Shown here in pieces: positions 1 to 64,000 of a DNA stretch of 64,000 bases. The notes beneath the pieces were generated by a model. The model made no database searches, was not told the origin of the DNA, and worked only from the letters and a program-made list of their open reading frames with translations. Made by a program: the position numbers and the translations under genes. Source of the stretch: Parvularcula lutaonensis (GTDB taxonomy: Bacteria > Pseudomonadota > Alphaproteobacteria > Caulobacterales > Parvularculaceae); contig NZ_BMXU01000001.1 in NCBI RefSeq assembly GCF_014651915.1, positions 558,001 to 622,000 on the forward strand. The letters are read 5' to 3'. Each line of letters begins with the position of its first letter. The stretch's first letter is position 1.

Positions 1-488
1 CGGGCATCCTGCCGGACATCGGCGCTCTGGGCTTCGACAACTCGAAGAACAACATGCCCTTCATGTTCGGACCGTCCGTATTCAACTTCTACCGCTCGAC
101 CTATGTTCCGGCGGGTACGGAGATTGCGCGCCGCGGCATGGTCGCCCCGGAGATGCAGATCTTCACGGCGGACAACATCCTCAACATCACCGATTGGACG
201 CAAGGAAAGTTCGTCGGCAACTTTACCGGTGGCAACTCTGTCCTCATCAAGGACAACGACTACCTGGCGCAGCTCGCACGCACGCCGGACCAGCTCGTCG
301 ATGAGCTCGATACGCTGATGACCTATGGCACCCTCGCGCCCGAAGTCAGGCAGCACATGATCGACATGCTCAGTGAGATCGAAAGCAGCCGGTCGCCGTC
401 ACAGGTGTCCGACAACGGTCTCAGCCAACGTCTCAGCATCGCTGCATCGATGTTCATGACGACCCCTGAATACATCGTCCAAAGGTAG
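1..488 (+). CDS. DUF1800 family protein, C-terminal part (cut by window edge)
   Basis: The open frame is already running at base 3 and stops at 486-488, so only about the last 160 residues are present. The segment FMFGPSVFNFYRSTYVP is typical of the C-terminal part of DUF1800 proteins. These large, usually exported bacterial proteins have no settled biochemical function. The next gene, 7 bp downstream, encodes a DUF1501 protein. DUF1800 and DUF1501 genes are very often adjacent, which supports both calls and suggests the products act together in the periplasm or at the cell surface. The N-terminus and any signal peptide lie outside the window. Confidence 0.85.
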   Translation, partial: GILPDIGALGFDNSKNNMPFMFGPSVFNFYRSTYVPAGTEIARRGMVAPEMQIFTADNILNITDWTQGKFVGNFTGGNSVLIKDNDYLAQLARTPDQLVDELDTLMTYGTLAPEVRQHMIDMLSEIESSRSPSQVSDNGLSQRLSIAASMFMTTPEYIVQR

Positions 489-495
489 GCTCATT

Positions 496-1842
496 ATGAC
501 GACCAGACGCGATTTTCTCAGAACAAGCCTCGCCGGCGGCATCGCCGTCACTTCGATGAGCCTGCCTGCGGCGGCTCAGGCACAAACCCCCGGCTACAAG
601 GCGCTCGTCTGTATACTGCTGGACGGTGGTATGGACAGCTTCGACTGCCTCGTCCCGAACACGACGAACGACTACAATCGGTGGAGCGGCTACCGCCAAT
701 CCATGCTCAAGGGCTATGACCCCGGCCAGCGGGACATGTCCTCGCTCCATGCCCTGACGACGGCAGGCAGCCCGAACCTCGGCTTCGTGCCGGAGATGGC
801 CGACATGGCCACGCTCTACAACGAAGGGTCGATGGCGATCGTCTCGAATGTCGGGCCGCTCGTCCAGCCGACCACGGCAGCTCAGGTTGCTGCGGGTACG
901 GCGCAACTGCCTCCGCGCCTGGAAAGCCACAATGACCAGCTTGCGATCTGGCAGACCATGGCCCCCGACGGGCAGGCGACCGGCTGGGCGGGCCGTTTCA
1001 TCGACCAGTTCGGCGACCTTGATCCGCTCGCGCGCATCACCGTCGGCCGCCCTGCACCGATGGCTCCGAGCGACCTGTCTCCTGGGATCACCCTGTCGCG
1101 CGGCTCGCTGACCCTGCCGCTCGGCATGGGCGAGAGCCGGATCTACGGTAGCCCGTGGCTTCCGAGCCAATTCGAGCGTCACTATCGTGGCCAGAACCGT
1201 TCGTATTCGAACATCCTGATGCAGGAGGTTCTCAACGCGCAGAACCGGGCGCTTGATGGCTCGATCTCCCTGCAGGACGCGCTGGCGATCCAGACCGCAG
1301 GTGGTGCTGTCGCACGGCCGGGCAACGACCTCTCCAATGACCTCGCCATGGTGGCTGACGTCATCGCGCACCACCAGCAAACCGGGGTCAGCCGCCAGGT
1401 CTTCTGTGTGCAGATGTACGGCTTCGATACCCACGCAAACCAGGCGGATCGCCTGCCGCCGCTCCAGGCAGAGCTCTCCGAAGCGTTGCTCTCCTTCCAC
1501 CGCGGCATGGAAGCGATCGGTATGGAGAACGATGTCACCACCTTCACGGTATCGGACTTTGGCCGGACGCTGGTCGGCAACTCGAACGGCACCGATCACG
1601 GCTGGGGCGGCATGTCTTTCGTCGTCGGTGGTGCGGTCAATGGTGGCCGCTTCGTCGGCAATGTCCCGCCATACAGCACCGGCCACGGCCAGGACTGGCG
1701 GCGCGGGGCGCTGATCCCCGAGACCTCCATCGAGCAGTTCGGCTCGGCGCTCGGTAGCTGGTTTGGTGTCGACAATGCCGGGCTCGACAATGTTTTCCCC
1801 AACCGGGGCCGCTTCGACATGAACGCGACACAGATCTTCTAA
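496..1842 (+). CDS. DUF1501 family protein with Tat signal peptide
   Basis: The 448-residue protein begins with a twin-arginine signal: RRDFLR at residues 4-9, then a hydrophobic stretch ending in a likely AQA cleavage site near residue 30. A folded protein exported by the Tat system is therefore expected. The body carries the DUF1501 (sulfatase-like fold) hallmarks LLDGGMDSFDCLVPN near the mature N-terminus and SDFGRTLVGNSNGTDHGWGG near residues 352-371. The family resembles the alkaline phosphatase/sulfatase superfamily, but its substrate is not established. The gene follows the DUF1800 gene after 7 bp, so the two are probably co-transcribed, and a terminator-like hairpin follows. Confidence 0.9.
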   Translation: MTTRRDFLRTSLAGGIAVTSMSLPAAAQAQTPGYKALVCILLDGGMDSFDCLVPNTTNDYNRWSGYRQSMLKGYDPGQRDMSSLHALTTAGSPNLGFVPEMADMATLYNEGSMAIVSNVGPLVQPTTAAQVAAGTAQLPPRLESHNDQLAIWQTMAPDGQATGWAGRFIDQFGDLDPLARITVGRPAPMAPSDLSPGITLSRGSLTLPLGMGESRIYGSPWLPSQFERHYRGQNRSYSNILMQEVLNAQNRALDGSISLQDALAIQTAGGAVARPGNDLSNDLAMVADVIAHHQQTGVSRQVFCVQMYGFDTHANQADRLPPLQAELSEALLSFHRGMEAIGMENDVTTFTVSDFGRTLVGNSNGTDHGWGGMSFVVGGAVNGGRFVGNVPPYSTGHGQDWRRGALIPETSIEQFGSALGSWFGVDNAGLDNVFPNRGRFDMNATQIF

Positions 1843-1862
1843 CTGCAGGTCCGCCGAGCCAC

Positions 1863-1883
1863 GGGGCAGGGTAGCCCCTTTTT
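1863..1883 (+). terminator. Rho-independent terminator after the DUF1800/DUF1501 pair
   Basis: A short GC stem (GGGGC at 1863-1867 pairing with GCCCC at 1874-1878, 6-nt loop) is followed directly by five T residues. A second, longer imperfect hairpin follows at about 1885-1920 and ends in GGGATCGTTTTG. It may be a back-up terminator or the start of the next gene's leader. Both lie 20-80 bp after the DUF1501 stop. Confidence 0.7.
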
Positions 1884-2063
1884 CCCGATCGGTTGGTGCG
1901 TTCCACCAGCCGGTCGGGATCGTTTTGTCTCCGACTCATTCCTTATCCAGATGTGCCCCGGTCGTCCGCGACTCCGCTTGGCGCTGGTCCCGAGTCATCC
2001 CCCTATGGTCATCACTCGCCCCCGGGTTGCCGCCAGGGCGCGCTTCGCCATACGGAGACGGCC

Positions 2064-2567
2064 ATGACGCTCACGGATTTTTCGTACGAACAGCAACCGA
2101 TCGACCCCATCGAGATGATCGAGTCGCTGGCCCGTGCGCGGGATCTTGACGCCCAGCGTGTCGATGACACCGAAGTCCATGTCTGTCTCTCGGGCTCCTG
2201 GCGCGACGTCTCCATGTGGTTCTCTTGGCGGCGCGAGGCACAGGTCCTGCAGATCGGCGCACCTCTCGAGATCAAGGTCCCGAATGCCCGCAAGGCCGAG
2301 GTGCTGAAGCTCCTTGCCCTGATTAATGAGCGTCTCTGGGTCGGCCATTTCGACCTCTGGCAGCGTGACGGCGAGGTGGTTTACCGCAATGGCGCCGTGC
2401 TGTCTGAAGCCGAGGGGCTCTCTCACGGCCAGGCCGAAGTCCTGCTGCGCGGCGCCATGGAAGCCTTCGAGCGCTATTATCCGACGTTCAACTACGTCGT
2501 CTGGGCAGGAAAGAGCGCCGAGGAAGCGATCGCTGCCTCGATTCTCGATGTCGAGGGTTCGGCTTAA
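2064..2567 (+). CDS. YbjN domain-containing protein (cytoplasmic)
   Basis: The predicted 167-residue protein starts at ATG 2064, preceded by a GGAGA ribosome-binding site about 6 bp upstream. The frame is open further upstream, but there is no comparable start there. It has no signal peptide. Its pattern fits the YbjN fold, related to type III secretion chaperones: an N-terminal segment around IEMIESLARARDLDA, then a strand-rich centre with WRREAQVLQIGAPLEIKVP, then the LLALINERLWVGHFDLW helix. YbjN proteins are linked to motility and stress phenotypes in enterobacteria, but the molecular role is unclear. The stop overlaps that of the convergent yhhQ-like gene. Two secreted YbjN-like proteins are also present in the window. 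Confidence 0.8.
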   Translation: MTLTDFSYEQQPIDPIEMIESLARARDLDAQRVDDTEVHVCLSGSWRDVSMWFSWRREAQVLQIGAPLEIKVPNARKAEVLKLLALINERLWVGHFDLWQRDGEVVYRNGAVLSEAEGLSHGQAEVLLRGAMEAFERYYPTFNYVVWAGKSAEEAIAASILDVEGSA

Positions 2568-3283
2568 ATATCCGCTCCCGGAGCATCGTAGACGTCGACG
2601 CCTTCTGACCGCTTGAGGGCATTGACCACCTTGTAGGTCACCGGCGTCAGCAGGGCTTCCCACGCGACCTTGAGCGCATAGTTCGTCACCATGACTGTGA
2701 GAACGAGCTCCAAGGTCCACACGCCGAGGAAGGCGAGGGGATAGAAGATCAGGCTGTCGACGCCTTGTCCCACGATCGTGGAGCCGATCGTTCGCTGCCA
2801 GAGCCGCGAGCCTTTCATGCGCACCTTCATCACCGCCATGACCCGCGCATTGGCGATCTCCCCGAAATAGAGTGCCAGCAGCGAGGCCGCGACGATCCGC
2901 GGCGCCTGTCCGAAATTGGCCTCGAAGGCCGATTGTCGGTCGATTCCGCCGATATCAGCGTTCCAGCCCGGCGCGGGCGGCATCAGGGTGATGATCCCCG
3001 CCATCACCGCTGCGAACAGTGCCGCTGCCGTTGCCGCTCGGATCGCCCGCCTTGCCCGTTTGTAGCCATAGACCTCGGTCAGCACGTCGCCGAGCACATA
3101 GGAGAGGGGGAAGAAGAGGACACCGGCACCAAAGGCGAAGCCTCCGATATCCGCGACCTTCCCGGCGCCGATGATGTTCGAGCAGACGACAATGACGCAG
3201 GTCGCGGCGAGCAGCAGGTCGAAATACTTGAAATGCCTCGCAGAGGCTTCTTCCCCGCTGATATTGCGCAATGCTTCTGCCAT
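2564..3283 (-). CDS. yhhQ: Queuosine precursor transporter, YhhQ/VUT family
   Basis: This is a 239-residue inner-membrane protein with about six hydrophobic helices. VUT/YhhQ hallmarks are visible: FPLSYVLGDVLTEVYGY in the second helix region, YFGEIANARVMAVMK in the middle, and GSRLWQRTIGSTIVGQGVDS before the last helices. In E. coli, YhhQ imports the queuosine precursors preQ0 and preQ1, which are used to modify the wobble base of GUN-decoding tRNAs. The family assignment is strong, but the substrate is inferred from that family. No queuosine biosynthesis gene is adjacent. The stop codon overlaps the convergent YbjN gene by 4 bp, and the promoter must lie in the gap before proC. Confidence 0.88.
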   Translation of the reverse strand: MAEALRNISGEEASARHFKYFDLLLAATCVIVVCSNIIGAGKVADIGGFAFGAGVLFFPLSYVLGDVLTEVYGYKRARRAIRAATAAALFAAVMAGIITLMPPAPGWNADIGGIDRQSAFEANFGQAPRIVAASLLALYFGEIANARVMAVMKVRMKGSRLWQRTIGSTIVGQGVDSLIFYPLAFLGVWTLELVLTVMVTNYALKVAWEALLTPVTYKVVNALKRSEGVDVYDAPGADI

Positions 3284-3390
3284 GGCCCTGTCCGGTGCTG
3301 CCGAGGCCCGTCCTAGCCTCGGAGGCGAGAAAGGGAACCTGTCCGCTCGGCCCCCTTGGGTTCTGGGCAGACTCCGCTAAAGCGCCAGCC

Positions 3391-4218
3391 ATGACCAAAC
3401 CGATCAGCATGATCCAAATCGGCGCCGGCTCCATGGGCGGCGCTCTTCTGAAGTCCTGGATAGACAGCGGCGTCATCGACCCGGCATCTTCTGCCATCAT
3501 CGACCCACGCCCGACGCCGGAACTGGAGGAGATGTGCGGCAAGGCCGGCCTCGCCATCAATCCCGAAGCCGATCGCGGTTACGACCTCTGCGTTCTCGGG
3601 ATCAAGCCGCAGATGTTTGGCGGCATCGTGCCCGCGCTCGACTGGCCGGAATTCGGCGACACGCTGTTTGTTTCCATCGCTGCGGGCATCACGGTCGAGG
3701 AGATCGGCATGCTCCTCAAGCCGAAGGCTCCGGAGCCCCGCGTCCTCCGCGTCATGCCAACGCTTCCCGCCAAGGTCCGCGCGGGCGTGACTCTTCTTGC
3801 AGAGAACCCTGCGCTCTCCGCCGAGGATCGTGCCATGGGCGAGCGCCTGATGGCCGCTGCCGGTGCGGTGCACTGGTGCAGGGACGAGGATGAGCTCGAC
3901 CGCCTGATGGGGGTCACGGGCTGTGCCCCCGCCTTCCTGCTTCGTGCTGTCGAAGGCCTGATGGCGGCAGCCGAGGACCAGGGCGCCAGCACAGAGGATG
4001 CGCGCTTCCTCGCCGAGCAGACCTTTATCGGGACCGCTAAGCTGCTCGAGGCCGACGGGCGTGATCCCGGCACTCTTCGGGAGGCCGTGACCAGCCCTGG
4101 CGGGACGACGGCCGCGGGCCTCGATGTCCTGAACGAAAGAGGAATCGTGGAAAGCTTCGTTGCGGCTGTCGCGAACGCGTACAAACGCGCGCAGGAACTG
4201 GCCAAAGGCACGAAATAG
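3391..4218 (+). CDS. proC: Pyrroline-5-carboxylate reductase
   Basis: This enzyme catalyses the last step of proline synthesis, NAD(P)H-dependent reduction of 1-pyrroline-5-carboxylate. The 275-residue length is normal for the family. The N-terminal dinucleotide-binding motif IQIGAGSMGGAL (residues 8-19) is present. So are the family segment RVMPTLPAKVRAGVT and the C-terminal dimer/active-site segment TSPGGTTAAGLDVL. The ATG at 3391 puts the Rossmann motif at its usual place close to the N-terminus; upstream in-frame codons would add an unlikely extension. It is divergent from the yhhQ-like gene and runs in the same direction as the histidine phosphatase gene 39 bp downstream. Confidence 0.95.
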   Translation: MTKPISMIQIGAGSMGGALLKSWIDSGVIDPASSAIIDPRPTPELEEMCGKAGLAINPEADRGYDLCVLGIKPQMFGGIVPALDWPEFGDTLFVSIAAGITVEEIGMLLKPKAPEPRVLRVMPTLPAKVRAGVTLLAENPALSAEDRAMGERLMAAAGAVHWCRDEDELDRLMGVTGCAPAFLLRAVEGLMAAAEDQGASTEDARFLAEQTFIGTAKLLEADGRDPGTLREAVTSPGGTTAAGLDVLNERGIVESFVAAVANAYKRAQELAKGTK

Positions 4219-4257
4219 CTGGCCCTCGTTCGCGGGCGCCTTTAAGAACTTCGATCG

Positions 4258-4896
4258 ATGACCGGCATGATCGTCACTGCGCGTCACGGGCGCCCCAATG
4301 TTGACCGCAGCGTGAAGATCACGGCGCGGGAATACGGGCGCTGGTGGGCGAATTACGACCTGACGGGGCTCGCTCCCGACCAAGAGCCGCCGCAGAGCCT
4401 CATCGACATCGCCTCGAATGCCGAGGTCGTCCTTTGCTCGACCATGCCGAGGGCGATCGAGACGGCCGACGCCGTGGTCGATAGTGCCCGGATCGTTCCG
4501 CGGGATTCTCTCTTCGTGGAAGCCCCGTTGCCGCCGCCGCCCTTTTTCCCAGACTGGATCAAGCTGACGCCGACGACGTGGGGCGTCATCAGCCGCACCT
4601 TCTGGTTCCTCGGCTACGCGCCCAAGGGTTGCGAGAGCCACCGCAAGGCCCGCAAGCGGGTGAAGGCCGTGGCCGACCGCCTGGTTGCGGAGGTCGAAAG
4701 CTCGGGCGGTGACGTTCTTCTTTGCGCGCACGGTTATCTCAACTGGATGATTCACCGTGTGCTGATCAAGCGCGGGTGGGAGCTGGTCGAGCACCGGGGC
4801 GGCAACGACTACTGGTCCCACAGGGCCTACCGCAAAAAGGAAAAGGTGAGGAGCCGCGCAGCAAGGCCGCGCCGCGCCTCGATGGCTGCCGAATGA
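4258..4896 (+). CDS. Histidine phosphatase superfamily protein
   Basis: The predicted 212-residue cytoplasmic protein has the branch-1 histidine phosphatase signature. RHG at residues 9-11 contains the phospho-accepting histidine. [11 protein letters not shown] resembles the family's second arginine motif, and [10 protein letters not shown] carries the second catalytic histidine. This superfamily covers phosphoglycerate mutases, SixA-type phosphohistidine phosphatases and others, and the substrate cannot be read from the sequence. The C-terminus is very basic. Its TGA overlaps the ATG of xseB by 4 bp, so the two are translationally coupled. Confidence 0.85.
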
Positions 4897-5141
4897 CCCA
4901 GAAGACCGACACGGATGTCGCGGCGCTCTCCTTCGAGGAAGCGCTGAAACAGCTCGAAGCGATCATCGCGAAGCTCGAAAGCGGCGAGGTCGCGCTCGAG
5001 GAATCCATTACGCTCTATGAGCGCGGCGCAGCGTTGAAAGCCCACTGCGAGAAAACCCTCGCCGCAGCCCGTGAGCGAATCGAGAAAATCGTCGAAGGCA
5101 AGGGCGGCGACGTGAAGGCTGAGCCTGCGAGCTTCGAATAG
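4893..5141 (+). CDS. xseB: Exodeoxyribonuclease VII small subunit
   Basis: This is an 82-residue, mostly helical protein. It has the typical XseB core [20 protein letters not shown] followed by [18 protein letters not shown]. XseB subunits bind the large subunit XseA to form the nuclease that degrades single-stranded DNA in both directions. The large subunit gene is not in this window. The start is the ATG that overlaps the upstream stop (ATGA). The gene precedes dxs, as in many proteobacteria. However, the ispA gene for farnesyl diphosphate synthase that normally sits between xseB and dxs is missing; only 68 bp separate the two genes. Confidence 0.93.
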
Positions 5142-5209
5142 TCTGGGCCGGCGTGCCGCAGCATTGCTTGCTTGCGGCGCAGGACAGAACCGCTTAGCCC
5201 TTAAGGGTT

Positions 5210-7153
5210 ATGCCAGTGAACACCCCCCTTCTTGACCGCGTCACCGTTCCCTCCGACCTGCGCAAATTGCCGAAGTCTGACCTTCGCCAGCTTTGTGACG
5301 AACTGAGGGCGGAGGTCGTGGATGCGGTGTCCCATACGGGCGGGCACCTTGGTTCGGGACTGGGGGTCGTGGAGCTGACCACGGCGATCCATTACGTCTT
5401 CAACACGCCAAAGGACCGGCTGATCTTCGACGTTGGCCACCAGTGCTACCCGCACAAGGTGCTGACGGGGCGGCGGGACCGGATCAGGACCTTGCGCCAA
5501 AAGGACGGTCTGTCGGGGTTCACCAAGCGGTCCGAGAGCGAGTACGACCCCTTCGGCGCGGCCCATGCGGCGACCTCGATCTCAGCGGCTGTGGGTTTTG
5601 CTGCGGCGCGGGATCTCAAGGCCGAAGCGGGCGACAAGTCCGAGGAAGACCGCCGGGTCATCGCGGTGATCGGCGATGGCTCGATGTCGGCGGGCATGGC
5701 CTATGAGGCGATGAACAATGCCGGCGACCGCGCTTCCCAGCTCACCGTCATCCTCAACGACAACGACATGTCGATCGCCCCGCCTGTGGGCGCGATGTCG
5801 GCCTATCTCGCCCGCGCGGCGAGCTCGGGCAGCTATCAGGGCTTCCGCAACCTCGCCAAGCAGCTGACCAAGAACCTGCCCAAGCGGGTCCGCGATCTTG
5901 CCGCCAAAGCCGAGGAGTATGGCCGCGGCATGGTGACCGGCGGGACGCTGTTCGAGGAGCTGGGCTTTTATTACGTCGGCCCGATCGACGGGCACAATCT
6001 CGACCACCTTCTTCCCGTGCTCGAAAACGTCAAGGACATCACCGATGGCCCGGTTCTGGTCCATGTCGTCACGCAAAAGGGCAAGGGCTACCAGATGGCC
6101 GTGGACAAGGGCGACAAGCTCCACGCGGTCTCGAAATTCGACGTCGTCTCGGGCGAGGAGAAGAAGTCTGTCTCCAATGCGCCGTCCTACACCTCCGTCT
6201 TCGCCCAGCAGCTGATCGAGGAGGCGCGGAAGAACGAGCGGATCGTCGGCATCACCGCGGCGATGCCCTCGGGCACCGGCATCGACAAGTTCATGAAGGA
6301 ATTCCCGGACCGCACCTTCGACGTCGGCATCGCCGAGCAGCACGCCGTGACCTTCGCGGCGGGGCTGGCGGCGGATGGCATGGTGCCGTTTGCGGCGATC
6401 TATTCGACCTTCCTGCAGCGGGCTTACGACTCGGTCGCCCATGACGTGGCGCTGCAAAACCTGCCGGTCCGCTTCGCGATGGATAGGGCGGGCCTCGTCG
6501 GCAATGACGGCGCGACCCATGCGGGGGCGTTCGACACGGCCTATCTCGGCTGCCTGCCGAACATGGTGCTGATGGCCTGCGGCGACGAAGCCGAGCTCCA
6601 GGCGATGACCCGCACGGCTGCCGAGTTCGACGAGCACCCGATTGCCTTCCGTTTCCCGCGGGGCGAGGGCGCTGGCGTCGAGATGTATGAGGCGGGCAAG
6701 GTGCCACTTCTCGAGATCGGCAAGGGCCGCATCGTGAAGGAGGGGACCAGTGTCTGCCTCCTCAATTTCGGCGGCAGGCTTTCCGAGGTCCTCAAAGCGA
6801 GCGAGATCCTCGGTGCCCGCGGCCTCTCGGCCACCGTCGCCGACGCCCGCTTCGCCAAGCCTCTGGACGAGGACCTGATCCGCAGGCTCGCCAAGGAGCA
6901 CGAGGTCCTCATCACCATCGAGGAAGGCTCGATCGGCGGCTTCGGGTCCTTCGTCCTCCACTTCCTCGCGCGCGAAGGCCTCCTCGACCTCGGCCAGCTC
7001 AAGGTCCGCACCATGCACCTCCCCGACCGCTACCAGGACCAGGCCAGCCCCAAGGAAATGTACGAAGAAGCAGGTCTCATGGCAGAAGACGTCGCGAAGC
7101 AGGCCCTCATGGCCTTCGGCCAGGAGCCGCAGGCAGCCGACGCCCGCGCCTAA
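5210..7153 (+). CDS. dxs: 1-deoxy-D-xylulose-5-phosphate synthase
   Basis: This thiamine-diphosphate enzyme condenses pyruvate and glyceraldehyde 3-phosphate, the first step of the MEP isoprenoid pathway. It also feeds thiamine and pyridoxal synthesis. The 647 residues match the family length. Motifs include [33 protein letters not shown], the diphosphate/Mg site GDGSMSAG (about residue 154) and the transketolase-type [18 protein letters not shown] (about residue 424). The C-terminal transketolase domain ends normally. The start follows a leader containing AAGGG about 8 bp upstream. Downstream, tlyA begins 3 bp after the stop, as is common in alphaproteobacteria. Confidence 0.97.
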
Positions 7154-7156
7154 GCC

Positions 7157-7894
7157 ATGCGCCTCGACCAGGCGCTCGTTGAAAAGGGCCTCGCGCCCAG
7201 CCGTGCTCGCGCGCAGGATATGATCCGTGCGGGGCATATCCTTGTCGATGGTGCGGCTTCAACCAAGCCCGCGGCGAAAGTCGCCACCGGCGCTCGCCTC
7301 GAGGTCAAAGGCGAAGCCCATGACTATGTCTCCCGCGCCGCCCTCAAGCTGGTGGGCGGGCTCGATACCTTCGCCATTGATCCTGCAGGCAAGACCTGCC
7401 TCGATCTCGGCTCGTCCACCGGGGGGTTCACCGACGTGCTCCTGAGACGCGGCGCAGCGAAGGTCTTCGCTGTCGATGTCGGCACGGACCAGTTGCACGG
7501 GACCCTCCGCCGCGACCCCCGCGTTGTCAGCCTTGAGAACACCCACGCAAAGGCATTGAGCCGGGACCTTGTCGCAGACCCGGTTGATCTCTTTGTCTGC
7601 GACGTGAGCTTCATCAGCATCAGGAAAGCCCTCCCGCCAGCCCTTTGCTTGGCATCGCCCGCGGCTGAACTCTGCACTCTCGTGAAGCCGCAGTTCGAGC
7701 TTGGTCGCGAGGCCATCGGCAAGAATGGCCGCGTCTTAACGCCCCCGGAGGAGCAGGAGGCCTATATTCGCCGCGAGATCGTGCCGTTCCTCGGAAATCT
7801 CGGTTGGCCGGTTCATGCTCTTGCCGTAAGTCCCATTGCCGGGGGCGAGGGCACGTTGGAGTTTCTGCTTCATGCGACGAAGACGCCCACCTAA
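7157..7894 (+). CDS. tlyA: TlyA family RNA (cytidine-2'-O-) methyltransferase
   Basis: The 245-residue protein has an N-terminal S4 RNA-binding domain (about residues 1-60, starting MRLDQALVEKGLAPSRARAQ). A SAM-dependent Rossmann methyltransferase of the FtsJ type follows, with DLGSSTGGFTDVLL near residue 81, FVCDVSFISIR near 150 and the KPQFE segment near 177. TlyA enzymes 2'-O-methylate cytidines in 16S and/or 23S rRNA, and the exact target differs between types. It starts 3 bp after dxs and its end overlaps the next methyltransferase by 23 bp, so the three genes look like one transcript with coupled translation. Confidence 0.92.
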   Translation: MRLDQALVEKGLAPSRARAQDMIRAGHILVDGAASTKPAAKVATGARLEVKGEAHDYVSRAALKLVGGLDTFAIDPAGKTCLDLGSSTGGFTDVLLRRGAAKVFAVDVGTDQLHGTLRRDPRVVSLENTHAKALSRDLVADPVDLFVCDVSFISIRKALPPALCLASPAAELCTLVKPQFELGREAIGKNGRVLTPPEEQEAYIRREIVPFLGNLGWPVHALAVSPIAGGEGTLEFLLHATKTPT

Positions 7895-9119
7895 GCGCGC
7901 CTCGGCCAAGGCGGTGATCTGCACACTGAGGGTAGATGGCCTCAATGCTTCCGGCGAAGGGACGGCTGGGTCTGTCCGTGTACCGTTTGCGCTGCCAGGG
8001 GAGCGGGTTGTTGCTTCAGTGTCCGGCCATGCAGCGAGAGTGCGCGACCGCCAGACAGATGCGGAGGATCGGCACGAGCCTGTCTGCCCGCATTTCGGCC
8101 TCCCCGGCGATGGTTGCGGCGGCTGCTTGCTGCAGCATCTGGGCGCCGACCGGGCGCTTGAGCTGAAAGAAGAGCGCCTGCTGTCAGCGATCAGGCGCTT
8201 CTTCCCCGACGCCGAAATCGCTGCTGTCCATCGCTCGCCCCCGAAAAGCCGCAGGCGCGCCAAGCTGGCCGTCAGGCCCAATGCAGCCGGGTTCAGGGAG
8301 CTGGCCGGAAAGAAAATCATCGACCTTCAGTCCTGTGACGTTCTGCACCTGGAGATCTTCGGCCTCCTCGCGCCGCTGAAGGAACTGGCGAAAACCCTGG
8401 ACGAGACTTTCGACGCGCAGGTGACATGCACGGCGACGGGATTGGACGTCGCCATCGAGGGTATTGACGAGAGCGAACTGAGCCTCCGCGCCCGCGAGGC
8501 GCTGGTCGACTTCGCGCAGGAAAGGGACCTTGCGAGGCTCTCCGTCGACGGCGTGCCCATGGCCGAGAGGCGCACCCCGCGGATCGAACTCGGCGGGGTC
8601 TCCGTCACGGTGCCATCCGGCGTGTTCCTGCAGGCCACCTTCGAAGGCGAGAAAGCGCTGATCGGCGAGGTGCTGGCGGCGTGCAAAGGCGCCGCTTCGG
8701 TTGCGGACCTGTTCTGCGGCCTCGGCACCTTCGCCCTGCCGCTCAGTGCCAGGGCCAAGGTCTTTGCCGTCGATGCAGCGGGACCGGCGGTCGCTTCGCT
8801 CGATGCGGCTGCGAAGGCCGCCGACCGACCGATCGAGGCCGAGGCGCGCGATCTCTTCAAGCGGCCGCTGATGGCAGGTGCGCTGAAGCCCTTCGGCGCG
8901 ATCGTCTTCGATCCGCCGCGGGCCGGGGCAGGGGACCAGGCCGCAGAGATCGCTGCCTCCGGCGCCGAGACCATCGTTGCTGTGAGCTGCAACCCGCAGA
9001 GCCTCGCCCGCGACGCGGAGAAGCTGGCTGCGGCCTACGATCTCACCCGCCTCGCGCTGGTGGATCAGTTCGGCTGGTCGCCCCATGTAGAAGCGGTGGC
9101 GGTGTTCAAACGGAGGTAG
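7872..9119 (+). CDS. TrmA/RlmD-type RNA (uracil-5-) methyltransferase with Fe-S motif
   Basis: The 415-residue protein belongs to the TrmA/RumA class of m5U RNA methyltransferases. An N-terminal TRAM-like RNA-binding region is followed by the iron-sulfur signature CPHFGLPGDGCGGCLLQHL near residue 70. The SAM site DLFCGLGTFALPL is near 278 and DPPRAGAGD near 347. The catalytic loop VSCNPQSLARD near 370 contains the nucleophilic cysteine. Which uridine is methylated (23S U747 or U1939, or tRNA) cannot be decided here. The ATG at 7872 gives a basic N-terminus (MRRRRPPKRAS) and lies inside the end of tlyA. An earlier in-frame start at 7836 would only lengthen the overlap. Confidence 0.9.
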   Translation: MRRRRPPKRASAKAVICTLRVDGLNASGEGTAGSVRVPFALPGERVVASVSGHAARVRDRQTDAEDRHEPVCPHFGLPGDGCGGCLLQHLGADRALELKEERLLSAIRRFFPDAEIAAVHRSPPKSRRRAKLAVRPNAAGFRELAGKKIIDLQSCDVLHLEIFGLLAPLKELAKTLDETFDAQVTCTATGLDVAIEGIDESELSLRAREALVDFAQERDLARLSVDGVPMAERRTPRIELGGVSVTVPSGVFLQATFEGEKALIGEVLAACKGAASVADLFCGLGTFALPLSARAKVFAVDAAGPAVASLDAAAKAADRPIEAEARDLFKRPLMAGALKPFGAIVFDPPRAGAGDQAAEIAASGAETIVAVSCNPQSLARDAEKLAAAYDLTRLALVDQFGWSPHVEAVAVFKRR

Positions 9120-9121
9120 CG

Positions 9122-10201
9122 ATGGGGCTGGTCGGCACGATCGAGAGGCGGATGCGCGAGGCACAGTACCGCGCGGCGACGACGGCGAAGGTCGGCTGGT
9201 TCTCGACCTTCTACGTCATGGGGCGCCACATCGTCGGGCCGCTGACCAAGCCCGGCGAGGTGCCGAAGCCCAGCAAGACGCCAGCGCCATCGCTCGCGAC
9301 CATGCGCGCCGCGTTCGGCCAGCTCTTCGATGATGAGTGGGCAGACATCGACCGTGGCGTCTACAGGATGCCGCGCGAGTTTCGTGAGCGGCCCGACCCC
9401 TTCCGTTCCCTGAGCAATGCGCGGGATTACCTGCGTGAAGCGAGGGCTGTGGCGAAGCGTGCCCATACCCCCGGCGGCGGCGTCGAGGTCCGCGAGCGCA
9501 CATCCGACGACTTGCCGAACTACTACCGCCAGAATTTCCACTTCCAGTCGGATGGCTGGCTGTCCGAGCGCTCGGCCAAGGTCTATGACACGCAGGTCGA
9601 GGTCCTGTTCACCGGCTCTGCCGACGCGATGCGCCGTCGCGCTCTGCCCTTCATCGCCGAGGAAATCCGGCGGCTGGTCCGTGAGGGACGCGCCGAGAGT
9701 GACATCCACTTCGCTGACGTTGCCTGCGGCACGGGCCGCCTCCTCAGCGATGTGGTGGATAATTTCCCTGACCTGAGCATCTCAGCGGTCGATCTTTCAG
9801 AGCCCTATCTCGGCGAAGCGCGCCGCGCTGCCGAAGGTGCCAGAAATGCCCGCTTCATCGGTGCCCCCGCGGAGAAACTGCCCTTTGCCGATGGCTCAGT
9901 CGATATTCTGACCACGGTCTATCTGTTCCACGAGCTTCCGCCGAAGGTCCGACGGGAGGTGGCTGCGGAGATCGCGCGTGTGCTGAAGCCCGGTGGACTC
10001 TACGTCCACCTCGATAGCGTGCAGTATGGCGACACTTCGATGGATGCTCTGCTGGAGGGTTTTCCGGCCGCGTTCCACGAGCCCTACTATGACAGCTATT
10101 GTAAAGAGCAGCTTGCGGAGCTTTTCGGCGAAGCAGGGCTGGAGCCTGACGGCCAGCGGGTCGGGTTCCTGTCGAAGGCTTCGGCGTTCAGGAAACGCTG
10201 A
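9122..10201 (+). CDS. Class I SAM-dependent methyltransferase, UbiE-like core
   Basis: The 359-residue protein has an unfamiliar N-terminal half of about 190 residues. A class I methyltransferase core follows: FADVACGTGRLL near residue 198 as the SAM glycine motif, ISAVDLSEPYL as the acidic loop, and EIARVLKPGGLYVHLDSVQ as the post-motif strand. This resembles the UbiE/Methyltransf_11 group acting on small molecules or lipids, but the substrate is unknown. The gene starts 2 bp after the stop of the RNA methyltransferase gene, closing the run of genes that begins near 4258. The frame is open far upstream, but ATG 9122 with GGAGG just before it (9112-9116) is the clear start. Confidence 0.85.
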   Translation: MGLVGTIERRMREAQYRAATTAKVGWFSTFYVMGRHIVGPLTKPGEVPKPSKTPAPSLATMRAAFGQLFDDEWADIDRGVYRMPREFRERPDPFRSLSNARDYLREARAVAKRAHTPGGGVEVRERTSDDLPNYYRQNFHFQSDGWLSERSAKVYDTQVEVLFTGSADAMRRRALPFIAEEIRRLVREGRAESDIHFADVACGTGRLLSDVVDNFPDLSISAVDLSEPYLGEARRAAEGARNARFIGAPAEKLPFADGSVDILTTVYLFHELPPKVRREVAAEIARVLKPGGLYVHLDSVQYGDTSMDALLEGFPAAFHEPYYDSYCKEQLAELFGEAGLEPDGQRVGFLSKASAFRKR

Positions 10202-10241
10202 GTACATCCCAGGGCGGAACGCAATGCGATCCGCCCTATCA

Positions 10242-10679
10242 TCACTCCTCAAACACCCTGAGCGCGATCTGCGCGCTCGCCACTTCCCGCTCCCGGTCGC
10301 CCTGCCAGCCGCGGGCTTCGACAAAGGCAATCCGCCTGCCGACCCGTTGCACGGACACGGCGACGTCGAGGTCCACGTCCCGGCTTCCGCGGAGATAGCT
10401 CGTATGCACGCTGATGGACCGAGCCCTTAAAGGCTCTGGCGTCCGACTCAGCACTTCGAGCGTTGCCGCATACTGAAGGAATGCAGAGATCACACCGCCG
10501 TGCAGCGCCCGGATCACCGGGTTGCCGATATGCGGCTCGTCAAAGGTCAGCCGGTAGCGCTGCTCTCCGTTCTCGATCGAGATTCGGGTGCCGAACCAGG
10601 CGCCGATGTTCGAGCCTTCGACGAGAGCCCTCGCTCGCGCGAGGGTTTCCTCGGAAACGTCAAGAAGATCGCGTCTCAT
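10242..10679 (-). CDS. PaaI-type hotdog-fold thioesterase
   Basis: The 145-residue single-domain hotdog protein has the PaaI/YbgC-like region VIRALHGGVISAFLQYAA, in which the HGG turn lies at the start of the central helix. ARSISVHTSYLRGS supplies the following strand. Such enzymes hydrolyse acyl-CoA thioesters, often aromatic or medium-chain. The acyl group cannot be told from sequence. Its ATG overlaps the stop of a second thioesterase gene by 4 bp. It is the last gene of a four-gene minus-strand operon headed by the hydrolase-OsmC fusion. Confidence 0.85.
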   Translation of the reverse strand: MRRDLLDVSEETLARARALVEGSNIGAWFGTRISIENGEQRYRLTFDEPHIGNPVIRALHGGVISAFLQYAATLEVLSRTPEPLRARSISVHTSYLRGSRDVDLDVAVSVQRVGRRIAFVEARGWQGDREREVASAQIALRVFEE

Positions 10680-11140
10680 ATCCGGCTCACCTGCGCTGAG
10701 CGCGTGCCGACCATGAAGGTCCCCGCGGCGGTGGCTAGAAGCGTTCCGTCTTCGGACGTTGCCTTGCCGCGCACGATGGAAACATCATCCATGATGCCCT
10801 CGCAGATCGCCTCGCAGACAATGTTCTCCCCCGGCTTCGCATGGGTGTAAGTATCGGTCTGCAGGTTGATCGTCGCGAGGGGCTGGAAGGTTTCGAGGTC
10901 CGACCATGTCGCCATGCCCATGATGGTATCGAGCAGGATCGTCATCAGGCCTGGATGGATTGTGTCGCCGTCGAGGAAGCGCTCGCTCGGCGTCACCCGC
11001 ACGGCGATCTCTCCACGACCGACCCGCAAGGGTTTCGGCGCCAGTTCCGAGAACAGGGGATGTTCCTTGGTGAAAGCCGCCTGAATACCCTGGAAGGCCA
11101 TGGCGATTCCGGGAGCGAGGGGTTGCGGCGCGTCGGTCAT
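10676..11140 (-). CDS. PaaI-type hotdog-fold thioesterase (second copy)
   Basis: This is a 154-residue hotdog-fold protein. The family helix motif appears as HPGLMTILLDTIMGMATWS, preceded by RFLDGDTI, and LATINLQTDTYTHAKPG gives the next strand. HPG replaces the HGG seen in its neighbour, so the two are diverged paralogs rather than a recent duplication. The start chosen, ATG 11140, overlaps the stop of the chorismate mutase gene (ATGA); the longer frame upstream has no sensible protein. Tandem PaaI genes may act on different acyl groups or form a mixed assembly, but neither can be shown here. Confidence 0.82.
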   Translation of the reverse strand: MTDAPQPLAPGIAMAFQGIQAAFTKEHPLFSELAPKPLRVGRGEIAVRVTPSERFLDGDTIHPGLMTILLDTIMGMATWSDLETFQPLATINLQTDTYTHAKPGENIVCEAICEGIMDDVSIVRGKATSEDGTLLATAAGTFMVGTRSAQVSRI

Positions 11141-11427
11141 CGCGTTCTCAGTCTTTCTTCCTCGTACTGAATGCCCCAGCCGATGATCTGGCGCCATAGC
11201 GCCTCGGCGAGGGCAGGGGGAAGGGATTGCTCTTCGGCCCGGGCACGGACCTTGTCCACAACCTCCTGGATGCGCCAGGGCACGGTGGCCTCGTCCGGTG
11301 AGTTCTTGAGCTGCCATGCCCGGTCCACATAGGTCCAGCGCTCGGCCAAGAGGTCCACGAGCGCCTTGTCCAGCCGGTCGATCTCCGTCCGGACTTCGCT
11401 CATCGTCTTGCAGTCTTCAGCTTTCAT
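11137..11427 (-). CDS. Chorismate mutase, AroQ class
   Basis: The 96-residue all-helical protein matches the AroQ chorismate mutase domain. EVRTEIDRLDKALVDLLAER forms the first long helix with its conserved arginine. WQLKNS carries the lysine expected near the active site. The second and third helices follow with PWRIQEVVDKVRARAEE and WRQIIGWGIQYEEE. The enzyme turns chorismate into prephenate for tyrosine and phenylalanine, though stand-alone AroQ proteins can also serve isochorismate pyruvate lyase reactions. The start at ATG 11427 has a strong GGAGGGGG ribosome-binding site 5 bp upstream. It is 14 bp from the hydrolase-OsmC gene and overlaps the next thioesterase by 4 bp. Confidence 0.85.
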   Translation of the reverse strand: MKAEDCKTMSEVRTEIDRLDKALVDLLAERWTYVDRAWQLKNSPDEATVPWRIQEVVDKVRARAEEQSLPPALAEALWRQIIGWGIQYEEERLRTR

Positions 11428-11441
11428 CCTGCCCCCTCCGG

Positions 11442-12674
11442 TCAGGTAGCGGGCTCCTCCCGCGTGTCGATATCCGCGCCGCGTTCCAGCGTCCTGTGCA
11501 CCGGGCACCGGTCGGCAATCTGGAGGATACGCTGCCTCTGCTCTTCACTCAATTCGCCTTCCAGGGATACTTTACGGGTGAAGTGGTCGATCGGCGGCTC
11601 CTTCTCCATGGCATCTGCGGCGCCGTCGGCGTGACGCTTCTCATGATCCACCTTGACGGTGACCCGATCGAGGGGAAGCTTCTTGAAATCCGCATACATC
11701 CTGATGGTCATCGTGGTGCAGGCCCCAAGGGCGATCGAGAGATACTCGTAGGGCGAGGGGCCAGTCCCAAGGCCGCCTTTGACCGCGGTCGGCTCGTCCG
11801 CCAGCAGGCGGTGCGGACCGGCTTTGACCAGGGCCTGGAATTTGCCCTGTCCGGTCTCGCGCACCTCGACTCCCATGGCCTCTTCCTCGGCTCCCTGGGC
11901 AGCCGCCACGCCGTCACCGATATAGCGCTCGGCCCAAGCCGCGATCACGTTTGCGGCATAGGCAGCGTCTTCCTTCTTGCTGAGCAGGTGGTCGGCCGTA
12001 TCAAGACTGATGAAACTCTTCGGATGCTTCGCAGCGACGAACAAGCGGGTGGCATTATCAATGCCAACGACATCGTCCGTGGGCGCATGGAGGATCAGGA
12101 ACGGCCGCTTCAGCTCTGCTGCGCAGGCTTCGATATCGTGGGCCTCAAGGTCGTCGAGGAACTGCTTCCGGATACGGAAGGGACGATCGGCCAGGCTCAC
12201 CTCCGCTTCCCCCTTCTCATGGATCTCGTCCAGCTTGCCGCCAAACTGCTCAGCGACATGACTGGTGTCAGCGGGCGCCGCGATGGTTGCTACGGCTTTC
12301 ACGGAAGGCAGGTCCCGCGCCACCGCGATCACGGCTGCCCCGCCAAGCGAATGGCCGACCAGCAGCGCCGGGGCTTCGTAATTGTCAGAGAGGAACTGCG
12401 CGGCAGCCTTGAGGTCCCCGAGGTTCATCGTGAAGTTCGTCGACACGAAATCACCGCCCGATCCACCGAGCCCGGTGAAGTCGAAGCGAAGGACAGCGAT
12501 CCCTGCCTTGGTCAGCGCCGTCGCCACGGCTCGGCTGGCGGTCAGGTCCTTCGAACAGGTGAAGCAATGGGCAAAAAGCGCAAAGGCTTTCGGCATGCCT
12601 GCAGGCATATCCAGCCGAGCAGACAGCTTCGCGCCGCCTGCGCCGTCGAATTCGATATGGACGGGTTTGGCCAT
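11442..12674 (-). CDS. Alpha/beta hydrolase-OsmC fusion protein
   Basis: This 410-residue protein combines two domains. The N-terminal alpha/beta hydrolase (about residues 1-255) contains FAHCFTCSKD and the nucleophile elbow GHSLGG near residue 105, with a late histidine at TADHLLS. The C-terminal OsmC/Ohr-like domain (about 265-410) contains LGACTTMT and DRCPVHRTLE, which supply the two redox cysteines of peroxide-reducing OsmC proteins. This fused architecture occurs in many proteobacteria and is annotated only by its domains. It may join ester cleavage with detoxification of organic hydroperoxides, which is inference. ATG 12674 has an AGGAGGA site directly upstream. Confidence 0.9.
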   Translation of the reverse strand: MAKPVHIEFDGAGGAKLSARLDMPAGMPKAFALFAHCFTCSKDLTASRAVATALTKAGIAVLRFDFTGLGGSGGDFVSTNFTMNLGDLKAAAQFLSDNYEAPALLVGHSLGGAAVIAVARDLPSVKAVATIAAPADTSHVAEQFGGKLDEIHEKGEAEVSLADRPFRIRKQFLDDLEAHDIEACAAELKRPFLILHAPTDDVVGIDNATRLFVAAKHPKSFISLDTADHLLSKKEDAAYAANVIAAWAERYIGDGVAAAQGAEEEAMGVEVRETGQGKFQALVKAGPHRLLADEPTAVKGGLGTGPSPYEYLSIALGACTTMTIRMYADFKKLPLDRVTVKVDHEKRHADGAADAMEKEPPIDHFTRKVSLEGELSEEQRQRILQIADRCPVHRTLERGADIDTREEPAT

Positions 12675-12845
12675 GGATGTCCTCCTCGCTCCTTTGACCG
12701 GAATGGGCCCAGTGTCGTTCCTGCGCCAGTCTTCGCCGCAGTGCCCCCTGTGGTTACGTGCGGGTACCGCTGCGATCGCAGTCTTTCGGGGTGGCAACAA
12801 TTTCGGAAAACTCCTAAATGATTTTCCGAAAGGGAAGTCGGGCTC

Positions 12846-14261
12846 ATGGTCACACGTCTGTTGTTGTTCGTCGTTTTGCTATGTGGGCTGGCGGGCTGCG
12901 GCGGCGAGCCTGAAGCGGGCGAGGGCCGGAGCGAGGCTGTTCTCGCTGACTACGCAGGCGACTGGGAGGGCGAGCTCCGGCTCATGGGCCAGAGGCTTCC
13001 TCTGGTCCTGCATATCGAACCGGGCACCGATGATGCGGTCACCCTCGACAGTCCGGCCCAGAGCGCCTTCGGCATCGCTGCCTCTGACTACGGCGTCGAG
13101 GAGGGCGTCCTCGATCTCCGCTGGGACGCTCTTGGGGCGCGTTATGTCGGCCGGTTGAGCGAGGATGGCGAGCAGATCTCGGGGCAGTTCTCCCAGAACG
13201 GCCCCTATTTCGAGCTGAACTTCATCCGCGCCGGGACTGCTCCCGCTACCGAGGGAAGCCCTCGCGCCGAGGCGGCAATGCCGAATCGTCCGCAGGAGCC
13301 GCAGCCTCCCTTTCCCTACCAGGTGGTCGAGGTCATCTTGCCCGAGGAGGCAGGCGCGCCGCGACTCGGTGGGACGCTGACCATGCCTGACGGTGAAGGG
13401 CCATTTCCCGGCGTTGTGTTGCTGACCGGATCGGGACCTCAGGACCGGGACGAGACGATCCTGGGGCATAAGCCTTTCAAGCTGATTGCGGACCGTCTCA
13501 GCCGGAACGGCGTTGCGGTCCTGCGCCTCGATGACCGCGGCGTGGGCGAAAGTGGCGGCGATTTCGCCGCGACAACCATGGACGACAAGGCGGCAGATGC
13601 GCGGCGCGCGATGAGACGCCTTGCAGACGAAGAGCATGTTGGCGCGGTCGGCCTGCTCGGTCACTCGGAAGGCGGAATGACGGCCTTGCTTGCAGCCGAG
13701 GGTGCTGAGGTCGATTTCATCGTGACGCTCGCAGGTCCGTTCGTGAAACCTGATGTCCTGATCGTGGAGCAGCTCAGGCTTGCCCTTGAACGATCGGGCG
13801 TCCCCGCTGCGACCGTGGAGCAGCAGACAGCGCTTCAACGCCGTCTCCTCGACGCTGCACTCGATGCAGACACGCCCGGTAAAGCTTGCGCCTCCGTCGC
13901 GGCGGTTGCCGAGGAATTTGGCGAAGCCATCAAGGCACAGGCAGGGCAGCTCTGCACGCCGAGCTTTTTCTCTTTCCTGCGCACGGACCCTGCCGCATTG
14001 GCAGCGGGTTACGACGGTCCGCTTCTTGCGCTGTTTGGCGAGAAGGATTTCCAGGTCCCGCCGCAGATGAATGCAGATGCTCTCCGGGCGATTGCCGGCG
14101 ACCGCGACAATGTCGAGATCGTCGTCGTCCCGGACGCGAACCATCTCTTCCAGACTGCCGGAACCGGGCTGATCGAGGAATATGGAGAAATCGAGGAGAC
14201 CATGCGCGAGGATGCCCTCGAACAGATTGCCTCTTTCGTCAGCGGTCAGACAGAAAGGTAA
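12846..14261 (+). CDS. Alpha/beta hydrolase lipoprotein
   Basis: The 471-residue protein starts with a lipoprotein signal: MVTRLLLFVVLLCGLAGC ending in the LAGC lipobox, so Cys18 should be lipidated. Residues about 30-130 form a strand-rich lipocalin-like domain beginning YAGDWEGELRLMG. The alpha/beta hydrolase follows, with the oxyanion segment LLTGSGPQDRDET, RLDDRGVGESGGDF, the nucleophile elbow GHSEGG and the late PDANHLFQ histidine. This two-domain layout is common among exported serine hydrolases whose substrate is unknown. Its stop is immediately followed by the stop of the convergent photolyase gene. It is transcribed away from the OsmC operon across a 171-bp gap. Confidence 0.87.
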   Translation: MVTRLLLFVVLLCGLAGCGGEPEAGEGRSEAVLADYAGDWEGELRLMGQRLPLVLHIEPGTDDAVTLDSPAQSAFGIAASDYGVEEGVLDLRWDALGARYVGRLSEDGEQISGQFSQNGPYFELNFIRAGTAPATEGSPRAEAAMPNRPQEPQPPFPYQVVEVILPEEAGAPRLGGTLTMPDGEGPFPGVVLLTGSGPQDRDETILGHKPFKLIADRLSRNGVAVLRLDDRGVGESGGDFAATTMDDKAADARRAMRRLADEEHVGAVGLLGHSEGGMTALLAAEGAEVDFIVTLAGPFVKPDVLIVEQLRLALERSGVPAATVEQQTALQRRLLDAALDADTPGKACASVAAVAEEFGEAIKAQAGQLCTPSFFSFLRTDPAALAAGYDGPLLALFGEKDFQVPPQMNADALRAIAGDRDNVEIVVVPDANHLFQTAGTGLIEEYGEIEETMREDALEQIASFVSGQTER

Positions 14262-15698
14262 TTACTTGATCGCCTTGTATCGGGACAGGGCCTCCTCGCG
14301 CATCTTGCCGTGGTCAACGATCGGCTCGGGGTAGTCTTTCCCAAGCTCGACCCCAGCCTTTCGCAGCACGTCCTTCGGCGCTTGCCAGGGCGCATGGATA
14401 TGCTTTTTCGGCATGTCTTTCAGCTCCGGCACGTGCCTGCGGACATAGTCCCCGTCCGGATCGAATTTCTCGCCCTGCGTGATGGGATTGAACACGCGGA
14501 AGAAGGGCGCGGCGTCGGCGCCGCATCCTGCGACCCACTGCCAGCTTGCAGTGTTGGAGGCGGGGTCGGCGCAGACCAGGGTGTCCCAGAACCATTTCAT
14601 GCCCTTGCGCCAGTCGACCAGCAGGTCCTTGACAAGAAAGCTTCCGACAATCATCCGCACGCGGTTATGCATATGCCCCTCGGTCCAGAGCTGGCGCATC
14701 CCGGCATCGACAATGGGATAGCCGGTCTGGCCCTTCTTCCAGGCTTCCAGCTTGTCTTCGTCATTGTCCCACTCGAACCCCTTGAACTTGTCCATCAGTG
14801 GTTCGTCGAACATGTGACCGAAATGGTAGAGGAGATTGTAGCTGAACTCCCGCCATGCGAGTTCGGAGAGGAAGGTGTTTCCTTCTTCCTGCGGAATGTC
14901 TCCGTCCTCGATCTTCTGCTGCATCTCACGATACATCGTGACCGGAGAAATTTCGCCGAAGTGGATGTGCGGCGCCATGCGTGAGGTATGGTCAAGATCG
15001 GGACGATTGCGATGGCTGGCATAGTTCTTGGCGCCTTCGCTCTTCAGCCAGTCAAGCCAGCGCCTGCGCGCGCCCCGCTCGCCGGGTGTCCAGACCGGCT
15101 CGAAGCCCTCGGCCCAGTTCGGCCTGGTCGGCAGCAGCCCCCAGTCATCGAGCTTGTCCGTGTCCGGAACACGGGATGGGGCTTCGAGCTTCTGCACCTT
15201 CGCAAGCGGGTCACGGATGTCGCGCTGCTGCACCTGCTTCCAGTAAGGAGTATAGACCTTGTACGGACCACCAGACTTGGTACAGATCTCCCAGGGCTCG
15301 TTAAGCAGCCGCCCGTTGAAGCTCTTGACCTCGAAGTCCTCTGAAAGCTGCTCTTTCAGCGCTTTGTCCTGTTCGATCTGCCAGGGCATGTAGCGGCGGT
15401 TCCAGTAGACCGCCCCGGCACCGAGTTCTTCGGCAATCTGCGGGACGATCATCCCGGCATTCCCCCGCCTGAGGATCAGGGTACCACCGAATTTTTCGAA
15501 ATCGTCCTGCAATGCGGAGAGCGAGTGGTGCAGCCACCATCGTTGGGCGCCACCCATTTTCCACTCACCCGCAACTTCGTCGTCGAGCACGTAGAGGCAG
15601 GCAACGGCGCCGCCGCGATCTGCAGCCGCTCTCAGGGCCGGGTTGTCGTCGAAACGGAGATCTTCGCGGAGCCAGACGAGGGCGGGCTTTTCAATCAT
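14262..15698 (-). CDS. phrB: Deoxyribodipyrimidine photolyase (CPD class I)
   Basis: This 478-residue flavoprotein repairs UV-induced cyclobutane pyrimidine dimers using blue light. The N-terminal antenna-binding domain begins PALVWLREDLRFDDNPAL, and the C-terminal FAD domain has the family signature PIVDAGMRQLWTEGHMHNR. NTASWQWVAGCGADAAPFF, which lines the FAD pocket, follows, then DPDGDYVRRHVPEL. The tryptophans of the family's electron-transfer chain appear to be kept. Length and motif order are normal. It converges on the lipoprotein hydrolase gene with no gap. Upstream, a terminator-like hairpin isolates it from the VPLPA-CTERM gene. Confidence 0.96.
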   Translation of the reverse strand: MIEKPALVWLREDLRFDDNPALRAAADRGGAVACLYVLDDEVAGEWKMGGAQRWWLHHSLSALQDDFEKFGGTLILRRGNAGMIVPQIAEELGAGAVYWNRRYMPWQIEQDKALKEQLSEDFEVKSFNGRLLNEPWEICTKSGGPYKVYTPYWKQVQQRDIRDPLAKVQKLEAPSRVPDTDKLDDWGLLPTRPNWAEGFEPVWTPGERGARRRWLDWLKSEGAKNYASHRNRPDLDHTSRMAPHIHFGEISPVTMYREMQQKIEDGDIPQEEGNTFLSELAWREFSYNLLYHFGHMFDEPLMDKFKGFEWDNDEDKLEAWKKGQTGYPIVDAGMRQLWTEGHMHNRVRMIVGSFLVKDLLVDWRKGMKWFWDTLVCADPASNTASWQWVAGCGADAAPFFRVFNPITQGEKFDPDGDYVRRHVPELKDMPKKHIHAPWQAPKDVLRKAGVELGKDYPEPIVDHGKMREEALSRYKAIK

Positions 15699-15777
15699 GC
15701 CGGACAGTTAGCGCGCATCCACGCAAGACCAGACGCGACGCCTTGCCTCGCACCGGGACTAACTGTGACGCGGGCAC

Positions 15778-15805
15778 AAAAAAGCGCGGCCGAAGCCGCG
15801 CTTTT
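15778..15805 (-). terminator. Rho-independent terminator after the VPLPA-CTERM gene
   Basis: A perfect stem GCGCGGC/GCCGCGC with a 4-nt CGAA (or TTCG) loop is flanked by six A on one side and four T on the other. On the minus strand it ends in six T, 20 bp after the stop of the gene at 15826, so it should terminate that gene before the photolyase promoter. Confidence 0.85.
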
Positions 15806-15825
15806 CTAATCTATGGGCCTGTCGC

Positions 15826-16572
15826 TTAGGCTTTGCGACGACGGCGCGCCGCGGCGAGACCACCAAGGCCAGCCAGGAAGAGCGGCAGGGCGCCAGGAAC
15901 CGGAACGAGAGTGCCATCTTCCGGGCGGAACGTAATCCCGGCGAGGGCAAAGTCACCATCGCTGTCGTCCGCACCGGCGCCCGGCGAGAACATGATCGAG
16001 GTCACGCCACCAACACCGCCGAGAAGCTCGCTCTCGAAACCACGGCTCGTACCACGCTGGGTCGTCGCGAAGGTTTCCCAGCTGCCGATTGACGTCGTGC
16101 CGGTGAAGAGTTCCGCGATAGCGCTCTCGGTCTGAGCAAGCGTCGGCGTGGAGACGTTGGGGTCCGAGAACAGGTCGAGGTAGAACAGCTCGGTCACGAT
16201 GACCGGAACGCTGAACGACACCTTGACCATCTGGTTGCCCTTGGTGCTGACTTCGTCGTTGCCGATGCCCAGGCCATCGCTGTCACAGGCGAACATGCCG
16301 CCCGGCTGGCAGTGCGGACCGGGTTGCGAGTTCTCGTCGGCGTTCGTGGCACCCGGGAAGCCTTCGATCGTGACGATCACTTGGCCGATCCGGATTTCGA
16401 ACGGGTTGAGGGTGTTGTTCTGAGGCACGCCGTTACGCTCGTTGATACCGTTCGCGTTGGTATCCGAGCCGGGGCCCACAGCGTGTTTGGTCAGGTCAAG
16501 GAGCGCGGCGTTGGCGGTCCCGAGGCTGAGTGCAGCGATTGACGCAGCTGCAAGCGAAAAGAGTTTTTTCAT
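15826..16572 (-). CDS. Secreted protein with VPLPA-CTERM-like sorting tail
   Basis: The 248-residue protein starts with a Sec signal peptide (MKKLFSLAAASIAALSLGTA, then NA at the likely cleavage site). It ends with a tripartite sorting tail: VPVPGALPLF, a hydrophobic helix LAGLGGLAAA, and the basic cluster RRRRKA. Such tails are recognised by exosortases, which cut the protein and hand it to the envelope or exopolysaccharide. No exosortase gene is visible in this window. The body is rich in Asn, Thr, Gly and Asp with a paired-cysteine segment PHCQPGGMFACDSDG, and it resembles no enzyme I recognise. ATG 16572 was preferred over an upstream start because it opens the signal peptide. Confidence 0.83.
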   Translation of the reverse strand: MKKLFSLAAASIAALSLGTANAALLDLTKHAVGPGSDTNANGINERNGVPQNNTLNPFEIRIGQVIVTIEGFPGATNADENSQPGPHCQPGGMFACDSDGLGIGNDEVSTKGNQMVKVSFSVPVIVTELFYLDLFSDPNVSTPTLAQTESAIAELFTGTTSIGSWETFATTQRGTSRGFESELLGGVGGVTSIMFSPGAGADDSDGDFALAGITFRPEDGTLVPVPGALPLFLAGLGGLAAARRRRKA

Positions 16573-16639
16573 GTCATTCCCACTGGTCACAAGGCGCGCT
16601 CGTCTTGGACCCCCCAAAACTGCTTACCTGCGATGCACC

Positions 16640-16665
16640 ATACAGGAATTTATGACTACCTGTAT
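16640..16665. promoter_or_regulatory. Inverted repeat upstream of the VPLPA-CTERM gene
   Basis: A perfect 7-bp inverted repeat, ATACAGG and CCTGTAT, is separated by 12 bp of AT-rich DNA. It lies 68-93 bp before the start of the VPLPA-CTERM gene, in an AT-rich 212-bp gap. The spacing suits a dimeric regulator, but I cannot name one. Confidence 0.4.
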
Positions 16666-16784
16666 AGCTAAAATTCGTAGCAATTCTGTGAACAGGTTAA
16701 TGTCCTCAAAAAACTGGCGAATTTCCGCCGCCTGCTTCAGTTTCCAACGGCTCCGTAAAGTTAAGACAAAGGGTAAACGCAACG

Positions 16785-18137
16785 TTAACCATAGTATAGT
16801 GCGGATCGGTCGAGGGGAAGGGCTGTGCGCCCAGGTTGGCGTTTTACTGCAGTTATCGCGTAGTTCGACGAAGCCCCTCTTTCGAACCCCTTGATGAAGA
16901 GCGCGAAGTATATTTGCCACAAGGAAGTACGGGCCTCTCCGGCCTCTTTGACAGCGGCCTCACGGTTGGCCGCCAGGCGCTCTTCCCAGGCCTTCAAGGT
17001 CAAGAAAAAGTGTTCACGGAGACACTCGACGTCCATCACCTCGAGACCGATTCGCCCCATATTGGTGATCGTATTGCCCACGTAATCGAGTTCGCCGCCC
17101 GGGAAGATGTAGGTAGTGATGAACTCCATCGAACGTGTCTGTTTGCGGAAATTCTTGAGATCCCGGCCCCCGCGGCGCGTCGTCGCCTGATGATAGTGAA
17201 TGCCCTTTGGTTTCAGGAGCCGCCTGATGATCTCGAAATGGCGGTCGAAATTCTCCCAGCCGACATGCTCGAACATCTCGACCTGGCTGATCTTGTCATA
17301 GACCTCGCGCTGGTCCGCCAGTTCTCGGTAGTCCTTGAGTTCGAGCGTCACCAGGTCTTGAAGGCCCATCTCCCGCACCTTTTCCTGGCCATGGGCGAGC
17401 TGTTCCTTCGACAGGGTCAGGCCATGGACATGGGCGCCGTAATGCTTCGCCGCATGGCAGGCGAGCGAGCCCCAGCCGCAGCCGATATCGAGCAGCCTGT
17501 CCCCCGGTTTCAGCCGCAGCTTCCTGCAGATCATGTCCATCTTGTGGAGCTGGGCTTCTTCAAGCGTGTCGTCTTCGGACCGGTAATAAGCAGACGAATA
17601 GAGCAGATTTTCGTCGAGGAAGAGTTTGAAGAACGCGTTCGAGACGTCGTAGTGGAAGCTGATTAGTTCCTTGTCATCGCGCTCTTCGTAAGTTGCGCCG
17701 GCGTCCTTGGTGTAGCCGGGCAGGTCCTTTGCCGCGATGTTGCCACCGATGATGAAGGGCAGGGCATGCCTCGCCATTTTCAGCCGGTCGATTCGCTTGA
17801 GAAGATGCACGGCGTCGCCGTGATTCCACCGCTCGATGAACTGGTAGGGGCTGCCGCCATTCAGCCTGATGTCCTGCCCGGCCACCAGCTGGAGCAGCGT
17901 CACCAGGTTGGGCTTGAGGAGGAGCTTCCGCACCGCGTTAGGCGAGGCGATCGCCAGCACAAGGTCGTCGCGCGCCCCTTCCTTGAGGGGCACGCGGTCA
18001 CCGTTCCAGAGTTCGACCGTGAAGTCGGCCTTCAGGTGGGTGGCGATCTCGCCCAGCATCACTCTCATTGCTTCGAGCTGCTTGCGTGCGCGCTTGCCCC
18101 CCGATCCCAGGGTCGGCCCGTTGGCGGTCTGCTTCAT
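16785..18137 (-). CDS. cfa: Cyclopropane-fatty-acyl-phospholipid synthase family protein
   Basis: The 450-residue protein has an N-terminal lipid-binding region (about 1-150) and a SAM methyltransferase core with LLDIGCGWGSLACHAAKHYG near residue 215. HGLTLSKEQ and EMFEHVGWENF follow, then TYIFPGGELDYVGNT, which corresponds to the family's substrate-site FPGG segment. True Cfa enzymes add a methylene group to cis double bonds of membrane phospholipids. Related enzymes in this group methylate or further modify unsaturated chains, so the symbol is a best guess. It is divergent from parC across 159 bp. Confidence 0.88.
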   Translation of the reverse strand: MKQTANGPTLGSGGKRARKQLEAMRVMLGEIATHLKADFTVELWNGDRVPLKEGARDDLVLAIASPNAVRKLLLKPNLVTLLQLVAGQDIRLNGGSPYQFIERWNHGDAVHLLKRIDRLKMARHALPFIIGGNIAAKDLPGYTKDAGATYEERDDKELISFHYDVSNAFFKLFLDENLLYSSAYYRSEDDTLEEAQLHKMDMICRKLRLKPGDRLLDIGCGWGSLACHAAKHYGAHVHGLTLSKEQLAHGQEKVREMGLQDLVTLELKDYRELADQREVYDKISQVEMFEHVGWENFDRHFEIIRRLLKPKGIHYHQATTRRGGRDLKNFRKQTRSMEFITTYIFPGGELDYVGNTITNMGRIGLEVMDVECLREHFFLTLKAWEERLAANREAAVKEAGEARTSLWQIYFALFIKGFERGASSNYAITAVKRQPGRTALPLDRSALYYG

Positions 18138-18296
18138 GAATTCGTGCCCGGTCGTCAGTCTTGAGCCCTAGCCCTTAAAGGAGGTCACGTTTCCGCGGGA
18201 AGCCCAAAAGCGACCTGTCCCATTGATGATAAACTGGGGCTTTATCACTGGCGCGGTGCGCATTAACGCTGGCCGCTACCCTTCAAGGAGACGCCG

Positions 18297-20573
18297 ATGG
18301 CCCGCCGCCCCAAGGGCACCAAAGCTGCGCCGCCCCCGCCGCCCGAGCAGATTTTCGATGAGCCGATCACGGAAGCGCTGTCCCAGCGCTATTTGGCCTA
18401 TGCGCTCTCGACCATCACCGCGCGGGCGCTTCCCGATGTTCGTGACGGCCTGAAGCCCGTTCACCGTCGGATTCTTTATGCGATGCGCGGGATGCGGCTT
18501 GCGCCCTCGGGCAGCTACAAGAAGTCGGCCAAGATCGTCGGCGAGGTGATGGGCAATTTCCACCCTCATGGCGACCAAGCCATTTACGACGCCCTCGTTC
18601 GTCTCGTGCAGGACTTCTCCGTCCGAGTGCCCCTTGTCGATGGACAGGGGAACTTCGGCAATGTCGACGGCGACAATGCGGCTGCCATGCGGTACACGGA
18701 AAGCCGGATGACCGAGGCCGCCGAGCTCCTGCTCGAAGGCATCGATGAAGACGCCGTCGACTTTCGCGATACCTATGACGGCGAGGGCAAGGAGCCTGTG
18801 GTCCTTCCCGCCGCCTTCCCGCATCTCCTTGCCAATGGCGCGGCAGGCATCGCAGTGGGCATGGCCACGTCCATCCCTCCGCATAACCCGGCGGAGCTGA
18901 TCGACGCGGCGATCCATCTCATCAAGACCCCCGCCGCCCGCACCGAGACGCTGCTGAAGCACGTCAAGGGCCCCGATTTCCCGACCGGCGGTGTCTGCAT
19001 CGAGCCCTATGAGAGCCTGGTCGAGGCCTATGAGACCGGACGCGGCGGCTTCCGCCTGCGGGCCAAGTGGCACACGGAGGACCTTGGTCGCGGAAAATAC
19101 CAGATCGTCGTCACCGAGGTTCCCTACCAGGTCCAGAAAGCTCGCCTGATCGAGCGGATCGCCGAGCTTATCAACGGCAAGAAGCTGCCGATCATCACCG
19201 ATGTCCGCGACGAGAGCGCCGAGGACGTGCGCCTCGTGCTCGAGCCGCGAGCTGGCACGCTCGATCCCAACGCCGTCATGGCCGCCATGTTCAAGGCGAC
19301 CGACCTCGAGATCCGCTTCCCGCTGAACATGAACGTTCTCGATGCGGACGGTGCGCCGCGGGTGATGGGCCTGCGCGATGCACTGAACGCCTTTGTCGAT
19401 CACCGCCGTGAGGTGCTCCTGCGCCGTTCGCGCTTCCGCCTCGACAAGATCGAGCACCGGCTCGAGATCCTCGCCGGCTACCTCATTGCCTATCTCAACC
19501 TCGACGAGGTGATCCGGATCATTCGGTATGAGGACCATCCAAAGGAAGAGCTCATCAAGGCATTCGACCTCAGCGACGTGCAGGCTGAAGCCATCCTCGA
19601 CATGCGCCTGCGCCGCCTGCGCAAGCTCGAGGAAATGGAAATCAAGAAAGAAAACGCCGCCCTGAAGAAGGAGCGGGCGGAGCTCAAGAAGCTGGTCAAG
19701 TCCGAAGAACTCCAGAATGCCCGGATGACAGCTGACCTGCGCGAAGTGAAGAAGAGCTTCGGTGGCAAGGACGGTCTCGGTGCGCGCCGCACCGAAATGT
19801 CCGATGCCCCTGCTGATGACAACATCAACATCGATGACCTTGTCGAGAAAGAGCCGGTGACGGTGGTCATCTCCGCCAAGGGGTGGGTCCGGACCCTGAA
19901 GGGCCACACGGAAGACCCCTCTTCAATCAAATACAAGGACGGCGACCGCGAGCGCTTCGTTCTTAACGCGATGAGCACGGACAAACTCACGCTCTTCTCC
20001 ACTGCGGGCAAGAGCTACACTCTTGCGGTGAACGAACTGCCGGGCGGAAGAGGGCAGGGCGAGCCGATCCGCCTGCTGATCGATCTCGGGCCGGGTGATG
20101 AACCGGTGACGGTGCTCAAGCAGGCGGAGGGGCGGCACTTCCTCCTCGCCTCGACGGCGGGACATGGCCTGTTCGTCAAGGAAGAGGACACCTACGCCAA
20201 CACCCGCAAGGGCAAGCAGCTCCTGAACCTCGCGCCGGGCGCCGAGATGGTCGTCGCGCGGCCGCTGGAGAAAGCGCCGACGAAGAAGGACTTCGTCGCT
20301 TCCGTCACATCGAACCGCAAGCTGCTCGTCTTCCCCGCCAGCGAGCTTCCCACCATGACCCGCGGCAAGGGCGTGATCCTGCAGAAATCGGCCAAGGCGA
20401 ACCTTGTCGATGCCAAGCTTGTTGATCCCGAAATCGGTCTTACCTGGGTCGACCGTGCCGGCCGCGAGCAGTCCGAACCGAAGTGGAAAAACTGGATTGG
20501 CAAACGTGGCGGTGCGGGCACAGCCGTGCCGAAAGGTTTCCCGCGGAACTTGAAACTCGGCCAAGCAGGTTAA
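18297..20573 (+). CDS. parC: DNA topoisomerase IV subunit A
   Basis: ParC is the DNA-cleaving subunit of topoisomerase IV, which unlinks daughter chromosomes after replication. The 758-residue length and the smaller C-terminal domain fit ParC rather than GyrA; no clear GyrA-box was seen. The N-terminal core has SQRYLAYALSTITARALPDV, and the catalytic tyrosine is Tyr133 in AAAMRYTESRM. The quinolone-determining helix reads HPHGDQAIYDALVRL, with Gln94 where E. coli ParC has Ser80 and Asp98 where it has Glu84. A perfect AAGGAGA site precedes ATG 18297. The partner gene parE lies about 39 kb downstream on the other strand. Confidence 0.95.
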   Translation: MARRPKGTKAAPPPPPEQIFDEPITEALSQRYLAYALSTITARALPDVRDGLKPVHRRILYAMRGMRLAPSGSYKKSAKIVGEVMGNFHPHGDQAIYDALVRLVQDFSVRVPLVDGQGNFGNVDGDNAAAMRYTESRMTEAAELLLEGIDEDAVDFRDTYDGEGKEPVVLPAAFPHLLANGAAGIAVGMATSIPPHNPAELIDAAIHLIKTPAARTETLLKHVKGPDFPTGGVCIEPYESLVEAYETGRGGFRLRAKWHTEDLGRGKYQIVVTEVPYQVQKARLIERIAELINGKKLPIITDVRDESAEDVRLVLEPRAGTLDPNAVMAAMFKATDLEIRFPLNMNVLDADGAPRVMGLRDALNAFVDHRREVLLRRSRFRLDKIEHRLEILAGYLIAYLNLDEVIRIIRYEDHPKEELIKAFDLSDVQAEAILDMRLRRLRKLEEMEIKKENAALKKERAELKKLVKSEELQNARMTADLREVKKSFGGKDGLGARRTEMSDAPADDNINIDDLVEKEPVTVVISAKGWVRTLKGHTEDPSSIKYKDGDRERFVLNAMSTDKLTLFSTAGKSYTLAVNELPGGRGQGEPIRLLIDLGPGDEPVTVLKQAEGRHFLLASTAGHGLFVKEEDTYANTRKGKQLLNLAPGAEMVVARPLEKAPTKKDFVASVTSNRKLLVFPASELPTMTRGKGVILQKSAKANLVDAKLVDPEIGLTWVDRAGREQSEPKWKNWIGKRGGAGTAVPKGFPRNLKLGQAG

Positions 20574-20626
20574 CCTAAGAGGCGACCTGTGTGAGAGTAG
20601 AAGTCGAGTCGGGGAGTCGGTCTTTT

Positions 20627-21472
20627 ATGTACCGGAAATACTTGGGTCTTCTGGCTGGCGCGGCCAGCATCGGCGCGCTTGCCCACGCACAGACACCGGA
20701 AGAGATCGAGCAGTACAAGAAAATGACGATCTTCCAGCTCGGCGCCGCGGTCGCGGTCAATAACGAGCCGTACCGGAATTTCAACGGCGGCGACCCGAAC
20801 AAGCTGGTCGTCCCGTTCTACGTCTATAACAAGAACAACCTGACCCTTGCGGGCCCGAACATCTCCTACCGTTTCTGGCGTCCCCTCGACGTGCAGATCT
20901 CGGCAGAGGGCAAGTACCGCTTCCAGAACTACGAAGAGGATGACAGCCCGTTCCTTGAAGGCATGGGCGATCGCAACGGCACTTTCGAAGTCGGCCTCAA
21001 GGCGCAGAAGCGCTACAACCGCCTCCGACTGCAGGCCGAAGGCTTCGTCGACGCAGCAGGCCAGCACGATGGCTATGAGCTCACGGCGCGCGCGACCCTC
21101 GAGGTCGGCAATGGCCGGATGATCTCCTTCCGTCCGCTGGTGGGCGTGAGCTACCAGTCAGAAAACCTGATCCAGTATTATTATGGCATCACCAATGCCG
21201 AGGCCCGCGTGAACCAGGCCGTCGGAGACGGAACCTTCATGGACCGCCCGGCCTATTTCGCCGATGGCGGTGCCGTGACGCCTTTCGCGGGCGCTCAGGT
21301 CCGGGTCCGCCTCTCGCGCAGGCTCGCTTTCCAGGGGCAGGTGAAATCGGCCTTCCTCCCCGACGGCATCACCGACAGCGCGATTGTCGAGAAGGACAAC
21401 CGCACCAGCGCCTTCTTCGGCCTCAGCTACGCGCTGTCAGGACCGGGCGTGAAGCCGGGGCAGTGGCTGTAA
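20627..21472 (+). CDS. MipA/OmpV family outer-membrane protein
   Basis: The 281-residue protein has a short signal peptide (MYRKYLGLLAGAASIGALAH, cleavage about AHA-QT). The mature part is rich in alternating strands and ends in an aromatic/hydrophobic C-terminus (GPGVKPGQWL), as expected for a small beta-barrel. IFQLGAAVAVNNEPYRNF and NISYRFWRPLDVQISAEGKY resemble the MipA/OmpV family, which links to murein-modifying enzymes in some bacteria. Function here is inferred only from family. ATG 20627 opens the signal peptide; a GTG 36 bp upstream would add an unlikely polar leader. It follows parC by 53 bp and might be co-transcribed. Confidence 0.75.
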   Translation: MYRKYLGLLAGAASIGALAHAQTPEEIEQYKKMTIFQLGAAVAVNNEPYRNFNGGDPNKLVVPFYVYNKNNLTLAGPNISYRFWRPLDVQISAEGKYRFQNYEEDDSPFLEGMGDRNGTFEVGLKAQKRYNRLRLQAEGFVDAAGQHDGYELTARATLEVGNGRMISFRPLVGVSYQSENLIQYYYGITNAEARVNQAVGDGTFMDRPAYFADGGAVTPFAGAQVRVRLSRRLAFQGQVKSAFLPDGITDSAIVEKDNRTSAFFGLSYALSGPGVKPGQWL

Positions 21473-21512
21473 AAGGCGCCGAACAGAGCTGGAATTAGGG
21501 CCGAAGCTCCAC

Positions 21513-21540
21513 ATATCTTCATGAGGATATCTTCATGAGG
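21513..21540 (+). repeat. Exact 14-bp tandem duplication before a TTG-start gene
   Basis: The unit ATATCTTCATGAGG is present twice, head to tail without mismatch, just upstream of the small membrane protein gene. Each copy contains an ATG and an AGG. The second copy supplies the AGGAG ribosome-binding site used by the downstream TTG start. Confidence 0.85.
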
Positions 21541-21550
21541 AGCTTCAACG

Positions 21551-21850
21551 TTGAACCGGCCATTCTTCGACTTCGTTTTCTCGTTTCAGGGTCTTGCGAC
21601 GCTGATCTTTCTCATGGTCGTTGCCGAGTACTGGGCGTGGTTCCTCGTCGGTTTCGGTCTCCTTCTGACGGTCCTTGTTGCCCACTTCTTCAGAGGCGGC
21701 ACCGCCCCGATCGACCCGGACCGCAAGAAGATCAAGGAGAGCCCCAACAGCTATTGGACCGCCGAACAGAAGCGCGCGTTCTGGGCGCGGAAGGAGGCCG
21801 AGCGGCGCCGTGCCATGGCGGCTTCAGCTCCCCTCGATCCCCCTCGGTAG
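21551..21850 (+). CDS. Small membrane protein of unknown function (TTG start)
   Basis: The predicted 99-residue protein has two hydrophobic helices (about residues 8-24 and 26-46: LATLIFLMVVAEYWAW and FLVGFGLLLTVLVAHFF). A basic, charged cytoplasmic tail with SYWTAEQKRAFWARKEAERRR follows. I do not recognise the family. The only usable start in frame is TTG 21551, with AGGAG 8 bp upstream. An ATG at 21535 opens a different frame of 110 codons whose product is Arg/Pro-rich and looks like a shadow. The 3' end overlaps the convergent DUF1330 gene by 27 bp. Confidence 0.65.
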   Translation: MNRPFFDFVFSFQGLATLIFLMVVAEYWAWFLVGFGLLLTVLVAHFFRGGTAPIDPDRKKIKESPNSYWTAEQKRAFWARKEAERRRAMAASAPLDPPR

Positions 21851-22150
21851 CTCCTTCGCGAAGCTGATCATCAGGCTCCCATCGCTCAATTCCTCGCGGC
21901 GGAGCTTGAGATAGGGCGCGTATTCGTCTGATCCGTAGAATCCCTGGGCTGCTTCCATCGAGGGAAACTCCGCCAGCACGGCCCAGTTGCCGGGTTGCTC
22001 CCCCTCGACCACTCCGGCGGTTTTCGTCGCGGCGAGGAACCGCCCCCCGAACTTCTCGATGATCGGGCCGAGATGCCGGCCATAGCGGTCCATGTAGTCG
22101 TCGTGGTCCTTCACCTGGACATAGACGAATGTGTAGACGGGCTGGTTCAT
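21824..22150 (-). CDS. DUF1330 family protein (dimeric alpha/beta barrel fold)
   Basis: The 108-residue protein has the DUF1330 pattern. A first strand [20 protein letters not shown] is followed by [16 protein letters not shown], then [20 protein letters not shown], in which the segment before the last helix is conserved. The fold is the ferredoxin-like barrel of the YciI/EthD kind. No reaction is known for most members. The start is ATG 22150, just upstream of which lies a GGAGAG site. It is divergent from metG with 68 bp between starts and overlaps the preceding convergent gene at its end. Confidence 0.85.
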
Positions 22151-22218
22151 CGGGCTCTCTCCTCTGGTCGCGTCATTGCCCCCGTTGCGCCGCCGAAAAG
22201 AAGCGGGCATCAGGCGCC

Positions 22219-23892
22219 ATGGCTCGAATTCTGATTACCTCCGCGCTCCCCTACATCAATGGCATCAAGCACCTTGGAAACCTCGTCGGCTCGATGCTGC
22301 CGGCGGATGTCTATGCGCGCTTCATGCGGGCGAGGGGGCATGACGTGCTGGCGATCTGCGCCACGGACGAACACGGCACCCCGGCCGAACTCGCCGCGCT
22401 GAAGGCCGGGCAGGATGTCGCCGACTACTGCGCGACCCAGTACCGGATCCAGAAGGAAGCGGGCGAAGCCTTCGGCCTCAGCTTCGACCATTTCGGCCGC
22501 TCCTCCTCGCCGGAGAACCACCGGCTCACCCAGCACTTTGCGAAGAGGCTGCAGGAGAACGGCTTCATCGCCGAGGTCGAGGAAGAGCAGGTCTACTCCA
22601 ATGCGGACGGACGCTTCCTGCCCGACCGCTATGTCGAGGGCACCTGCCCGAACTGCGGCTTCGAGAAAGCCCGCGGCGACCAGTGCGACAACTGCGGCAA
22701 GCTCCTCGATCCCACCGACCTGATCGAGCCGTACTCGGCGCTCTCGGGCTCGAAGGACATCGAGCGGCGAAAGACCAAGCACCTCCACCTCCTCCAATCC
22801 AAGCTCGAGGACGAGGTCCGCGCCTGGGTCGATCAGCACCCGGAATGGCCGGTCCTGACGAAGTCGATCGCGTATAAATGGCTTGATGAGGGCTTGCGCG
22901 ACCGATCGATCACCCGCGATCTCTCCTGGGGCATTCCGGTCCCCGGTCTGCCGGGCAAGGTCTTCTATGTCTGGTTCGATGCTCCCATCGCCTATATCGC
23001 CGCGACGGAGCAGGGGATCGGAGAGGACTACCGGAAATGGTGGCGTGAGGACGAAGGTGCCGACGATGTCCGCTACGTCCAGTTCATGGGCAAGGACAAT
23101 GTGGCGTTCCACACGGTCAGCTTCCCCGCAACCATTCTCGGCTCGCGAGAACCGTGGAAGAAAGTCGATACGCTGAAGAGCCTCAACTGGCTCACCTGGT
23201 ATGGCGGCAAGTTCTCGACCTCCGAGAACCGCGGCATTTTCATGGACCAGGCGCTGGAGTTGCTGCCCGCCGACCTCTGGCGCTGGTATCTCATGGCTAA
23301 TGCTCCTGAGTCGGACGATACGGCTTTCACGCTGGAGAGCTTCCAGCAGACGGTGAACAAAGACCTCGCCGACGTCCTCGGCAATTTCGTCAATCGCATT
23401 GCCCGCTTCACCGCCTCGAAATTCGACGGTGTCGTTCCCGATGGCGGTGAGCCGGGCGAGGCGGAGGCTGAACTGCAATCTCAGCTTTCGAATCGGATTG
23501 CTGAGTATACGAAGCATCTCGAAGCGATGGAGTTCCGCAAGGCCTTCGCCGAACTGCGCGGTATCTGGGTCCTCGGCAACGAATACCTGCAAAGCGCCGC
23601 GCCGTGGGCGGCCTTCAAGGAAGACAAGGACAAGGCGGCGATGATCGTTCGCACGGCCCTCAATCTCATCCCGCTCTACGCCCAACTCTCAGCCCCGGTC
23701 ATTCCGCACACCGCGGACAAGCTGGCTGATGTTTTCGGCACGGAGGCTCAAGGCTGGCCAGAGGAAGGCGAAGCCCTGCTCGACAAGCTCGAACGCGGCA
23801 AAGCCTTCGAGGCCCCGCCGGTCCTCTTCAAGAAGGTCGAGGACGAGCAGGTCGAGGAATGGGCCGAACGCTTCGGCGCGCCCCGGGGGTAG
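22219..23892 (+). CDS. metG: Methionyl-tRNA synthetase
   Basis: The 557-residue class I synthetase charges tRNA-Met. The HIGH-type motif is HLGN (residues 18-21), and a zinc-binding insert has CPNC near 142 and CDNC near 155. The KMSKS loop reads KFSTS near residue 330, followed by [12 protein letters not shown]. From memory, the start [20 protein letters not shown] and the KFSTS loop match the synthetase type found in actinobacteria and in Rhodobacterales rather than the enterobacterial type. The anticodon-binding helical domain is complete, and the C-terminal tRNA-binding dimer domain of E. coli MetG is absent. The ATG at 22219 fits the conserved N-terminus. Confidence 0.95.
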
Positions 23893-23921
23893 GGCTTCAG
23901 AGCGCCGCTGCCAGAAAAGTG

Positions 23922-24016
23922 CTGTCATCGCGGGGCGCTCGGTAGAGCGAGCCCGGGACCGCAACAGTGCTCTGTCCGCAGTCCGGGCTCAGGCGTCGCC
24001 TGCCCGGGAATGACGG
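23922..24016. repeat. Palindromic intergenic repeat, copy 1 (REP-like)
   Basis: The 95-bp element opens with CTGTCATCGCGGGGCG and closes with CCCGGGAATGACGG, which are near reverse complements. An inner pair, GAGCCCGGGACC and AGTCCGGGCTC, forms a second arm. Related copies lie at 52393-52483 and 52900-52992. It sits between the end of metG and the end of the convergent small membrane gene, so it may act as a stable 3' hairpin for both transcripts. Confidence 0.8.
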
Positions 24017-24056
24017 CGGAGATTGCTCCTGCAATTCAGGATGACCGTCAGGCTCT

Positions 24057-24380
24057 CTACCGCTTCTTCCGGTACTTCTTCTCAAACGCCGCGTTCAGCG
24101 TCTTCGCGTCGGTCGCTCGTGAGTAATGCTCACGGCGGAAGCGGCTCCGGACGAGGTAAGAGCCGATGAGCGCGAAGGCCAAGGTCCCGAAGAACACAAG
24201 TGCCGTGAAGGGAAGCAGCGAGGAGAAGATCTCAGGGCTGAACTTCCCGCTACGGAGCAAACGGACTGCCGTCCCGAGGATCAAGAGCCCGACGTAGAAA
24301 AGCCCGGCCGCCATCAAAGACTGGCGGACGATGGTGCCGAGGTCGGCGAGGTAGTATTTCGCCGCCTCGGAGAACGTCAC
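24057..24380 (-). CDS. Small membrane protein of unknown function
   Basis: The predicted 107-residue protein has two hydrophobic helices (SLMAAGLFYVGLLILGTAV and LPFTALVFFGTLAFALIGSY) and a very basic C-terminus ending FEKKYRKKR. I do not recognise the family. The start is a GTG at 24380 that overlaps the TGA of the DUF1338 gene (GTGA), so translation is probably coupled. Frames extending further upstream run through DUF1338 in another register and are not protein-like. It is the last gene of the yidC-led minus-strand group. Confidence 0.65.
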   Translation of the reverse strand: MTFSEAAKYYLADLGTIVRQSLMAAGLFYVGLLILGTAVRLLRSGKFSPEIFSSLLPFTALVFFGTLAFALIGSYLVRSRFRREHYSRATDAKTLNAAFEKKYRKKR

Positions 24381-25168
24381 TGGTTGGTGCTCTCGAAGAT
24401 CTTGTCGGCACTGGCGGCGACGAAGCCCTGATAGAGCCCCCCTTCGGGCATCTCGTAGCGGCGGGCGAATTCGTAAAAGCAGCTCGGCAGCTCGAAGGTT
24501 CCATCCGTGAACGTCACCGGGACCTTGGTCGCCATGGTCGAGCACTGCTCCAGATAGACCTCGGGCGAGCCCTTGATGAGGCCGCCCGACGTATTCATCG
24601 GATAGCCGGACTCCTCGACAAACTCCGCGAGATCCTTGAGCTCGTCGAACGTCTTCAGGGCGTTGAAGAAGACGGTGAAATGGTTTGCACAGAAGCCGAA
24701 CGCCGAAAGCCACGCCGCGTATTCGCTCTCGGCATAGAGCTTCTCATAGTCCGCGTGCGATGTATCCCAGGGCCGGCCCATGTTCAGCATCATCGGGTCC
24801 GAGAGCTGGTCTTCGGTCATTGTGTCGACCAAACATTCCATGGTGTGCCTAAGCTCGTCAGAGCACTTTTCGAGAAGCAGCTCCGAGATGAAGACCTTCG
24901 GGCGCAGCGGGTCCTCATGCGCGTAGTATTTCGCGTAGAGTTTCTTCGCCTCGAAATGGTACTCGTCCTGCTCGGTATAGCCGAGGTCAAGAAAAGGCTG
25001 GGCCAGTTTGTGGATGCCCAGCCTGTGATCGTTCAGCGTACGGAAGGCGACGTGGTCGTTGACGACCGTTTCGCCGCGCGTCTCGAAGAGATCCTTGATC
25101 TCCTGAGCCTGCGGGGTGAGGGCGGCGTAACGCTGCCAGAGCTGGCTGAAGAGATCGTCGAGGGTCAT
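24377..25168 (-). CDS. DUF1338 family protein (2-oxoadipate dioxygenase/decarboxylase-like)
   Basis: The 263-residue protein fits the short DUF1338 type. VNDHVAFRTLNDHRLGIHKL lies near residues 36-55, with an early histidine that is a metal ligand in the family. KVFISELLLEKCSDEL lies in the middle, and FCANHFTVFFNALK carries another conserved His. DUF1338 proteins such as HglS from Pseudomonas convert 2-oxoadipate to 2-hydroxyglutarate in lysine catabolism. Whether this short form does the same is not certain. It lies 3 bp after yidC, where engB often occurs in related genomes, so the link to membrane insertion is probably positional only. Confidence 0.83.
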   Translation of the reverse strand: MTLDDLFSQLWQRYAALTPQAQEIKDLFETRGETVVNDHVAFRTLNDHRLGIHKLAQPFLDLGYTEQDEYHFEAKKLYAKYYAHEDPLRPKVFISELLLEKCSDELRHTMECLVDTMTEDQLSDPMMLNMGRPWDTSHADYEKLYAESEYAAWLSAFGFCANHFTVFFNALKTFDELKDLAEFVEESGYPMNTSGGLIKGSPEVYLEQCSTMATKVPVTFTDGTFELPSCFYEFARRYEMPEGGLYQGFVAASADKIFESTNQ

Positions 25169-25171
25169 TCC

Positions 25172-26953
25172 TTACTCCGCAGGCTTTTCTTTGACCGCAC
25201 CCTTCTTCGAGAAGGTCTGCTTGATATTGCCGAGCAGGTCCACTTCAACGCCTGCGCGCTTCATGATGACGTATTGTTGCACCACGCCGAGGAAGGTGTT
25301 CCAGAACCAGTAGAGCACGAGCCCTGAGGCGAAGGGCGCGAAGATGAACATGAAGATCAGCGGCAGGAAGCCGAAGACCTGCGCTTGGACCGGGTCGGCC
25401 GGCGGCGGGTTCAGCTTCGTCTGCACCCACATTGCCGCGCCCATCAGGAGGGGCAGGATACCGATGCCGAGGAAGGGCCCGATGACCGGAACGACCGTGG
25501 GGTCGTAGGGAAGCAGCCCGAAGAGGTTGAAGATTGTTGTCGGATCGCGCGAGGCGAGATCCTTGATATAGAGGAACGGTTCGTGCCGGATCTCGATCGT
25601 CGTGAAGAGCACCTTATAGAGTGCGAAAAAGATCGGCATCTGCAGGAGCACTGGCAGGCAGCCAGAAGCCGGATTGATCTTGTGCTTCTTGTAGAGCGCC
25701 ATGATCTCCTGCTGTTGCTTGAGCTTGTCGTCCTTGTACCGCTCCTGGATGCGCTTCATCTCCGGCGCGACCTTCCGCATCCCGGCCATGGAGCGGTAGC
25801 TCGCATTGGCGAGGGGGAAGAGCAGGGCCTTGATGACGAGGGTGAGGAGCAGGATCGCGACGCCGTAATTGCCCGTCAGCTCGGCAAAGAAGTGCAGCGT
25901 GTGGAAAATCGGCCGCGTCAGGAAGAAGAACATCCCCCAGTCCACGGCCTTGTCGAAATCGGAGATGCCGAGATTTTTCTCGTAGTTCTGCAGGGTTTCC
26001 ACGACCTTGGCACCTGCGAACATGTGCGAGGTAACCGAAGCCGTATCGCCCGGCTGGAGCATGAAACCATCCAGCTGGTAGCTCGCACGGTAGACTGGCG
26101 TGGCCGTGTTGGGCACGCGCGTCAGCTTGAGCTGGAAGGGGGTATCCTGCGGCGGGATTGCCGCGGCGAGCCAGTACTTGTCGGTAATCCCGGCCCAGCC
26201 GCCAATGCCTGTTTCGGTGACGGCGTTCTTGGGATTCTTGTCGAGCTTCTTGTATTTCCGGTCGTAGAGCTGGCCGTCCACGACACCCAGGGGACCCTCG
26301 AACAGGATCATGAAGTTCTGGAGGTCCTCCGGCAGGCCCTTCTGGATCGCGAAGCCATAGGGCAGCACCGAGGCCTGCTCCGTGCCTTCATTCGTCACCG
26401 AATGCTCGGCAGTGAACATGAACTCGTCATCAACCGAGATCTTGAGCGTGTGTAGCACATCACCGTCGCGGCGGGTGAGGGTGACGGGCGTTTCGGGCGT
26501 CAGGCGGGCCCCTTCGGGCGCGCTCCAAACGACCTGGTCATCGCCCTCGCCATTCACGATCAGACCGCTGCGGATATAGGTCGCTGTGGTCGTGGAGCGG
26601 GGGCTCAGCACGTTGACCAGAGGCGCATCATCGTCCGGTGCGACGCGATAATTCTTGAGCGAGATATCGTCGAGGGTCGCGCCGCGCAGGTTCAGCGAGC
26701 CGATCATGCTCGGTGTGTCGATGGCGATCCGGCCCGGCGCCTGTTTCAGGGCCTCGATCCGCGTCAGCGTCGCATCGACGGTCGGCACGGCCAGGTCGGC
26801 CGTGAGAGACTCAGGTGCCGATTCGGCGGCCGCGATGCCAGCTTCGCGTTGCGCCTCACGCTGTGCCTCCCGCTGCGGGCCCAGGACCATCACGTCCCAG
26901 CCGATCAGGATGATGAAGGCGAGCCCGAGGGCGACGATAAAATTGCGATCCAT
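25172..26953 (-). CDS. yidC: Membrane protein insertase YidC
   Basis: The predicted 593-residue insertase helps proteins enter or fold in the inner membrane, with or without SecYEG. Visible parts are an N-terminal anchor FIVALGLAFIILIGW, a large periplasmic beta-domain (about 60-350), and the conserved five-helix core with NYGVAILLLTLVIKALLFPL, MKRIQERYKDDKLKQQQEIM and NPASGCLPVLLQMPIFFALY. Just after the first helix a short repeat REAQREAQREAG occurs. The start is ATG 26953, not an upstream in-frame codon, because it places the anchor at residue 4. It follows rnpA by 71 bp; the yidD gene usually found between them is absent. Confidence 0.96.
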   Translation of the reverse strand: MDRNFIVALGLAFIILIGWDVMVLGPQREAQREAQREAGIAAAESAPESLTADLAVPTVDATLTRIEALKQAPGRIAIDTPSMIGSLNLRGATLDDISLKNYRVAPDDDAPLVNVLSPRSTTTATYIRSGLIVNGEGDDQVVWSAPEGARLTPETPVTLTRRDGDVLHTLKISVDDEFMFTAEHSVTNEGTEQASVLPYGFAIQKGLPEDLQNFMILFEGPLGVVDGQLYDRKYKKLDKNPKNAVTETGIGGWAGITDKYWLAAAIPPQDTPFQLKLTRVPNTATPVYRASYQLDGFMLQPGDTASVTSHMFAGAKVVETLQNYEKNLGISDFDKAVDWGMFFFLTRPIFHTLHFFAELTGNYGVAILLLTLVIKALLFPLANASYRSMAGMRKVAPEMKRIQERYKDDKLKQQQEIMALYKKHKINPASGCLPVLLQMPIFFALYKVLFTTIEIRHEPFLYIKDLASRDPTTIFNLFGLLPYDPTVVPVIGPFLGIGILPLLMGAAMWVQTKLNPPPADPVQAQVFGFLPLIFMFIFAPFASGLVLYWFWNTFLGVVQQYVIMKRAGVEVDLLGNIKQTFSKKGAVKEKPAE

Positions 26954-27024
26954 GGAGCGCTCTTTCTCTCGCGCCACCGGCCCTGACCGGTGCGCGTCAC
27001 AAAGGGTTCGGGCGCGGATGCGCC

Positions 27025-27495
27025 TCAGCCGTCGCGAGCCTCTAGGAGGGCCGTGCGAAGCTCGTCAAGCAGGAGTGGGAACGGGGCTGTGAATGCTTTC
27101 CTGCGAGCGATCAGCACATAGTCACGACCGGGCTCTGCGTGGAGCGGGAAAACGTCACGCACGGCCGCGCGCAATCGCCGCTTGATGCGGTTCCTGATGA
27201 CGGCTGTGCCAAGTTTTTTCGTAACCGTCAGGCCCACTCTTGCGAACTCGTGTTCATTCGAGAGGAACTGCAGGGTGAAGCAGCTTTTGGAAACACGACG
27301 GCCTGAGCGCGCGCGAATGAAATCGGCACGCTTCCTGAGCGTCTCGACCCTTAGGCCGACAGTTGCTTCCGGCCCTTGGAACGACGGTTCGCAAGGACTT
27401 TGCGACCGCCAACGGTCGCTTTGCGGGCAAAGAAGCCGTGACGGCGTTTGCGTTTCAGGTTCGAGGGTTGAAACGTGCGTTTCATCGGTGACCAC
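27025..27495 (-). CDS. rnpA: Ribonuclease P protein component (start uncertain, frame overlaps rpmH)
   Basis: The conserved core [20 protein letters not shown], then [18 protein letters not shown] with [11 protein letters not shown], identifies the basic protein subunit that helps the RNase P RNA cut 5' leaders from tRNA precursors. The core begins at about 27343. Reading upstream, no ATG, GTG or TTG occurs in this frame until GTG 27495 and TTG 27513, both before the rpmH start. The frame is open through all of rpmH in another register. The coordinates given use GTG 27495 (156 residues, with a 50-residue Pro/Ser-rich extension). A non-standard start after rpmH is the alternative. Identity is secure; the N-terminus is not. 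Confidence 0.85.
27351..27485 (-). CDS. rpmH: 50S ribosomal protein L34
   Basis: The 44-residue protein begins [20 protein letters not shown] and ends SKGRKQLSA, which is the textbook L34 sequence: a short basic peptide bound to domain III of 23S rRNA. The gene is shorter than usual ORF cut-offs. It lies immediately before the rnpA core on the minus strand, the normal bacterial order rpmH-rnpA, with its stop TAA 7 bp before the first conserved RnpA codons. The upstream stretch GGTGGT is only a weak ribosome-binding site. Confidence 0.97.
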
Positions 27496-27521
27496 CGGTC
27501 TATTGTCTGACAAGGCGTGGC

Positions 27522-27550
27522 CAATACTCGAAGACCCGGCGCGTGGTCAA
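27522..27550 (-). promoter_or_regulatory. Candidate promoter for rpmH-rnpA-yidC
   Basis: On the minus strand a -35-like TTGACC (27550-27545) is followed after 17 bp by GTATTG (27527-27522). Transcription would start near 27515, leaving about a 30-nt leader before rpmH. The -10 box is a weak match, so this is tentative. Confidence 0.35.
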
Positions 27551-27583
27551 CGCGTCATGCGAGAATTTTGACGGAGAATTATC

Positions 27584-29065
27584 ATGGCCGACGCTAGCGG
27601 CGCCGCGAGCGTGGACGAGGAAACACGGGTGATGAAGACGATCAACGCTGATGTCTGCGTGATTGGAGCAGGCTCTGCCGGCCTGACGGCGGCTGGCGGC
27701 GCGGGTGCGCTGGGCCGCAAGACGATCCTGATCGAAGCGCACAAGATGGGCGGCGACTGCCTGAACTTCGGCTGCGTCCCGTCGAAGACGCTGATCGCCT
27801 CGGCCAGGGTCGCGCACACCATGAAAGACGCCGCGCGATTCGGGATCGAGCCAGTGGCGGAGCCGAAAGTCGACTTCCTGAAAGTGATCGCGCGGGTCCA
27901 GAAGGTGATCGCGGATATCGCCTACCATGACTCCGAAGAACGGATGAAAGAGGAGTTTGGCGTGGACACCATCCGCGCCCGCGCGAACTTCGTGGGGCCA
28001 CGCGAGGTCATCGCGGGGGATGTCCGGGTGAAGGCAAAGCACTTTGTCATCGCCACGGGCAGCTCGGCCTTCATCCCGCCGATCCCAGGCCTCGAAGGCA
28101 CGGGCTACCTCACCAACGAGACAGTGTTCTCGCAGACCTTCCAGCCGAAGAAGCTGCTCGTCCTCGGGGGTGGCCCGATCGGCGCGGAAATGGCCCAGGC
28201 GCACAGGCTGCTTGGCTCCGACGTCACGATCATCGAAAAGGGGCGGATCTTGGGCAAGGACGACCCCGAGCTCGTGGATGTCGTCCGCAAGCGCCTCGTT
28301 GCCGACGGCATCGACATCCGCGAGGGCACCGGCGCCACCGCCGTCCGCAAGCAAGGCGATTCCTTCATCGTCACTGTCGAAACCGAAGACGGTGGGACCG
28401 AAGAGGTCTCGGGCGACCAGCTCCTTGTCGCGGTGGGTCGCAAGGCCAACGTCGATAATCTCGGTCTCGAAGCGGCCGGCGTCGAATACGATCCGCGCGG
28501 TATCAAGGTGAACGAATATCTCGAGACCTCGAACAGCCGGATCTACGCCGTCGGTGACGTGAACGGAGGACTTCAGTTCACCCATGTCGCGGGCGCGCAG
28601 GGACGCATTGCGCTCAACAACATCCTGCTCAAAGTCCTCAAGAAGAAATTCAACCCCGACATCGTTCCCTGGGTTACCTACACCGAGCCGGAGCTCGCCC
28701 ATGTCGGCCTCACCGAGAGCCAGCTCAAGGAGCGCGGCATCAAATACGAGGTCGCGCGTGCGGGCTTCGACCATAACGACCGGGCCCATGCCGAGGGTGC
28801 GCCAGAGGGTATCCTGAAGATCTATGTCGACGGCAGCGGGAAAATCCGCGGCGTGGACGCTGTCGGTATCCACGCCGGCGAGATCATCCAGCAATTCGCG
28901 CTGGCTGTATCGAGTGGCCTGAAAATCGGCGCCTTCGACGACATGATCGCTCCGTATCCGACTCTTGGCGAGATTTCGAAAGCTGCGGCTGACGAGTACA
29001 GCTTCGACAAGCTGTTCACGCCGTTCAACAGGGCAGCGCTCAAGCTGCTGGCGATGTTCGACTGA
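27584..29065 (+). CDS. Flavoprotein disulfide reductase, MerA/LpdA-like
   Basis: The 493-residue protein has the class I pyridine nucleotide-disulfide reductase layout. The FAD motif is DVCVIGAGSAGL (about residues 23-34). The redox pair is GGDCLNFGCVPSK with Cys59 and Cys64, the NAD(P) motif is LVLGGGPIGAE near 193, and the second FAD motif is IYAVGDVNGGLQ. In lipoamide dehydrogenase and glutathione reductase the C-terminal base lies in an HPTxxE motif. Here the segment reads APYPTLGE, with Tyr in place of His, more as in mercuric reductases. No N-terminal heavy-metal domain is present. Substrate unknown. The stop overlaps the histidine kinase start by 1 bp. Confidence 0.88.
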   Translation: MADASGAASVDEETRVMKTINADVCVIGAGSAGLTAAGGAGALGRKTILIEAHKMGGDCLNFGCVPSKTLIASARVAHTMKDAARFGIEPVAEPKVDFLKVIARVQKVIADIAYHDSEERMKEEFGVDTIRARANFVGPREVIAGDVRVKAKHFVIATGSSAFIPPIPGLEGTGYLTNETVFSQTFQPKKLLVLGGGPIGAEMAQAHRLLGSDVTIIEKGRILGKDDPELVDVVRKRLVADGIDIREGTGATAVRKQGDSFIVTVETEDGGTEEVSGDQLLVAVGRKANVDNLGLEAAGVEYDPRGIKVNEYLETSNSRIYAVGDVNGGLQFTHVAGAQGRIALNNILLKVLKKKFNPDIVPWVTYTEPELAHVGLTESQLKERGIKYEVARAGFDHNDRAHAEGAPEGILKIYVDGSGKIRGVDAVGIHAGEIIQQFALAVSSGLKIGAFDDMIAPYPTLGEISKAAADEYSFDKLFTPFNRAALKLLAMFD

Positions 29066-29679
29066 TGGATCGCCGCGCGGACATCTACCACAAGGCCGTC
29101 CGTGCGCTGCGCCACGACGCGCGCAACCTCCTGTCGGGCGTCGCCATCATGGCCGACCATTTCGAAGCGACCGGTGACGCCAAGGGAAAGCAGTTCGCCC
29201 GGTACCTGTCCGACAAGATCAACCTCATGGTGAGGATCGCCGAGCGGGCGGACATCCTTGCGGATATCGAGGAGACCTCGCCGTCTTCCCACGCACCGGG
29301 CGCCTTGGTCCGTTCAGTGATCGAAGAGCTGCCTGAAGGCCGGGACCTCGTCTCCGTCGATGTCGCCGATGATCCGCTCTCGTGCAGCCCGGTCCTGCTC
29401 GAACTCGCCCTGCGAGAGGTGTTGGGCAACGCCGTGGCGACAGGCACCCCGGTGTCCGTCCGTCGGGAAGGGAGCGAGCTCGTCGTTAGCGATAACGGTC
29501 CGGGCGTCAGCGACTTGGTTCGGGAGAAGCTCTTCGAGCCGTTCCGCGGCGCCAAGCGCCCCGGCGGCACGAGCCTCGGGCTACCGATTGCTCTCGCCGC
29601 GATGAAAGCCCAGGGCGGCGACATCTCCGTCGAAAGCTCCGCCGACGGAACGACGGTCAGGCTCAGCTTTCCCGGTTAG
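29065..29679 (+). CDS. Sensorless histidine kinase
   Basis: The 204-residue soluble protein has a dimerisation/phosphoacceptor helix AVRALRHDARNLLSG with His17. A GHKL ATPase domain follows, with N-box LREVLGNAVA, G1 box SDNGPGV, F-region EKLFEPFRG and G2 box GGTSLGLPIA. It lacks any sensor, PAS or membrane segment. A partner receiver is not adjacent. It starts at an ATG sharing one base with the stop of the reductase gene, so the two proteins are made together. The reductase might therefore provide the input, which is inference. The stop overlaps by 4 bp with the convergent acyltransferase gene. Confidence 0.8.
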   Translation: MDRRADIYHKAVRALRHDARNLLSGVAIMADHFEATGDAKGKQFARYLSDKINLMVRIAERADILADIEETSPSSHAPGALVRSVIEELPEGRDLVSVDVADDPLSCSPVLLELALREVLGNAVATGTPVSVRREGSELVVSDNGPGVSDLVREKLFEPFRGAKRPGGTSLGLPIALAAMKAQGGDISVESSADGTTVRLSFPG

Positions 29680-30605
29680 GCCGGGGTGATTTCCGCAGGC
29701 CACCTGCGGTGGAACCAGAGCCATTGCTCGGGCCGGGCGAGGATGAAGGAGCCGAGGACTTCGTTGACCTCCGCCGTCACTTCCTCGACCGACCGGTCGC
29801 CTGCTTCGATGGGCTTGTGCATCGTCACGACGAAGCGCGGGCCGGGGCGGCGGATGATCTGGAGCGGGACCAGCGGGATGCCCATCTTCTTGGCCAGCCT
29901 CGCCGCCGCCGGAGCGGTCATCGCCGGGTAGCCGAGCAGCGGCACTTCAATGCCGTCATTGAGCTTCTGGTCGACCAGCATGGTCAGCGAGTAGCCGTTC
30001 TTGAGGGCCGTCAACAGGTCGCGCCCGCCGCGCTTGCCCTTCGGAATCTGGAGCCGCGTCATCGCCTTGCCGCGCAGCTCGATGATTTTCTTGTCCACGA
30101 GAGCGTTGTTCGGTGCCCTGTAGACGGAACCGAACTGCGCCCCTTCCTTGCGCAGCATCGCGCCAAGGGCCTCCCAATTGGCAAAGTGCCCGGAGAAGTA
30201 GATCGCCTGCTTGCCGCCTCGCGTGAATTCGCGCAGCGCGTCGATATTCTCCACCTGCACGCGGTCGGCCAGCTCCTCGATGTGGGCATACTCTGCCATC
30301 GTCCGCCCGACATTCTCCCAGCAGTCGCGCAGGATGGCCGATCGCTCGGCCTGCGTCATATCCGGGTAGATCAGCCGCAGGTTCGCGTCGCCGCGCTTGT
30401 GCACCTTGCGCACGAGCGGACCCAGGACCCGCATCGTCTTGCCCAGGAAATCCGACGCCCGCTCGATCGGCATCTGGCCCATCAGCCACAGGAGGCCAAG
30501 AAACAGCCCGGCCTCGATCCGGCGGCCCACGGTCACCGGCTTGTTCTTGCGCGGCTCGGGCAGCGCGATGTCTGCGTCCCATGCAGGTGCTGTCGTTTCG
30601 CTCAT
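29676..30605 (-). CDS. Lipid A lauroyl/myristoyl acyltransferase family (LpxL/HtrB-like)
   Basis: The 309-residue protein has the LpxL-family HX4E motif as GHFANWE (His140, Glu145), with a preceding hydrophobic segment GLFLGLLWLMG that may anchor it to the inner membrane. LTMLVDQKLNDGIEVPLLG and the C-terminal EQWLWFHRRWP are also typical of late acyltransferases. These enzymes add a secondary acyl chain to Kdo2-lipid IVA. Which chain is transferred cannot be read here. It overlaps lpxK by 4 bp and is the last of three lipid A/Kdo genes in the same operon, which strongly supports the function. Confidence 0.88.
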   Translation of the reverse strand: MSETTAPAWDADIALPEPRKNKPVTVGRRIEAGLFLGLLWLMGQMPIERASDFLGKTMRVLGPLVRKVHKRGDANLRLIYPDMTQAERSAILRDCWENVGRTMAEYAHIEELADRVQVENIDALREFTRGGKQAIYFSGHFANWEALGAMLRKEGAQFGSVYRAPNNALVDKKIIELRGKAMTRLQIPKGKRGGRDLLTALKNGYSLTMLVDQKLNDGIEVPLLGYPAMTAPAAARLAKKMGIPLVPLQIIRRPGPRFVVTMHKPIEAGDRSVEEVTAEVNEVLGSFILARPEQWLWFHRRWPAEITPA

Positions 30606-31582
30606 CGTCGATCCTCAACCAGGCGCAGCAGGCGGTCCCTGTCATCGACCTGCGTCGCGCCGCGAATGGCGGTGATGCCATCTCGGGCGGCAGGTTCAAG
30701 CCGGATATAGTCTTTTTCCGTCGTCACAAGCTGCGCTCCCGCCGCCGTAGCCTCCACCCGGAGCGCGGCGATCTCACCCTCGGTGAAGCTGTGATGATCG
30801 GGAAAGGTCAGAAACTTGATAGGTTTCGCTGCTGCTTCTTCAAGGGACCGGGAAAAGCGCTCCGGCCTCCCAATGCCGCAAAAAGCCAGGATCGGCCCCT
30901 CGGGGATTGAAGTTCGATCGATCGCGAACCATGCCCGAAACAGCGGCTTGCCGCCTGCAAGCCTTGCCAGTTCGGGCGGCGTTTCAGCCTCCGGACCCGG
31001 CAGGACCGCGACAATCGCATCGGCTCGCGCTGCCGCCGCTTCAGGCTTCTCCCGCAGGGGGCCGGCTGGGAACACCCGTCCATTGCCAAACAGCGTGTCT
31101 CCATCGACCAGCATCAGAGAAAGCGTTTTCTTGAGGCTCGGGTTCTGGAAGCCGTCATCCATGACAATAAGCGTCGCGCCATCCCGCGCCGCAGCCTCGG
31201 CTCCTGCTGGCCGGTCGGCGCTGACCCAGACCGGCAGGTCCTGCGCAAGCATCAGTGGCTCGTCGCCGACCAGCGCCGCGGCATCGTCCTCCGTGACCCT
31301 CCGCGTGCCCTTCTCCTTGCCGCCATAGCCGCGGGTCAGGACATGGGCCTCATGACCACGCTCTCGCAGGGACTTCGTCAGCATCCGCACGAAAGGGGTC
31401 TTGCCCACGCCGCCCACGGTGGCGTTCCCGACACAGATGACCGGGCAGGGCGGCTCCGCCCCAGGCTTCGACAGCCTTCGCTGGACAATCTGATGGTAGA
31501 TCTCGCCCACCGGCGACAGTGCGCGGGCGAGGAAGGCGTTCCGCTGGTCCCGCTGCCAGAAGCGAGGGGCGTCGAGCGGCAT
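30602..31582 (-). CDS. lpxK: Tetraacyldisaccharide 4'-kinase
   Basis: The 326-residue enzyme phosphorylates the 4' position of the lipid A disaccharide at the inner membrane. The P-loop is GNATVGGVGKTP (residues 52-63), and the conserved segments VLTRGYGGKEKGT and MDDGFQNPSLKKTLSLMLVD follow in the normal order. GNGRVFPAGPLREK and the late TTEKDYIRL complete the family pattern. The ATG overlaps the waaA stop by 1 bp and the acyltransferase start by 4 bp, so the three proteins are probably co-translated. Confidence 0.95.
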   Translation of the reverse strand: MPLDAPRFWQRDQRNAFLARALSPVGEIYHQIVQRRLSKPGAEPPCPVICVGNATVGGVGKTPFVRMLTKSLRERGHEAHVLTRGYGGKEKGTRRVTEDDAAALVGDEPLMLAQDLPVWVSADRPAGAEAAARDGATLIVMDDGFQNPSLKKTLSLMLVDGDTLFGNGRVFPAGPLREKPEAAAARADAIVAVLPGPEAETPPELARLAGGKPLFRAWFAIDRTSIPEGPILAFCGIGRPERFSRSLEEAAAKPIKFLTFPDHHSFTEGEIAALRVEATAAGAQLVTTEKDYIRLEPAARDGITAIRGATQVDDRDRLLRLVEDRR

Positions 31583-32883
31583 CAGTCTTGGATGCCGGCC
31601 TTGAGAAGCACGGGCTCAAGCGCTTCGATCAGGCCCTCGAGCACGGTCTTCGCGCTCTCCTCGGCCCATTCCTTCGCCTGGTCCGACATGGTCTTCCGGG
31701 TCATCTCGTCACTGAGAAGACGGCTGAGTGCGGCGGCAAGGTCGCGCTCGTTCCGCACGAGGGCCGAGCTTCCCGACTGGCGCATCGCTTCATAGGTATC
31801 CGCAAAGTTGAACACTTGCGGCCCATGCAGGATCGCACAGCCGAGCCGGGCAGGCTCCAACGGGTTGTGGCCGCCAATCGCGGGGAAGCTCCCGCCGACA
31901 AAGGCGATGTCCGAAAGTGAATAGAAAATCCCCAGCTCGCCCAGCGTGTCCGCGATATAGACCTGCGTCGTCTCGTCGATCTTCTCGCCATGGGACCGTC
32001 TGGCCACGGAGAAACCGTGGTCATGGCAGATGTCCTGGATTTCGTCCCCGCGCGAGGGATGCCGCGGTGCAAGGAACAGCACCGTGTTCGGAAGTTCTGC
32101 GAGGATCTGGCGGTGAGCCGACAGGACCTGCACCTCTTCGGTCTCATGGGTCGAGGCGGCGAGCCACCGCGGACGACCAGCGAGCCAGCCTTCCACCTCC
32201 GCGACCATGCCCTGCGGCGCGGGCAGCGGATCAGCGGCGAGCTTCAGGTTGCCCAAAGTGCCCACATGGCTCTCCGAAAGGGTCTCGAAGCGCTCCGCGT
32301 TCTCCTGATTCTGGGCGATGATGATGTCGAAGACCCCGAGAAGCTCCCGCGCCGCCCGCTTGCGCCCCTGCCAGCTTTCGAAGCTGCGCGGCGACATCCG
32401 GCCATTGATGAGAGCCATTGGCAGGTTGCGCTTCGCCGCTTCACCCAGCATCACGGGCCAAAGCTCGCTTTCGACGAAAAATGCAGCGTCAGGTTTCCAG
32501 TGATCGAGGAACCGCCGGACGAAATGCGGCTGGTCGATCGGCACGTATTGGTGGACCGCGCTCTCCGGCAGCCTGCGGCCCATCAGCTCCGCGGAGGTGA
32601 CGGTGTGTGTGGTCACGAGAAACTTCAGGTCGGGATACTTCAGCGCCAGCCCCTCCACGAGGGGCAGGACCGAGAGCGACTCACCCACTGAAGCTCCGTG
32701 CAGCCAGATCAGCTTGCCGTCGGGCCGGGGCAGGGAAGGGATTCCGCGCCGTTCCGAGAGGCGCGAAGGGTCTTCCTTCCCGGCACGCAGCCGCCGCTCC
32801 AGCGCATAATTCGCCACCGGCCTCAGCAGCTTGGTCGCTGCGCGGTAGGTTCTGAGAGACCAGGCCTTGGGAGGCGTTGGCAT
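31582..32883 (-). CDS. waaA: 3-deoxy-D-manno-octulosonic acid transferase
   Basis: WaaA transfers Kdo residues from CMP-Kdo to lipid IVA, starting the LPS core. The 433-residue GT-B enzyme has the donor and acceptor motifs IWLHGASVGESLS near residue 59 and FFVESELWPVML. It also has NGRMSPRSF, the linker GNLK, ASTHETEE and the C-terminal FVGGSFPAIGGHNPLEPA. The number of Kdo units added cannot be inferred. It heads the operon waaA-lpxK-acyltransferase and is divergent from the MsbA-like exporter across 157 bp, so a shared regulatory region is likely. Confidence 0.95.
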   Translation of the reverse strand: MPTPPKAWSLRTYRAATKLLRPVANYALERRLRAGKEDPSRLSERRGIPSLPRPDGKLIWLHGASVGESLSVLPLVEGLALKYPDLKFLVTTHTVTSAELMGRRLPESAVHQYVPIDQPHFVRRFLDHWKPDAAFFVESELWPVMLGEAAKRNLPMALINGRMSPRSFESWQGRKRAARELLGVFDIIIAQNQENAERFETLSESHVGTLGNLKLAADPLPAPQGMVAEVEGWLAGRPRWLAASTHETEEVQVLSAHRQILAELPNTVLFLAPRHPSRGDEIQDICHDHGFSVARRSHGEKIDETTQVYIADTLGELGIFYSLSDIAFVGGSFPAIGGHNPLEPARLGCAILHGPQVFNFADTYEAMRQSGSSALVRNERDLAAALSRLLSDEMTRKTMSDQAKEWAEESAKTVLEGLIEALEPVLLKAGIQD

Positions 32884-33040
32884 GCGTTGGGCTCCTGACG
32901 GTCGGCAGTACTTATGCCACCGCGTGACGGTGGACGCAGCCTATGCCACTGGACGGTATAAAAAGCACGGCACTGCGACGCTTTTTTGCAAAAAGTTCGG
33001 CATCGCTGGACCGGCGCGGCCACTCGGGCAAAAGGAAGCC

Positions 33041-34837
33041 ATGATTCCGCCCAAACGATCGCTCCTTTTGAGAATCTGGCGTGAGCACCTGTCCCGCTAT
33101 GCGGGGCGGCTGGCGCTGGCTTTCCTGTTCATGATCGGCCTCGCCCTTGCCGAAGTGGGATTCGTGCTGGCGACGGAGTGGATCTTCGCAGGGCTCGAAC
33201 CCGACCGGGCGAGTCGCTTTGCCGATGTGAACGCCCGAAACGTGATGATCTGGGGGCCTTTGCTCATCATCGTGCTCGCCATCGTTCAGGCAGGCTTTTT
33301 CTATCTCCAGGCGCTGACGGCACAGGGCGTGGGGATTGCGACCCTCCGCGACCTCCAGAACCGCATGTTCGGCGCGATCCTCCGCTACGACGTTGGCCAG
33401 GTCAAAGGGCGGACAGACGGCGAGGCCCGCGTCGGCGGCCTCGTCAGCCGCTTCACCAACGACATGACCACCCTGCGCGAGACCCTGCGCCGGGCGCCCA
33501 ACGGTCTCCGCGATCTCGTCAGGCTGGTCGGCTTCATCGGCGTCCTTGCCTTTCTCGACCCGGTCCTCTTCCTCTGTGTTTTGCTGATCTACCCGCTTGT
33601 CGGCATCCCGATCTCCATCATCGGCCGGGCCATCCGCAGGCTCGCGCGGCGGGTCCAGGCCCAGATCGGTGACATGACGGGGCTCCTGGCGGAGAGCATC
33701 GGCGCCTTGGAAACCATCAAGGGCTATGGCCTCGAGGAGCATGAGCGGAAGCGCATGGCGCAGGCGTTCGAGGAGCGCCGCTCGCTGCTGATGAAGCTGG
33801 TCCGCTACACGTCGGCCAACGAGCCGATGGTCACCGTGGTCGCTTCCCTGTCGATTGCCTTCATCATCGCTGTCGCCGCATGGCGGATCGATGCAGGTCT
33901 CCTGACCGGGCCCGAGCTCGTCGCCTTTCTCATCGCCATGGCCCTGCTCAGCCAGCCCGCCCGTGGCCTCGGCACGTTGAACGCTGTCCTGCAGGAAGGT
34001 CTCGCTGCGATGGAGCGCGTCTTCGGCGTCATCGATGCCAAGCCCAAGATCGTCGATCCGCCCCATCCCAAACCACTCCCCATCGAAGCCGGGAAAGCCC
34101 CGGCCATCGGGTTCGAGAATGTTGTTTTCTCCTATGACGAGGGCGTGCCGCTCCTCCGGGGTTTCAACCTCGACATCCCCGCCGGGGCCACGGCGGCGCT
34201 GGTCGGCCCGTCCGGTGCAGGCAAATCCACCGTGTTCGGATTGCTCCCACGCTTCTACGACCCGCAGGCAGGCAGGATCACGATCAACGGCACCGGAGTC
34301 CACGAGGTGAGCCTCGCCGCGCTCCGTTCACAGATGAGCATCGTCACCCAGACACCGATCCTCTTCGACACCACCATCGCGGACAACATCCGCATGGGGC
34401 GTCAGAACGCCAGCGATGCCGAAGTGCAGGCCGCCGCCAAGGCTGCCGCGGCACACCGTTTCATCGAACGCATGCCCGACGGCTACAATTCCAGGGTCGG
34501 TGCGGGCGGCAATGCCCTTTCTGGCGGGGAGCGCCAGCGCATCGCCCTTGCGCGGGCTTTCCTCAAGGACGCGCCCATCCTCCTTCTCGACGAGGCGACC
34601 TCCGCCCTCGACGCCGAGAGCGAGCGCCTGATCGAGGAAGCCATGAAGCGCCTGCGCGAAGGCCGCACCACTCTCATCATCGCGCACAGGCTCTCCACCA
34701 TCCGCGACGCCGACCTCATCGCCGTCATGCAGGACGGCCAGCTCATTGAGCAGGGGACCCATGAGGGCCTCCTTTCCCAAGGCGGCCTTTATGCAAGGCT
34801 CGTTGCGCTTCAGGACCGCCAGGCGGAGCCGGCATGA
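33041..34837 (+). CDS. MsbA-like ABC exporter (transmembrane and ATPase domains fused)
   Basis: The 598-residue half-transporter has six N-terminal helices (about residues 20-320). Its ATPase domain has Walker A GPSGAGKST near 388, signature LSGGERQRIALARA near 493 and Walker B ILLLDEATSALD near 513. MsbA flips lipid A-core across the inner membrane; this gene sits next to lipid A and Kdo genes, which makes that role likely but not proven, since many exporters share this layout. The start is ATG 33041 with AAAGGAAG just before it; the open upstream frame contains waaA's divergent promoter region and was excluded. Confidence 0.88.
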   Translation: MIPPKRSLLLRIWREHLSRYAGRLALAFLFMIGLALAEVGFVLATEWIFAGLEPDRASRFADVNARNVMIWGPLLIIVLAIVQAGFFYLQALTAQGVGIATLRDLQNRMFGAILRYDVGQVKGRTDGEARVGGLVSRFTNDMTTLRETLRRAPNGLRDLVRLVGFIGVLAFLDPVLFLCVLLIYPLVGIPISIIGRAIRRLARRVQAQIGDMTGLLAESIGALETIKGYGLEEHERKRMAQAFEERRSLLMKLVRYTSANEPMVTVVASLSIAFIIAVAAWRIDAGLLTGPELVAFLIAMALLSQPARGLGTLNAVLQEGLAAMERVFGVIDAKPKIVDPPHPKPLPIEAGKAPAIGFENVVFSYDEGVPLLRGFNLDIPAGATAALVGPSGAGKSTVFGLLPRFYDPQAGRITINGTGVHEVSLAALRSQMSIVTQTPILFDTTIADNIRMGRQNASDAEVQAAAKAAAAHRFIERMPDGYNSRVGAGGNALSGGERQRIALARAFLKDAPILLLDEATSALDAESERLIEEAMKRLREGRTTLIIAHRLSTIRDADLIAVMQDGQLIEQGTHEGLLSQGGLYARLVALQDRQAEPA

Positions 34838-35769
34838 AGCCTGCCCATGCGCTGCTCCTGATCGCGATCTGCCTTGCGTGGGGCCTGCACATGGTCATCG
34901 TGAAGGCGGTGACCGGAATCGTCGACCCGCTGACCTATGTCGCCTTCCGCATGCCGATCCTTGCGCTGATCCTCTCGCCGCTCCTGCGCTGGTACCCGGG
35001 GCAGATGCACCGCGTGCTGATTGCCGGGGCCTGTTTCGGTGGCCTCAATTACATGCTGATGTTCACTGGCATTTCGCTGACCACGGCGTCCATCGGCTCG
35101 GTCCTCGCCGAAAGTTACGTCATCATCGCCACGATCTTCTCGGTCGTCTTCCTTGGCGAGACAGTCGGCTGGAAGCGCATCGCAGGCATCGCCACGGCGC
35201 TCATTGGTGTGCTGATCATCGCCACGGCAGACGGAGATGCTACCGGCAGCGCCAACCTTCCCCTGGGCGCGTTCCTCATCATCTGCGGCTGCACGGCCGA
35301 GGCGACAGGCGCGATCTTCGTCAAGAAGATCGACGGCGTGAAACCGCTCGCCCTGCTTGCCTGGATGGCCCTCGTGGGCAGTATCGTCAGCATCCTGCCT
35401 GCAGCCATCCTCGCCAAGGACCATTTCGCATGGATCTCCGATGGGTCCTTTACTGCCGTAAGCGGTGCGCTCCTCTATTCGATCCTCATCGCCAGCGTCT
35501 TTGGCCACACCAGCTACTATTTCCTGCTGCAGCGCGTTCCGCTCAGCATCATCGCGCCCTCGGGCCTGCTCATCACCTTTTTCGCCGTTCTCTTCGGCGT
35601 CCTGCTGCTGGGCGAGGTGCTGACCCCGCGCCTGATCCTGGGGACCGGTCTCGTGGTGGCAGGTGTTGCCGTGGTCCTGCTGCGCAGCCACCAGCCTGAC
35701 CGCAAGCAGGTGCTTGCCGCCGCCGCGGCATCCGACGACCAACCGGCTCAGGAGGCTTTGACGCCATGA
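34834..35769 (+). CDS. EamA family (DMT superfamily) transporter
   Basis: The 311-residue protein has ten predicted helices in two EamA repeats, each with conserved small and aromatic residues (LAWGLHMVIVKAVTG in the first, GCTAEATGAIFVKKIDG in the second). DMT proteins export small metabolites such as amino acids; the substrate is unknown. The ATG overlaps the stop of the ABC exporter gene and its own stop overlaps the amidase start, both by 4 bp. This gives a tight three-gene unit. Residues after 290 are a polar tail. Confidence 0.85.
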   Translation: MKPAHALLLIAICLAWGLHMVIVKAVTGIVDPLTYVAFRMPILALILSPLLRWYPGQMHRVLIAGACFGGLNYMLMFTGISLTTASIGSVLAESYVIIATIFSVVFLGETVGWKRIAGIATALIGVLIIATADGDATGSANLPLGAFLIICGCTAEATGAIFVKKIDGVKPLALLAWMALVGSIVSILPAAILAKDHFAWISDGSFTAVSGALLYSILIASVFGHTSYYFLLQRVPLSIIAPSGLLITFFAVLFGVLLLGEVLTPRLILGTGLVVAGVAVVLLRSHQPDRKQVLAAAAASDDQPAQEALTP

Positions 35770-36464
35770 TCGACAAGGAATGGACCTCGCCCAATCACGG
35801 CGACCGCAAGGGCAGGGACATCTCGATGGTCGTGCTGCACTACACCGGCATGAAGACGGCGGAAGAGGCGCTTGAGCGCCTCTGTGATCCCCAAGCGGAG
35901 GTGTCGGCCCACTACCTCATCGAAGAGAACGGCCGTCTGCACCAGCTCGTCCGCGAGGAGCGCCGCGCCTGGCATGCCGGCGTCGCCCAGTGGGGCGGTG
36001 AGACCGACATCAATTCCGTCTCCATCGGCATCGAGCTTGTCAATCCGGGTCATGAGTTCGGCTACCGGGACTTTCCCGACGACCAGGTCGACGCGCTCAT
36101 CGACCTCCTCGAAGCTATCAAGGATCGTTACCAGATCCCCCGTGCGCGGATCGTAGGCCATTCCGATGTCGCCCCCGGCCGCAAGGAAGACCCAGGCGAG
36201 AAGTTCCCCTGGAATGCCCTGGCTGCGGAGAAGCTCGCCATCGGCCCGTGGTCAGGCCAGATGCCGCTCACTTTGCCCAATGAAGAGCAGGCCCTCGGCC
36301 AGCTCGCCACCATCGGCTACGGTGTCGAGACGTTCGGCGCTGAGGCCTGCATCCTTGCCTTCCAGCGCCGCTTCTGTCCGCGGCGCATGGGGCAGGGCCT
36401 CGACCAGGAAACCCGCGCCGCCATTGCCGAGGCCTGCGAGAAAACGGGCGCCTGTTCGGCCTGA
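35766..36464 (+). CDS. N-acetylmuramoyl-L-alanine amidase, AmpD/AmiD type
   Basis: The 232-residue protein is an Amidase_2 domain enzyme that cuts the bond between N-acetylmuramic acid and the stem peptide. Zinc ligand candidates are His25 in MVVLHYTG, the histidine in IVGHSDVAPGRK, and the Asp in KEDPGEKFPW. SAHYLIEENGRLHQLV and RAWHAGVAQWGG are typical of the family. No signal peptide is seen, which favours a cytoplasmic AmpD-like role in recycling 1,6-anhydro-muropeptides over an AmiD lipoprotein. The tail (about residues 175-232) resembles a peptidoglycan-binding helix bundle. Confidence 0.87.
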   Translation: MIDKEWTSPNHGDRKGRDISMVVLHYTGMKTAEEALERLCDPQAEVSAHYLIEENGRLHQLVREERRAWHAGVAQWGGETDINSVSIGIELVNPGHEFGYRDFPDDQVDALIDLLEAIKDRYQIPRARIVGHSDVAPGRKEDPGEKFPWNALAAEKLAIGPWSGQMPLTLPNEEQALGQLATIGYGVETFGAEACILAFQRRFCPRRMGQGLDQETRAAIAEACEKTGACSA

Positions 36465-36467
36465 CCG

Positions 36468-36560
36468 CTAGCGGAAGAATCCGCCATGCCAGAGCGCCCA
36501 GCCGACGATCACGATGAACAGGACGAAGCCGACGGCGAAGAAGGATCCTTTGGGTTTCAT
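36468..36560 (-). CDS. 30-residue single-pass membrane microprotein (candidate)
   Basis: On the minus strand an ATG at 36560 with GGAG 8 bp upstream opens MKPKGSFFAVGFVLFIVIVG and continues WALWHGGFFR, then TAG. The product has a basic N-terminus, one strong hydrophobic helix and a short basic end, which is the typical look of a membrane microprotein. An in-frame ATG 6 bp upstream is also possible, but its spacing to GGAG is only 2 bp. No family is recognised. It lies between the amidase and DUF4281 genes. Confidence 0.55.
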   Translation of the reverse strand: MKPKGSFFAVGFVLFIVIVGWALWHGGFFR

Positions 36561-36629
36561 GGTCATCGCTCCACTGTCTGCGCCCAGTTCTAGAGCGGAG
36601 GGGCCGCGCCGGTGCAAGCCCCCGAGGGG

Positions 36630-37091
36630 CTAGGCGCGACTTTGCAGCTCCGCTGGAACCGCGACCAGCTCCCGCCGCATCACCTGCCGCATGACGAGGT
36701 AGAGGAGGAGCCCGAACGGCCCGGCCATGAAGGTGAAGAACAGAGGCACGATCACGAGCAGGTGCGGAACCCGGTTGGCCTGCGCATCCCTGACGATCCA
36801 GGCGCCGACAAACAGGTCGAAGGCCAGATAGTGCACCCAGCCTGCCACGAACCCGTACTCGTTCGACATGAGCCCCATCACGCTCTCCAGCGTCGAGAAG
36901 TCCGGCGCCTCGAAACCCCCGCCCGCGGCGGTCAGGTGGATCAGGAGGCTGAGATAGAGAACCGCCAGCACCGGCACGACGAGTCCGAACGCAAAGAGCT
37001 GGGTGAACCGCCAGCGCGGCAGGAAGACAAGCAGCAGCCAGGCGGGCAGCACGCTCATATTGACGTATTGGAACAACTGGTCGGCGCTCAT
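36630..37091 (-). CDS. ABA4-like (DUF4281) membrane protein
   Basis: The 153-residue integral membrane protein has four predicted helices (LPAWLLLVFLPRW, FGLVVPVLAVLYLSLLIHL, VHYLAFDLFVGAWIVRDA, LLVIVPLFFTFMAGPFGLLL). WVHYLAFDLFVGAWIVRDAQ followed by FMAGPFGLLLY is characteristic of DUF4281. The plant member ABA4 is required for neoxanthin formation; the bacterial homologues have no known role. There is no carotenoid gene nearby, so the function is open. It is divergent from the gluconokinase gene by 41 bp. Confidence 0.83.
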   Translation of the reverse strand: MSADQLFQYVNMSVLPAWLLLVFLPRWRFTQLFAFGLVVPVLAVLYLSLLIHLTAAGGGFEAPDFSTLESVMGLMSNEYGFVAGWVHYLAFDLFVGAWIVRDAQANRVPHLLVIVPLFFTFMAGPFGLLLYLVMRQVMRRELVAVPAELQSRA

Positions 37092-37132
37092 GCTATGCCC
37101 TCGAACATCGAATCCGGGAGAGCCTAGAGGGG

Positions 37133-37648
37133 ATGAGCCAGAACGCCACCAGCCTTCAGCAGAGAAGGCTCATCGTCGTCATGGGACCGGCGGGCGCGGG
37201 CAAGAGCGCCGTCGGATCGGCTGTCGCCCGGTTGCTCGGCGTCAGGTTCATCGAAGGCGACGAGTTCCACCCGCCGGAGAACATCGCGAAAATCAGGGCG
37301 GGGATGGGCCTGACCAATGAAGAGCGCCGCCCGTGGATCAGGTCCATCGGCGAGGCCGTGCGCGCTTTGGATGACCCGGTCGCTGTCCTCGCCTGCTCGG
37401 CCCTCAACTGGAAAATCCGTGCGATGATGAAAGAGGAGATCCCGGCGGATCTCCGCTTCTTTCTCCTCGACGTTCCGGAGGCGGAGCTCCGCCGACGCCT
37501 CGCCACGCGTCAAGGCCACTTCGCGGGCCCCGCACTCCTCCAAAGCCAACTTGCCGCCATGGACAGGGCAGAGGAGGCGAGAAGGGTGGACGGCACGAGG
37601 CCGGTCGCCGCGATCGCCAGGGAGATCGCGGCGCTGGCCGAAGCCTAG
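37133..37648 (+). CDS. gntK: Gluconokinase family protein
   Basis: The 171-residue P-loop kinase has MGPAGAGKSAVGSAVA (residues 17-32), FIEGDEFHPPENIAKIRAG matching the gluconate-binding segment, and GLTNEERRPWI. The usual CSALKRxYRD segment appears here as CSALNWKIRA, so one conserved lysine is missing. GHFAGPALLQSQL in the lid is family-typical. The enzyme phosphorylates gluconate to 6-phosphogluconate, feeding the pentose phosphate or Entner-Doudoroff routes. No transporter or dehydratase of those routes is adjacent. The stop overlaps the convergent DUF2167 gene by 4 bp. Confidence 0.82.
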   Translation: MSQNATSLQQRRLIVVMGPAGAGKSAVGSAVARLLGVRFIEGDEFHPPENIAKIRAGMGLTNEERRPWIRSIGEAVRALDDPVAVLACSALNWKIRAMMKEEIPADLRFFLLDVPEAELRRRLATRQGHFAGPALLQSQLAAMDRAEEARRVDGTRPVAAIAREIAALAEA

Positions 37649-38571
37649 TCTTCCTTCTTGCCTGAGAAGAGGCGCCTCAGGAACGCGAACGGCGCGAGGA
37701 GCACGAACCAGAACTTCTTGAGAAGCAGGAGTGCCGCGCCGAGAAGTCCCGCGCTCTTGGCGAATTTCACCCCGGCCAGCGCGGCGAGGACACCGACAGC
37801 GCCCGCTGCCGCAACCTTGTCGCCTTCCTCGAAGTCCGCATAGGATTGTTCCGCATTCGGCTCGTAGGCCGTGAGGATCGTTTCCAGCTCTCTCTCGATC
37901 TCTTCGGCCGAGATGTCGTCGTTGAAGGGAACGAGGCTGAACTTCACATAGCCGCGACGGTCGAACCGGGTTGCCTCGACATTGATGACCGGATCACCGG
38001 CCCAGTCCATCCGTGTCGCATAGTAGAGATAAGCCTTGTCACGATTGAGCGTGGGGTAGACGAACCAGTCATCCGCCGTGATCTCGATCCCGAGATTGGC
38101 GCTCTGGCCCTTGAGGCCCTCGACCATGTCGTCCCAGATCTGGTTGATCTGCTTCTCCCGGTCCGCTGCCTCCCAGTCATCGAACGTCACATAGCCATCG
38201 GAATTGGGCTTCTCGATGATGAGTGTATCGATGGCCTCGGTCGGCTGGAGGATCATGGCGTCGATGATCCGGCAACTGCCCGGTTGCCAGCCCCAGTCGT
38301 TTTCCGTCGTGTCGCAGATCGCATCGCGGCTCGCATCGATGCTGAACGAGCTGGTCGGCGTCAGGCTGCCGCGCTGGAGTTCCTTCGGCTCGGTCAGCCA
38401 CGAATAGCCTTCGTAAAGCTCCGCTGCGCCGGGTCGCAGAATGTTCGGATTGGACAGCTCGGCCGCCAGTTCGACGGCGGGTTCGAGATCAGCCTGCGTC
38501 TCTTGTGCTTCCTGCGCATGAGCGCAAAGCGGCGCCGCCATGAACGCGCCGAGAATGATGAACTTCTTCAT
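37645..38571 (-). CDS. DUF2167 family membrane protein with signal peptide
   Basis: The 308-residue protein begins with a signal peptide (MKKFIILGAFMAAPLCAHA) and ends with hydrophobic helices (about residues 250-300) and a short charged tail. The middle matches DUF2167. GYVTFDDWEAADREKQINQI is characteristic, followed by a segment around DWFVYPTLNRDKAYLYYATR. The family has no known function; members are envelope proteins with a periplasmic domain and C-terminal anchors. Two cysteines lie in the extracytoplasmic part. The neighbours, a DUF188 gene and a YbjN-like exported protein, give no direct clue. Confidence 0.85.
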   Translation of the reverse strand: MKKFIILGAFMAAPLCAHAQEAQETQADLEPAVELAAELSNPNILRPGAAELYEGYSWLTEPKELQRGSLTPTSSFSIDASRDAICDTTENDWGWQPGSCRIIDAMILQPTEAIDTLIIEKPNSDGYVTFDDWEAADREKQINQIWDDMVEGLKGQSANLGIEITADDWFVYPTLNRDKAYLYYATRMDWAGDPVINVEATRFDRRGYVKFSLVPFNDDISAEEIERELETILTAYEPNAEQSYADFEEGDKVAAAGAVGVLAALAGVKFAKSAGLLGAALLLLKKFWFVLLAPFAFLRRLFSGKKED

Positions 38572-38731
38572 GATGCCCCTGTGTTTTCAGAAGGAGCATG
38601 AAGTGTTGGGCACGAGCGATCAACCGTTTGTGAGGCCCGGTTGCTTTTTTTGTCATGTCGGCCTTGAGCGTTTGGAAAAGCCGGGCGGCCACGTTTGTCG
38701 CTGCGGGCAGCGCGCGGTGATTGGCCTCGGA

Positions 38732-39205
38732 TCAGTTTCTGACCGCGCGCCCAACCAACAGGTCCAGCGTCTGCAGGAACCGCGAGCGGTCTTCCTTCGT
38801 GAAGGGCGGGCCACCTTTGCCGTATTGGTCGCCGCTGCCGCGGAGGTCGTTCATGATGGCGCGCTGGGCGATCGCGCCGCCTATGGTATTTTCCGTGAAC
38901 GGATGTCCGTTGGGGCCTGTGACCTCTGCGCCGGCCTTCAGGCACCTGTCGGCGAGCAGGATGTCCGCCGTGACCACCACCTTGCCAGGGCCAGAGAGCT
39001 CCGCAACCCTGTCATCGGCCTCGTCAAAACCTCCGCCCACGACCTGTTGCCTGATGAGCGGGTGCCGTTCGAGACGAAATCCCTGGTTGGCGATGAACAG
39101 GACAGGCACGCCGTAGCGCAGGGCAACCCGGATGCACTCTTCCTTGACCGGACAGGCATCGGCATCAACGAGCAGGACAGGCTCGTCCGTTGACGGATCA
39201 GTCAT
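38732..39205 (-). CDS. YaiI/YqxD family protein (DUF188)
   Basis: The 157-residue protein opens with LLVDADACPVKEE, the acidic N-terminal motif typical of the PIN/NYN-like DUF188 family. VVVTADILLADRCLKAGAEV and FTENTIGGAIAQRAIMNDLR follow, and the C-terminus has FTKEDRSRFLQTLDLL. The fold suggests a metal-dependent nuclease; no biochemical role is established for the family. The length is standard. The gene start overlaps the end of the YbjN-like exported-protein gene by 8 bp, so the two are probably co-transcribed. Confidence 0.92.
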   Translation of the reverse strand: MTDPSTDEPVLLVDADACPVKEECIRVALRYGVPVLFIANQGFRLERHPLIRQQVVGGGFDEADDRVAELSGPGKVVVTADILLADRCLKAGAEVTGPNGHPFTENTIGGAIAQRAIMNDLRGSGDQYGKGGPPFTKEDRSRFLQTLDLLVGRAVRN

Positions 39206-39695
39206 CGCCCGGCTTGTCGCTGTCGTCGGGGAAGGGGAAGTCCTCCTCGAACCAGCGCACCGCTGTCGCCCACCAATCGATCACGTCATCGAAATTGCGC
39301 TTCGTCAAACCGCCACGTGTCGAGACAACCCATTCCAGCCAGGGGTCGCCGTTCTTGTCGATGGACGCACTGCCAAGGGGTCGGTTGAAATTGTAGGCGT
39401 TCGTTGCCTCGAGCGATGTGCCTTCGGGCAGGTCGAAGCCGATCTGGAATTTCAGCGAGTGACAGACATCCTCCTTGTCACAATCGAGGAAGTAGATGTC
39501 GTAGTTCCATCCACCGATACCCGTGCGAATGACATTGTAGCCCTCATCATCCGTCTCGAGCAGCGCGCGATAGCCCGCATTCTGGAGATAGCGGACAACG
39601 GTCTCCGGACGCTCGGCCAGGACCTGCTGGGCGTGTGCGGAGGACAGGCCGGACAGGCCGAGAGCGGCAATTGCCGTGATTGACCGTGTGATCAT
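39198..39695 (-). CDS. Exported YbjN-like protein
   Basis: The predicted 165-residue protein has a signal peptide (MITRSITAIAALGLSGLSSA, cleavage near AHA-QQ). Its YbjN-like domain contains VVRYLQNAGYRALLETDDEG, a paired-cysteine loop FLDCDKEDVCHSLKF, and NAYNFNRPLGSASIDKNGD. The cysteine pair may form a disulfide in the periplasm. The function of exported YbjN proteins is unknown. A second protein of the same type, also with a two-cysteine loop, is at 48127-48750, and a cytoplasmic relative is at 2064-2567. ATG 39695 with GGGGG upstream opens the signal. Confidence 0.8.
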   Translation of the reverse strand: MITRSITAIAALGLSGLSSAHAQQVLAERPETVVRYLQNAGYRALLETDDEGYNVIRTGIGGWNYDIYFLDCDKEDVCHSLKFQIGFDLPEGTSLEATNAYNFNRPLGSASIDKNGDPWLEWVVSTRGGLTKRNFDDVIDWWATAVRWFEEDFPFPDDSDKPGDD

Positions 39696-39772
39696 GGGAA
39701 CCCCCTGTATTCGCTGGCAAGCTTGCATGGCTTCTGCCTCAGGAAAAGAGGGGGGGAGCACCCGAAACGAAA

Positions 39773-39793
39773 TAGGCCGCCCGGAGGCGGCCC
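39773..39793 (-). terminator. Hairpin downstream of rpoD
   Basis: On the minus strand GGGCCGCC pairs with GGCGGCCT around a TCCG loop, 7 bp after the rpoD stop. The following TATTTCGTTT is only moderately T-rich, so this is a probable rather than an ideal Rho-independent terminator. Confidence 0.6.
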
Positions 39794-39799
39794 TGCTTC

Positions 39800-41746
<1,947 letters not shown>

Positions 41747-41786
41747 TCGGCCCCTTGTCGCGCCTTAAGGCCCGGACGAGGGTGCG

Positions 41787-43652
41787 CTATGCCGCGTCAC
41801 TTCCTCCGGAGCCATTCTGCCTATCCGTCCCAGCTCCAAGGCTTAGCCGGACGGAGTTTAACCAAATTTTCTCTCGGGCCGGGTCGAGATGGGCCTCCGC
41901 ACCCGCTTCACTGATCTCCGCGTTCAGGATCTTCTGCCGCCGGTCGATCAGGTAAACGTCGCGCCATCCGTCCTTGGCGATCCCGTCCTCTGCATCTCGT
42001 CTAATGAAACGGACCGTCCGTACCAGGGGGTCCGCAGACCAGCGCTGGTAGATGGATTCCGCTTCCGAACAAACGCTCAACTGAGTACGCAAGCCTTCAA
42101 AGTCAAGGTCTGGAGCGCCGATCAATGCATCCACCGTCCGGCTCCAAAGCTTTGCCAAATCTGGGTCTTCGATGGTGAGCGCGAGAATGTCCTCTTCGAA
42201 ATGATGGAAGAGCTGGGGGTGATGGATCAGGCCGATCACGAGCTGCGCCTCACGGGCGGAATTCTTCGGCGCTCCGATGCCTCCCTGGCCAAGGCGTGAA
42301 CGAAGCTCGGGCGACAGCTTGGCAGGTGGCTGAACCCTCCGCTTTCGCTGGGCTTGCCGTCGTTCCTTGCTGTCCCGGATGATCTGCCCCCGCAGGTCAT
42401 AGAGCCGGTCCTTGAAGGCTTGGCGCATGGCCCCCTTCATCGCCGGGTCCTGGATCCGGCTCGCCCGCTCCATGATCTCGGTCTCGAGGGCTGCGATGTT
42501 CTCGGCGGAGCCGGCGCCATGCCTTGCTAGGGCCAATTGCCACATCGTGTCCTCGGCATCGCTGCGGGCGGCGAGGATCTGGTCCATGGCGGGTTTGCCG
42601 CCACGCCGCAGCAGATCGTCCGGGTCCTCGCCATCCGGGAGGAAGGCAAAGCGCAGGGACTGCTTCGCCGACAGGGCGGGCAGGGCACGGTCCAGCGCCC
42701 GTTCCGCGGCGCTGCGGCCTGCGCGGTCGCCGTCGAAGCACAGGACCGGCGCCTGCTGCACCCGCCAGAGGAGCCTCAATTGGTCCTCGGTCAGCGCCGT
42801 GCCCAGTGGCGCAACCGCGGCATAGCCCGCCGCGTCGAGGGCGAGGGCATCCATGTAGCCTTCGCAGACCAGGAGCGGGGCATCGCCCTTCAGCTTGGTC
42901 CGCGCGCGCCCGAAATTGTAGAGCACGCGGCCCTTGTGGAAGACATCCGTCTCCGGCGAGTTCAGGTACTTGGCCGGCGCGTCCTTTTCGAGTGCCCGGC
43001 CGCCAAAGGCGATCACGCGCCCGCGGCCATCGAAGATCGGGAACATCACCCGGTGACGGAAGCCGTCATAGGTGGAGCCGTCGCTCTCCCGGACCTTGAG
43101 AAGCCCTGCGCTGACGAGGATTTTCTCGTCCACGCCCCGGCCAAGGAAGAACCGCTTCAGCGAATCCCAACCCTGCGGCGCGTAGCCGAGGCCGAAGGCT
43201 TCGAGGCTCGACCGCTTGACCCCGCGACGACGCAGGTAGTCCCGCGCCTCGGCGCCTTCAGGCTCCATCAGCGCTTTCTGGAAGAAATCACTCGCATCGG
43301 CGAGGACCTTGTAGAGGACTTCCCGCTCGGACAGCTTGCGCTCGTCTGCCTGGGTCATGCGTGGCACTTCCATGCCTGCGAGTGCCGCCAGCTCTTCCAC
43401 TGCCTCGGGGAAGGTCCGGTTCTGGTGCAGCATCAGGAACTTGATGATGTCGCCCGAATTGCCCGACGAGAAATCGAAGAAGGCCATCTTCTCGTCATTC
43501 ACGTAGAAACTCGGCGTCCGCTCCTTGTTGAAGGGGCTGAGACCGCGCCACTCGCGGCCCGCCTTCTTGAGCTGCACGTGCCGCCCGATGACGTCCGACG
43601 CCCGAAGGCGCGACTTCAATTCATCGAGGAACTGGGGCGGAAAGCTGGTCAT
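41787..43652 (-). CDS. dnaG: DNA primase
   Basis: The 621-residue primase makes RNA primers at the replication fork. The catalytic TOPRIM domain has APLLVCEGYMDALAL and PVLCFDGDRAGRSAAERAL, and the C-terminal helicase-binding region (about 450-600) is more variable. The N-terminal CHC2 zinc-binding position lacks its ligands. Where most primases have CPFH and a CxxC, this one reads SPFN (residues 39-42) and FFDFSSGNSGD (58-68), so no zinc can be bound by the usual residues. From memory, a similar loss occurs in other alphaproteobacterial primases. The rest of the enzyme looks complete. Confidence 0.96.
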   Translation of the reverse strand: MTSFPPQFLDELKSRLRASDVIGRHVQLKKAGREWRGLSPFNKERTPSFYVNDEKMAFFDFSSGNSGDIIKFLMLHQNRTFPEAVEELAALAGMEVPRMTQADERKLSEREVLYKVLADASDFFQKALMEPEGAEARDYLRRRGVKRSSLEAFGLGYAPQGWDSLKRFFLGRGVDEKILVSAGLLKVRESDGSTYDGFRHRVMFPIFDGRGRVIAFGGRALEKDAPAKYLNSPETDVFHKGRVLYNFGRARTKLKGDAPLLVCEGYMDALALDAAGYAAVAPLGTALTEDQLRLLWRVQQAPVLCFDGDRAGRSAAERALDRALPALSAKQSLRFAFLPDGEDPDDLLRRGGKPAMDQILAARSDAEDTMWQLALARHGAGSAENIAALETEIMERASRIQDPAMKGAMRQAFKDRLYDLRGQIIRDSKERRQAQRKRRVQPPAKLSPELRSRLGQGGIGAPKNSAREAQLVIGLIHHPQLFHHFEEDILALTIEDPDLAKLWSRTVDALIGAPDLDFEGLRTQLSVCSEAESIYQRWSADPLVRTVRFIRRDAEDGIAKDGWRDVYLIDRRQKILNAEISEAGAEAHLDPAREKIWLNSVRLSLGAGTDRQNGSGGSDAA

Positions 43653-43901
43653 GGTCTGGAGCCTAACCCGCGTCGCGCTGCGATGCGACGCCGCGATATC
43701 AACAACACTTTCTTAAGAATCGTTTATGTGAGGTTAACGGCGGGATTTAGTATCATCGTCACTACCAGGAGAAGAACCGGGCACGGCTCTTGCAAAGCAG
43801 GGCGTGAGTGAAGCTGTCGAGGAGCGCCCTCTCTGACCTCTCGAGATGAGAATACGCGCCGCAAGGACGCCCTGCTTGTCAGCGCGCGTCGGGCAAGGCG
43901 A

Positions 43902-44963
43902 TTGCGGAACGCCGTCATCGGCGGGACCAGCGCCCTTGCGCTCGTGGCCCTGATGGCATCGAAGGGCTCGTCGATCGCGGCCCTCTCGGGTGACGGTCTC
44001 GATCTCAATCCTGGCGCAATCTTGATGCGGAGCCTCGTCACCGGCACTGCGCCGGAGACGCAGGAATCGTCCCTCACTGACGTTCGGGCCCGTTCCGAGG
44101 CGGCGCTGGCCAAGCGTTTCGAGGAGCAGGGGCTCTCGGCTGATGGCGCGCATCAGGACGGCAAGGGCGAACGCTACGATGTCGGCGAAGACGGCGACTC
44201 GTCCGGCCACGCCAAGCGCGACGCAAACTTTGATCCTGACATGTTCGACCGGATCATGCAGGCCCTCGCCGATGCCGAGGCGGCCGCTGACACCGCGGGT
44301 GGTCTCGATTTGGGAAAATCGGCTTCGCCTCTTGTGCCTGCTGGTCTCGGTGGGCCGACGGGCGGGGACGGCACGTCCGATACGCCTGATGGCTCCTCCC
44401 GAGCAGGCGGCGACACAGGCTCGGCCGGTCCGATCGGCGGCGGCGTCGGTGGCGGTGTTCCTGTCGGCGGCGGCGGCACGCCTGGCGCGGTTCCAGGCGG
44501 AAATTCTCCCGTTCCCGGCGGAAATCCGGTTGACGATGATCCCGAGGCGGATACGCCGCCCGAAGGCGACAACCCTCCGGGCGACAACCCTCCGGGCGAC
44601 AACCCTCCGGGCGACAACCCTCCGGGCGACAACCCTCCGGGCGACAACCCTCCGGGCGACAACCCTCCGGGCGACAACCCTCCTGATTGCGAGAGCCCTG
44701 TCGCCGGCATGCCTGTCCCGACGGATGGCATCGACGGCACGCTGGCGGGCGAAGTGATGCCGAGCGCTGGCGGTTCAGGCAGCCCCAACGGCGCCGATGG
44801 CCAGCTGCCGAGCGACTGCAATGGCGATGAGCAGCCGGACGATCCTGACGGGCCTAACCCGCCGGGCGACAACCCGCCGGGTGGCGAGGTGCCGATCCCG
44901 GCGCCGTTCCTGCTGTTGCCAGCAGGTCTCGCGATGCTCCTGAGGAAGAGAAAGCGCGCCTAG
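43902..44963 (+). CDS. Exported repeat protein with GDNPP array and CTERM-like tail
   Basis: The predicted 353-residue protein starts at TTG 43902 (AAGG 4 bp upstream), since no ATG or GTG opens the frame. A signal-like start NAVIGGTSALALVALMASKG is followed by an acidic, Gly/Asp/Pro-rich region without recognisable domains. Eight perfect GDNPP repeats (44565-44684) come next, then a two-Cys segment, a further GDNPP, and a tail VPIPAPFLLLPAGLAMLLRK ending RKRA. The tail has the proline motif, hydrophobic helix and basic end of exosortase substrates. It sits between dnaG and yqeY on the opposite strand, with no family relation to either. Surface or matrix display is inferred. Confidence 0.65.
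   Translation: MRNAVIGGTSALALVALMASKGSSIAALSGDGLDLNPGAILMRSLVTGTAPETQESSLTDVRARSEAALAKRFEEQGLSADGAHQDGKGERYDVGEDGDSSGHAKRDANFDPDMFDRIMQALADAEAAADTAGGLDLGKSASPLVPAGLGGPTGGDGTSDTPDGSSRAGGDTGSAGPIGGGVGGGVPVGGGGTPGAVPGGNSPVPGGNPVDDDPEADTPPEGDNPPGDNPPGDNPPGDNPPGDNPPGDNPPGDNPPGDNPPDCESPVAGMPVPTDGIDGTLAGEVMPSAGGSGSPNGADGQLPSDCNGDEQPDDPDGPNPPGDNPPGGEVPIPAPFLLLPAGLAMLLRKRKRA
44565..44684 (+). repeat. 15-bp tandem array encoding (GDNPP)8
   Basis: Eight head-to-tail copies of GGCGACAACCCTCCG run without interruption; the last copy differs only at its final base. The same codons are used in every copy, which points to recent expansion by slippage. A related GDNPP using other proline codons occurs about 180 bp later and is outside the array. 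Confidence 0.95.
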
Positions 44964-44965
44964 CT

Positions 44966-45439
44966 TCAGCCGAGGCGCGCCTTCACCAACTTGTTCGCAG
45001 CGGAGAAATCCATCCGCCCGGCGTAGTTCTGCTTCAGCGCGCCCATGCACTTGCCCATGTCCTTGAGCCCTTCGGCGCCAATCTCGGCGATCACGCTATC
45101 GACAGCGTTTTCGATCTCCGATTCGCTCATTTGCTTGGGCAGGTAGCCGCGGATCACGTCGATCTCGGCCCGCTCCTGCTCGGCCATTTCGATCCGGCCG
45201 GCCTCTTCATAGGTTCTCGCGCTGTCCTGGCGCTGCTTGACCATCTTGGTCAGCACCTCGCGGACTTCGTCGTCGGACAGGCCGCAGCAGCGGTCCTCGC
45301 TGCGCGCCTGGATGTCTCTGTCTTTGATCGCAGCCTGCATCAGGCGCAGGGTGGAGATCCGGACCTTGTCGTCGCGCGCCTTCATGGCCGCTTTCAGGTC
45401 CGTTGCGATTTGCTTCGCAAGGTGTCCTTGCTCGCTCAT
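44966..45439 (-). CDS. yqeY: GatB/YqeY domain protein
   Basis: The 157-residue helical protein corresponds to the YqeY family, related to the C-terminal tail domain of the GatB amidotransferase subunit. ATDLKAAMKARDDKVRISTL opens it, RQDSARTYEEAGR and EIDVIRGYLPKQMSE follow, and MGKCMGALKQNYAGRMDFSA closes it. It probably interacts with tRNA or tRNA-processing enzymes, but no reaction is established. It is commonly found beside dnaG and rpoD, as here, although the CTERM-like gene now separates them. The start overlaps nothing. It is divergent from carA across 154 bp. Confidence 0.93.
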   Translation of the reverse strand: MSEQGHLAKQIATDLKAAMKARDDKVRISTLRLMQAAIKDRDIQARSEDRCCGLSDDEVREVLTKMVKQRQDSARTYEEAGRIEMAEQERAEIDVIRGYLPKQMSESEIENAVDSVIAEIGAEGLKDMGKCMGALKQNYAGRMDFSAANKLVKARLG

Positions 45440-45593
45440 TTCAGTCCTTTCGGGGCCTGCTTGAGGGGGAGGGCAGGCCGATTTACCTTTTCCCTTGCGC
45501 GGGCCGCGACCAGGTGTATCAACCGGGCCGTTTGCCGCGAGATAAAGGGTCCCCGGTCCTTCTCGGAGCCTGACGGGAACCGCTGGAGATGAT

Positions 45594-46742
45594 GTGCCGC
45601 TGAGACTGAGTCAAGACACGAACATCCGTCCTGTCACCGGGCTTCTGGTGCTTGAGGATGGAACAGTTCTGGAGGGCCAAGGGTTCGGCGCGGTCGGCGA
45701 GGCCGTGGGCGAGGTCTGCTTCAACACCGCGATGACCGGCTATCAGGAGATCCTGACCGATCCGTCCTACGCGGCGCAGATCGTCACCTTCACCTTTCCG
45801 CATATCGGTAATGTCGGCGTCAATGACGAGGACATCGAGAACGCCGCGGCCAACGCCGCCATCGCGGCCCGCGGCGCAATCGTCCGCGCGGATGTCACGG
45901 CGCCGTCGAACCACCGTGCACGGATGGACCTCGAGGCGTGGATGCGCCGCCGCGGCATCATCGGCCTTACCGGCGTGGACACCCGTGCCCTGACCGTCCG
46001 TATCCGGGAGCAGGGGATGCCGAAGGGCGTCATCGCTCACAATCCCAATGGCCGCTTCGACCGCGACAGGCTCATCGAGCGGGCGAAAGCCTGGCACGGC
46101 CTCGAGGGCCTCGATCTCGCAAAGGAAGTCTCCACCGAACGCCCCTTCGTCATCGACGGCGATGGCCCCCATGTGGTCCTTCTCGATTTCGGCGTGAAGC
46201 GGAACATCCTCAACCGCCTGAAGGCCGCGGGCTGCAAGGTCACGGTTGTCCCGGCCAAGACGGGCTTCGACGAGATCATGGCTGCCAAGCCCGACGGCGT
46301 CGTTCTCAGCAATGGTCCGGGTGATCCTGCCGCCACCGCGCAATATGCCGTACCCGTCATTCAGAAGCTGATGGAAGCACGGGTGCCGATGTTCGGCATC
46401 TGCCTTGGCCACCAGCTCATGGCCCTCGCCGTCGGCGCCACGACCGTGAAGATGGCTCAGGGTCACCACGGAGCCAACCACCCGGTGCTTGAGCACGAGA
46501 CCGGCAAGGTCGAGATCGTGTCGATGAACCACGGCTTCGCGGTGGACGAGGAGAGCCTCCCGGATCGCGTCGAAAGCACGTATACGTCTCTTTTCGATGG
46601 CACCAATGCAGGCATCCGGGTCAAGGACGCCCCCGCGCTGGCCGTCCAGCACCATCCCGAGGCTTCGCCTGGCCCGCAGGACAGTTTCCCCGTCTTCGAC
46701 CGTTTCGTGGAGCTGATGCTCAAAGAGAAGTCGGCGGCCTAG
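45594..46742 (+). CDS. carA: Carbamoyl-phosphate synthase small (glutaminase) subunit
   Basis: CarA supplies ammonia from glutamine to the large subunit for carbamoyl phosphate, needed for arginine and pyrimidines. The 382 residues match the family. The N-terminal domain has [20 protein letters not shown] and [20 protein letters not shown]. The class I amidotransferase domain has the nucleophilic cysteine in [13 protein letters not shown] (about residue 270) and the His/Glu dyad in HHPEASPGP. The start is GTG 45594 with CTGGAGA 5 bp upstream. The large-subunit gene carB does not follow, so the genes are split in this genome. A terminator hairpin lies just downstream. Confidence 0.96.
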
Positions 46743-46766
46743 ACCATCCTCAACAGGCAAAGCCGT

Positions 46767-46794
46767 AAAGGGACGTCCCGGCAGCGTCCTTTTT
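46767..46794 (+). terminator. Rho-independent terminator after carA
   Basis: AAAGGGACG (46767-46775) can pair with CGTCCTTTT with one bulged base, giving a GGACG/CGTCC core around a 9-nt loop, then five T. It lies 24 bp after the carA stop, confirming that carA ends its own transcript without carB. Confidence 0.75.
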
Positions 46795-46886
46795 ATTGTG
46801 CGCCTGCGAAGACACTTTCGCTCAAAAGAACGTTGCCAACGGTTAACCTTCTGCTAGCGTCGTCCTCTTGGGACAGGAGGTATATC

Positions 46887-47147
46887 ATGGTCACCAAGGG
46901 GCTATTGGGGCTTTTCAATCTCGGCATCTTGCCGCTGGTCGTCGTTTTTCTCATCGCGATGTTCGCGCCGGGAATTTTTGACCAACTCGCCGCGGGTGGC
47001 GATACGGTCGTCAATCTCATCGGCGACCTGATCCCGGTGGAAGGTGCCGAGAACGCCAGTGGCGAACTCGCCGGTGGTTCGCTCGTCACGCTCTATCTCG
47101 GCGTATTGCTGGGCCGTGTCGCGGCGTTCTTCCGCTCGCGCGACTAA
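46887..47147 (+). CDS. Small membrane protein of unknown function
   Basis: The predicted 86-residue protein has a hydrophobic first half (LLGLFNLGILPLVVVFLIAM, then FAPGIF) and a second hydrophobic segment (SLVTLYLGVLLGRVAAFF), with an acidic loop between them and a basic end RSRD. CAGGAGG lies 6 bp before ATG 46887. An in-frame ATG 54 bp further upstream would add a non-hydrophobic leader and was not chosen. No family is recognised. It stands alone between the carA terminator and the convergent SRPBCC gene. Confidence 0.7.
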   Translation: MVTKGLLGLFNLGILPLVVVFLIAMFAPGIFDQLAAGGDTVVNLIGDLIPVEGAENASGELAGGSLVTLYLGVLLGRVAAFFRSRD

Positions 47148-47162
47148 AGACGGCAGGGCGGA

Positions 47163-47687
47163 TCAACCGCCCACCCGCTTCCAGTACATCTCTTCGAGCG
47201 GGGCGTAGTGGACCCAGAAGTCGCGCGCCTCGCAACCACTCACCAGGTCGACCAGCAGGTCGAGATGGGCGTGCCACCCTGCGGCCGCGCCCCAACGATG
47301 CTCGTCACGCACGAGCCTGGTGTGGAGGAGATGCAGGACGGTCCCGTCGCCATCCGGCGTCAGGGTGATCGTCACGTGGGTTGAAGCACCGCTTTCTTCC
47401 GGCCAGCTGAAGGCCAGGAGGCGCGGCGGGTCATAGGCCGTGATCGTGCCTTCAAAGGTGATCGGATCACCGCATCCCACCGTCTTCGGCGGAGGGGAAG
47501 CGGAAATTCTGCTATGGTCGAAGTCAAACACGACGGTGCCGCCGACCTCGTTTCCTGTCTCGCCTGCACAGAACCATCGCTTCCGCAGCGCAGGGTCAGT
47601 CAGGTATTCCCACACCCGTTCAGGCAGGGCAGGCAGTCGGCGCCGGATTTCGAGCTGGTCTTCCTCAAGCTGAACGTCCGTGCTCAT
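47163..47687 (-). CDS. SRPBCC (AHSA1-like) family protein
   Basis: The 174-residue protein starts with the strand LEIRRRLPALPERVWEYLTD, then ALRKRWFCAG, the conserved Trp of AHSA1-like START-fold proteins. FEGTITAYDPPRLLAFSWPE and GTVLHLLHTRL follow. Such proteins bind hydrophobic ligands, and many are paired with ArsR regulators as here. The gene start overlaps the end of the ArsR gene by 23 bp, so both are made from the same transcript. The function is unknown. Two ATG candidates exist further upstream, but ATG 47687 best fits the fold. Confidence 0.85.
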   Translation of the reverse strand: MSTDVQLEEDQLEIRRRLPALPERVWEYLTDPALRKRWFCAGETGNEVGGTVVFDFDHSRISASPPPKTVGCGDPITFEGTITAYDPPRLLAFSWPEESGASTHVTITLTPDGDGTVLHLLHTRLVRDEHRWGAAAGWHAHLDLLVDLVSGCEARDFWVHYAPLEEMYWKRVGG

Positions 47688-48015
47688 CGCTCTTCTCCTC
47701 CTTGAGCGCCTGCTCGAGGGCATAGTGAGCGCTGCTCCAGAAAACGCGGTACTTGTCGAGCCAGTCATGCGCCCGCTTCAGCCGGGCCGCATCGAGGGCG
47801 ATCATTTGCTGGCGGCCGTGCTTGCGCCTGCGCACCAGACCCGCCCGTTCAAGGACCTGCACATGTTTCGATGCGCCTGCGAGGCTCATCGAGAGCGGGG
47901 CGGCAAGGTCACTGACGCTGCGCTCCCCGAGGGTCAGCTCGGCCAGCATCGCCCGCCGGGACGGATCACTGAGGGCGCCAAAAGTGGCATCAAGATCGTT
48001 TAATTGCTCAACCAT
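47665..48015 (-). CDS. ArsR-family transcriptional regulator
   Basis: The 116-residue winged helix-turn-helix protein has LSDPSRRAMLAELTLGE in the first helices, VSDLAAPLSMSLAGASKHV in the recognition helix and RRRKHGRQQMIALDAARL in the wing. It lacks the cysteine metal-binding motif of metal-sensing ArsR proteins. Two perfect palindromes lie at and just upstream of its start, so autoregulation is likely. ATG 48015 lies within the first palindrome and only about one base after the predicted transcription start, which implies leaderless translation. A GTG at 48036 would add seven residues and lies inside the promoter. Confidence 0.88.
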   Translation of the reverse strand: MVEQLNDLDATFGALSDPSRRAMLAELTLGERSVSDLAAPLSMSLAGASKHVQVLERAGLVRRRKHGRQQMIALDAARLKRAHDWLDKYRVFWSSAHYALEQALKEEKSDEHGRSA

Positions 48016-48024
48016 AGGGTTGAG
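48007..48024. promoter_or_regulatory. Operator palindrome over the arsR-like start
   Basis: Perfect inverted repeat CTCAACC-ATAG-GGTTGAG covering the start codon and the base of the -10 box. Its core is nearly the same as the second palindrome, so both are probably bound by the ArsR protein. Confidence 0.75.
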
Positions 48025-48049
48025 TATATCGGCCACTCCAAAAAGTCAA
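48023..48049 (-). promoter_or_regulatory. Candidate promoter of the ArsR/SRPBCC operon
   Basis: On the minus strand TTGACT (48049-48044) and TATACT (48028-48023) are separated by 15 bp, slightly short of the usual 16-18. The start of transcription would be near 48016, directly before ATG 48015. The two operators overlap both elements. Confidence 0.55.
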
Positions 48050-48061
48050 CCAATAGGTTGA
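48046..48061. promoter_or_regulatory. Second operator palindrome, over the -35 region
   Basis: Perfect inverted repeat TCAACC-AATA-GGTTGA. Its half sites match those of the first palindrome, with centres 38 bp apart, placing the two dyads about 3.6 helical turns from each other. It also faces the divergent YbjN-like gene at 48127, which it may regulate. Confidence 0.72.
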
Positions 48062-48126
48062 GTGACGGTCGCGGTTGCCGTGCGTCCGCATGAACCATAA
48101 CCTTCGGCTTCATCTGGGAGGGCACC

Positions 48127-48750
48127 ATGATCAGGACTTTCATCGCCGCGGCAACCGCGGCACTTCTTGCGACCTCGGCGCAGGCGCAAATCCCCGAACC
48201 GCTGGCCAGCACCAAGCTGCCAAATGTGGATCGCGCGACGCTGGTTCCGGTCCTTCAGCAGATGGGCTTGCGCCCCGAGACCGTGACGCTGGAGAGCGGC
48301 GAAGCGCTCGCCATCACCACGCCGAGCATGACTGTCATCCTGCGTCCGCGGGTCTGCAATCCGGACTGCGCAGGACTCTTCATGCTGTCGATCGTGCCGG
48401 ATTCCGGAACGGCGGATCAGATCAACGCCTACAATTCTTTCGTCCCCGGTTCGAAAGCCGTGCGTCTGCCGAACGGCTCCACCGCTATCAGCCGTTACCT
48501 CATCGCAGATTACGGGCTGATAGCAGGCTCGTTCCTCATCGACCTCCAGGTCTTCGCCAACACCGTCGGCCGCTGGCAGCAACGGAACTTCCCGATGGGC
48601 AGCAACGTCCAGTCGGTCTCGCTGACCGAGCCCGGCGAAAGCCAGTTCGACTCCGAGATGCAGGATCTCCTCGACGATGTTCTCGAGCGGCCCGAACTCT
48701 GGAGCCGGGAAGTCGGGCATAGCAAATTTGACGGGATCTTCCCGCAGTAG
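48127..48750 (+). CDS. Exported YbjN-like protein
   Basis: The 207-residue protein has a signal peptide (MIRTFIAAATAALLATSAQA, cleavage about AQA-QI). Its domain resembles the YbjN fold, with LVPVLQQMGLRPETVTLESG, a two-cysteine loop PRVCNPDCAGLFMLS, and NAYNSFVPGSKAVRL followed by SRYLIADYGLIAGSFLIDL. Overall layout and cysteine pair match the exported protein at 39198-39695, so they are probably paralogs acting in the periplasm. ATG 48127 has GGGAGG 6 bp upstream. It is divergent from the ArsR operon, across a promoter region with two operators. Confidence 0.75.
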   Translation: MIRTFIAAATAALLATSAQAQIPEPLASTKLPNVDRATLVPVLQQMGLRPETVTLESGEALAITTPSMTVILRPRVCNPDCAGLFMLSIVPDSGTADQINAYNSFVPGSKAVRLPNGSTAISRYLIADYGLIAGSFLIDLQVFANTVGRWQQRNFPMGSNVQSVSLTEPGESQFDSEMQDLLDDVLERPELWSREVGHSKFDGIFPQ

Positions 48751-48755
48751 GCGGA

Positions 48756-51083
48756 CTATCGATTCTTCTTCTTCGGTTTCCGCTTGAAGCTCAGGGGCGG
48801 CGCATTGGATGTCGGTGCGTCGCCTTTTTTCCTGTTCTTCGCGCGTGACGCCGCGCGCTTGGCCTTCTCATGCCGGGAAGGGGGCTTTGCGTCCTTCCTG
48901 TCCGCTTCCTTCTTCGTCTTCTTCTTCTCCGCCTTCTTCGGCGAAGCCTTTTTCCGCTCTTTCAGCTCCTCGGCAGGCCGCGGCTTGGTCAGCATCTCGA
49001 AAAGCAGCCCGCCCTGGACCGGCGTCACTTCCAGAAGCCGCACCTTGACAGGCATTCCCATCGTGTAGGCGCTACCATTGCGCTCGGAGACGAGGGCGTT
49101 GCGTGTCTCGTCAAACTCGAACCGTTCCCATCCTAATGTCCGTGCAGGGATGAAACCATCCGCACCGGTCTCGTCGAGCGTGACGAACAGGCCGACACGG
49201 GTCACGCCACTGATCCTGGCGGAGAACGTCGCGCCGGTGCGTTCCTGCAGGAAGCTTGCAAGCATCCGCGCCTCGGTATCTCGCTCGGCCTGCACGGCGG
49301 CCCGCTCGCGCTGCGAGATCCCTTCGGCCACGCTGTCGAGCCTGTTCTCGTCTTCGGGCCGCTCCGCCCCCGGACCAAGGCCGAGGGCCCGGACGATCGC
49401 CCTATGTACCGTCAGGTCCGCATACCGACGAATAGGCGACGTGAAGTGGGCATAGCGCTTCAGCGACAGGCCGAAATGCCCGATATTCTCGGTGTCATAG
49501 ATCGCCTGGCTCTGCGACCGCAGGACCGACATCGCGATGATGTCCATCTCGTCCTGCTTGCGCGCCTTGGCGAGAATGCCGTTCAGGTTCGATGCCCGCA
49601 CCTCGTCCGCGCGGGGTAGGGTGTAGCCCAGCGGCGCAAGGTATTGCCGCAGGCCATCCAGCCGCTCCGGGTCCGGACGGTCATGCACACGGTAGATCGC
49701 TGTTCGGTCATGCTCCTGCAGCGTCTCCGCCGCGCAGACATTCGCCAGGACCATGAACTCCTCGATCAGCCGGTGCGCATCCATCCGCTCCTTGCGCGTG
49801 ACGCCGGTGACATTGCCGCTCCCGTCGGTTTCGATCCGCCGCTCGGGGATGTCGAGATCGAGCGGCTTCCTGCGCTCCCGCGCCACCACCAGCGCGCGGT
49901 ACGCTTCGAAGAGCGTCTTCACTTCGGCCGGGCCATCCTCGGTTCCGTCCTCAATCGCCTGAGCCTCCTCATAGGCGAGGTTCCTGTGATTCTTAATCTG
50001 TGCACGGAAAAACCGATGCTTCCGCTTCGAGCCCGATTTGTCGATCTCGATCTCGCAGCACAACGCCAGCCGAACTTGGCCTTCCTTCAGTGAGCAGAGG
50101 TCGTTCGACAGCCTCTCCGGCAGCATCGGCACCACCCGGTCGGGCAGGTAGACCGAGTTGCCGCGTTTCTCCGCTTCCTTGTCGAGGGCGCTCCCCGGAC
50201 GGACGAAGTAGCTGACATCGGCAATCGCCACGGTCAGGCGGAAGCCCCCATCCTCCAGCTTCTCCGCATGCACCGCATCGTCGTGGTCCCGCGCGGCGGC
50301 CGGGTCGATGGTCATCAGGGGCCGGTCCGTCAGGTCGATGTGATGCTCCGAGGGCTCCATCTTCAGGGCCTCGGCCTCACGAAGGACCTGCGGCGGGAAT
50401 TCCAGCGGAATGTCCTGCTCGGCAAGGGCGATGAGCGAGAGGTTCTTCTGCTCCTCGACCGAGCCTATCACCTCCGTGATCCGCCCCTTTTGCGGGCCGT
50501 AGCCCCGCTGCGGCTTCGGCTCTGCCCAGACCAGGTCGCCGTCCTTCGCACCAAGCGTCTCGTTCTTCTCGATACGGAAGAAGCTCTTCGACTTGCGGCT
50601 GACAGGCTCCACCGTCCCGCCTTCGCGCTCTTCGCGGAAGACGCCCAGCATACGTCCCTGCGGCTTGCCCAGGGGCTTGAGCACCGAGGCGACAACCCGG
50701 TCGCCATCTTTCCGAAGCTTGCCGAGAAACCGGTCCCCGACGCCGATGGCAGGCTTCACCCGGCCCGCTTCCTTAGACGGCAGCACGACCTTCGTCTCTG
50801 CTTCGTCCTTCGTCAGGGAGCAGGTGAGGTCGCCCTCGTCATCCATCCCCGTGACGACCAGCACCGTGACCGGCGGCAATTGCCCTGGCCGCTTCGCCCG
50901 TTTGCCGTCGAGGGAGAGCTTGCCCTCATCCTCCAGCCGCTTCAGGGCGCGCCGCAGCTCCGCGCGCTCCGCGCCTTTCACGCCAAAGGCGCGGGCGATG
51001 TCGCGACGGGTGACGGGGGTTTTGCGTTCGGCATTCTCGCGCTCGACATAAGCGACGAGATCCTTGTCAGTGGGAAGACTCAT
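48756..51083 (-). CDS. rnr: Ribonuclease R
   Basis: RNase R is a 3'-5' exoribonuclease that degrades structured RNA. The 775-residue protein has an N-terminal winged-helix region (about 10-60) with DIARAFGVKGAERAELRRAL, then cold-shock domains. The RNB catalytic domain has the magnesium site TIDPAAARDHDDAVHAE (about residue 255), HFTSPIRRYADLTVHRAI, and a C-terminal S1 domain with GVTRVGLFVTLDETGADGF. The last 60 residues are Lys-rich, as is usual in RNase R. It is divergent from the NlpD-like gene across 130 bp. Its stop is 5 bp from the convergent YbjN-like gene. Confidence 0.95.
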   Translation of the reverse strand: MSLPTDKDLVAYVERENAERKTPVTRRDIARAFGVKGAERAELRRALKRLEDEGKLSLDGKRAKRPGQLPPVTVLVVTGMDDEGDLTCSLTKDEAETKVVLPSKEAGRVKPAIGVGDRFLGKLRKDGDRVVASVLKPLGKPQGRMLGVFREEREGGTVEPVSRKSKSFFRIEKNETLGAKDGDLVWAEPKPQRGYGPQKGRITEVIGSVEEQKNLSLIALAEQDIPLEFPPQVLREAEALKMEPSEHHIDLTDRPLMTIDPAAARDHDDAVHAEKLEDGGFRLTVAIADVSYFVRPGSALDKEAEKRGNSVYLPDRVVPMLPERLSNDLCSLKEGQVRLALCCEIEIDKSGSKRKHRFFRAQIKNHRNLAYEEAQAIEDGTEDGPAEVKTLFEAYRALVVARERRKPLDLDIPERRIETDGSGNVTGVTRKERMDAHRLIEEFMVLANVCAAETLQEHDRTAIYRVHDRPDPERLDGLRQYLAPLGYTLPRADEVRASNLNGILAKARKQDEMDIIAMSVLRSQSQAIYDTENIGHFGLSLKRYAHFTSPIRRYADLTVHRAIVRALGLGPGAERPEDENRLDSVAEGISQRERAAVQAERDTEARMLASFLQERTGATFSARISGVTRVGLFVTLDETGADGFIPARTLGWERFEFDETRNALVSERNGSAYTMGMPVKVRLLEVTPVQGGLLFEMLTKPRPAEELKERKKASPKKAEKKKTKKEADRKDAKPPSRHEKAKRAASRAKNRKKGDAPTSNAPPLSFKRKPKKKNR

Positions 51084-51213
51084 GCATCTTCAATGGCACA
51101 GACTGCGCCCTGTCCCAAAAGGAAACGATCTGGGACGGGGGATTAGCCGTTTGTTAAGCGTAGCAGGCGCATTCGTTAGGGGTCTCCTAACCGGCAGACC
51201 CGGAGAGCCCACT

Positions 51214-52380
51214 ATGCCTACCGCGCGCAAGAACCTTTTCCTTCCTGTTTCCAGCTTCGCCCTCGTGGCTGCGGCAGGTGTTGCCGTGCTGTTCGATGCG
51301 GCGCATGCGGAGAGCCAGGTGCCCGTTCGCTATGGCACCGATCCCGGTTATGCCGGTGAGGCGCCGCAGGCCCTGAGCTATGCTGATGAAGACGCGCCGG
51401 CCCCCGTGGGGGAGATCGAGCATATCGTCCAGGCTGGTGATACGGTCTACGCCCTTGGTCGCCTCTATGACGTCCCTCCGGCTTCGATCATCGCCAAGAA
51501 TCGCATGGCGGCTCCCTACGAGCTTCAGATCGGCCAGCTTGTGTACATACCGCAGGGGCAGGCCGAAGCACTGCCGCGGACCCAGACGGTCGGCATCGAC
51601 CGCCGTCCGATCGCCAATGTCCAAACGCCGCGCACCAAGCCGCGCGAAGGCCGCTTCGCCCTCGATTCGGTTTATGAGGTCCGTCAGGGCGACACGGTCT
51701 ACAGTTTGTCGCGCCGTTTCGGCATGTCGGTCACCGACTTCGCTGCCGCCAACAACCTGCGCCAGCCCTACACGATTTCGGTCGGCCAGCGTCTCGTCGT
51801 GCCCGGTGCCGCAGCGCCCGCGCCTGGCCGCGCGACCCAGCCGATCATTGCTGGCAGCGACATTCGTCGCCGCACGCCTGACCAACGCCAGCTCAACGCC
51901 AAGGTGATCGAGGAGACGATGTCGCCCCGCCGCCTGCCGGAGCTGGGCTCGAACAGCCCCTTCGCGTGGCCCGTCCGCGGCCCTGTGCTGATGGACTTCG
52001 GTGACAAGACCGCTTCGGGCACCCGCAGCGACGGCATCAACATCGCAGCGCCGATCGGCGCGCCCGTGCGTGCCACCGCCGATGGCGAGGTCGTCTATCG
52101 CGGCTCCGAGCTCGACGGTTATGGCAACCTGCTTCTCGTCAAGCACGACAATGGCTGGGTGTCGGCCTATGCCCACACCGACGCGATCCTCGTCAGGAAG
52201 GGCGATTACGTCCGTCAGGGTCAGGTCATCGCCAAGGTCGGGCGCTCCGGCAGCGTTGACCGCCCGCAGCTTCACTTCCAGCTAAGGAAGGACCTGCAGC
52301 CCACTGACCCGATCGTCGCCATGCAGGGCGAACTTGATGGAGCAGGGCAGGCCCTCACAGCCGCCAGCCTCCGCCGATAG
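51214..52380 (+). CDS. NlpD-like LysM/LytM (M23-like) envelope protein
   Basis: The 388-residue protein has an N-terminal signal or anchor (residues 9-31), then two LysM domains (about 70-115 with HIVQAGDTVYALGRLYDVPP, and about 148-195 with YEVRQGDTVYSLSRRFGMSV). A C-terminal LytM/M23-type domain (about 255-370) follows. Zinc-ligand positions are altered. HxGxD is SDGIN, and the late HLHFE is QLHFQ. YAHTD and GYGNLLLVKHDNGWVSAYAH resemble E. coli NlpD. It is therefore probably an inactive amidase activator working in cell division rather than a peptidase. No lipobox is present. ATG 51214 with CGGAGAG upstream was chosen. Confidence 0.88.
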   Translation: MPTARKNLFLPVSSFALVAAAGVAVLFDAAHAESQVPVRYGTDPGYAGEAPQALSYADEDAPAPVGEIEHIVQAGDTVYALGRLYDVPPASIIAKNRMAAPYELQIGQLVYIPQGQAEALPRTQTVGIDRRPIANVQTPRTKPREGRFALDSVYEVRQGDTVYSLSRRFGMSVTDFAAANNLRQPYTISVGQRLVVPGAAAPAPGRATQPIIAGSDIRRRTPDQRQLNAKVIEETMSPRRLPELGSNSPFAWPVRGPVLMDFGDKTASGTRSDGINIAAPIGAPVRATADGEVVYRGSELDGYGNLLLVKHDNGWVSAYAHTDAILVRKGDYVRQGQVIAKVGRSGSVDRPQLHFQLRKDLQPTDPIVAMQGELDGAGQALTAASLRR

Positions 52381-52392
52381 ATCCCAGCTCCA

Positions 52393-52483
52393 CTGTCATT
52401 CCGGGGCGGGCAAGGCCCGAGCCCGGAACCAAGACAGTGCCGGCGTCGGTTCCCGGGCTCGCACGACGAGCGTCCCGGAATGG
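52393..52483. repeat. Palindromic intergenic repeat, copy 2 (REP-like)
   Basis: Begins CTGTCATTCCGGGGCGGGC and ends GTCCCGGAATGG, with an inner inverted pair GAGCCCGGAACC and GGTTCCCGGGCTC. Its arms are closely related to those of copies 1 and 3. Confidence 0.85.
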
Positions 52484-52796
52484 TACCCTGAGCACCGCCC
52501 ATCAGGCGCTTCCCACGGTCCGGTCGTGGGGAGCGTCAGAAAAGAAATCCCCGCGCGCTCCAGCCAGCGTATCCTGTCCGTCCCTGCTGCTATTCAGGAC
52601 AATCCGGGTTCGTCACGGATTGGCAGCGGGGCGGTGTTCCTCGACGCTACGGATGACAACCCTTGGGCGCTGGACGAGGGCTCAAAGTGCTCTGTGGGCC
52701 CCTCGCAGAAAAACACCGGGAGCGGAGGCGAAAGGCCCGCATACAGATTATACTGGAAGCGAGCCCTACCGTCCGCTCCGTTACCTGATCTCCTCT

Positions 52797-52868
52797 GTCC
52801 TCAAGCAGCGAAGCGATAGGACAGACGAAAAGGTCCTCAAACAGCGAAGCGATAGGACAGACGAAAAC
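52797..52868. repeat. Two-copy 36-bp tandem repeat
   Basis: Units 52797-52832 and 52833-52868 share 34 of 36 positions; the core AGCGATAGGACAGACGAAAA is identical. Only two units are present and no spacers occur, so this is not a CRISPR array. Confidence 0.9.
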
Positions 52869-52899
52869 CACGACCACCTACGGGCGGCTCTCGGTGCTG

Positions 52900-52992
52900 C
52901 AGTGATCCCGGGGCGCTCAAAGAGCGAGCCCGGCACCCGAAAAGCGCTGCCCATGGCTTCCAGGCGCGAGCCCCGCCCGCGCCGGAATGACG
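52900..52992. repeat. Palindromic intergenic repeat, copy 3 (REP-like)
   Basis: Begins AGTGATCCCGGGGCGCTC, continues GAGCGAGCCCGGCACC and ends GCCGGAATGACGG. The left arm with GGGGCGCTC and GAGCGAGCCCGG matches copy 1 more closely than copy 2. The right arm is the most degenerate of the three. Confidence 0.78.
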
Positions 52993-53044
52993 GAAAGGGG
53001 CGGAGTGAGGTTCCGCTCACCGACCCGAACGAAAGGAGCTACCC

Positions 53045-53977
53045 CTAGAGGTTCGTCACCTCGCCATCGGCCTCGATCAGCTTTGGACGTTTCGCCTGGA
53101 GCGATGCCCCGATCAGCCCCGACCGGGCGACGATCTTCACCGGGACGTATTTCAACGTCTCGCTCTGCAACGCTTCCGGTACTTCGGCCATGTAGACCCA
53201 GATTTCGCCCTCGATGTCGCCGCGGTTCTTTTCCTTGTAGCCGGCGATCTTCTCCTGCGTCAGGCGGCACTTGTAAGCGTCGCCCTTGAAGCGGCCGGAG
53301 CCGTTCTTCTTCACGTACTCCTTGCCATCGGGCTTCATCACCAGGTCGAAACGGCGGCGCCCATCGAGGACAGGAACGAGGCGGTCGCAGGGTTCTTCGC
53401 CGGGGGCGACCGGCGTGAAAGTGAGGGCCACGAGGGCGGCGAGGGGGTCGACGGCACCCTCGGCCAGCTCCTCGGGAACCGGCTCGCGGAAATTGTACTC
53501 GGGCAGGGACCACAGGCGGTAACGGCGCTCGCCCGGCGCCCGGTAGATCTCAGTGCGCTGCTGGTCGTCGTCTCCGTCATAGTCGTGATTGTAATAATAG
53601 GTGGAGACGATCTCGCCATCCTCGCCGAACAGGCCCGAGGCCACGGCCGTTGCCTCGCCGTCGGAGAACCAGCGGGCAATTCCCCGCTGCTCCATCTTGT
53701 AGTCGACCCGGTAGCCTTTCTCCGTGACCGTCACGTCAAGGAAGACCCGGCCGATATCGAGGCCAGCCAGCTCGCCCTTGAGGGTGGTGGAATAGGTGAC
53801 GCCGTCATCGCCGATATCGAACGGCGCTTCCCCAAGGGGTTCAGGCTTGGGATCCACTGCGAAGAGCGCCGTCCAGGCCGGGGTGCCATAGTCCGGGTAG
53901 GGACCCGTATCGCTCGCGAAGGAGACGCCAAAAGCAACAGGAACCAAAGCAAGCGTGGAAGCCACGAGACGGACCAT
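53045..53977 (-). CDS. DUF3108 family exported protein
   Basis: The predicted 310-residue protein has a signal peptide (MVRLVASTLALVPVAFGVSF, cleavage about SFA-SD). Its strand-rich body fits DUF3108: VTYSTTLKGELAGLDIGRVF, then GYRVDYKMEQRGIARWFSDG, with the late LKYVPVKIVARSGLIGASLQ typical of the family end. Members are periplasmic, probably lipid-binding beta-sheets, with no reaction known. DUF3108 genes commonly stand next to rpmB in alphaproteobacteria, divergent as here. ATG 53977 opens the signal peptide; a TTG 18 bp upstream is also in frame. Confidence 0.83.
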   Translation of the reverse strand: MVRLVASTLALVPVAFGVSFASDTGPYPDYGTPAWTALFAVDPKPEPLGEAPFDIGDDGVTYSTTLKGELAGLDIGRVFLDVTVTEKGYRVDYKMEQRGIARWFSDGEATAVASGLFGEDGEIVSTYYYNHDYDGDDDQQRTEIYRAPGERRYRLWSLPEYNFREPVPEELAEGAVDPLAALVALTFTPVAPGEEPCDRLVPVLDGRRRFDLVMKPDGKEYVKKNGSGRFKGDAYKCRLTQEKIAGYKEKNRGDIEGEIWVYMAEVPEALQSETLKYVPVKIVARSGLIGASLQAKRPKLIEADGEVTNL

Positions 53978-54154
53978 ATTCTTACCCAAGAGCAACAGAG
54001 GCTCCGGGCCCCCTACAGGTGAATGCGTAACAATCTAAATGGTTCGCTGAAAGCGAGACTGAACGGTTCCCACGGCTTTGTAACGCTTGACGGGGGCCGG
54101 GGTCGCCGCTAGGCGCGCTCCTTCCGATTTCTCTACTTTTGCTCGAGGTCATCC

Positions 54155-54436
54155 ATGTCCCGCGTTTGCGAGTTCACCGGCAAAAAGCCGATGGTGGGCA
54201 ACAACGTCTCCCACGCCCAGAACAAAACCAAGCGCCGCTTCCTGCCGAATCTGTGCAACGTCACACTGACGAGCGAGCGCCTTGGCCGCCAATTCAAATT
54301 CCGTATCAGTGCTCACGCGCTGCGTTCGGTTGACCACATTGGCGGTCTCGACGCTTTCCTTCTGAAGGCGAAGGACGATGTGCTGTCCGACCGCGCCCGC
54401 AAGGTGAAGAAGGACATCGCGGCGGCCTCGGCTTAA
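54155..54436 (+). CDS. rpmB: 50S ribosomal protein L28
   Basis: The 93-residue protein has the L28 pattern: [20 protein letters not shown], then [14 protein letters not shown], and late [20 protein letters not shown]. It binds 23S rRNA in the large subunit. Two cysteines are present (Cys5 and Cys34), but not the four-cysteine zinc set of some L28 forms. ATG 54155 has GAGG about 8 bp upstream. A hairpin follows the stop by about 4 bp. Confidence 0.96.
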
Positions 54437-54440
54437 GCGT

Positions 54441-54466
54441 AGGCGTCCTGTCCGTCGACAGCGCCT
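54441..54466 (+). terminator. Hairpin after rpmB, possible weak terminator
   Basis: AGGCG and CTGTC pair with GACAG and CGCCT, with two bases bulged and a CGTC loop. Only three T follow before GGGGG, so termination would be partial, and read-through into the next gene is plausible. Confidence 0.4.
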
Positions 54467-54478
54467 TTGGGGGTGCGG

Positions 54479-55219
54479 ATGACGGCCGATCACAAGCCGT
54501 TCGATACGGGGTCAGCTGACCTGGCTGACACCATGGTGGTGGAGCGGTTCTACGACCGTGAGCTCACCGGTCGTGAACGTGCGATCAAACTGCTGAAACA
54601 GTCGCTTGCCGCGCTGGCCCGCCTCGTCGGGCTGGCGCTTTTGCTTGTGCCGTTCCAGCTCATGGGTGTCGTCACGCTCGACCTGCCCCTGTCGATGTTC
54701 GACAGGCTGACCCCTGAGGACGGGCTTGCTGCCTCCCGCTTCATGAGCCAAGGGGAGGGGTACCTGATGATGGTCCTCCTCGCGGTCCTGCTGATGACCC
54801 GGCGTTGGGGCAGCCAGCTCACCGGACGCGTCATCATGCTGTCTTGGGTGTTAACCATCGTCTTCCTCACCATGCTGATCGTCGACCTCGCGCCAGAGCT
54901 GGACAGCGAAGACTTCCCCAGTGCGCGGTTCGTCGGATCGCTCATCGGTTCTTGGTTTGTCGGCCAGCTTGTGGCCGTGACGGTCTACGACCTGCTCCGC
55001 GGTGGTGCGTGGTGGCGCGCGCCGTTTTTCGGCTCCGCCCTGGGGTTTGCGGTTCAGGCGGCGATCTACTTCCCCGGAGCCTTCGCGGGCACAGGTGCTC
55101 CCTGGGGCTGGTGGATGGCGGTGAGTCTGTTCCTGACCACCCTGATTTCAGCCGTCTTCCTTCTCTTCTACGGCCCGCTCCGCCGCCTCATCCGCCCCGT
55201 CCCCGGCCTGGGCGGGTGA
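54479..55219 (+). CDS. Membrane protein, distantly VUT/YhhQ-like
   Basis: The predicted 246-residue protein has about six hydrophobic helices. A segment SARFVGSLIGSWFVGQLVAV, then GGAWWRAPFFGSALGFAVQA, resembles the second half of VUT-family transporters, in which a GS..GQ and WWRAPF/LWQRTI arrangement is typical. The similarity to the clear YhhQ protein at 2564-3283 is moderate and was judged by eye, so the family is tentative. ATG 54479 with GGGGG just upstream is preferred; a GTG 12 bp earlier is in frame. The last 72 bp overlap the convergent phytase-like gene. Confidence 0.6.
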   Translation: MTADHKPFDTGSADLADTMVVERFYDRELTGRERAIKLLKQSLAALARLVGLALLLVPFQLMGVVTLDLPLSMFDRLTPEDGLAASRFMSQGEGYLMMVLLAVLLMTRRWGSQLTGRVIMLSWVLTIVFLTMLIVDLAPELDSEDFPSARFVGSLIGSWFVGQLVAVTVYDLLRGGAWWRAPFFGSALGFAVQAAIYFPGAFAGTGAPWGWWMAVSLFLTTLISAVFLLFYGPLRRLIRPVPGLGG

Positions 55220-56173
55220 CAGCGCGCAGCTTCCAGACAGCCTGAGGGTCATCAGCACGGTGCGCTGGACGGGATTGAAATTGTCGTCGGAGACCAGGAG
55301 CAGGTTCTCGCCGCCGTCTGCCGATCGGTAGAACGCGATCCCCTCCATGTTATCCGCCCCGTCGAGGACATTGAGACGACCGAGATTCCTCGCCCTCACA
55401 TCGCCACCATCAAGGGACCGGAGATCGGAAATCCGCAGCACCTTCACCTTCGCCCGTGGGCCATGGAACCGGTCGTAGGCACGCTCGAGCACGAAAAGCC
55501 GATCCGTATCCGGATCAGCTGTCGCGTCCGTTACCGCGAAATCTCTCTCCGTCCGGTAATAGCCGGCAAGCGTCGGCTCGTCTCCATCCCACAGGACGAT
55601 CGGAGCGCGACTGCCGCCGATTTTGCATTCGGAGATGAAGACGACCTCATCATCCGACACCCGCGCGGCAGCCTCGAACCCGGTATTGCGGGAGAGACCG
55701 CGGACGAAGGACAGGTCGACTTCCGAGGACAGGACATTCATCTCGCGACCGAGCACCTCTGCATAGACTGCGTCATTGTCCCGCTCCCGCGTGATGAGCC
55801 AGCCATCCTTGTAAGGAACGAGCGCTTCGGTGTCCTTGCCGCCGCCTGGCGCTAACTTGTCGCGCTGGAAGTAGCGGATCACATGGTTGCTGAGGAGCTG
55901 CAGCTTCCCGTGCTCACCGATAACGACATCGGCGAACCAGAGCTGGCCACGGTCACTCAGGAACACGGCCCGCTTGTTCTCCGTATCGAGATCGATGCCG
56001 GAATAGCCACCGAATTGCGGCGGTCCGTAGGCCGTCGTCCCTGATGTCATGGTCATGCAGCCGATCTCGCGGCCGGCAGGGCGCAAGCCAGAGAAACGCT
56101 CGAACCGGACGTCGATCTCGATCGGCTCGCCGGGCGATAAAGCAAAAAACGCTGCCGCGAAAAGGCCGATCAC
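55148..56173 (-). CDS. Phytase-like esterase family exported protein
   Basis: The 341-residue protein has a short signal ([17 protein letters not shown]) and a beta-propeller-type body. [20 protein letters not shown] and [20 protein letters not shown] are typical of the 'esterase-like activity of phytase' family. [20 protein letters not shown] followed by [14 protein letters not shown] completes the C-terminal signature. Reaction and substrate are not established for the family. The gene start overlaps cobT by 4 bp, and its 3' end overlaps the membrane protein gene by 72 bp on the other strand. Confidence 0.87.
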
Positions 56174-58038
56174 GCGCGGCGCCTTCTCGCCACGGGCGCC
56201 TGGGTCTCGTCTTCGAACAGCGCCGCGAGCTGCTCGGTCATCGCGCCGCCAAGCTGGTCGACGTCGGTGATTGTGATGGCGCGGCGGTAGAACCGGGTGA
56301 CGTCGTGACCAATACCGATCGCCAGCAGTTCCACGGGCGAGCGGTTCTCGATCATTGCGATAACCTCCCGAAGGTGTCGTTCGAGATAACTTCCTCCGTT
56401 GGCAGATGATGTCGTGTCATCGACCGGTGCACCATCGGAAATCACCATCAGGATACGCCGCTGCTCGGGTCGGGCGATCAGCCGGTCATGGGCCCAGAGC
56501 AGGGCTTCGCCGTCGATATTCTCCTTCAGGAGACCTTCCTTGAGCATCAGGCCGAGATTCTCCCTGCTCCTGCGCCAGGGAACGCCGGCGGGCTTGTAGA
56601 TGATGTGCCGGAGGTCATTCAGACGACCGGGATGCTTTGGCCGACCATCGCGGACCCACTTCTCCCGCGACTGGCCGCCTTTCCAGGCCTTCGTCGTGAA
56701 GCCGAGGATCTCGACCTTCACGCCGCAACGCTCCAGAGTTCGCGCGAGAATGTCAGCGCAGATGGCTGCAACGGTGATCGGCCTGCCGCGCATCGATCCC
56801 GAATTGTCGATCAGGAGCGTGACCGTCGTGTCGCGAAACTCCTGCTCGGTCTCCTGCTTGAACGAAAGCGGCTGGAATGGGTCGATGACCACCCGCGAAA
56901 GCCGGGCTGCATCGAGGACCCCCTCATCAAGATCAAACTGCCATGCGCGGTTCTGTTGCGCCAGCAGGCGACGGTGCAGGCGGTTGGCCAGCCGCGCGAC
57001 GACGGCATGCAGGTTTTCGAGCTGGCCATCGAGCTGTTTGCGAAGCCGGACCAGCTCATCGGGAAGGCAGAGCTCGTGGGCATGGGCGATCTGGTCATAT
57101 TCTGTCGTGTAAGGACGATAGATTTCGCCTGAGTCACCGAGTGTTTCCCGGCGCAGGATCGGCGCCTCGTCGCCTGCCTCGTCGCGTGGATCGCCTTCGT
57201 CGATCTGGGTCGGATCATCCGGCATGTCGGCTTCGCCATCATTGGCCTCGCCAAAGTCCGGCGTCTGGTCTTCGGGCTCGCTATCGCCTTCAGGGGCCTG
57301 GTTCTCGTCCTCGTCCTGCCCGTCGACCTCCGGCTGTTCGCCTTCGTCAGGCGGGGCGTCCTGGTCGTCTTCCCGTGTTTCCTCGTCACCGGTCTTGTCA
57401 CCAAGATCGATGGCTTCGATGATCTCGCGGGCGAGCTTCGAGAAGGCTTCCTGATCGATGTGGGTGTCCCGGGCGACCAGCGCATCAAGGGCGTCGCCGC
57501 AGGTATTCTCGATCTCCTCGCGCCAAAGCTCGACAAGTTTCTCCGCAGACTGAGGAACTGGTCGCCCGGTCATCCGCTCCCGCGCAAGAAGCTGGATGAT
57601 ATCGGTGACCGGAACGTCCTGCCGGTCTTCCATCCGGCGGTAGCCTTTCTCGTCGAGGGCCCGCTCCAACGCCGCGTCGAGATTGCGCCCGATACCCTCC
57701 ATCGCATTCGCGCCGAGGGCCTCGCAGCGGAGGTCTTCGAGAGCCGCGAAGAGCACACGACCCTCCGGGTTATCCGGCTGGAGCTTTTGGTGCAGCGCTT
57801 CGTCATGATGGGCGAGTTTGAGCGCGGCAGCGTCGGCATGGCCGCGGCTGATGGAGACTTTCTTCCGGTCCAGCTTGCGTGGCGGAAGCGGCAGGCGCGC
57901 CTCCGAGCCATCGACAACCGGACGGTCGCCGCCAAACTTCACGTCAGCCTCGGGCTCGGCGGAAATGGCCCGCGTCGCCTGGGCGAGCACGCGCTTGAAG
58001 CGCTCGGTCGGGCTCTCTTGTTCTTTCATGGGGCACAT
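56170..58038 (-). CDS. cobT: Cobaltochelatase subunit CobT
   Basis: The 622-residue protein has an N-terminal CobT domain (about 10-230), a long acidic spacer rich in Asp, Glu and Gln (about 225-310), and a C-terminal von Willebrand-type domain with the MIDAS motif [11 protein letters not shown] near residue 410. CobT works with the AAA+ protein CobS and the large subunit CobN to insert cobalt in the aerobic B12 pathway. The usual neighbour cobS is not in this window. ATG 58038 gives the longest form; an ATG 9 bp downstream is equally possible. It precedes the phytase-like gene in one transcript. Confidence 0.94.
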
Positions 58039-58515
58039 TTAGGCGCGTGCACCCCTTGCCGTCACCCTCTCATGCGCGGCGTGTTGCCTCTACGGGATTA
58101 ACCATGCGCGCGAGGTAGGTCAGTGGCCCGACTCGATACGTCCTGGTTAAGGCCAGAACATTCGACAGGCGAACATACGAGTCGTTCTTCCCGTATCGAA
58201 TGCAAGCATTCCTTCCTTGATCGAAGCAGCTGTCAGAAAACGCCAGGTTGACGGAAACGTGTAATGGAGACGCAACGGCTGAGGAAAAATCCTTCCTTCT
58301 CAATCGTGTATTGGGGATCGAAGATTAATGCACTGAATTTGCGAGGAGAATTCAGAGGTTCAATGGTTAACACCAGCTTCATGCCGGAACGGTTCATGGT
58401 CAACACCCGCCCGATCTGCGGCGTCGGCCATCAACCATGCTTGGTTACGTTGTTGACTGGTATGGGGCGTGCACTGAATGGTCGGGAACCGAATTCTTAC
58501 CTCACGGGGGTTAAC
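58039..58515. other. Long leader region upstream of a CTERM-like gene
   Basis: The 477 bp between the divergent cobT and CTERM-like genes contain no convincing gene. Dyads are present. CGATACG (58134-58140) pairs with CGTATCG (58192-58198), and ACTCG/CGAGT repeats are nested inside. The composition is less GC-rich than the neighbours, which fits a regulatory region. Open frames crossing it (for example 58070-58303 minus and 58264 plus) look like chance. Confidence 0.6.
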
Positions 58516-59139
58516 ATGAAAAAGCTTCTCACCGCCGCAGCGGCGTCCCTGTTTGCAGTCACCGGCGCGCAAGCTGCTGTGATCGATTTCGATGACGGGG
58601 TCGTTTGGAGCTCTGTCGGAGCTAACTACCAAGGCATTGACTGGTCAGACCAGAACCGCGGTTTCCTGTTTGGCAAAGCGAATGGTTCGGCAGACCAGTA
58701 CGCCTTTGTCCATAATGGTGATCCTAACGATACAACGTTGCCTGACGCTACAATTCGCTCGATAGATGGCAGCCTCCTTCATTTTTCCGGAGGCGAGTTT
58801 GCAAAACGCTATCCGACGCAAGGACTCCTCTTCACGATTACAGCCTACGCGAACGGTGTCGAGACTGGATCCTTCACGATCTCTGATCTTTGGGCGGGAC
58901 ACTTTAAGGACTACAGTTTCTCCTTGATCGGCGATTCCTTCAAATTCTCATCGGGCGGCAATCTGGTGCTGAATCAGATCTGGCGCGCGCCATATGTCTG
59001 GATGGAATCCGCGGTGGCGATGGACGATCTTCGCATCTCATCAGTCCAGACCTACGAAAACCCGGTCCCCGCAGCAGGGCTGCTGCTTCTCACCGGCCTT
59101 GGTGCGCTTGGCTTCAAGCGCCGCAAGCAGAGCGCATAA
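58516..59139 (+). CDS. Secreted protein with PEP/VPXXA-CTERM-like tail
   Basis: The predicted 207-residue protein has a signal peptide (MKKLLTAAAASLFAVTGAQA, cleavage about AQA-AV). The tail NPVPAAGLLLLTGLGALGFK ends RRKQSA. The tail has the proline motif, the short hydrophobic helix with GLGALG and the basic cluster of exosortase substrates. The body has no recognised domain. It is rich in Asp, Gly, Ser and aromatic residues, has no cysteine and contains LWAGHFKDYSFSLIGDSFKF. A GGGGG site lies 7 bp before ATG 58516. The codon use is less GC-biased than the neighbours. A terminator hairpin follows. Confidence 0.8.
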   Translation: MKKLLTAAAASLFAVTGAQAAVIDFDDGVVWSSVGANYQGIDWSDQNRGFLFGKANGSADQYAFVHNGDPNDTTLPDATIRSIDGSLLHFSGGEFAKRYPTQGLLFTITAYANGVETGSFTISDLWAGHFKDYSFSLIGDSFKFSSGGNLVLNQIWRAPYVWMESAVAMDDLRISSVQTYENPVPAAGLLLLTGLGALGFKRRKQSA

Positions 59140-59163
59140 AATTTGCTCACGGAGTAACTATGG

Positions 59164-59189
59164 AAACGGGCCCCTTGAGGCCCGTTTTT
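59164..59189 (+). terminator. Bidirectional terminator between the CTERM-like gene and parE
   Basis: AAACGGGCC pairs with GGCCCGTTT around a 6-nt loop, followed by T residues on the plus strand and flanked by A on the other side. It lies 24 bp after the CTERM-like stop and 7 bp from the parE stop, so it can serve both genes. Confidence 0.85.
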
Positions 59190-59195
59190 CATTGC

Positions 59196-61184
59196 TCAGA
59201 CGTCGAGGACTTCCTGCGCAAAGGCTGCGTTTTCCTGGATGAACTGGAAGCGCGGCTCGGCTTTCTTGCCCATGAGGCGACCGAAGAGATCTGACGCAGC
59301 GTCACCATCGGGTGGCAACTTCACCCGCGCGAGCTGGCGGGTGGCGGGGTTCATCGTGGTTTCTTTCAGGTCACTGGCATTCATTTCGCCGAGGCCCTTG
59401 AAGCGGCCGATATCGACCTTGGCGTTGGCCGGGAACTCCTTCGCCCGAAGTTCTTCACGCTGAGCATCGTCGAGGGCGTAGACCGTCTTGCCCTTGTGGC
59501 TGAGGCGGTAGAGCGGCGGCTGGGCGAGGTAGAGCCTGCCAGCGCGGACGAGATCCGGCATCTCCGTGAAAAACAGGGTCATCAGAAGCGCTGCGATATG
59601 CGCGCCGTCGACGTCGGCATCGGTCATGATGATGACCTTGTCATAGCGAAGGTCGTCGAGATCGAACTTGCCGCCGAGGCCCACGCCCAGGGCAAGCGCG
59701 ATGTCCATCACTTCCTGATTGGCCATGATCTTGTCGCGGGTGGAGCTTGCGACGTTCAGGATCTTGCCGCGCAAGGGGAGGATGGCTTGCGTCTCGCGGT
59801 TGCGAGCCTGCTTCGCCGAGCCGCCTGCGGAATCACCCTCAACGAGGAAAATTTCCGTACCCGTTCGGTCCTTCGCCGTGCAGTCGGCAAGCTTGCCGGG
59901 CAGGCGGAGCTTTTTCATCGCGGAAGCCCGCTGGACCTCTTTTTCCTTACGCCGACGAACCCGTGACTCGGCTTGGTCGATGACGTGCTGGAGGAGTTTC
60001 TCCGCTTCCTTCGGATGGTCGGCGAGCCAGTGATCGAAGGCGGGGCGCACCGCCGCGTCTGTCAGTTTCTGCGCCTCGACAGTGGCCAGCTTGTCTTTGG
60101 TTTGCCCCTGGAATTCAGGGTTCGAGACGAAGACCGACAGCACCGCCGCCGCCGTGCCGAGCACGTCTTCGGCCGTGATCTGTGCCGCCTTCTTGTTGCC
60201 GGTCATCTCCGCATAGGCCTTGAGACCGCGGGTCAGAGCCTGCCGGAAACCCTGCTCATGGGTGCCGCCTTCGGGGGTCGGGATCGTGTTGCAGTACGAA
60301 GACGTGAAGCCGTCCGCCATCTGACCAGCCGGGCTCTGGAACCCCGCCGCGCCCCAGGCGATGGCCCATTCGATGGTGCCATGGCCGCCTTCCTTGGCGA
60401 CCTTTCCGGAAAACAGGGACGAGGTGATGGTCGGACGTTCACCGATGATCGTGCCGAGATAGTCCTTCAACCCGCCGGGAAAACGTAGAGTCGCCTTCTC
60501 GGGCGTCGTGTCGCCCTCGGACAGCAGTTCCTTGTCGCAGGACCAGCGGATCTCGACGCCGCCGAAGAGGTAGGCTTTCGACTTCGCCATGCGGAAGATC
60601 CGGGCCGGCTTGAAGCTCAGCTTCTTGCCGAAAATCTCCGGGTCCGGATGGAAGGAAACCTGCGTCCCGCGGCGGCCCGAGACCTTGCCGACCTTCTTGA
60701 GCGGCGAGGTGGGGATGCCCTTGGAATAGGTCTGGCGATACAGCTGCTGGTCCCGAGCAACTTCCACAGTCAACTGATCGGTCAGCGCATTGACGACGGA
60801 AATACCGACGCCGTGCAGGCCGCCGGAGGTCGCATAAGCCTTGTTCGAGAATTTTCCGCCCGCATGGAGGGTGGTCATGATGACTTCGAGGGCGGACTTG
60901 GTCTTGAACTTGGGGTGCTTGTCGACAGGAATGCCGCGGCCATTGTCGCCAACCGTCAAAGTTCCGTCCGCAGCCAAGTGGACTTCGATCCGTGTCGCGT
61001 GGCCGGCCACCGCTTCGTCCATCGAGTTGTCGAGGACCTCGGCGAAGAGGTGATGGAGTGCCCGCTCGTCCGTGCCGCCGATATACATGCCAGGGCGCTT
61101 GCGCACCGGCTCCAGGCCTTCGAGGACCTCGATATCCTTGGCGCTGTAGGAAGTGGCTTTCGCGGCCCGGCGGGTGGCGGACAT
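59196..61184 (-). CDS. parE: DNA topoisomerase IV subunit B
   Basis: ParE is the ATPase subunit partnering ParC. The 662-residue protein has the GHKL site EVLDNSMDEAVAGHATRIEV, ATSGGLHGVGISVVNALTD and the TOPRIM domain with FLVEGDSAGGSAKQARNRET and MTDADVDGAHIAALLM. RFKGLGEMNASDLKETTMN closes the C-terminus. Its length and lack of the extra GyrB insert indicate ParE. ATG 61184 has a good distance to the first conserved segment. It is the only clear topoisomerase B gene in the window. Confidence 0.95.
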   Translation of the reverse strand: MSATRRAAKATSYSAKDIEVLEGLEPVRKRPGMYIGGTDERALHHLFAEVLDNSMDEAVAGHATRIEVHLAADGTLTVGDNGRGIPVDKHPKFKTKSALEVIMTTLHAGGKFSNKAYATSGGLHGVGISVVNALTDQLTVEVARDQQLYRQTYSKGIPTSPLKKVGKVSGRRGTQVSFHPDPEIFGKKLSFKPARIFRMAKSKAYLFGGVEIRWSCDKELLSEGDTTPEKATLRFPGGLKDYLGTIIGERPTITSSLFSGKVAKEGGHGTIEWAIAWGAAGFQSPAGQMADGFTSSYCNTIPTPEGGTHEQGFRQALTRGLKAYAEMTGNKKAAQITAEDVLGTAAAVLSVFVSNPEFQGQTKDKLATVEAQKLTDAAVRPAFDHWLADHPKEAEKLLQHVIDQAESRVRRRKEKEVQRASAMKKLRLPGKLADCTAKDRTGTEIFLVEGDSAGGSAKQARNRETQAILPLRGKILNVASSTRDKIMANQEVMDIALALGVGLGGKFDLDDLRYDKVIIMTDADVDGAHIAALLMTLFFTEMPDLVRAGRLYLAQPPLYRLSHKGKTVYALDDAQREELRAKEFPANAKVDIGRFKGLGEMNASDLKETTMNPATRQLARVKLPPDGDAASDLFGRLMGKKAEPRFQFIQENAAFAQEVLDV

Positions 61185-61254
61185 GACGTCTCCGGTTTGT
61201 CTCGGAACAGGGTAGGAACGGAGGCCTTAGGCTGCTCCGGCCCTTGAGGGAAGC

Positions 61255-61599
61255 TCAGCGGAGCCTTCTGGGGATATCGACCCGTCGCATCGGCTCGCCC
61301 AAGGCCCTCTGGGTCGTTGCAGTCTCGTCCTCCCGGTCATCCTCTCCGTCCGTCTCATGGAGAGGCGCGGACAGCTCTTCAGGCAGGACCTCCTCGGCAT
61401 TGCGGAAAAAGCTGTCGACCCGCGGGTCCTTCCTCCGGAGCCAGCGCAGGAAGCGCGCGGCAAGCGGGTTCGATGCCACGAGAATGATGATCGAGATGAA
61501 GAGCAACAGCAGCCCGAGCGGGATCGGCGAGATTGTCAGCGGAATGCTGACCACGAGCAATACGAGCCCGACGATCGTCCCAATCATGCGCCAGATCAT
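61255..61599 (-). CDS. Small membrane protein with acidic tail, unknown function
   Basis: The predicted 114-residue protein has one long hydrophobic region, probably two helices (IGTIVGLVLLVVSIPLT and IPLGLLLLFISIIILVA). A basic patch RRKDPRVDSFFRNAEEVLPE follows, then an acidic tail. The pattern resembles PGPGW-like small membrane proteins, but the motif is not exact. ATG 61599 has GGAGG 8 bp upstream; a GTG 15 bp further up is in frame but would contain the ribosome-binding site. It is 70 bp upstream of parE and may share its promoter. Confidence 0.68.
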   Translation of the reverse strand: MIWRMIGTIVGLVLLVVSIPLTISPIPLGLLLLFISIIILVASNPLAARFLRWLRRKDPRVDSFFRNAEEVLPEELSAPLHETDGEDDREDETATTQRALGEPMRRVDIPRRLR

Positions 61600-61658
61600 C
61601 CGCGCTTCCTCCACGCCTGAGGATGTAATTTAGGGTTGGGCCGGGATGAATGCCAGTG

Positions 61659-62378
61659 TCAGGCCTCAACCGGGACGGCAGCGCGCGGCGTGATCGCCCC
61701 CGGTGCGATGTCGCAAACGACGGCACGCATCTGGACGCCCTGCTGCGCGGCCCAGCTCAGGCCTTCGGCGTATTTCGGGTCGAGGTCCGCTGCGGCTTTC
61801 ACGGCTTCCGCGTCACCACGTTGGACGATGAAGAGGAGAAAGGCATCGTGTCCTTCGTCCACCATCCGCGCGAGCTCCCGCAGGTGCTTGAGCCCGCGGG
61901 TTGTCACACAGTCCGGGAACTCGGCGATGCCGTCGTCGCGCCGCAGGAGGTGGCAGTTCTTCACCTCGATGTAGCGGTCGCGTTCCGCTCGCTGGAGGAG
62001 GTCGATCCGCGACTTTTCCTCGCCATAACGGACCTCCCGCGCAAGGTCGCCTTCGGGGTCGATGCCATCGACGAAGCCTGCGCGAATGGCTTCTTCGGCC
62101 AGCCGGTTGGGCAGGTTGGTGTTGATGCCGACCGGGACCACCCCGCCGCTGGGCGGGCTGGGGCAATCCACGATCTCCAGCGTGAGCGGCAGCTTGCGGT
62201 TCTTGTTCGGCGAACGGCTGAGCCAGCAGGGTGCATCCTCCGGCGCAACGCCCAGCATCGCGCCGGGGTTCGGGCAATGCACTGTCTCTTCGCGACCATC
62301 CGGGTGGACGACATCGGCGAGGAAGCGCTTGTAGCGACGGATCAGGCGGGCGGGCTCGAGGGGTGGGTCAAACTGCAC
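61659..62378 (-). CDS. sfsA: DNA/RNA nuclease SfsA
   Basis: The 239-residue protein has an OB-like N-terminus (LIRRYKRFLADVVHPDGREE), HCPNPGAMLGVAPEDAPCW and the nuclease-like core with SRIDLLQRAERDRYIEVKNC, LLRRDDGIAEFPDCVTTRG and KHLRELARMVDEGHDAFLLF. SfsA was first linked to maltose genes in E. coli and has a PD-(D/E)xK-like fold; its biological target is unclear. The gene precedes the small membrane gene by about 60 bp on the same strand and is divergent from the CinA-like gene. Confidence 0.93.
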   Translation of the reverse strand: MQFDPPLEPARLIRRYKRFLADVVHPDGREETVHCPNPGAMLGVAPEDAPCWLSRSPNKNRKLPLTLEIVDCPSPPSGGVVPVGINTNLPNRLAEEAIRAGFVDGIDPEGDLAREVRYGEEKSRIDLLQRAERDRYIEVKNCHLLRRDDGIAEFPDCVTTRGLKHLRELARMVDEGHDAFLLFIVQRGDAEAVKAAADLDPKYAEGLSWAAQQGVQMRAVVCDIAPGAITPRAAVPVEA

Positions 62379-62424
62379 GGGTCAGGGGTTAGACGGGCTC
62401 GCCGGATAGCGCTACCGGGGCCGT

Positions 62425-63213
62425 ATGACAGAAAGCTCCTATCCCCGCGCCGCGTGCCTGCTCATCGGTGATGAACTCCTCAGCGGCCGCACCCGCGACG
62501 CCAATTCCCACCACCTCGCGCGCGTTCTCCACGACCGCGGTCTCGAACTGATCGAGATTCGCGTGGTCCCCGACGAGATGCCCGCCATCGTGTCTTCGCT
62601 CCGTGAACTGAAAGACAAGGCGGAGATCGTCTTTACATCCGGTGGGATCGGTCCGACCCATGACGACATCACCGCCGATGCGGTGGCGGAGGCATTGGGG
62701 CGCCCGATCGCCGTGCGCGAGGACGCGCTGGAGATCCTGAAGCATCACTACGCGAAGCGCGGCGAAGAGGTCACCGATGCCCGACGCCGCATGGCGCGTG
62801 TGCCCGAGGGCGCCGAATTGATCCCCAATGCGATCACTGGAGCCCCCGGCTTCGTGGTCGACAATGTCTATGTCATGGCGGGCGTGCCCGCGATCTTCGA
62901 AGCCATGCTCGATGCGGTGAAGGACAGACTGCCGACCGGGCCGGAGGAGACGGCGTTCAGCGTCATTGGCGAGCTTGGCGAAAGCTCGATTGCCGATGGC
63001 CTCCGTGATCTCCAGACAGCGCTCAAGGGGCTGAAGATCGGCTCCTATCCCGGTCCGACGGGCAGGGGCGGTGACCTCGTCATCGTCTGCCGTTCCCAGA
63101 ATCCCGCGACAGCAGAGCAGGCCGCTCTCGCGGTCAAGGCGCTCTTCGCGGCCCAGGGGGGCGATGCTCGCATCGAAGAAGGCCAGCTACGGCAATCACT
63201 TAATAGTAATTAA
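62425..63213 (+). CDS. CinA N-terminal-type (MoaB/Mog-like) protein
   Basis: The 262-residue protein matches the molybdopterin-binding-like domain of competence/damage-inducible protein A. LLIGDELLSGRTRDANSHHL opens it, FTSGGIGPTHDDITADAVAE carries the conserved loop, and VPEGAELIPNAITGAPGF and YVMAGVPAIFEAMLDAV complete it. The C-terminal CinA deamidase domain is absent, as in many proteobacterial copies. Related domains bind nucleotides or act as ADP-ribose/NMN-related enzymes. The role here is undetermined. The end overlaps a short AT-rich palindrome. Confidence 0.88.
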   Translation: MTESSYPRAACLLIGDELLSGRTRDANSHHLARVLHDRGLELIEIRVVPDEMPAIVSSLRELKDKAEIVFTSGGIGPTHDDITADAVAEALGRPIAVREDALEILKHHYAKRGEEVTDARRRMARVPEGAELIPNAITGAPGFVVDNVYVMAGVPAIFEAMLDAVKDRLPTGPEETAFSVIGELGESSIADGLRDLQTALKGLKIGSYPGPTGRGGDLVIVCRSQNPATAEQAALAVKALFAAQGGDARIEEGQLRQSLNSN

Positions 63214-63214
63214 G
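63199..63214. promoter_or_regulatory. AT-rich palindrome before the response-regulator gene
   Basis: Perfect inverted repeat CTTAAT-AGTA-ATTAAG at the very end of the CinA-like gene and 35 bp before the receiver gene. It contains two TTAA half-sites separated by 6 bp; the cell-cycle regulator CtrA prefers 7, so I do not claim a CtrA site. Confidence 0.35.
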
Positions 63215-63248
63215 CGAACGCTGACGGTTTTGTGGTGTCTTTGCTCCC

Positions 63249-63635
63249 ATGAGAGGGACCACCACACCCGCCGTTCTCGTCTGCGAGGATGACCCGATCC
63301 AGGCCAAGGTCCTGGCCGAAGGACTGATGCGGCGGGGCATGACCGTCATCGGCCCTTGCGCGACGCCCGAAGACGCCAAGGCACAGGCGGAGCGCCATGA
63401 GGTGAGTGCGGCTCTCCTCGATGTCTCTCTCGAGGGCGGAAGCTGCGCCGACGCGGCATCGGTTTTGGCCGGGCGAGGCGTGCCCTTCGCCTTCATCACC
63501 GGCTACAGCACCGACGCGGCCAGCACTTTGCGGAAATTCTCCGACCACCTCGTGGTGCCGAAGCCCATTCCCCCAGACCTCCTGGACCAGATCATCGATA
63601 CGCTCATCCCGCCTGCCGCCCTGCCTGCGGAGTAG
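63249..63635 (+). CDS. Single-domain response regulator (receiver)
   Basis: The 128-residue protein is a stand-alone CheY-like receiver. VLVCEDDPIQAK supplies the acidic pocket, Asp58 in ALLDVSLEGG is the phospho-acceptor, Thr in AFITGYST and Lys in VVPKPIP are the conserved switch residues. There is no output domain, so it probably acts in a phosphorelay or by protein binding. No kinase is adjacent; the only kinase in the window is the sensorless one at 29065. ATG 63249 lies 35 bp after the CinA-like stop. Confidence 0.88.
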   Translation: MRGTTTPAVLVCEDDPIQAKVLAEGLMRRGMTVIGPCATPEDAKAQAERHEVSAALLDVSLEGGSCADAASVLAGRGVPFAFITGYSTDAASTLRKFSDHLVVPKPIPPDLLDQIIDTLIPPAALPAE

Positions 63636-63685
63636 AACGGCCCGGTTGCCATACGCAGCCATGCTGCCCCATATGACCCGACCCT

Positions 63686-63770
63686 GCGGGCGTGATGGAA
63701 TTGGTAGACATAGCGGACTTAAAATCCGTAGCCTTCTGGCGTGGGGGTTCGAGTCCCCCCGCCCGCACCA
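63686..63770 (+). tRNA. tRNA-Leu (anticodon TAA)
   Basis: An 85-nt cloverleaf including a genomic CCA end. Acceptor stem GCGGGCG/CGCCCGC with A as discriminator, D arm GATGGAATTGGTAGACA, and an anticodon stem GCGGA/TCCGT with loop CTTAAAA, giving anticodon TAA. The variable arm is long (about 12 nt, class II), and the T arm reads GTGGGGGTTCGAGTCCCCC. A leucine tRNA fits the long variable arm and reads UUA/UUG codons. Confidence 0.97.
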
Positions 63771-63911
63771 GCTTTCCATCTCACGCCAAGTTGCGCTTCC
63801 AACGGGGCGGCGTCGATGGCCGGGGTCGCGGCCTTGGGGACTTCGCCCCTGCCAGCGGCATCCCGGAATCTGCGCAGCAAGTCTGCAGGACCCATCAACC
63901 AAGCCCTCGGC

Positions 63912-64000
63912 CTAGAAGCCCAGCAGTTCCTCTAGCAGCTCCACCTGACGCTCCCACGCTTCCGTGCCCGGAGCGATCAGCTCCACATGGCCGCCCGGCA
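63912..64000 (-). CDS. Alpha/beta hydrolase, C-terminal end (cut by window edge)
   Basis: On the minus strand an open frame enters at the window edge and ends at TAG 63914-63912. The 28 residues visible include GGHVELIAPGTEAWERQVEL, the usual surroundings of the catalytic histidine in alpha/beta hydrolases, followed by LEELLGF and stop. Most of the gene lies outside the window. The 141 bp between this and the tRNA hold no other feature I can support. Confidence 0.6.
   Translation of the reverse strand, partial: PGGHVELIAPGTEAWERQVELLEELLGF

What the first reader, a model, noticed from the sequence alone, without database searches (positions are those of the whole stretch)
48007..48061. Twin ArsR palindromes over a promoter with a probably leaderless start
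Two perfect palindromes with the same half-site (TCAACC/GGTTGA) flank a minus-strand promoter. One covers the -35 and one covers the -10/start region. The predicted transcription start falls at the ATG of the ArsR gene itself, implying translation without a leader. The second dyad also faces the divergent YbjN-like gene, so one repressor may control both directions.
Basis: partly seen in the sequence, partly recalled or inferred. Interest (0 to 1): 0.55.

Follow-up and report, generated by a model that had tools for sequence, protein, structure and literature searches.

The report
Repressor operator built around start codon
A small ArsR-type repressor appears to bind a DNA palindrome centred exactly on its own start codon, so the same few bases probably serve as binding site, transcription start and first codons of the protein, and the same layout recurs in relatives from several bacterial phyla.

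Summary
The two perfect TCAACC-N4-GGTTGA dyads are real. Genome-wide there are four exact sites; the other two lie inside coding sequence. They flank a minus-strand promoter, TTGACT-15-TATACT, whose -10 ends 7 nt before the arsR ATG at 48015. That ATG sits inside dyad 1, with the dyad axis directly before its A. Relatives strengthen this. In 260 homologs sampled by protein, taking the most upstream in-frame ATG without looking at dyads, 84 have a dyad with its axis exactly at that ATG. Other registers give 0-9, except 28 for one shifted by 6 nt; shuffled arms give a mean of 19. A -10-like hexamer sits 7 nt upstream in 43 of 84, a Shine-Dalgarno-like word in 1 of 84. Arms change on both sides while the ATG stays on the axis, so codons 2-3 follow the operator, and recognition-helix residues change with the arms. 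This supports autorepression of a leaderless arsR-AHSA1 operon. Shared control of the divergent gene is not supported: the nearest relative keeps both dyads without that gene, and it is not recognisably YbjN. No transcript end or protein binding was measured.

The parts
48008..48023 (.). Dyad 1, TCAACC-N4-GGTTGA; axis lies directly 5' of the arsR ATG, so the right half is codons 1-3
48046..48061 (.). Dyad 2, same half-sites, axis 38 bp upstream of the ATG, overlapping the -35 hexamer
48044..48049 (-). -35 hexamer TTGACT (inferred)
   Evidence: homologs carry TTGAC at -34 to -38 of the ATG
48023..48028 (-). -10 hexamer TATACT (inferred), 7 nt before the ATG
48013..48015 (-). arsR ATG and predicted transcription start (A = +1)
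   Evidence: first start after the upstream stop in P. mediterranea; M1 and V2 conserved
47665..48015 (-). arsR, 116 aa, HTH_20/HTH_5 winged helix, no cysteine; recognition helix residues 45-57
47163..47690 (-). AHSA1/SRPBCC gene, 175 aa, start overlaps the arsR end by 26 nt, with GGAGGAG upstream
   Evidence: AHSA1 in 88 of 102 downstream proteins of homologs

Best explanation
An autorepressed, leaderless arsR-AHSA1 operon. ArsR dimers bind two copies of one dyad: dyad 2 over the -35 and dyad 1 centred on +1, blocking RNA polymerase. When the unknown inducer releases ArsR, transcription starts at the A of the ATG. ArsR is translated from a message without leader or Shine-Dalgarno, while AHSA1, with its own ribosome site, is made more freely. 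The right half of dyad 1 is also codons 1-3, so the operator dictates the protein's N-terminus. Shown: dyads, geometry, conservation, covariation, partner gene. Inferred: binding, repression, RNA 5' end, inducer release, relative translation.
For: Axis at the most upstream ATG in 84 of 260 homologs against 0-9 in other registers (28 at -6); arm permutation mean 19.1, maximum 31 in 2000 shuffles; eight perfect arm types. With any in-frame start, 109 of 278; 22 of 25 at 55% identity or more. -10-like hexamer 7 nt before the ATG in 43 of 84; Shine-Dalgarno word in 1 of 84 against 47 of 176 other homologs, and in 80 of 102 downstream genes. Left-arm base 5 is C with K/R50 in 94 of 94 and G with Q/L50 in 7 of 9; residue 50 lies in the modelled recognition helix. 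Second copy in 49 of 109, axis -38 to -42 in 44 of these. 0 of 165 window ORFs of 120 aa or more show the geometry. The downstream protein is AHSA1 in 88 of 102.
Against: No 5' end or binding was measured. The window's -35/-10 spacer is 15, below the usual 17. Homologs share ancestry: the tree-aware pair test had only 3 supported pairs and p = 1, so the helix-operator link is not proven independent of descent. 169 of 278 homologs lack the exact register. Codon 2 was GTT in 93 of 93 Val cases, but those genes were chosen by dyad. Predicted AUG accessibility did not differ much between a leaderless and a 25-nt-leader transcript (0.65 against 0.60).
Confidence: 0.8

Rival explanations
1. The dyads are ArsR operators but the message has a leader from another upstream promoter, or translation starts at GTG 48036; overlap of dyad 1 with the ATG is incidental.
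For: In-frame GTG at 48036; other homologs carry displaced dyads with starts further downstream; spacer of 15 in the window.
Against: The ATG register recurs in 84 of 260 homologs with -10 at a fixed gap; in P. mediterranea the ATG is the first start after the upstream stop; no Shine-Dalgarno word in 107 of 109.
Confidence: 0.12
2. One ArsR dimer set controls both arsR-AHSA1 and the divergent secreted-protein gene at 48127.
For: Divergent arrangement; dyad 2 lies between the genes.
Against: Gene absent beside the conserved twin dyads in P. mediterranea; 0 of 19 relatives of that gene have the dyad upstream; plus-strand promoter no better than chance.
Confidence: 0.07
3. The dyads act in RNA, as a hairpin or attenuator over the start codon.
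For: Dyad 2 scores as a terminator-like stem.
Against: If +1 is the ATG neither dyad is transcribed whole; arms covary with recognition-helix residues, which points to protein-DNA contact.
Confidence: 0.03

Closest known systems
AcuR-AcuI-DddL operon, Rhodobacter sphaeroides (PMC3017554, passages read)
   Same: Autorepressor as first gene; 5' RACE puts the start at the AUG; no Shine-Dalgarno on the regulator, Shine-Dalgarno on the downstream genes; inverted repeat overlaps the promoter; layout reported in other taxa.
   Different: TetR family; by the passages the inverted repeat lies upstream, over the promoter, not centred on the start codon; one repeat, not two; acrylate inducer known.
NreA (CsoR/RcnR) nreAXY operon, Mesorhizobium (PMC12724321, passages read)
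   Same: Leaderless, autorepressed, compact promoter-operator ending at the ATG.
   Different: Other repressor family; operator in the -35/-10 spacer; nickel inducer.
Rv2034 of Mycobacterium tuberculosis (PMC3338718, passages read)
   Same: ArsR autorepressor, operon partner with a polyketide_cyc2 domain, palindrome with a 4-nt spacer, footprint -30 to +3 reaching the start codon.
   Different: Different half-site (CCGTAAGT); one palindrome, upstream of the start codon; leaderless start not discussed in the passages seen.
Cupriavidus metallidurans transcriptome (PMC7563307, passages read)
   Same: Lists arsR among leaderless messages.
   Different: Copper-exposure transcriptome; no operator geometry in the passages seen.
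PY54 phage cI/cro (PMC4488713, passages read)
   Same: Leaderless repressor messages beginning at AUG.
   Different: Phage switch; operator not on the start codon in the passages seen.

Membership tests
ArsR/SmtB winged-helix repressors | HTH domain and fold | tested here: met
   HTH_20 47.7 bits (cut-off 27), HTH_5 27.4 (22); model matches ArsR-family structures 3f6o, 2oqg, 7p6f
ArsR/SmtB metal sensors | Cysteine metal or sulfur site | tested here: not met
   No cysteine in the 116 aa, although NF033788 'metalloregulator' is above cut-off; His/Asp sites not tested
SdpR autorepressors | NF033789 cut-off | tested here: not met
   47.8 bits against 100
Leaderless mRNA | Transcript 5' end at the start codon | not testable with these tools
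   No RNA data
Leaderless mRNA | -10 at 6-8 nt before ATG and no Shine-Dalgarno | tested here: met
   7 nt in the window; homologs
Autorepressor operon | Regulator binds its own promoter | tested here: inconclusive
   Conserved dyads and helix covariation but no binding assay

The most novel reading that the evidence does not exclude
A widespread class of start-codon operators: in this ArsR-AHSA1 lineage the operator axis is locked to the initiation codon of a leaderless message. Operator specificity and the first codons of the repressor therefore evolve together, and the conserved Met-Val N-terminus is operator DNA rather than protein function. The co-varying helix residues (45, 46, 49, 50) would form a readable specificity code.
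Probability: 0.6. Interest if true: 0.7.

Novelty: new variant of a known kind. Interest (0 to 1): 0.57.

Why it matters
Leaderless autorepressors are known one by one; here one geometry recurs in relatives from several phyla, with the operator doubling as coding sequence. It gives a testable account of why some repressors lack a leader, a way to correct start-codon annotation, and a set of naturally co-varied operator and recognition-helix pairs for reading ArsR DNA specificity.

Tried and rejected
Divergent control of the gene at 48127: rejected. RNA hairpin hiding the AUG as the reason for the layout: predicted accessibility hardly differs. YbjN label: no Pfam match even at E 10. Wider regulon in this genome: the other two exact sites are inside ORFs. 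Tree-aware test of helix-operator covariation: too few supported pairs. Strict promoter scan: none found; it allows spacers of 16-18 and this one is 15. Paper searches for the layout (listings only, apart from the passages named; PMC2823685 passages also read) showed none describing a dyad centred on an ArsR start codon.

Full report
OBSERVATION. Both dyads are present and perfect at 48008-48023 and 48046-48061. The genome holds four exact copies; the two outside the window lie within ORFs. On the minus strand the order is: dyad 2, whose right half supplies most of -35 TTGACT; a 15-nt spacer; -10 TATACT; 7 nt; then ATG. The ATG is inside dyad 1, whose axis falls exactly before its A. The promoter pair scores better than 292 of 300 simple shuffles, but the stricter scan misses it because of the short spacer.

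GENES. The 116-aa protein is an ArsR-type winged helix without cysteine. The model (mean pLDDT 91) has a helix at 45-57, which I take as the recognition helix from its place in the fold, and it resembles ArsR-family structures. The next gene, AHSA1/SRPBCC, overlaps the arsR end and has GGAGGAG before its ATG. P. mediterranea has the same pair (70% identical ArsR), both dyads in the same register, and no divergent gene.

SURVEY. Homologs were found by protein similarity alone. Of the places listed I read 50 of 73, 90 of 91, 30 of 37, 31 of 38, 31 of 49, 28 of 28 and 33 of 33, counted by hand from the listings; the ones not read were mostly weaker hits. Of 289 loci, 8 duplicates and 3 with late or short alignments were dropped, leaving 278. 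A 6-4-6 dyad with at least 5 of 6 paired arms and its axis at an in-frame start occurs in 109 of 278: 22 of 25 at 55% identity or more, 21 of 29 at 50-55%, 41 of 100 at 45-50%, 24 of 108 at 40-45% and 1 of 16 below 40% (identity to the better of two queries). Other registers gave 0-22, except 37 at -6.

LESS CIRCULAR TEST. Taking the most upstream in-frame ATG without looking at dyads (260 of 278 have one), 84 have the axis at the ATG. Registers from -14 to +14 otherwise give 0-9, except 28 at -6, largely a group of ATAAC...GTT-ATG operators where the start codon ends the right arm. Permuting right arms gives a mean of 19.1 and a maximum of 31; perfect dyads number 62 against a mean of 8.2. 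Eight perfect arm types occur (TCAACC, ATAACC, TTAACC, TTAAGC, ACAACC, TGAACC, TTAGGC, TTTCCC), so both arms change while the ATG stays put, and residues 2-3 change accordingly (MVE, MVM, MVK, MVN, MVV, MVQ, MLN, MPN, MGN).

PROMOTER AND TRANSLATION SIGNALS. In 73 such genes the base profile shows a TATATT-like -10 at -13 to -8 and TTGAC near -36; the best -10 ends 7 nt before ATG in 45 and 8 nt in 9. In the less circular set a -10-like hexamer at gap 7 is seen in 43 of 84, against 13 of 176 other homologs. A Shine-Dalgarno-like 4-mer precedes 2 of 109 arsR starts and 80 of 102 downstream ORFs, whose starts were picked mechanically.

SECOND DYAD. 49 of 109 have a second copy with 2 or fewer mismatches, 44 with its axis at -38 to -42; in most of these the right arm runs into TTGAC, the -35, and the TTGAC position shifts with the dyad. 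Exact TCAACCNNATGGTTGA occurs at 23 places in 289 alphaproteobacterial genomes; the reversed control pattern occurs in none. By my reading, 14 places are at an arsR ATG, 3 are the second dyad of an arsR, and 6 have no arsR within the locus.

WHO BINDS. Arm sequence and recognition helix covary: outer bases TC go with A/N (rarely E) at residue 46, TT with P46, AT with Q45-P46, AC with Q49; inner base C goes with K/R50 (94 of 94), G with Q or L50 (7 of 9, Fisher p about 2e-9, rows not independent). Among 172 homologs with T or C at the second arm base, residue 46 fits in 167. Descent is not excluded: the minimum is 12 changes of that arm base on a weak tree and the pair test is uninformative. 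The axis-at-start state itself changes at least 32 times on that tree, so it is gained or lost often, or the tree is poor.

PARTNER. 88 of 102 downstream proteins of axis-at-start genes match AHSA1; others include glyoxalase-like (7) and DUF899 (2). The inducer is unknown; absence of cysteine argues against thiol sensing.

TAXA. Named records with the register include Sphingomonas, Myxococcota, Verrucomicrobiia, Solirubrobacterales, Micromonospora, Nakamurella, Chloroflexia, Trueperaceae and Roseisolibacter; several are metagenome bins, so some placements may be contamination.

VERDICT. What is new is the family-wide lock between operator axis and start codon. The kind of system (leaderless autorepressor) is known, for example AcuR (PMC3017554, passages) and NreA (PMC12724321, passages).

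Noticed in passing
48127-48750 (+): Divergent gene encodes a protein with a signal-peptide-like start and no Pfam match; two further matches in the same genome, and matches in 21 of 62 family genomes counting this one.
   Followed up: partly
L028, L036-L038, L140, L141, L149, L160, L163, L178 and others: A second register: ATAAC-N4-GTT-ATG, the start codon ending the right arm, predicting a leader of about 6 nt.
   Followed up: partly
L095, L127, L170, L185: Homologs with one or two TTAAC-type dyads and a start further downstream.
   Followed up: no
L112, L113: Exact TCAACCNNATGGTTGA with no arsR in the fetched locus.
   Followed up: no
43902-44963 (+): This ORF contains a repeated PPGDN motif.
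   Followed up: no
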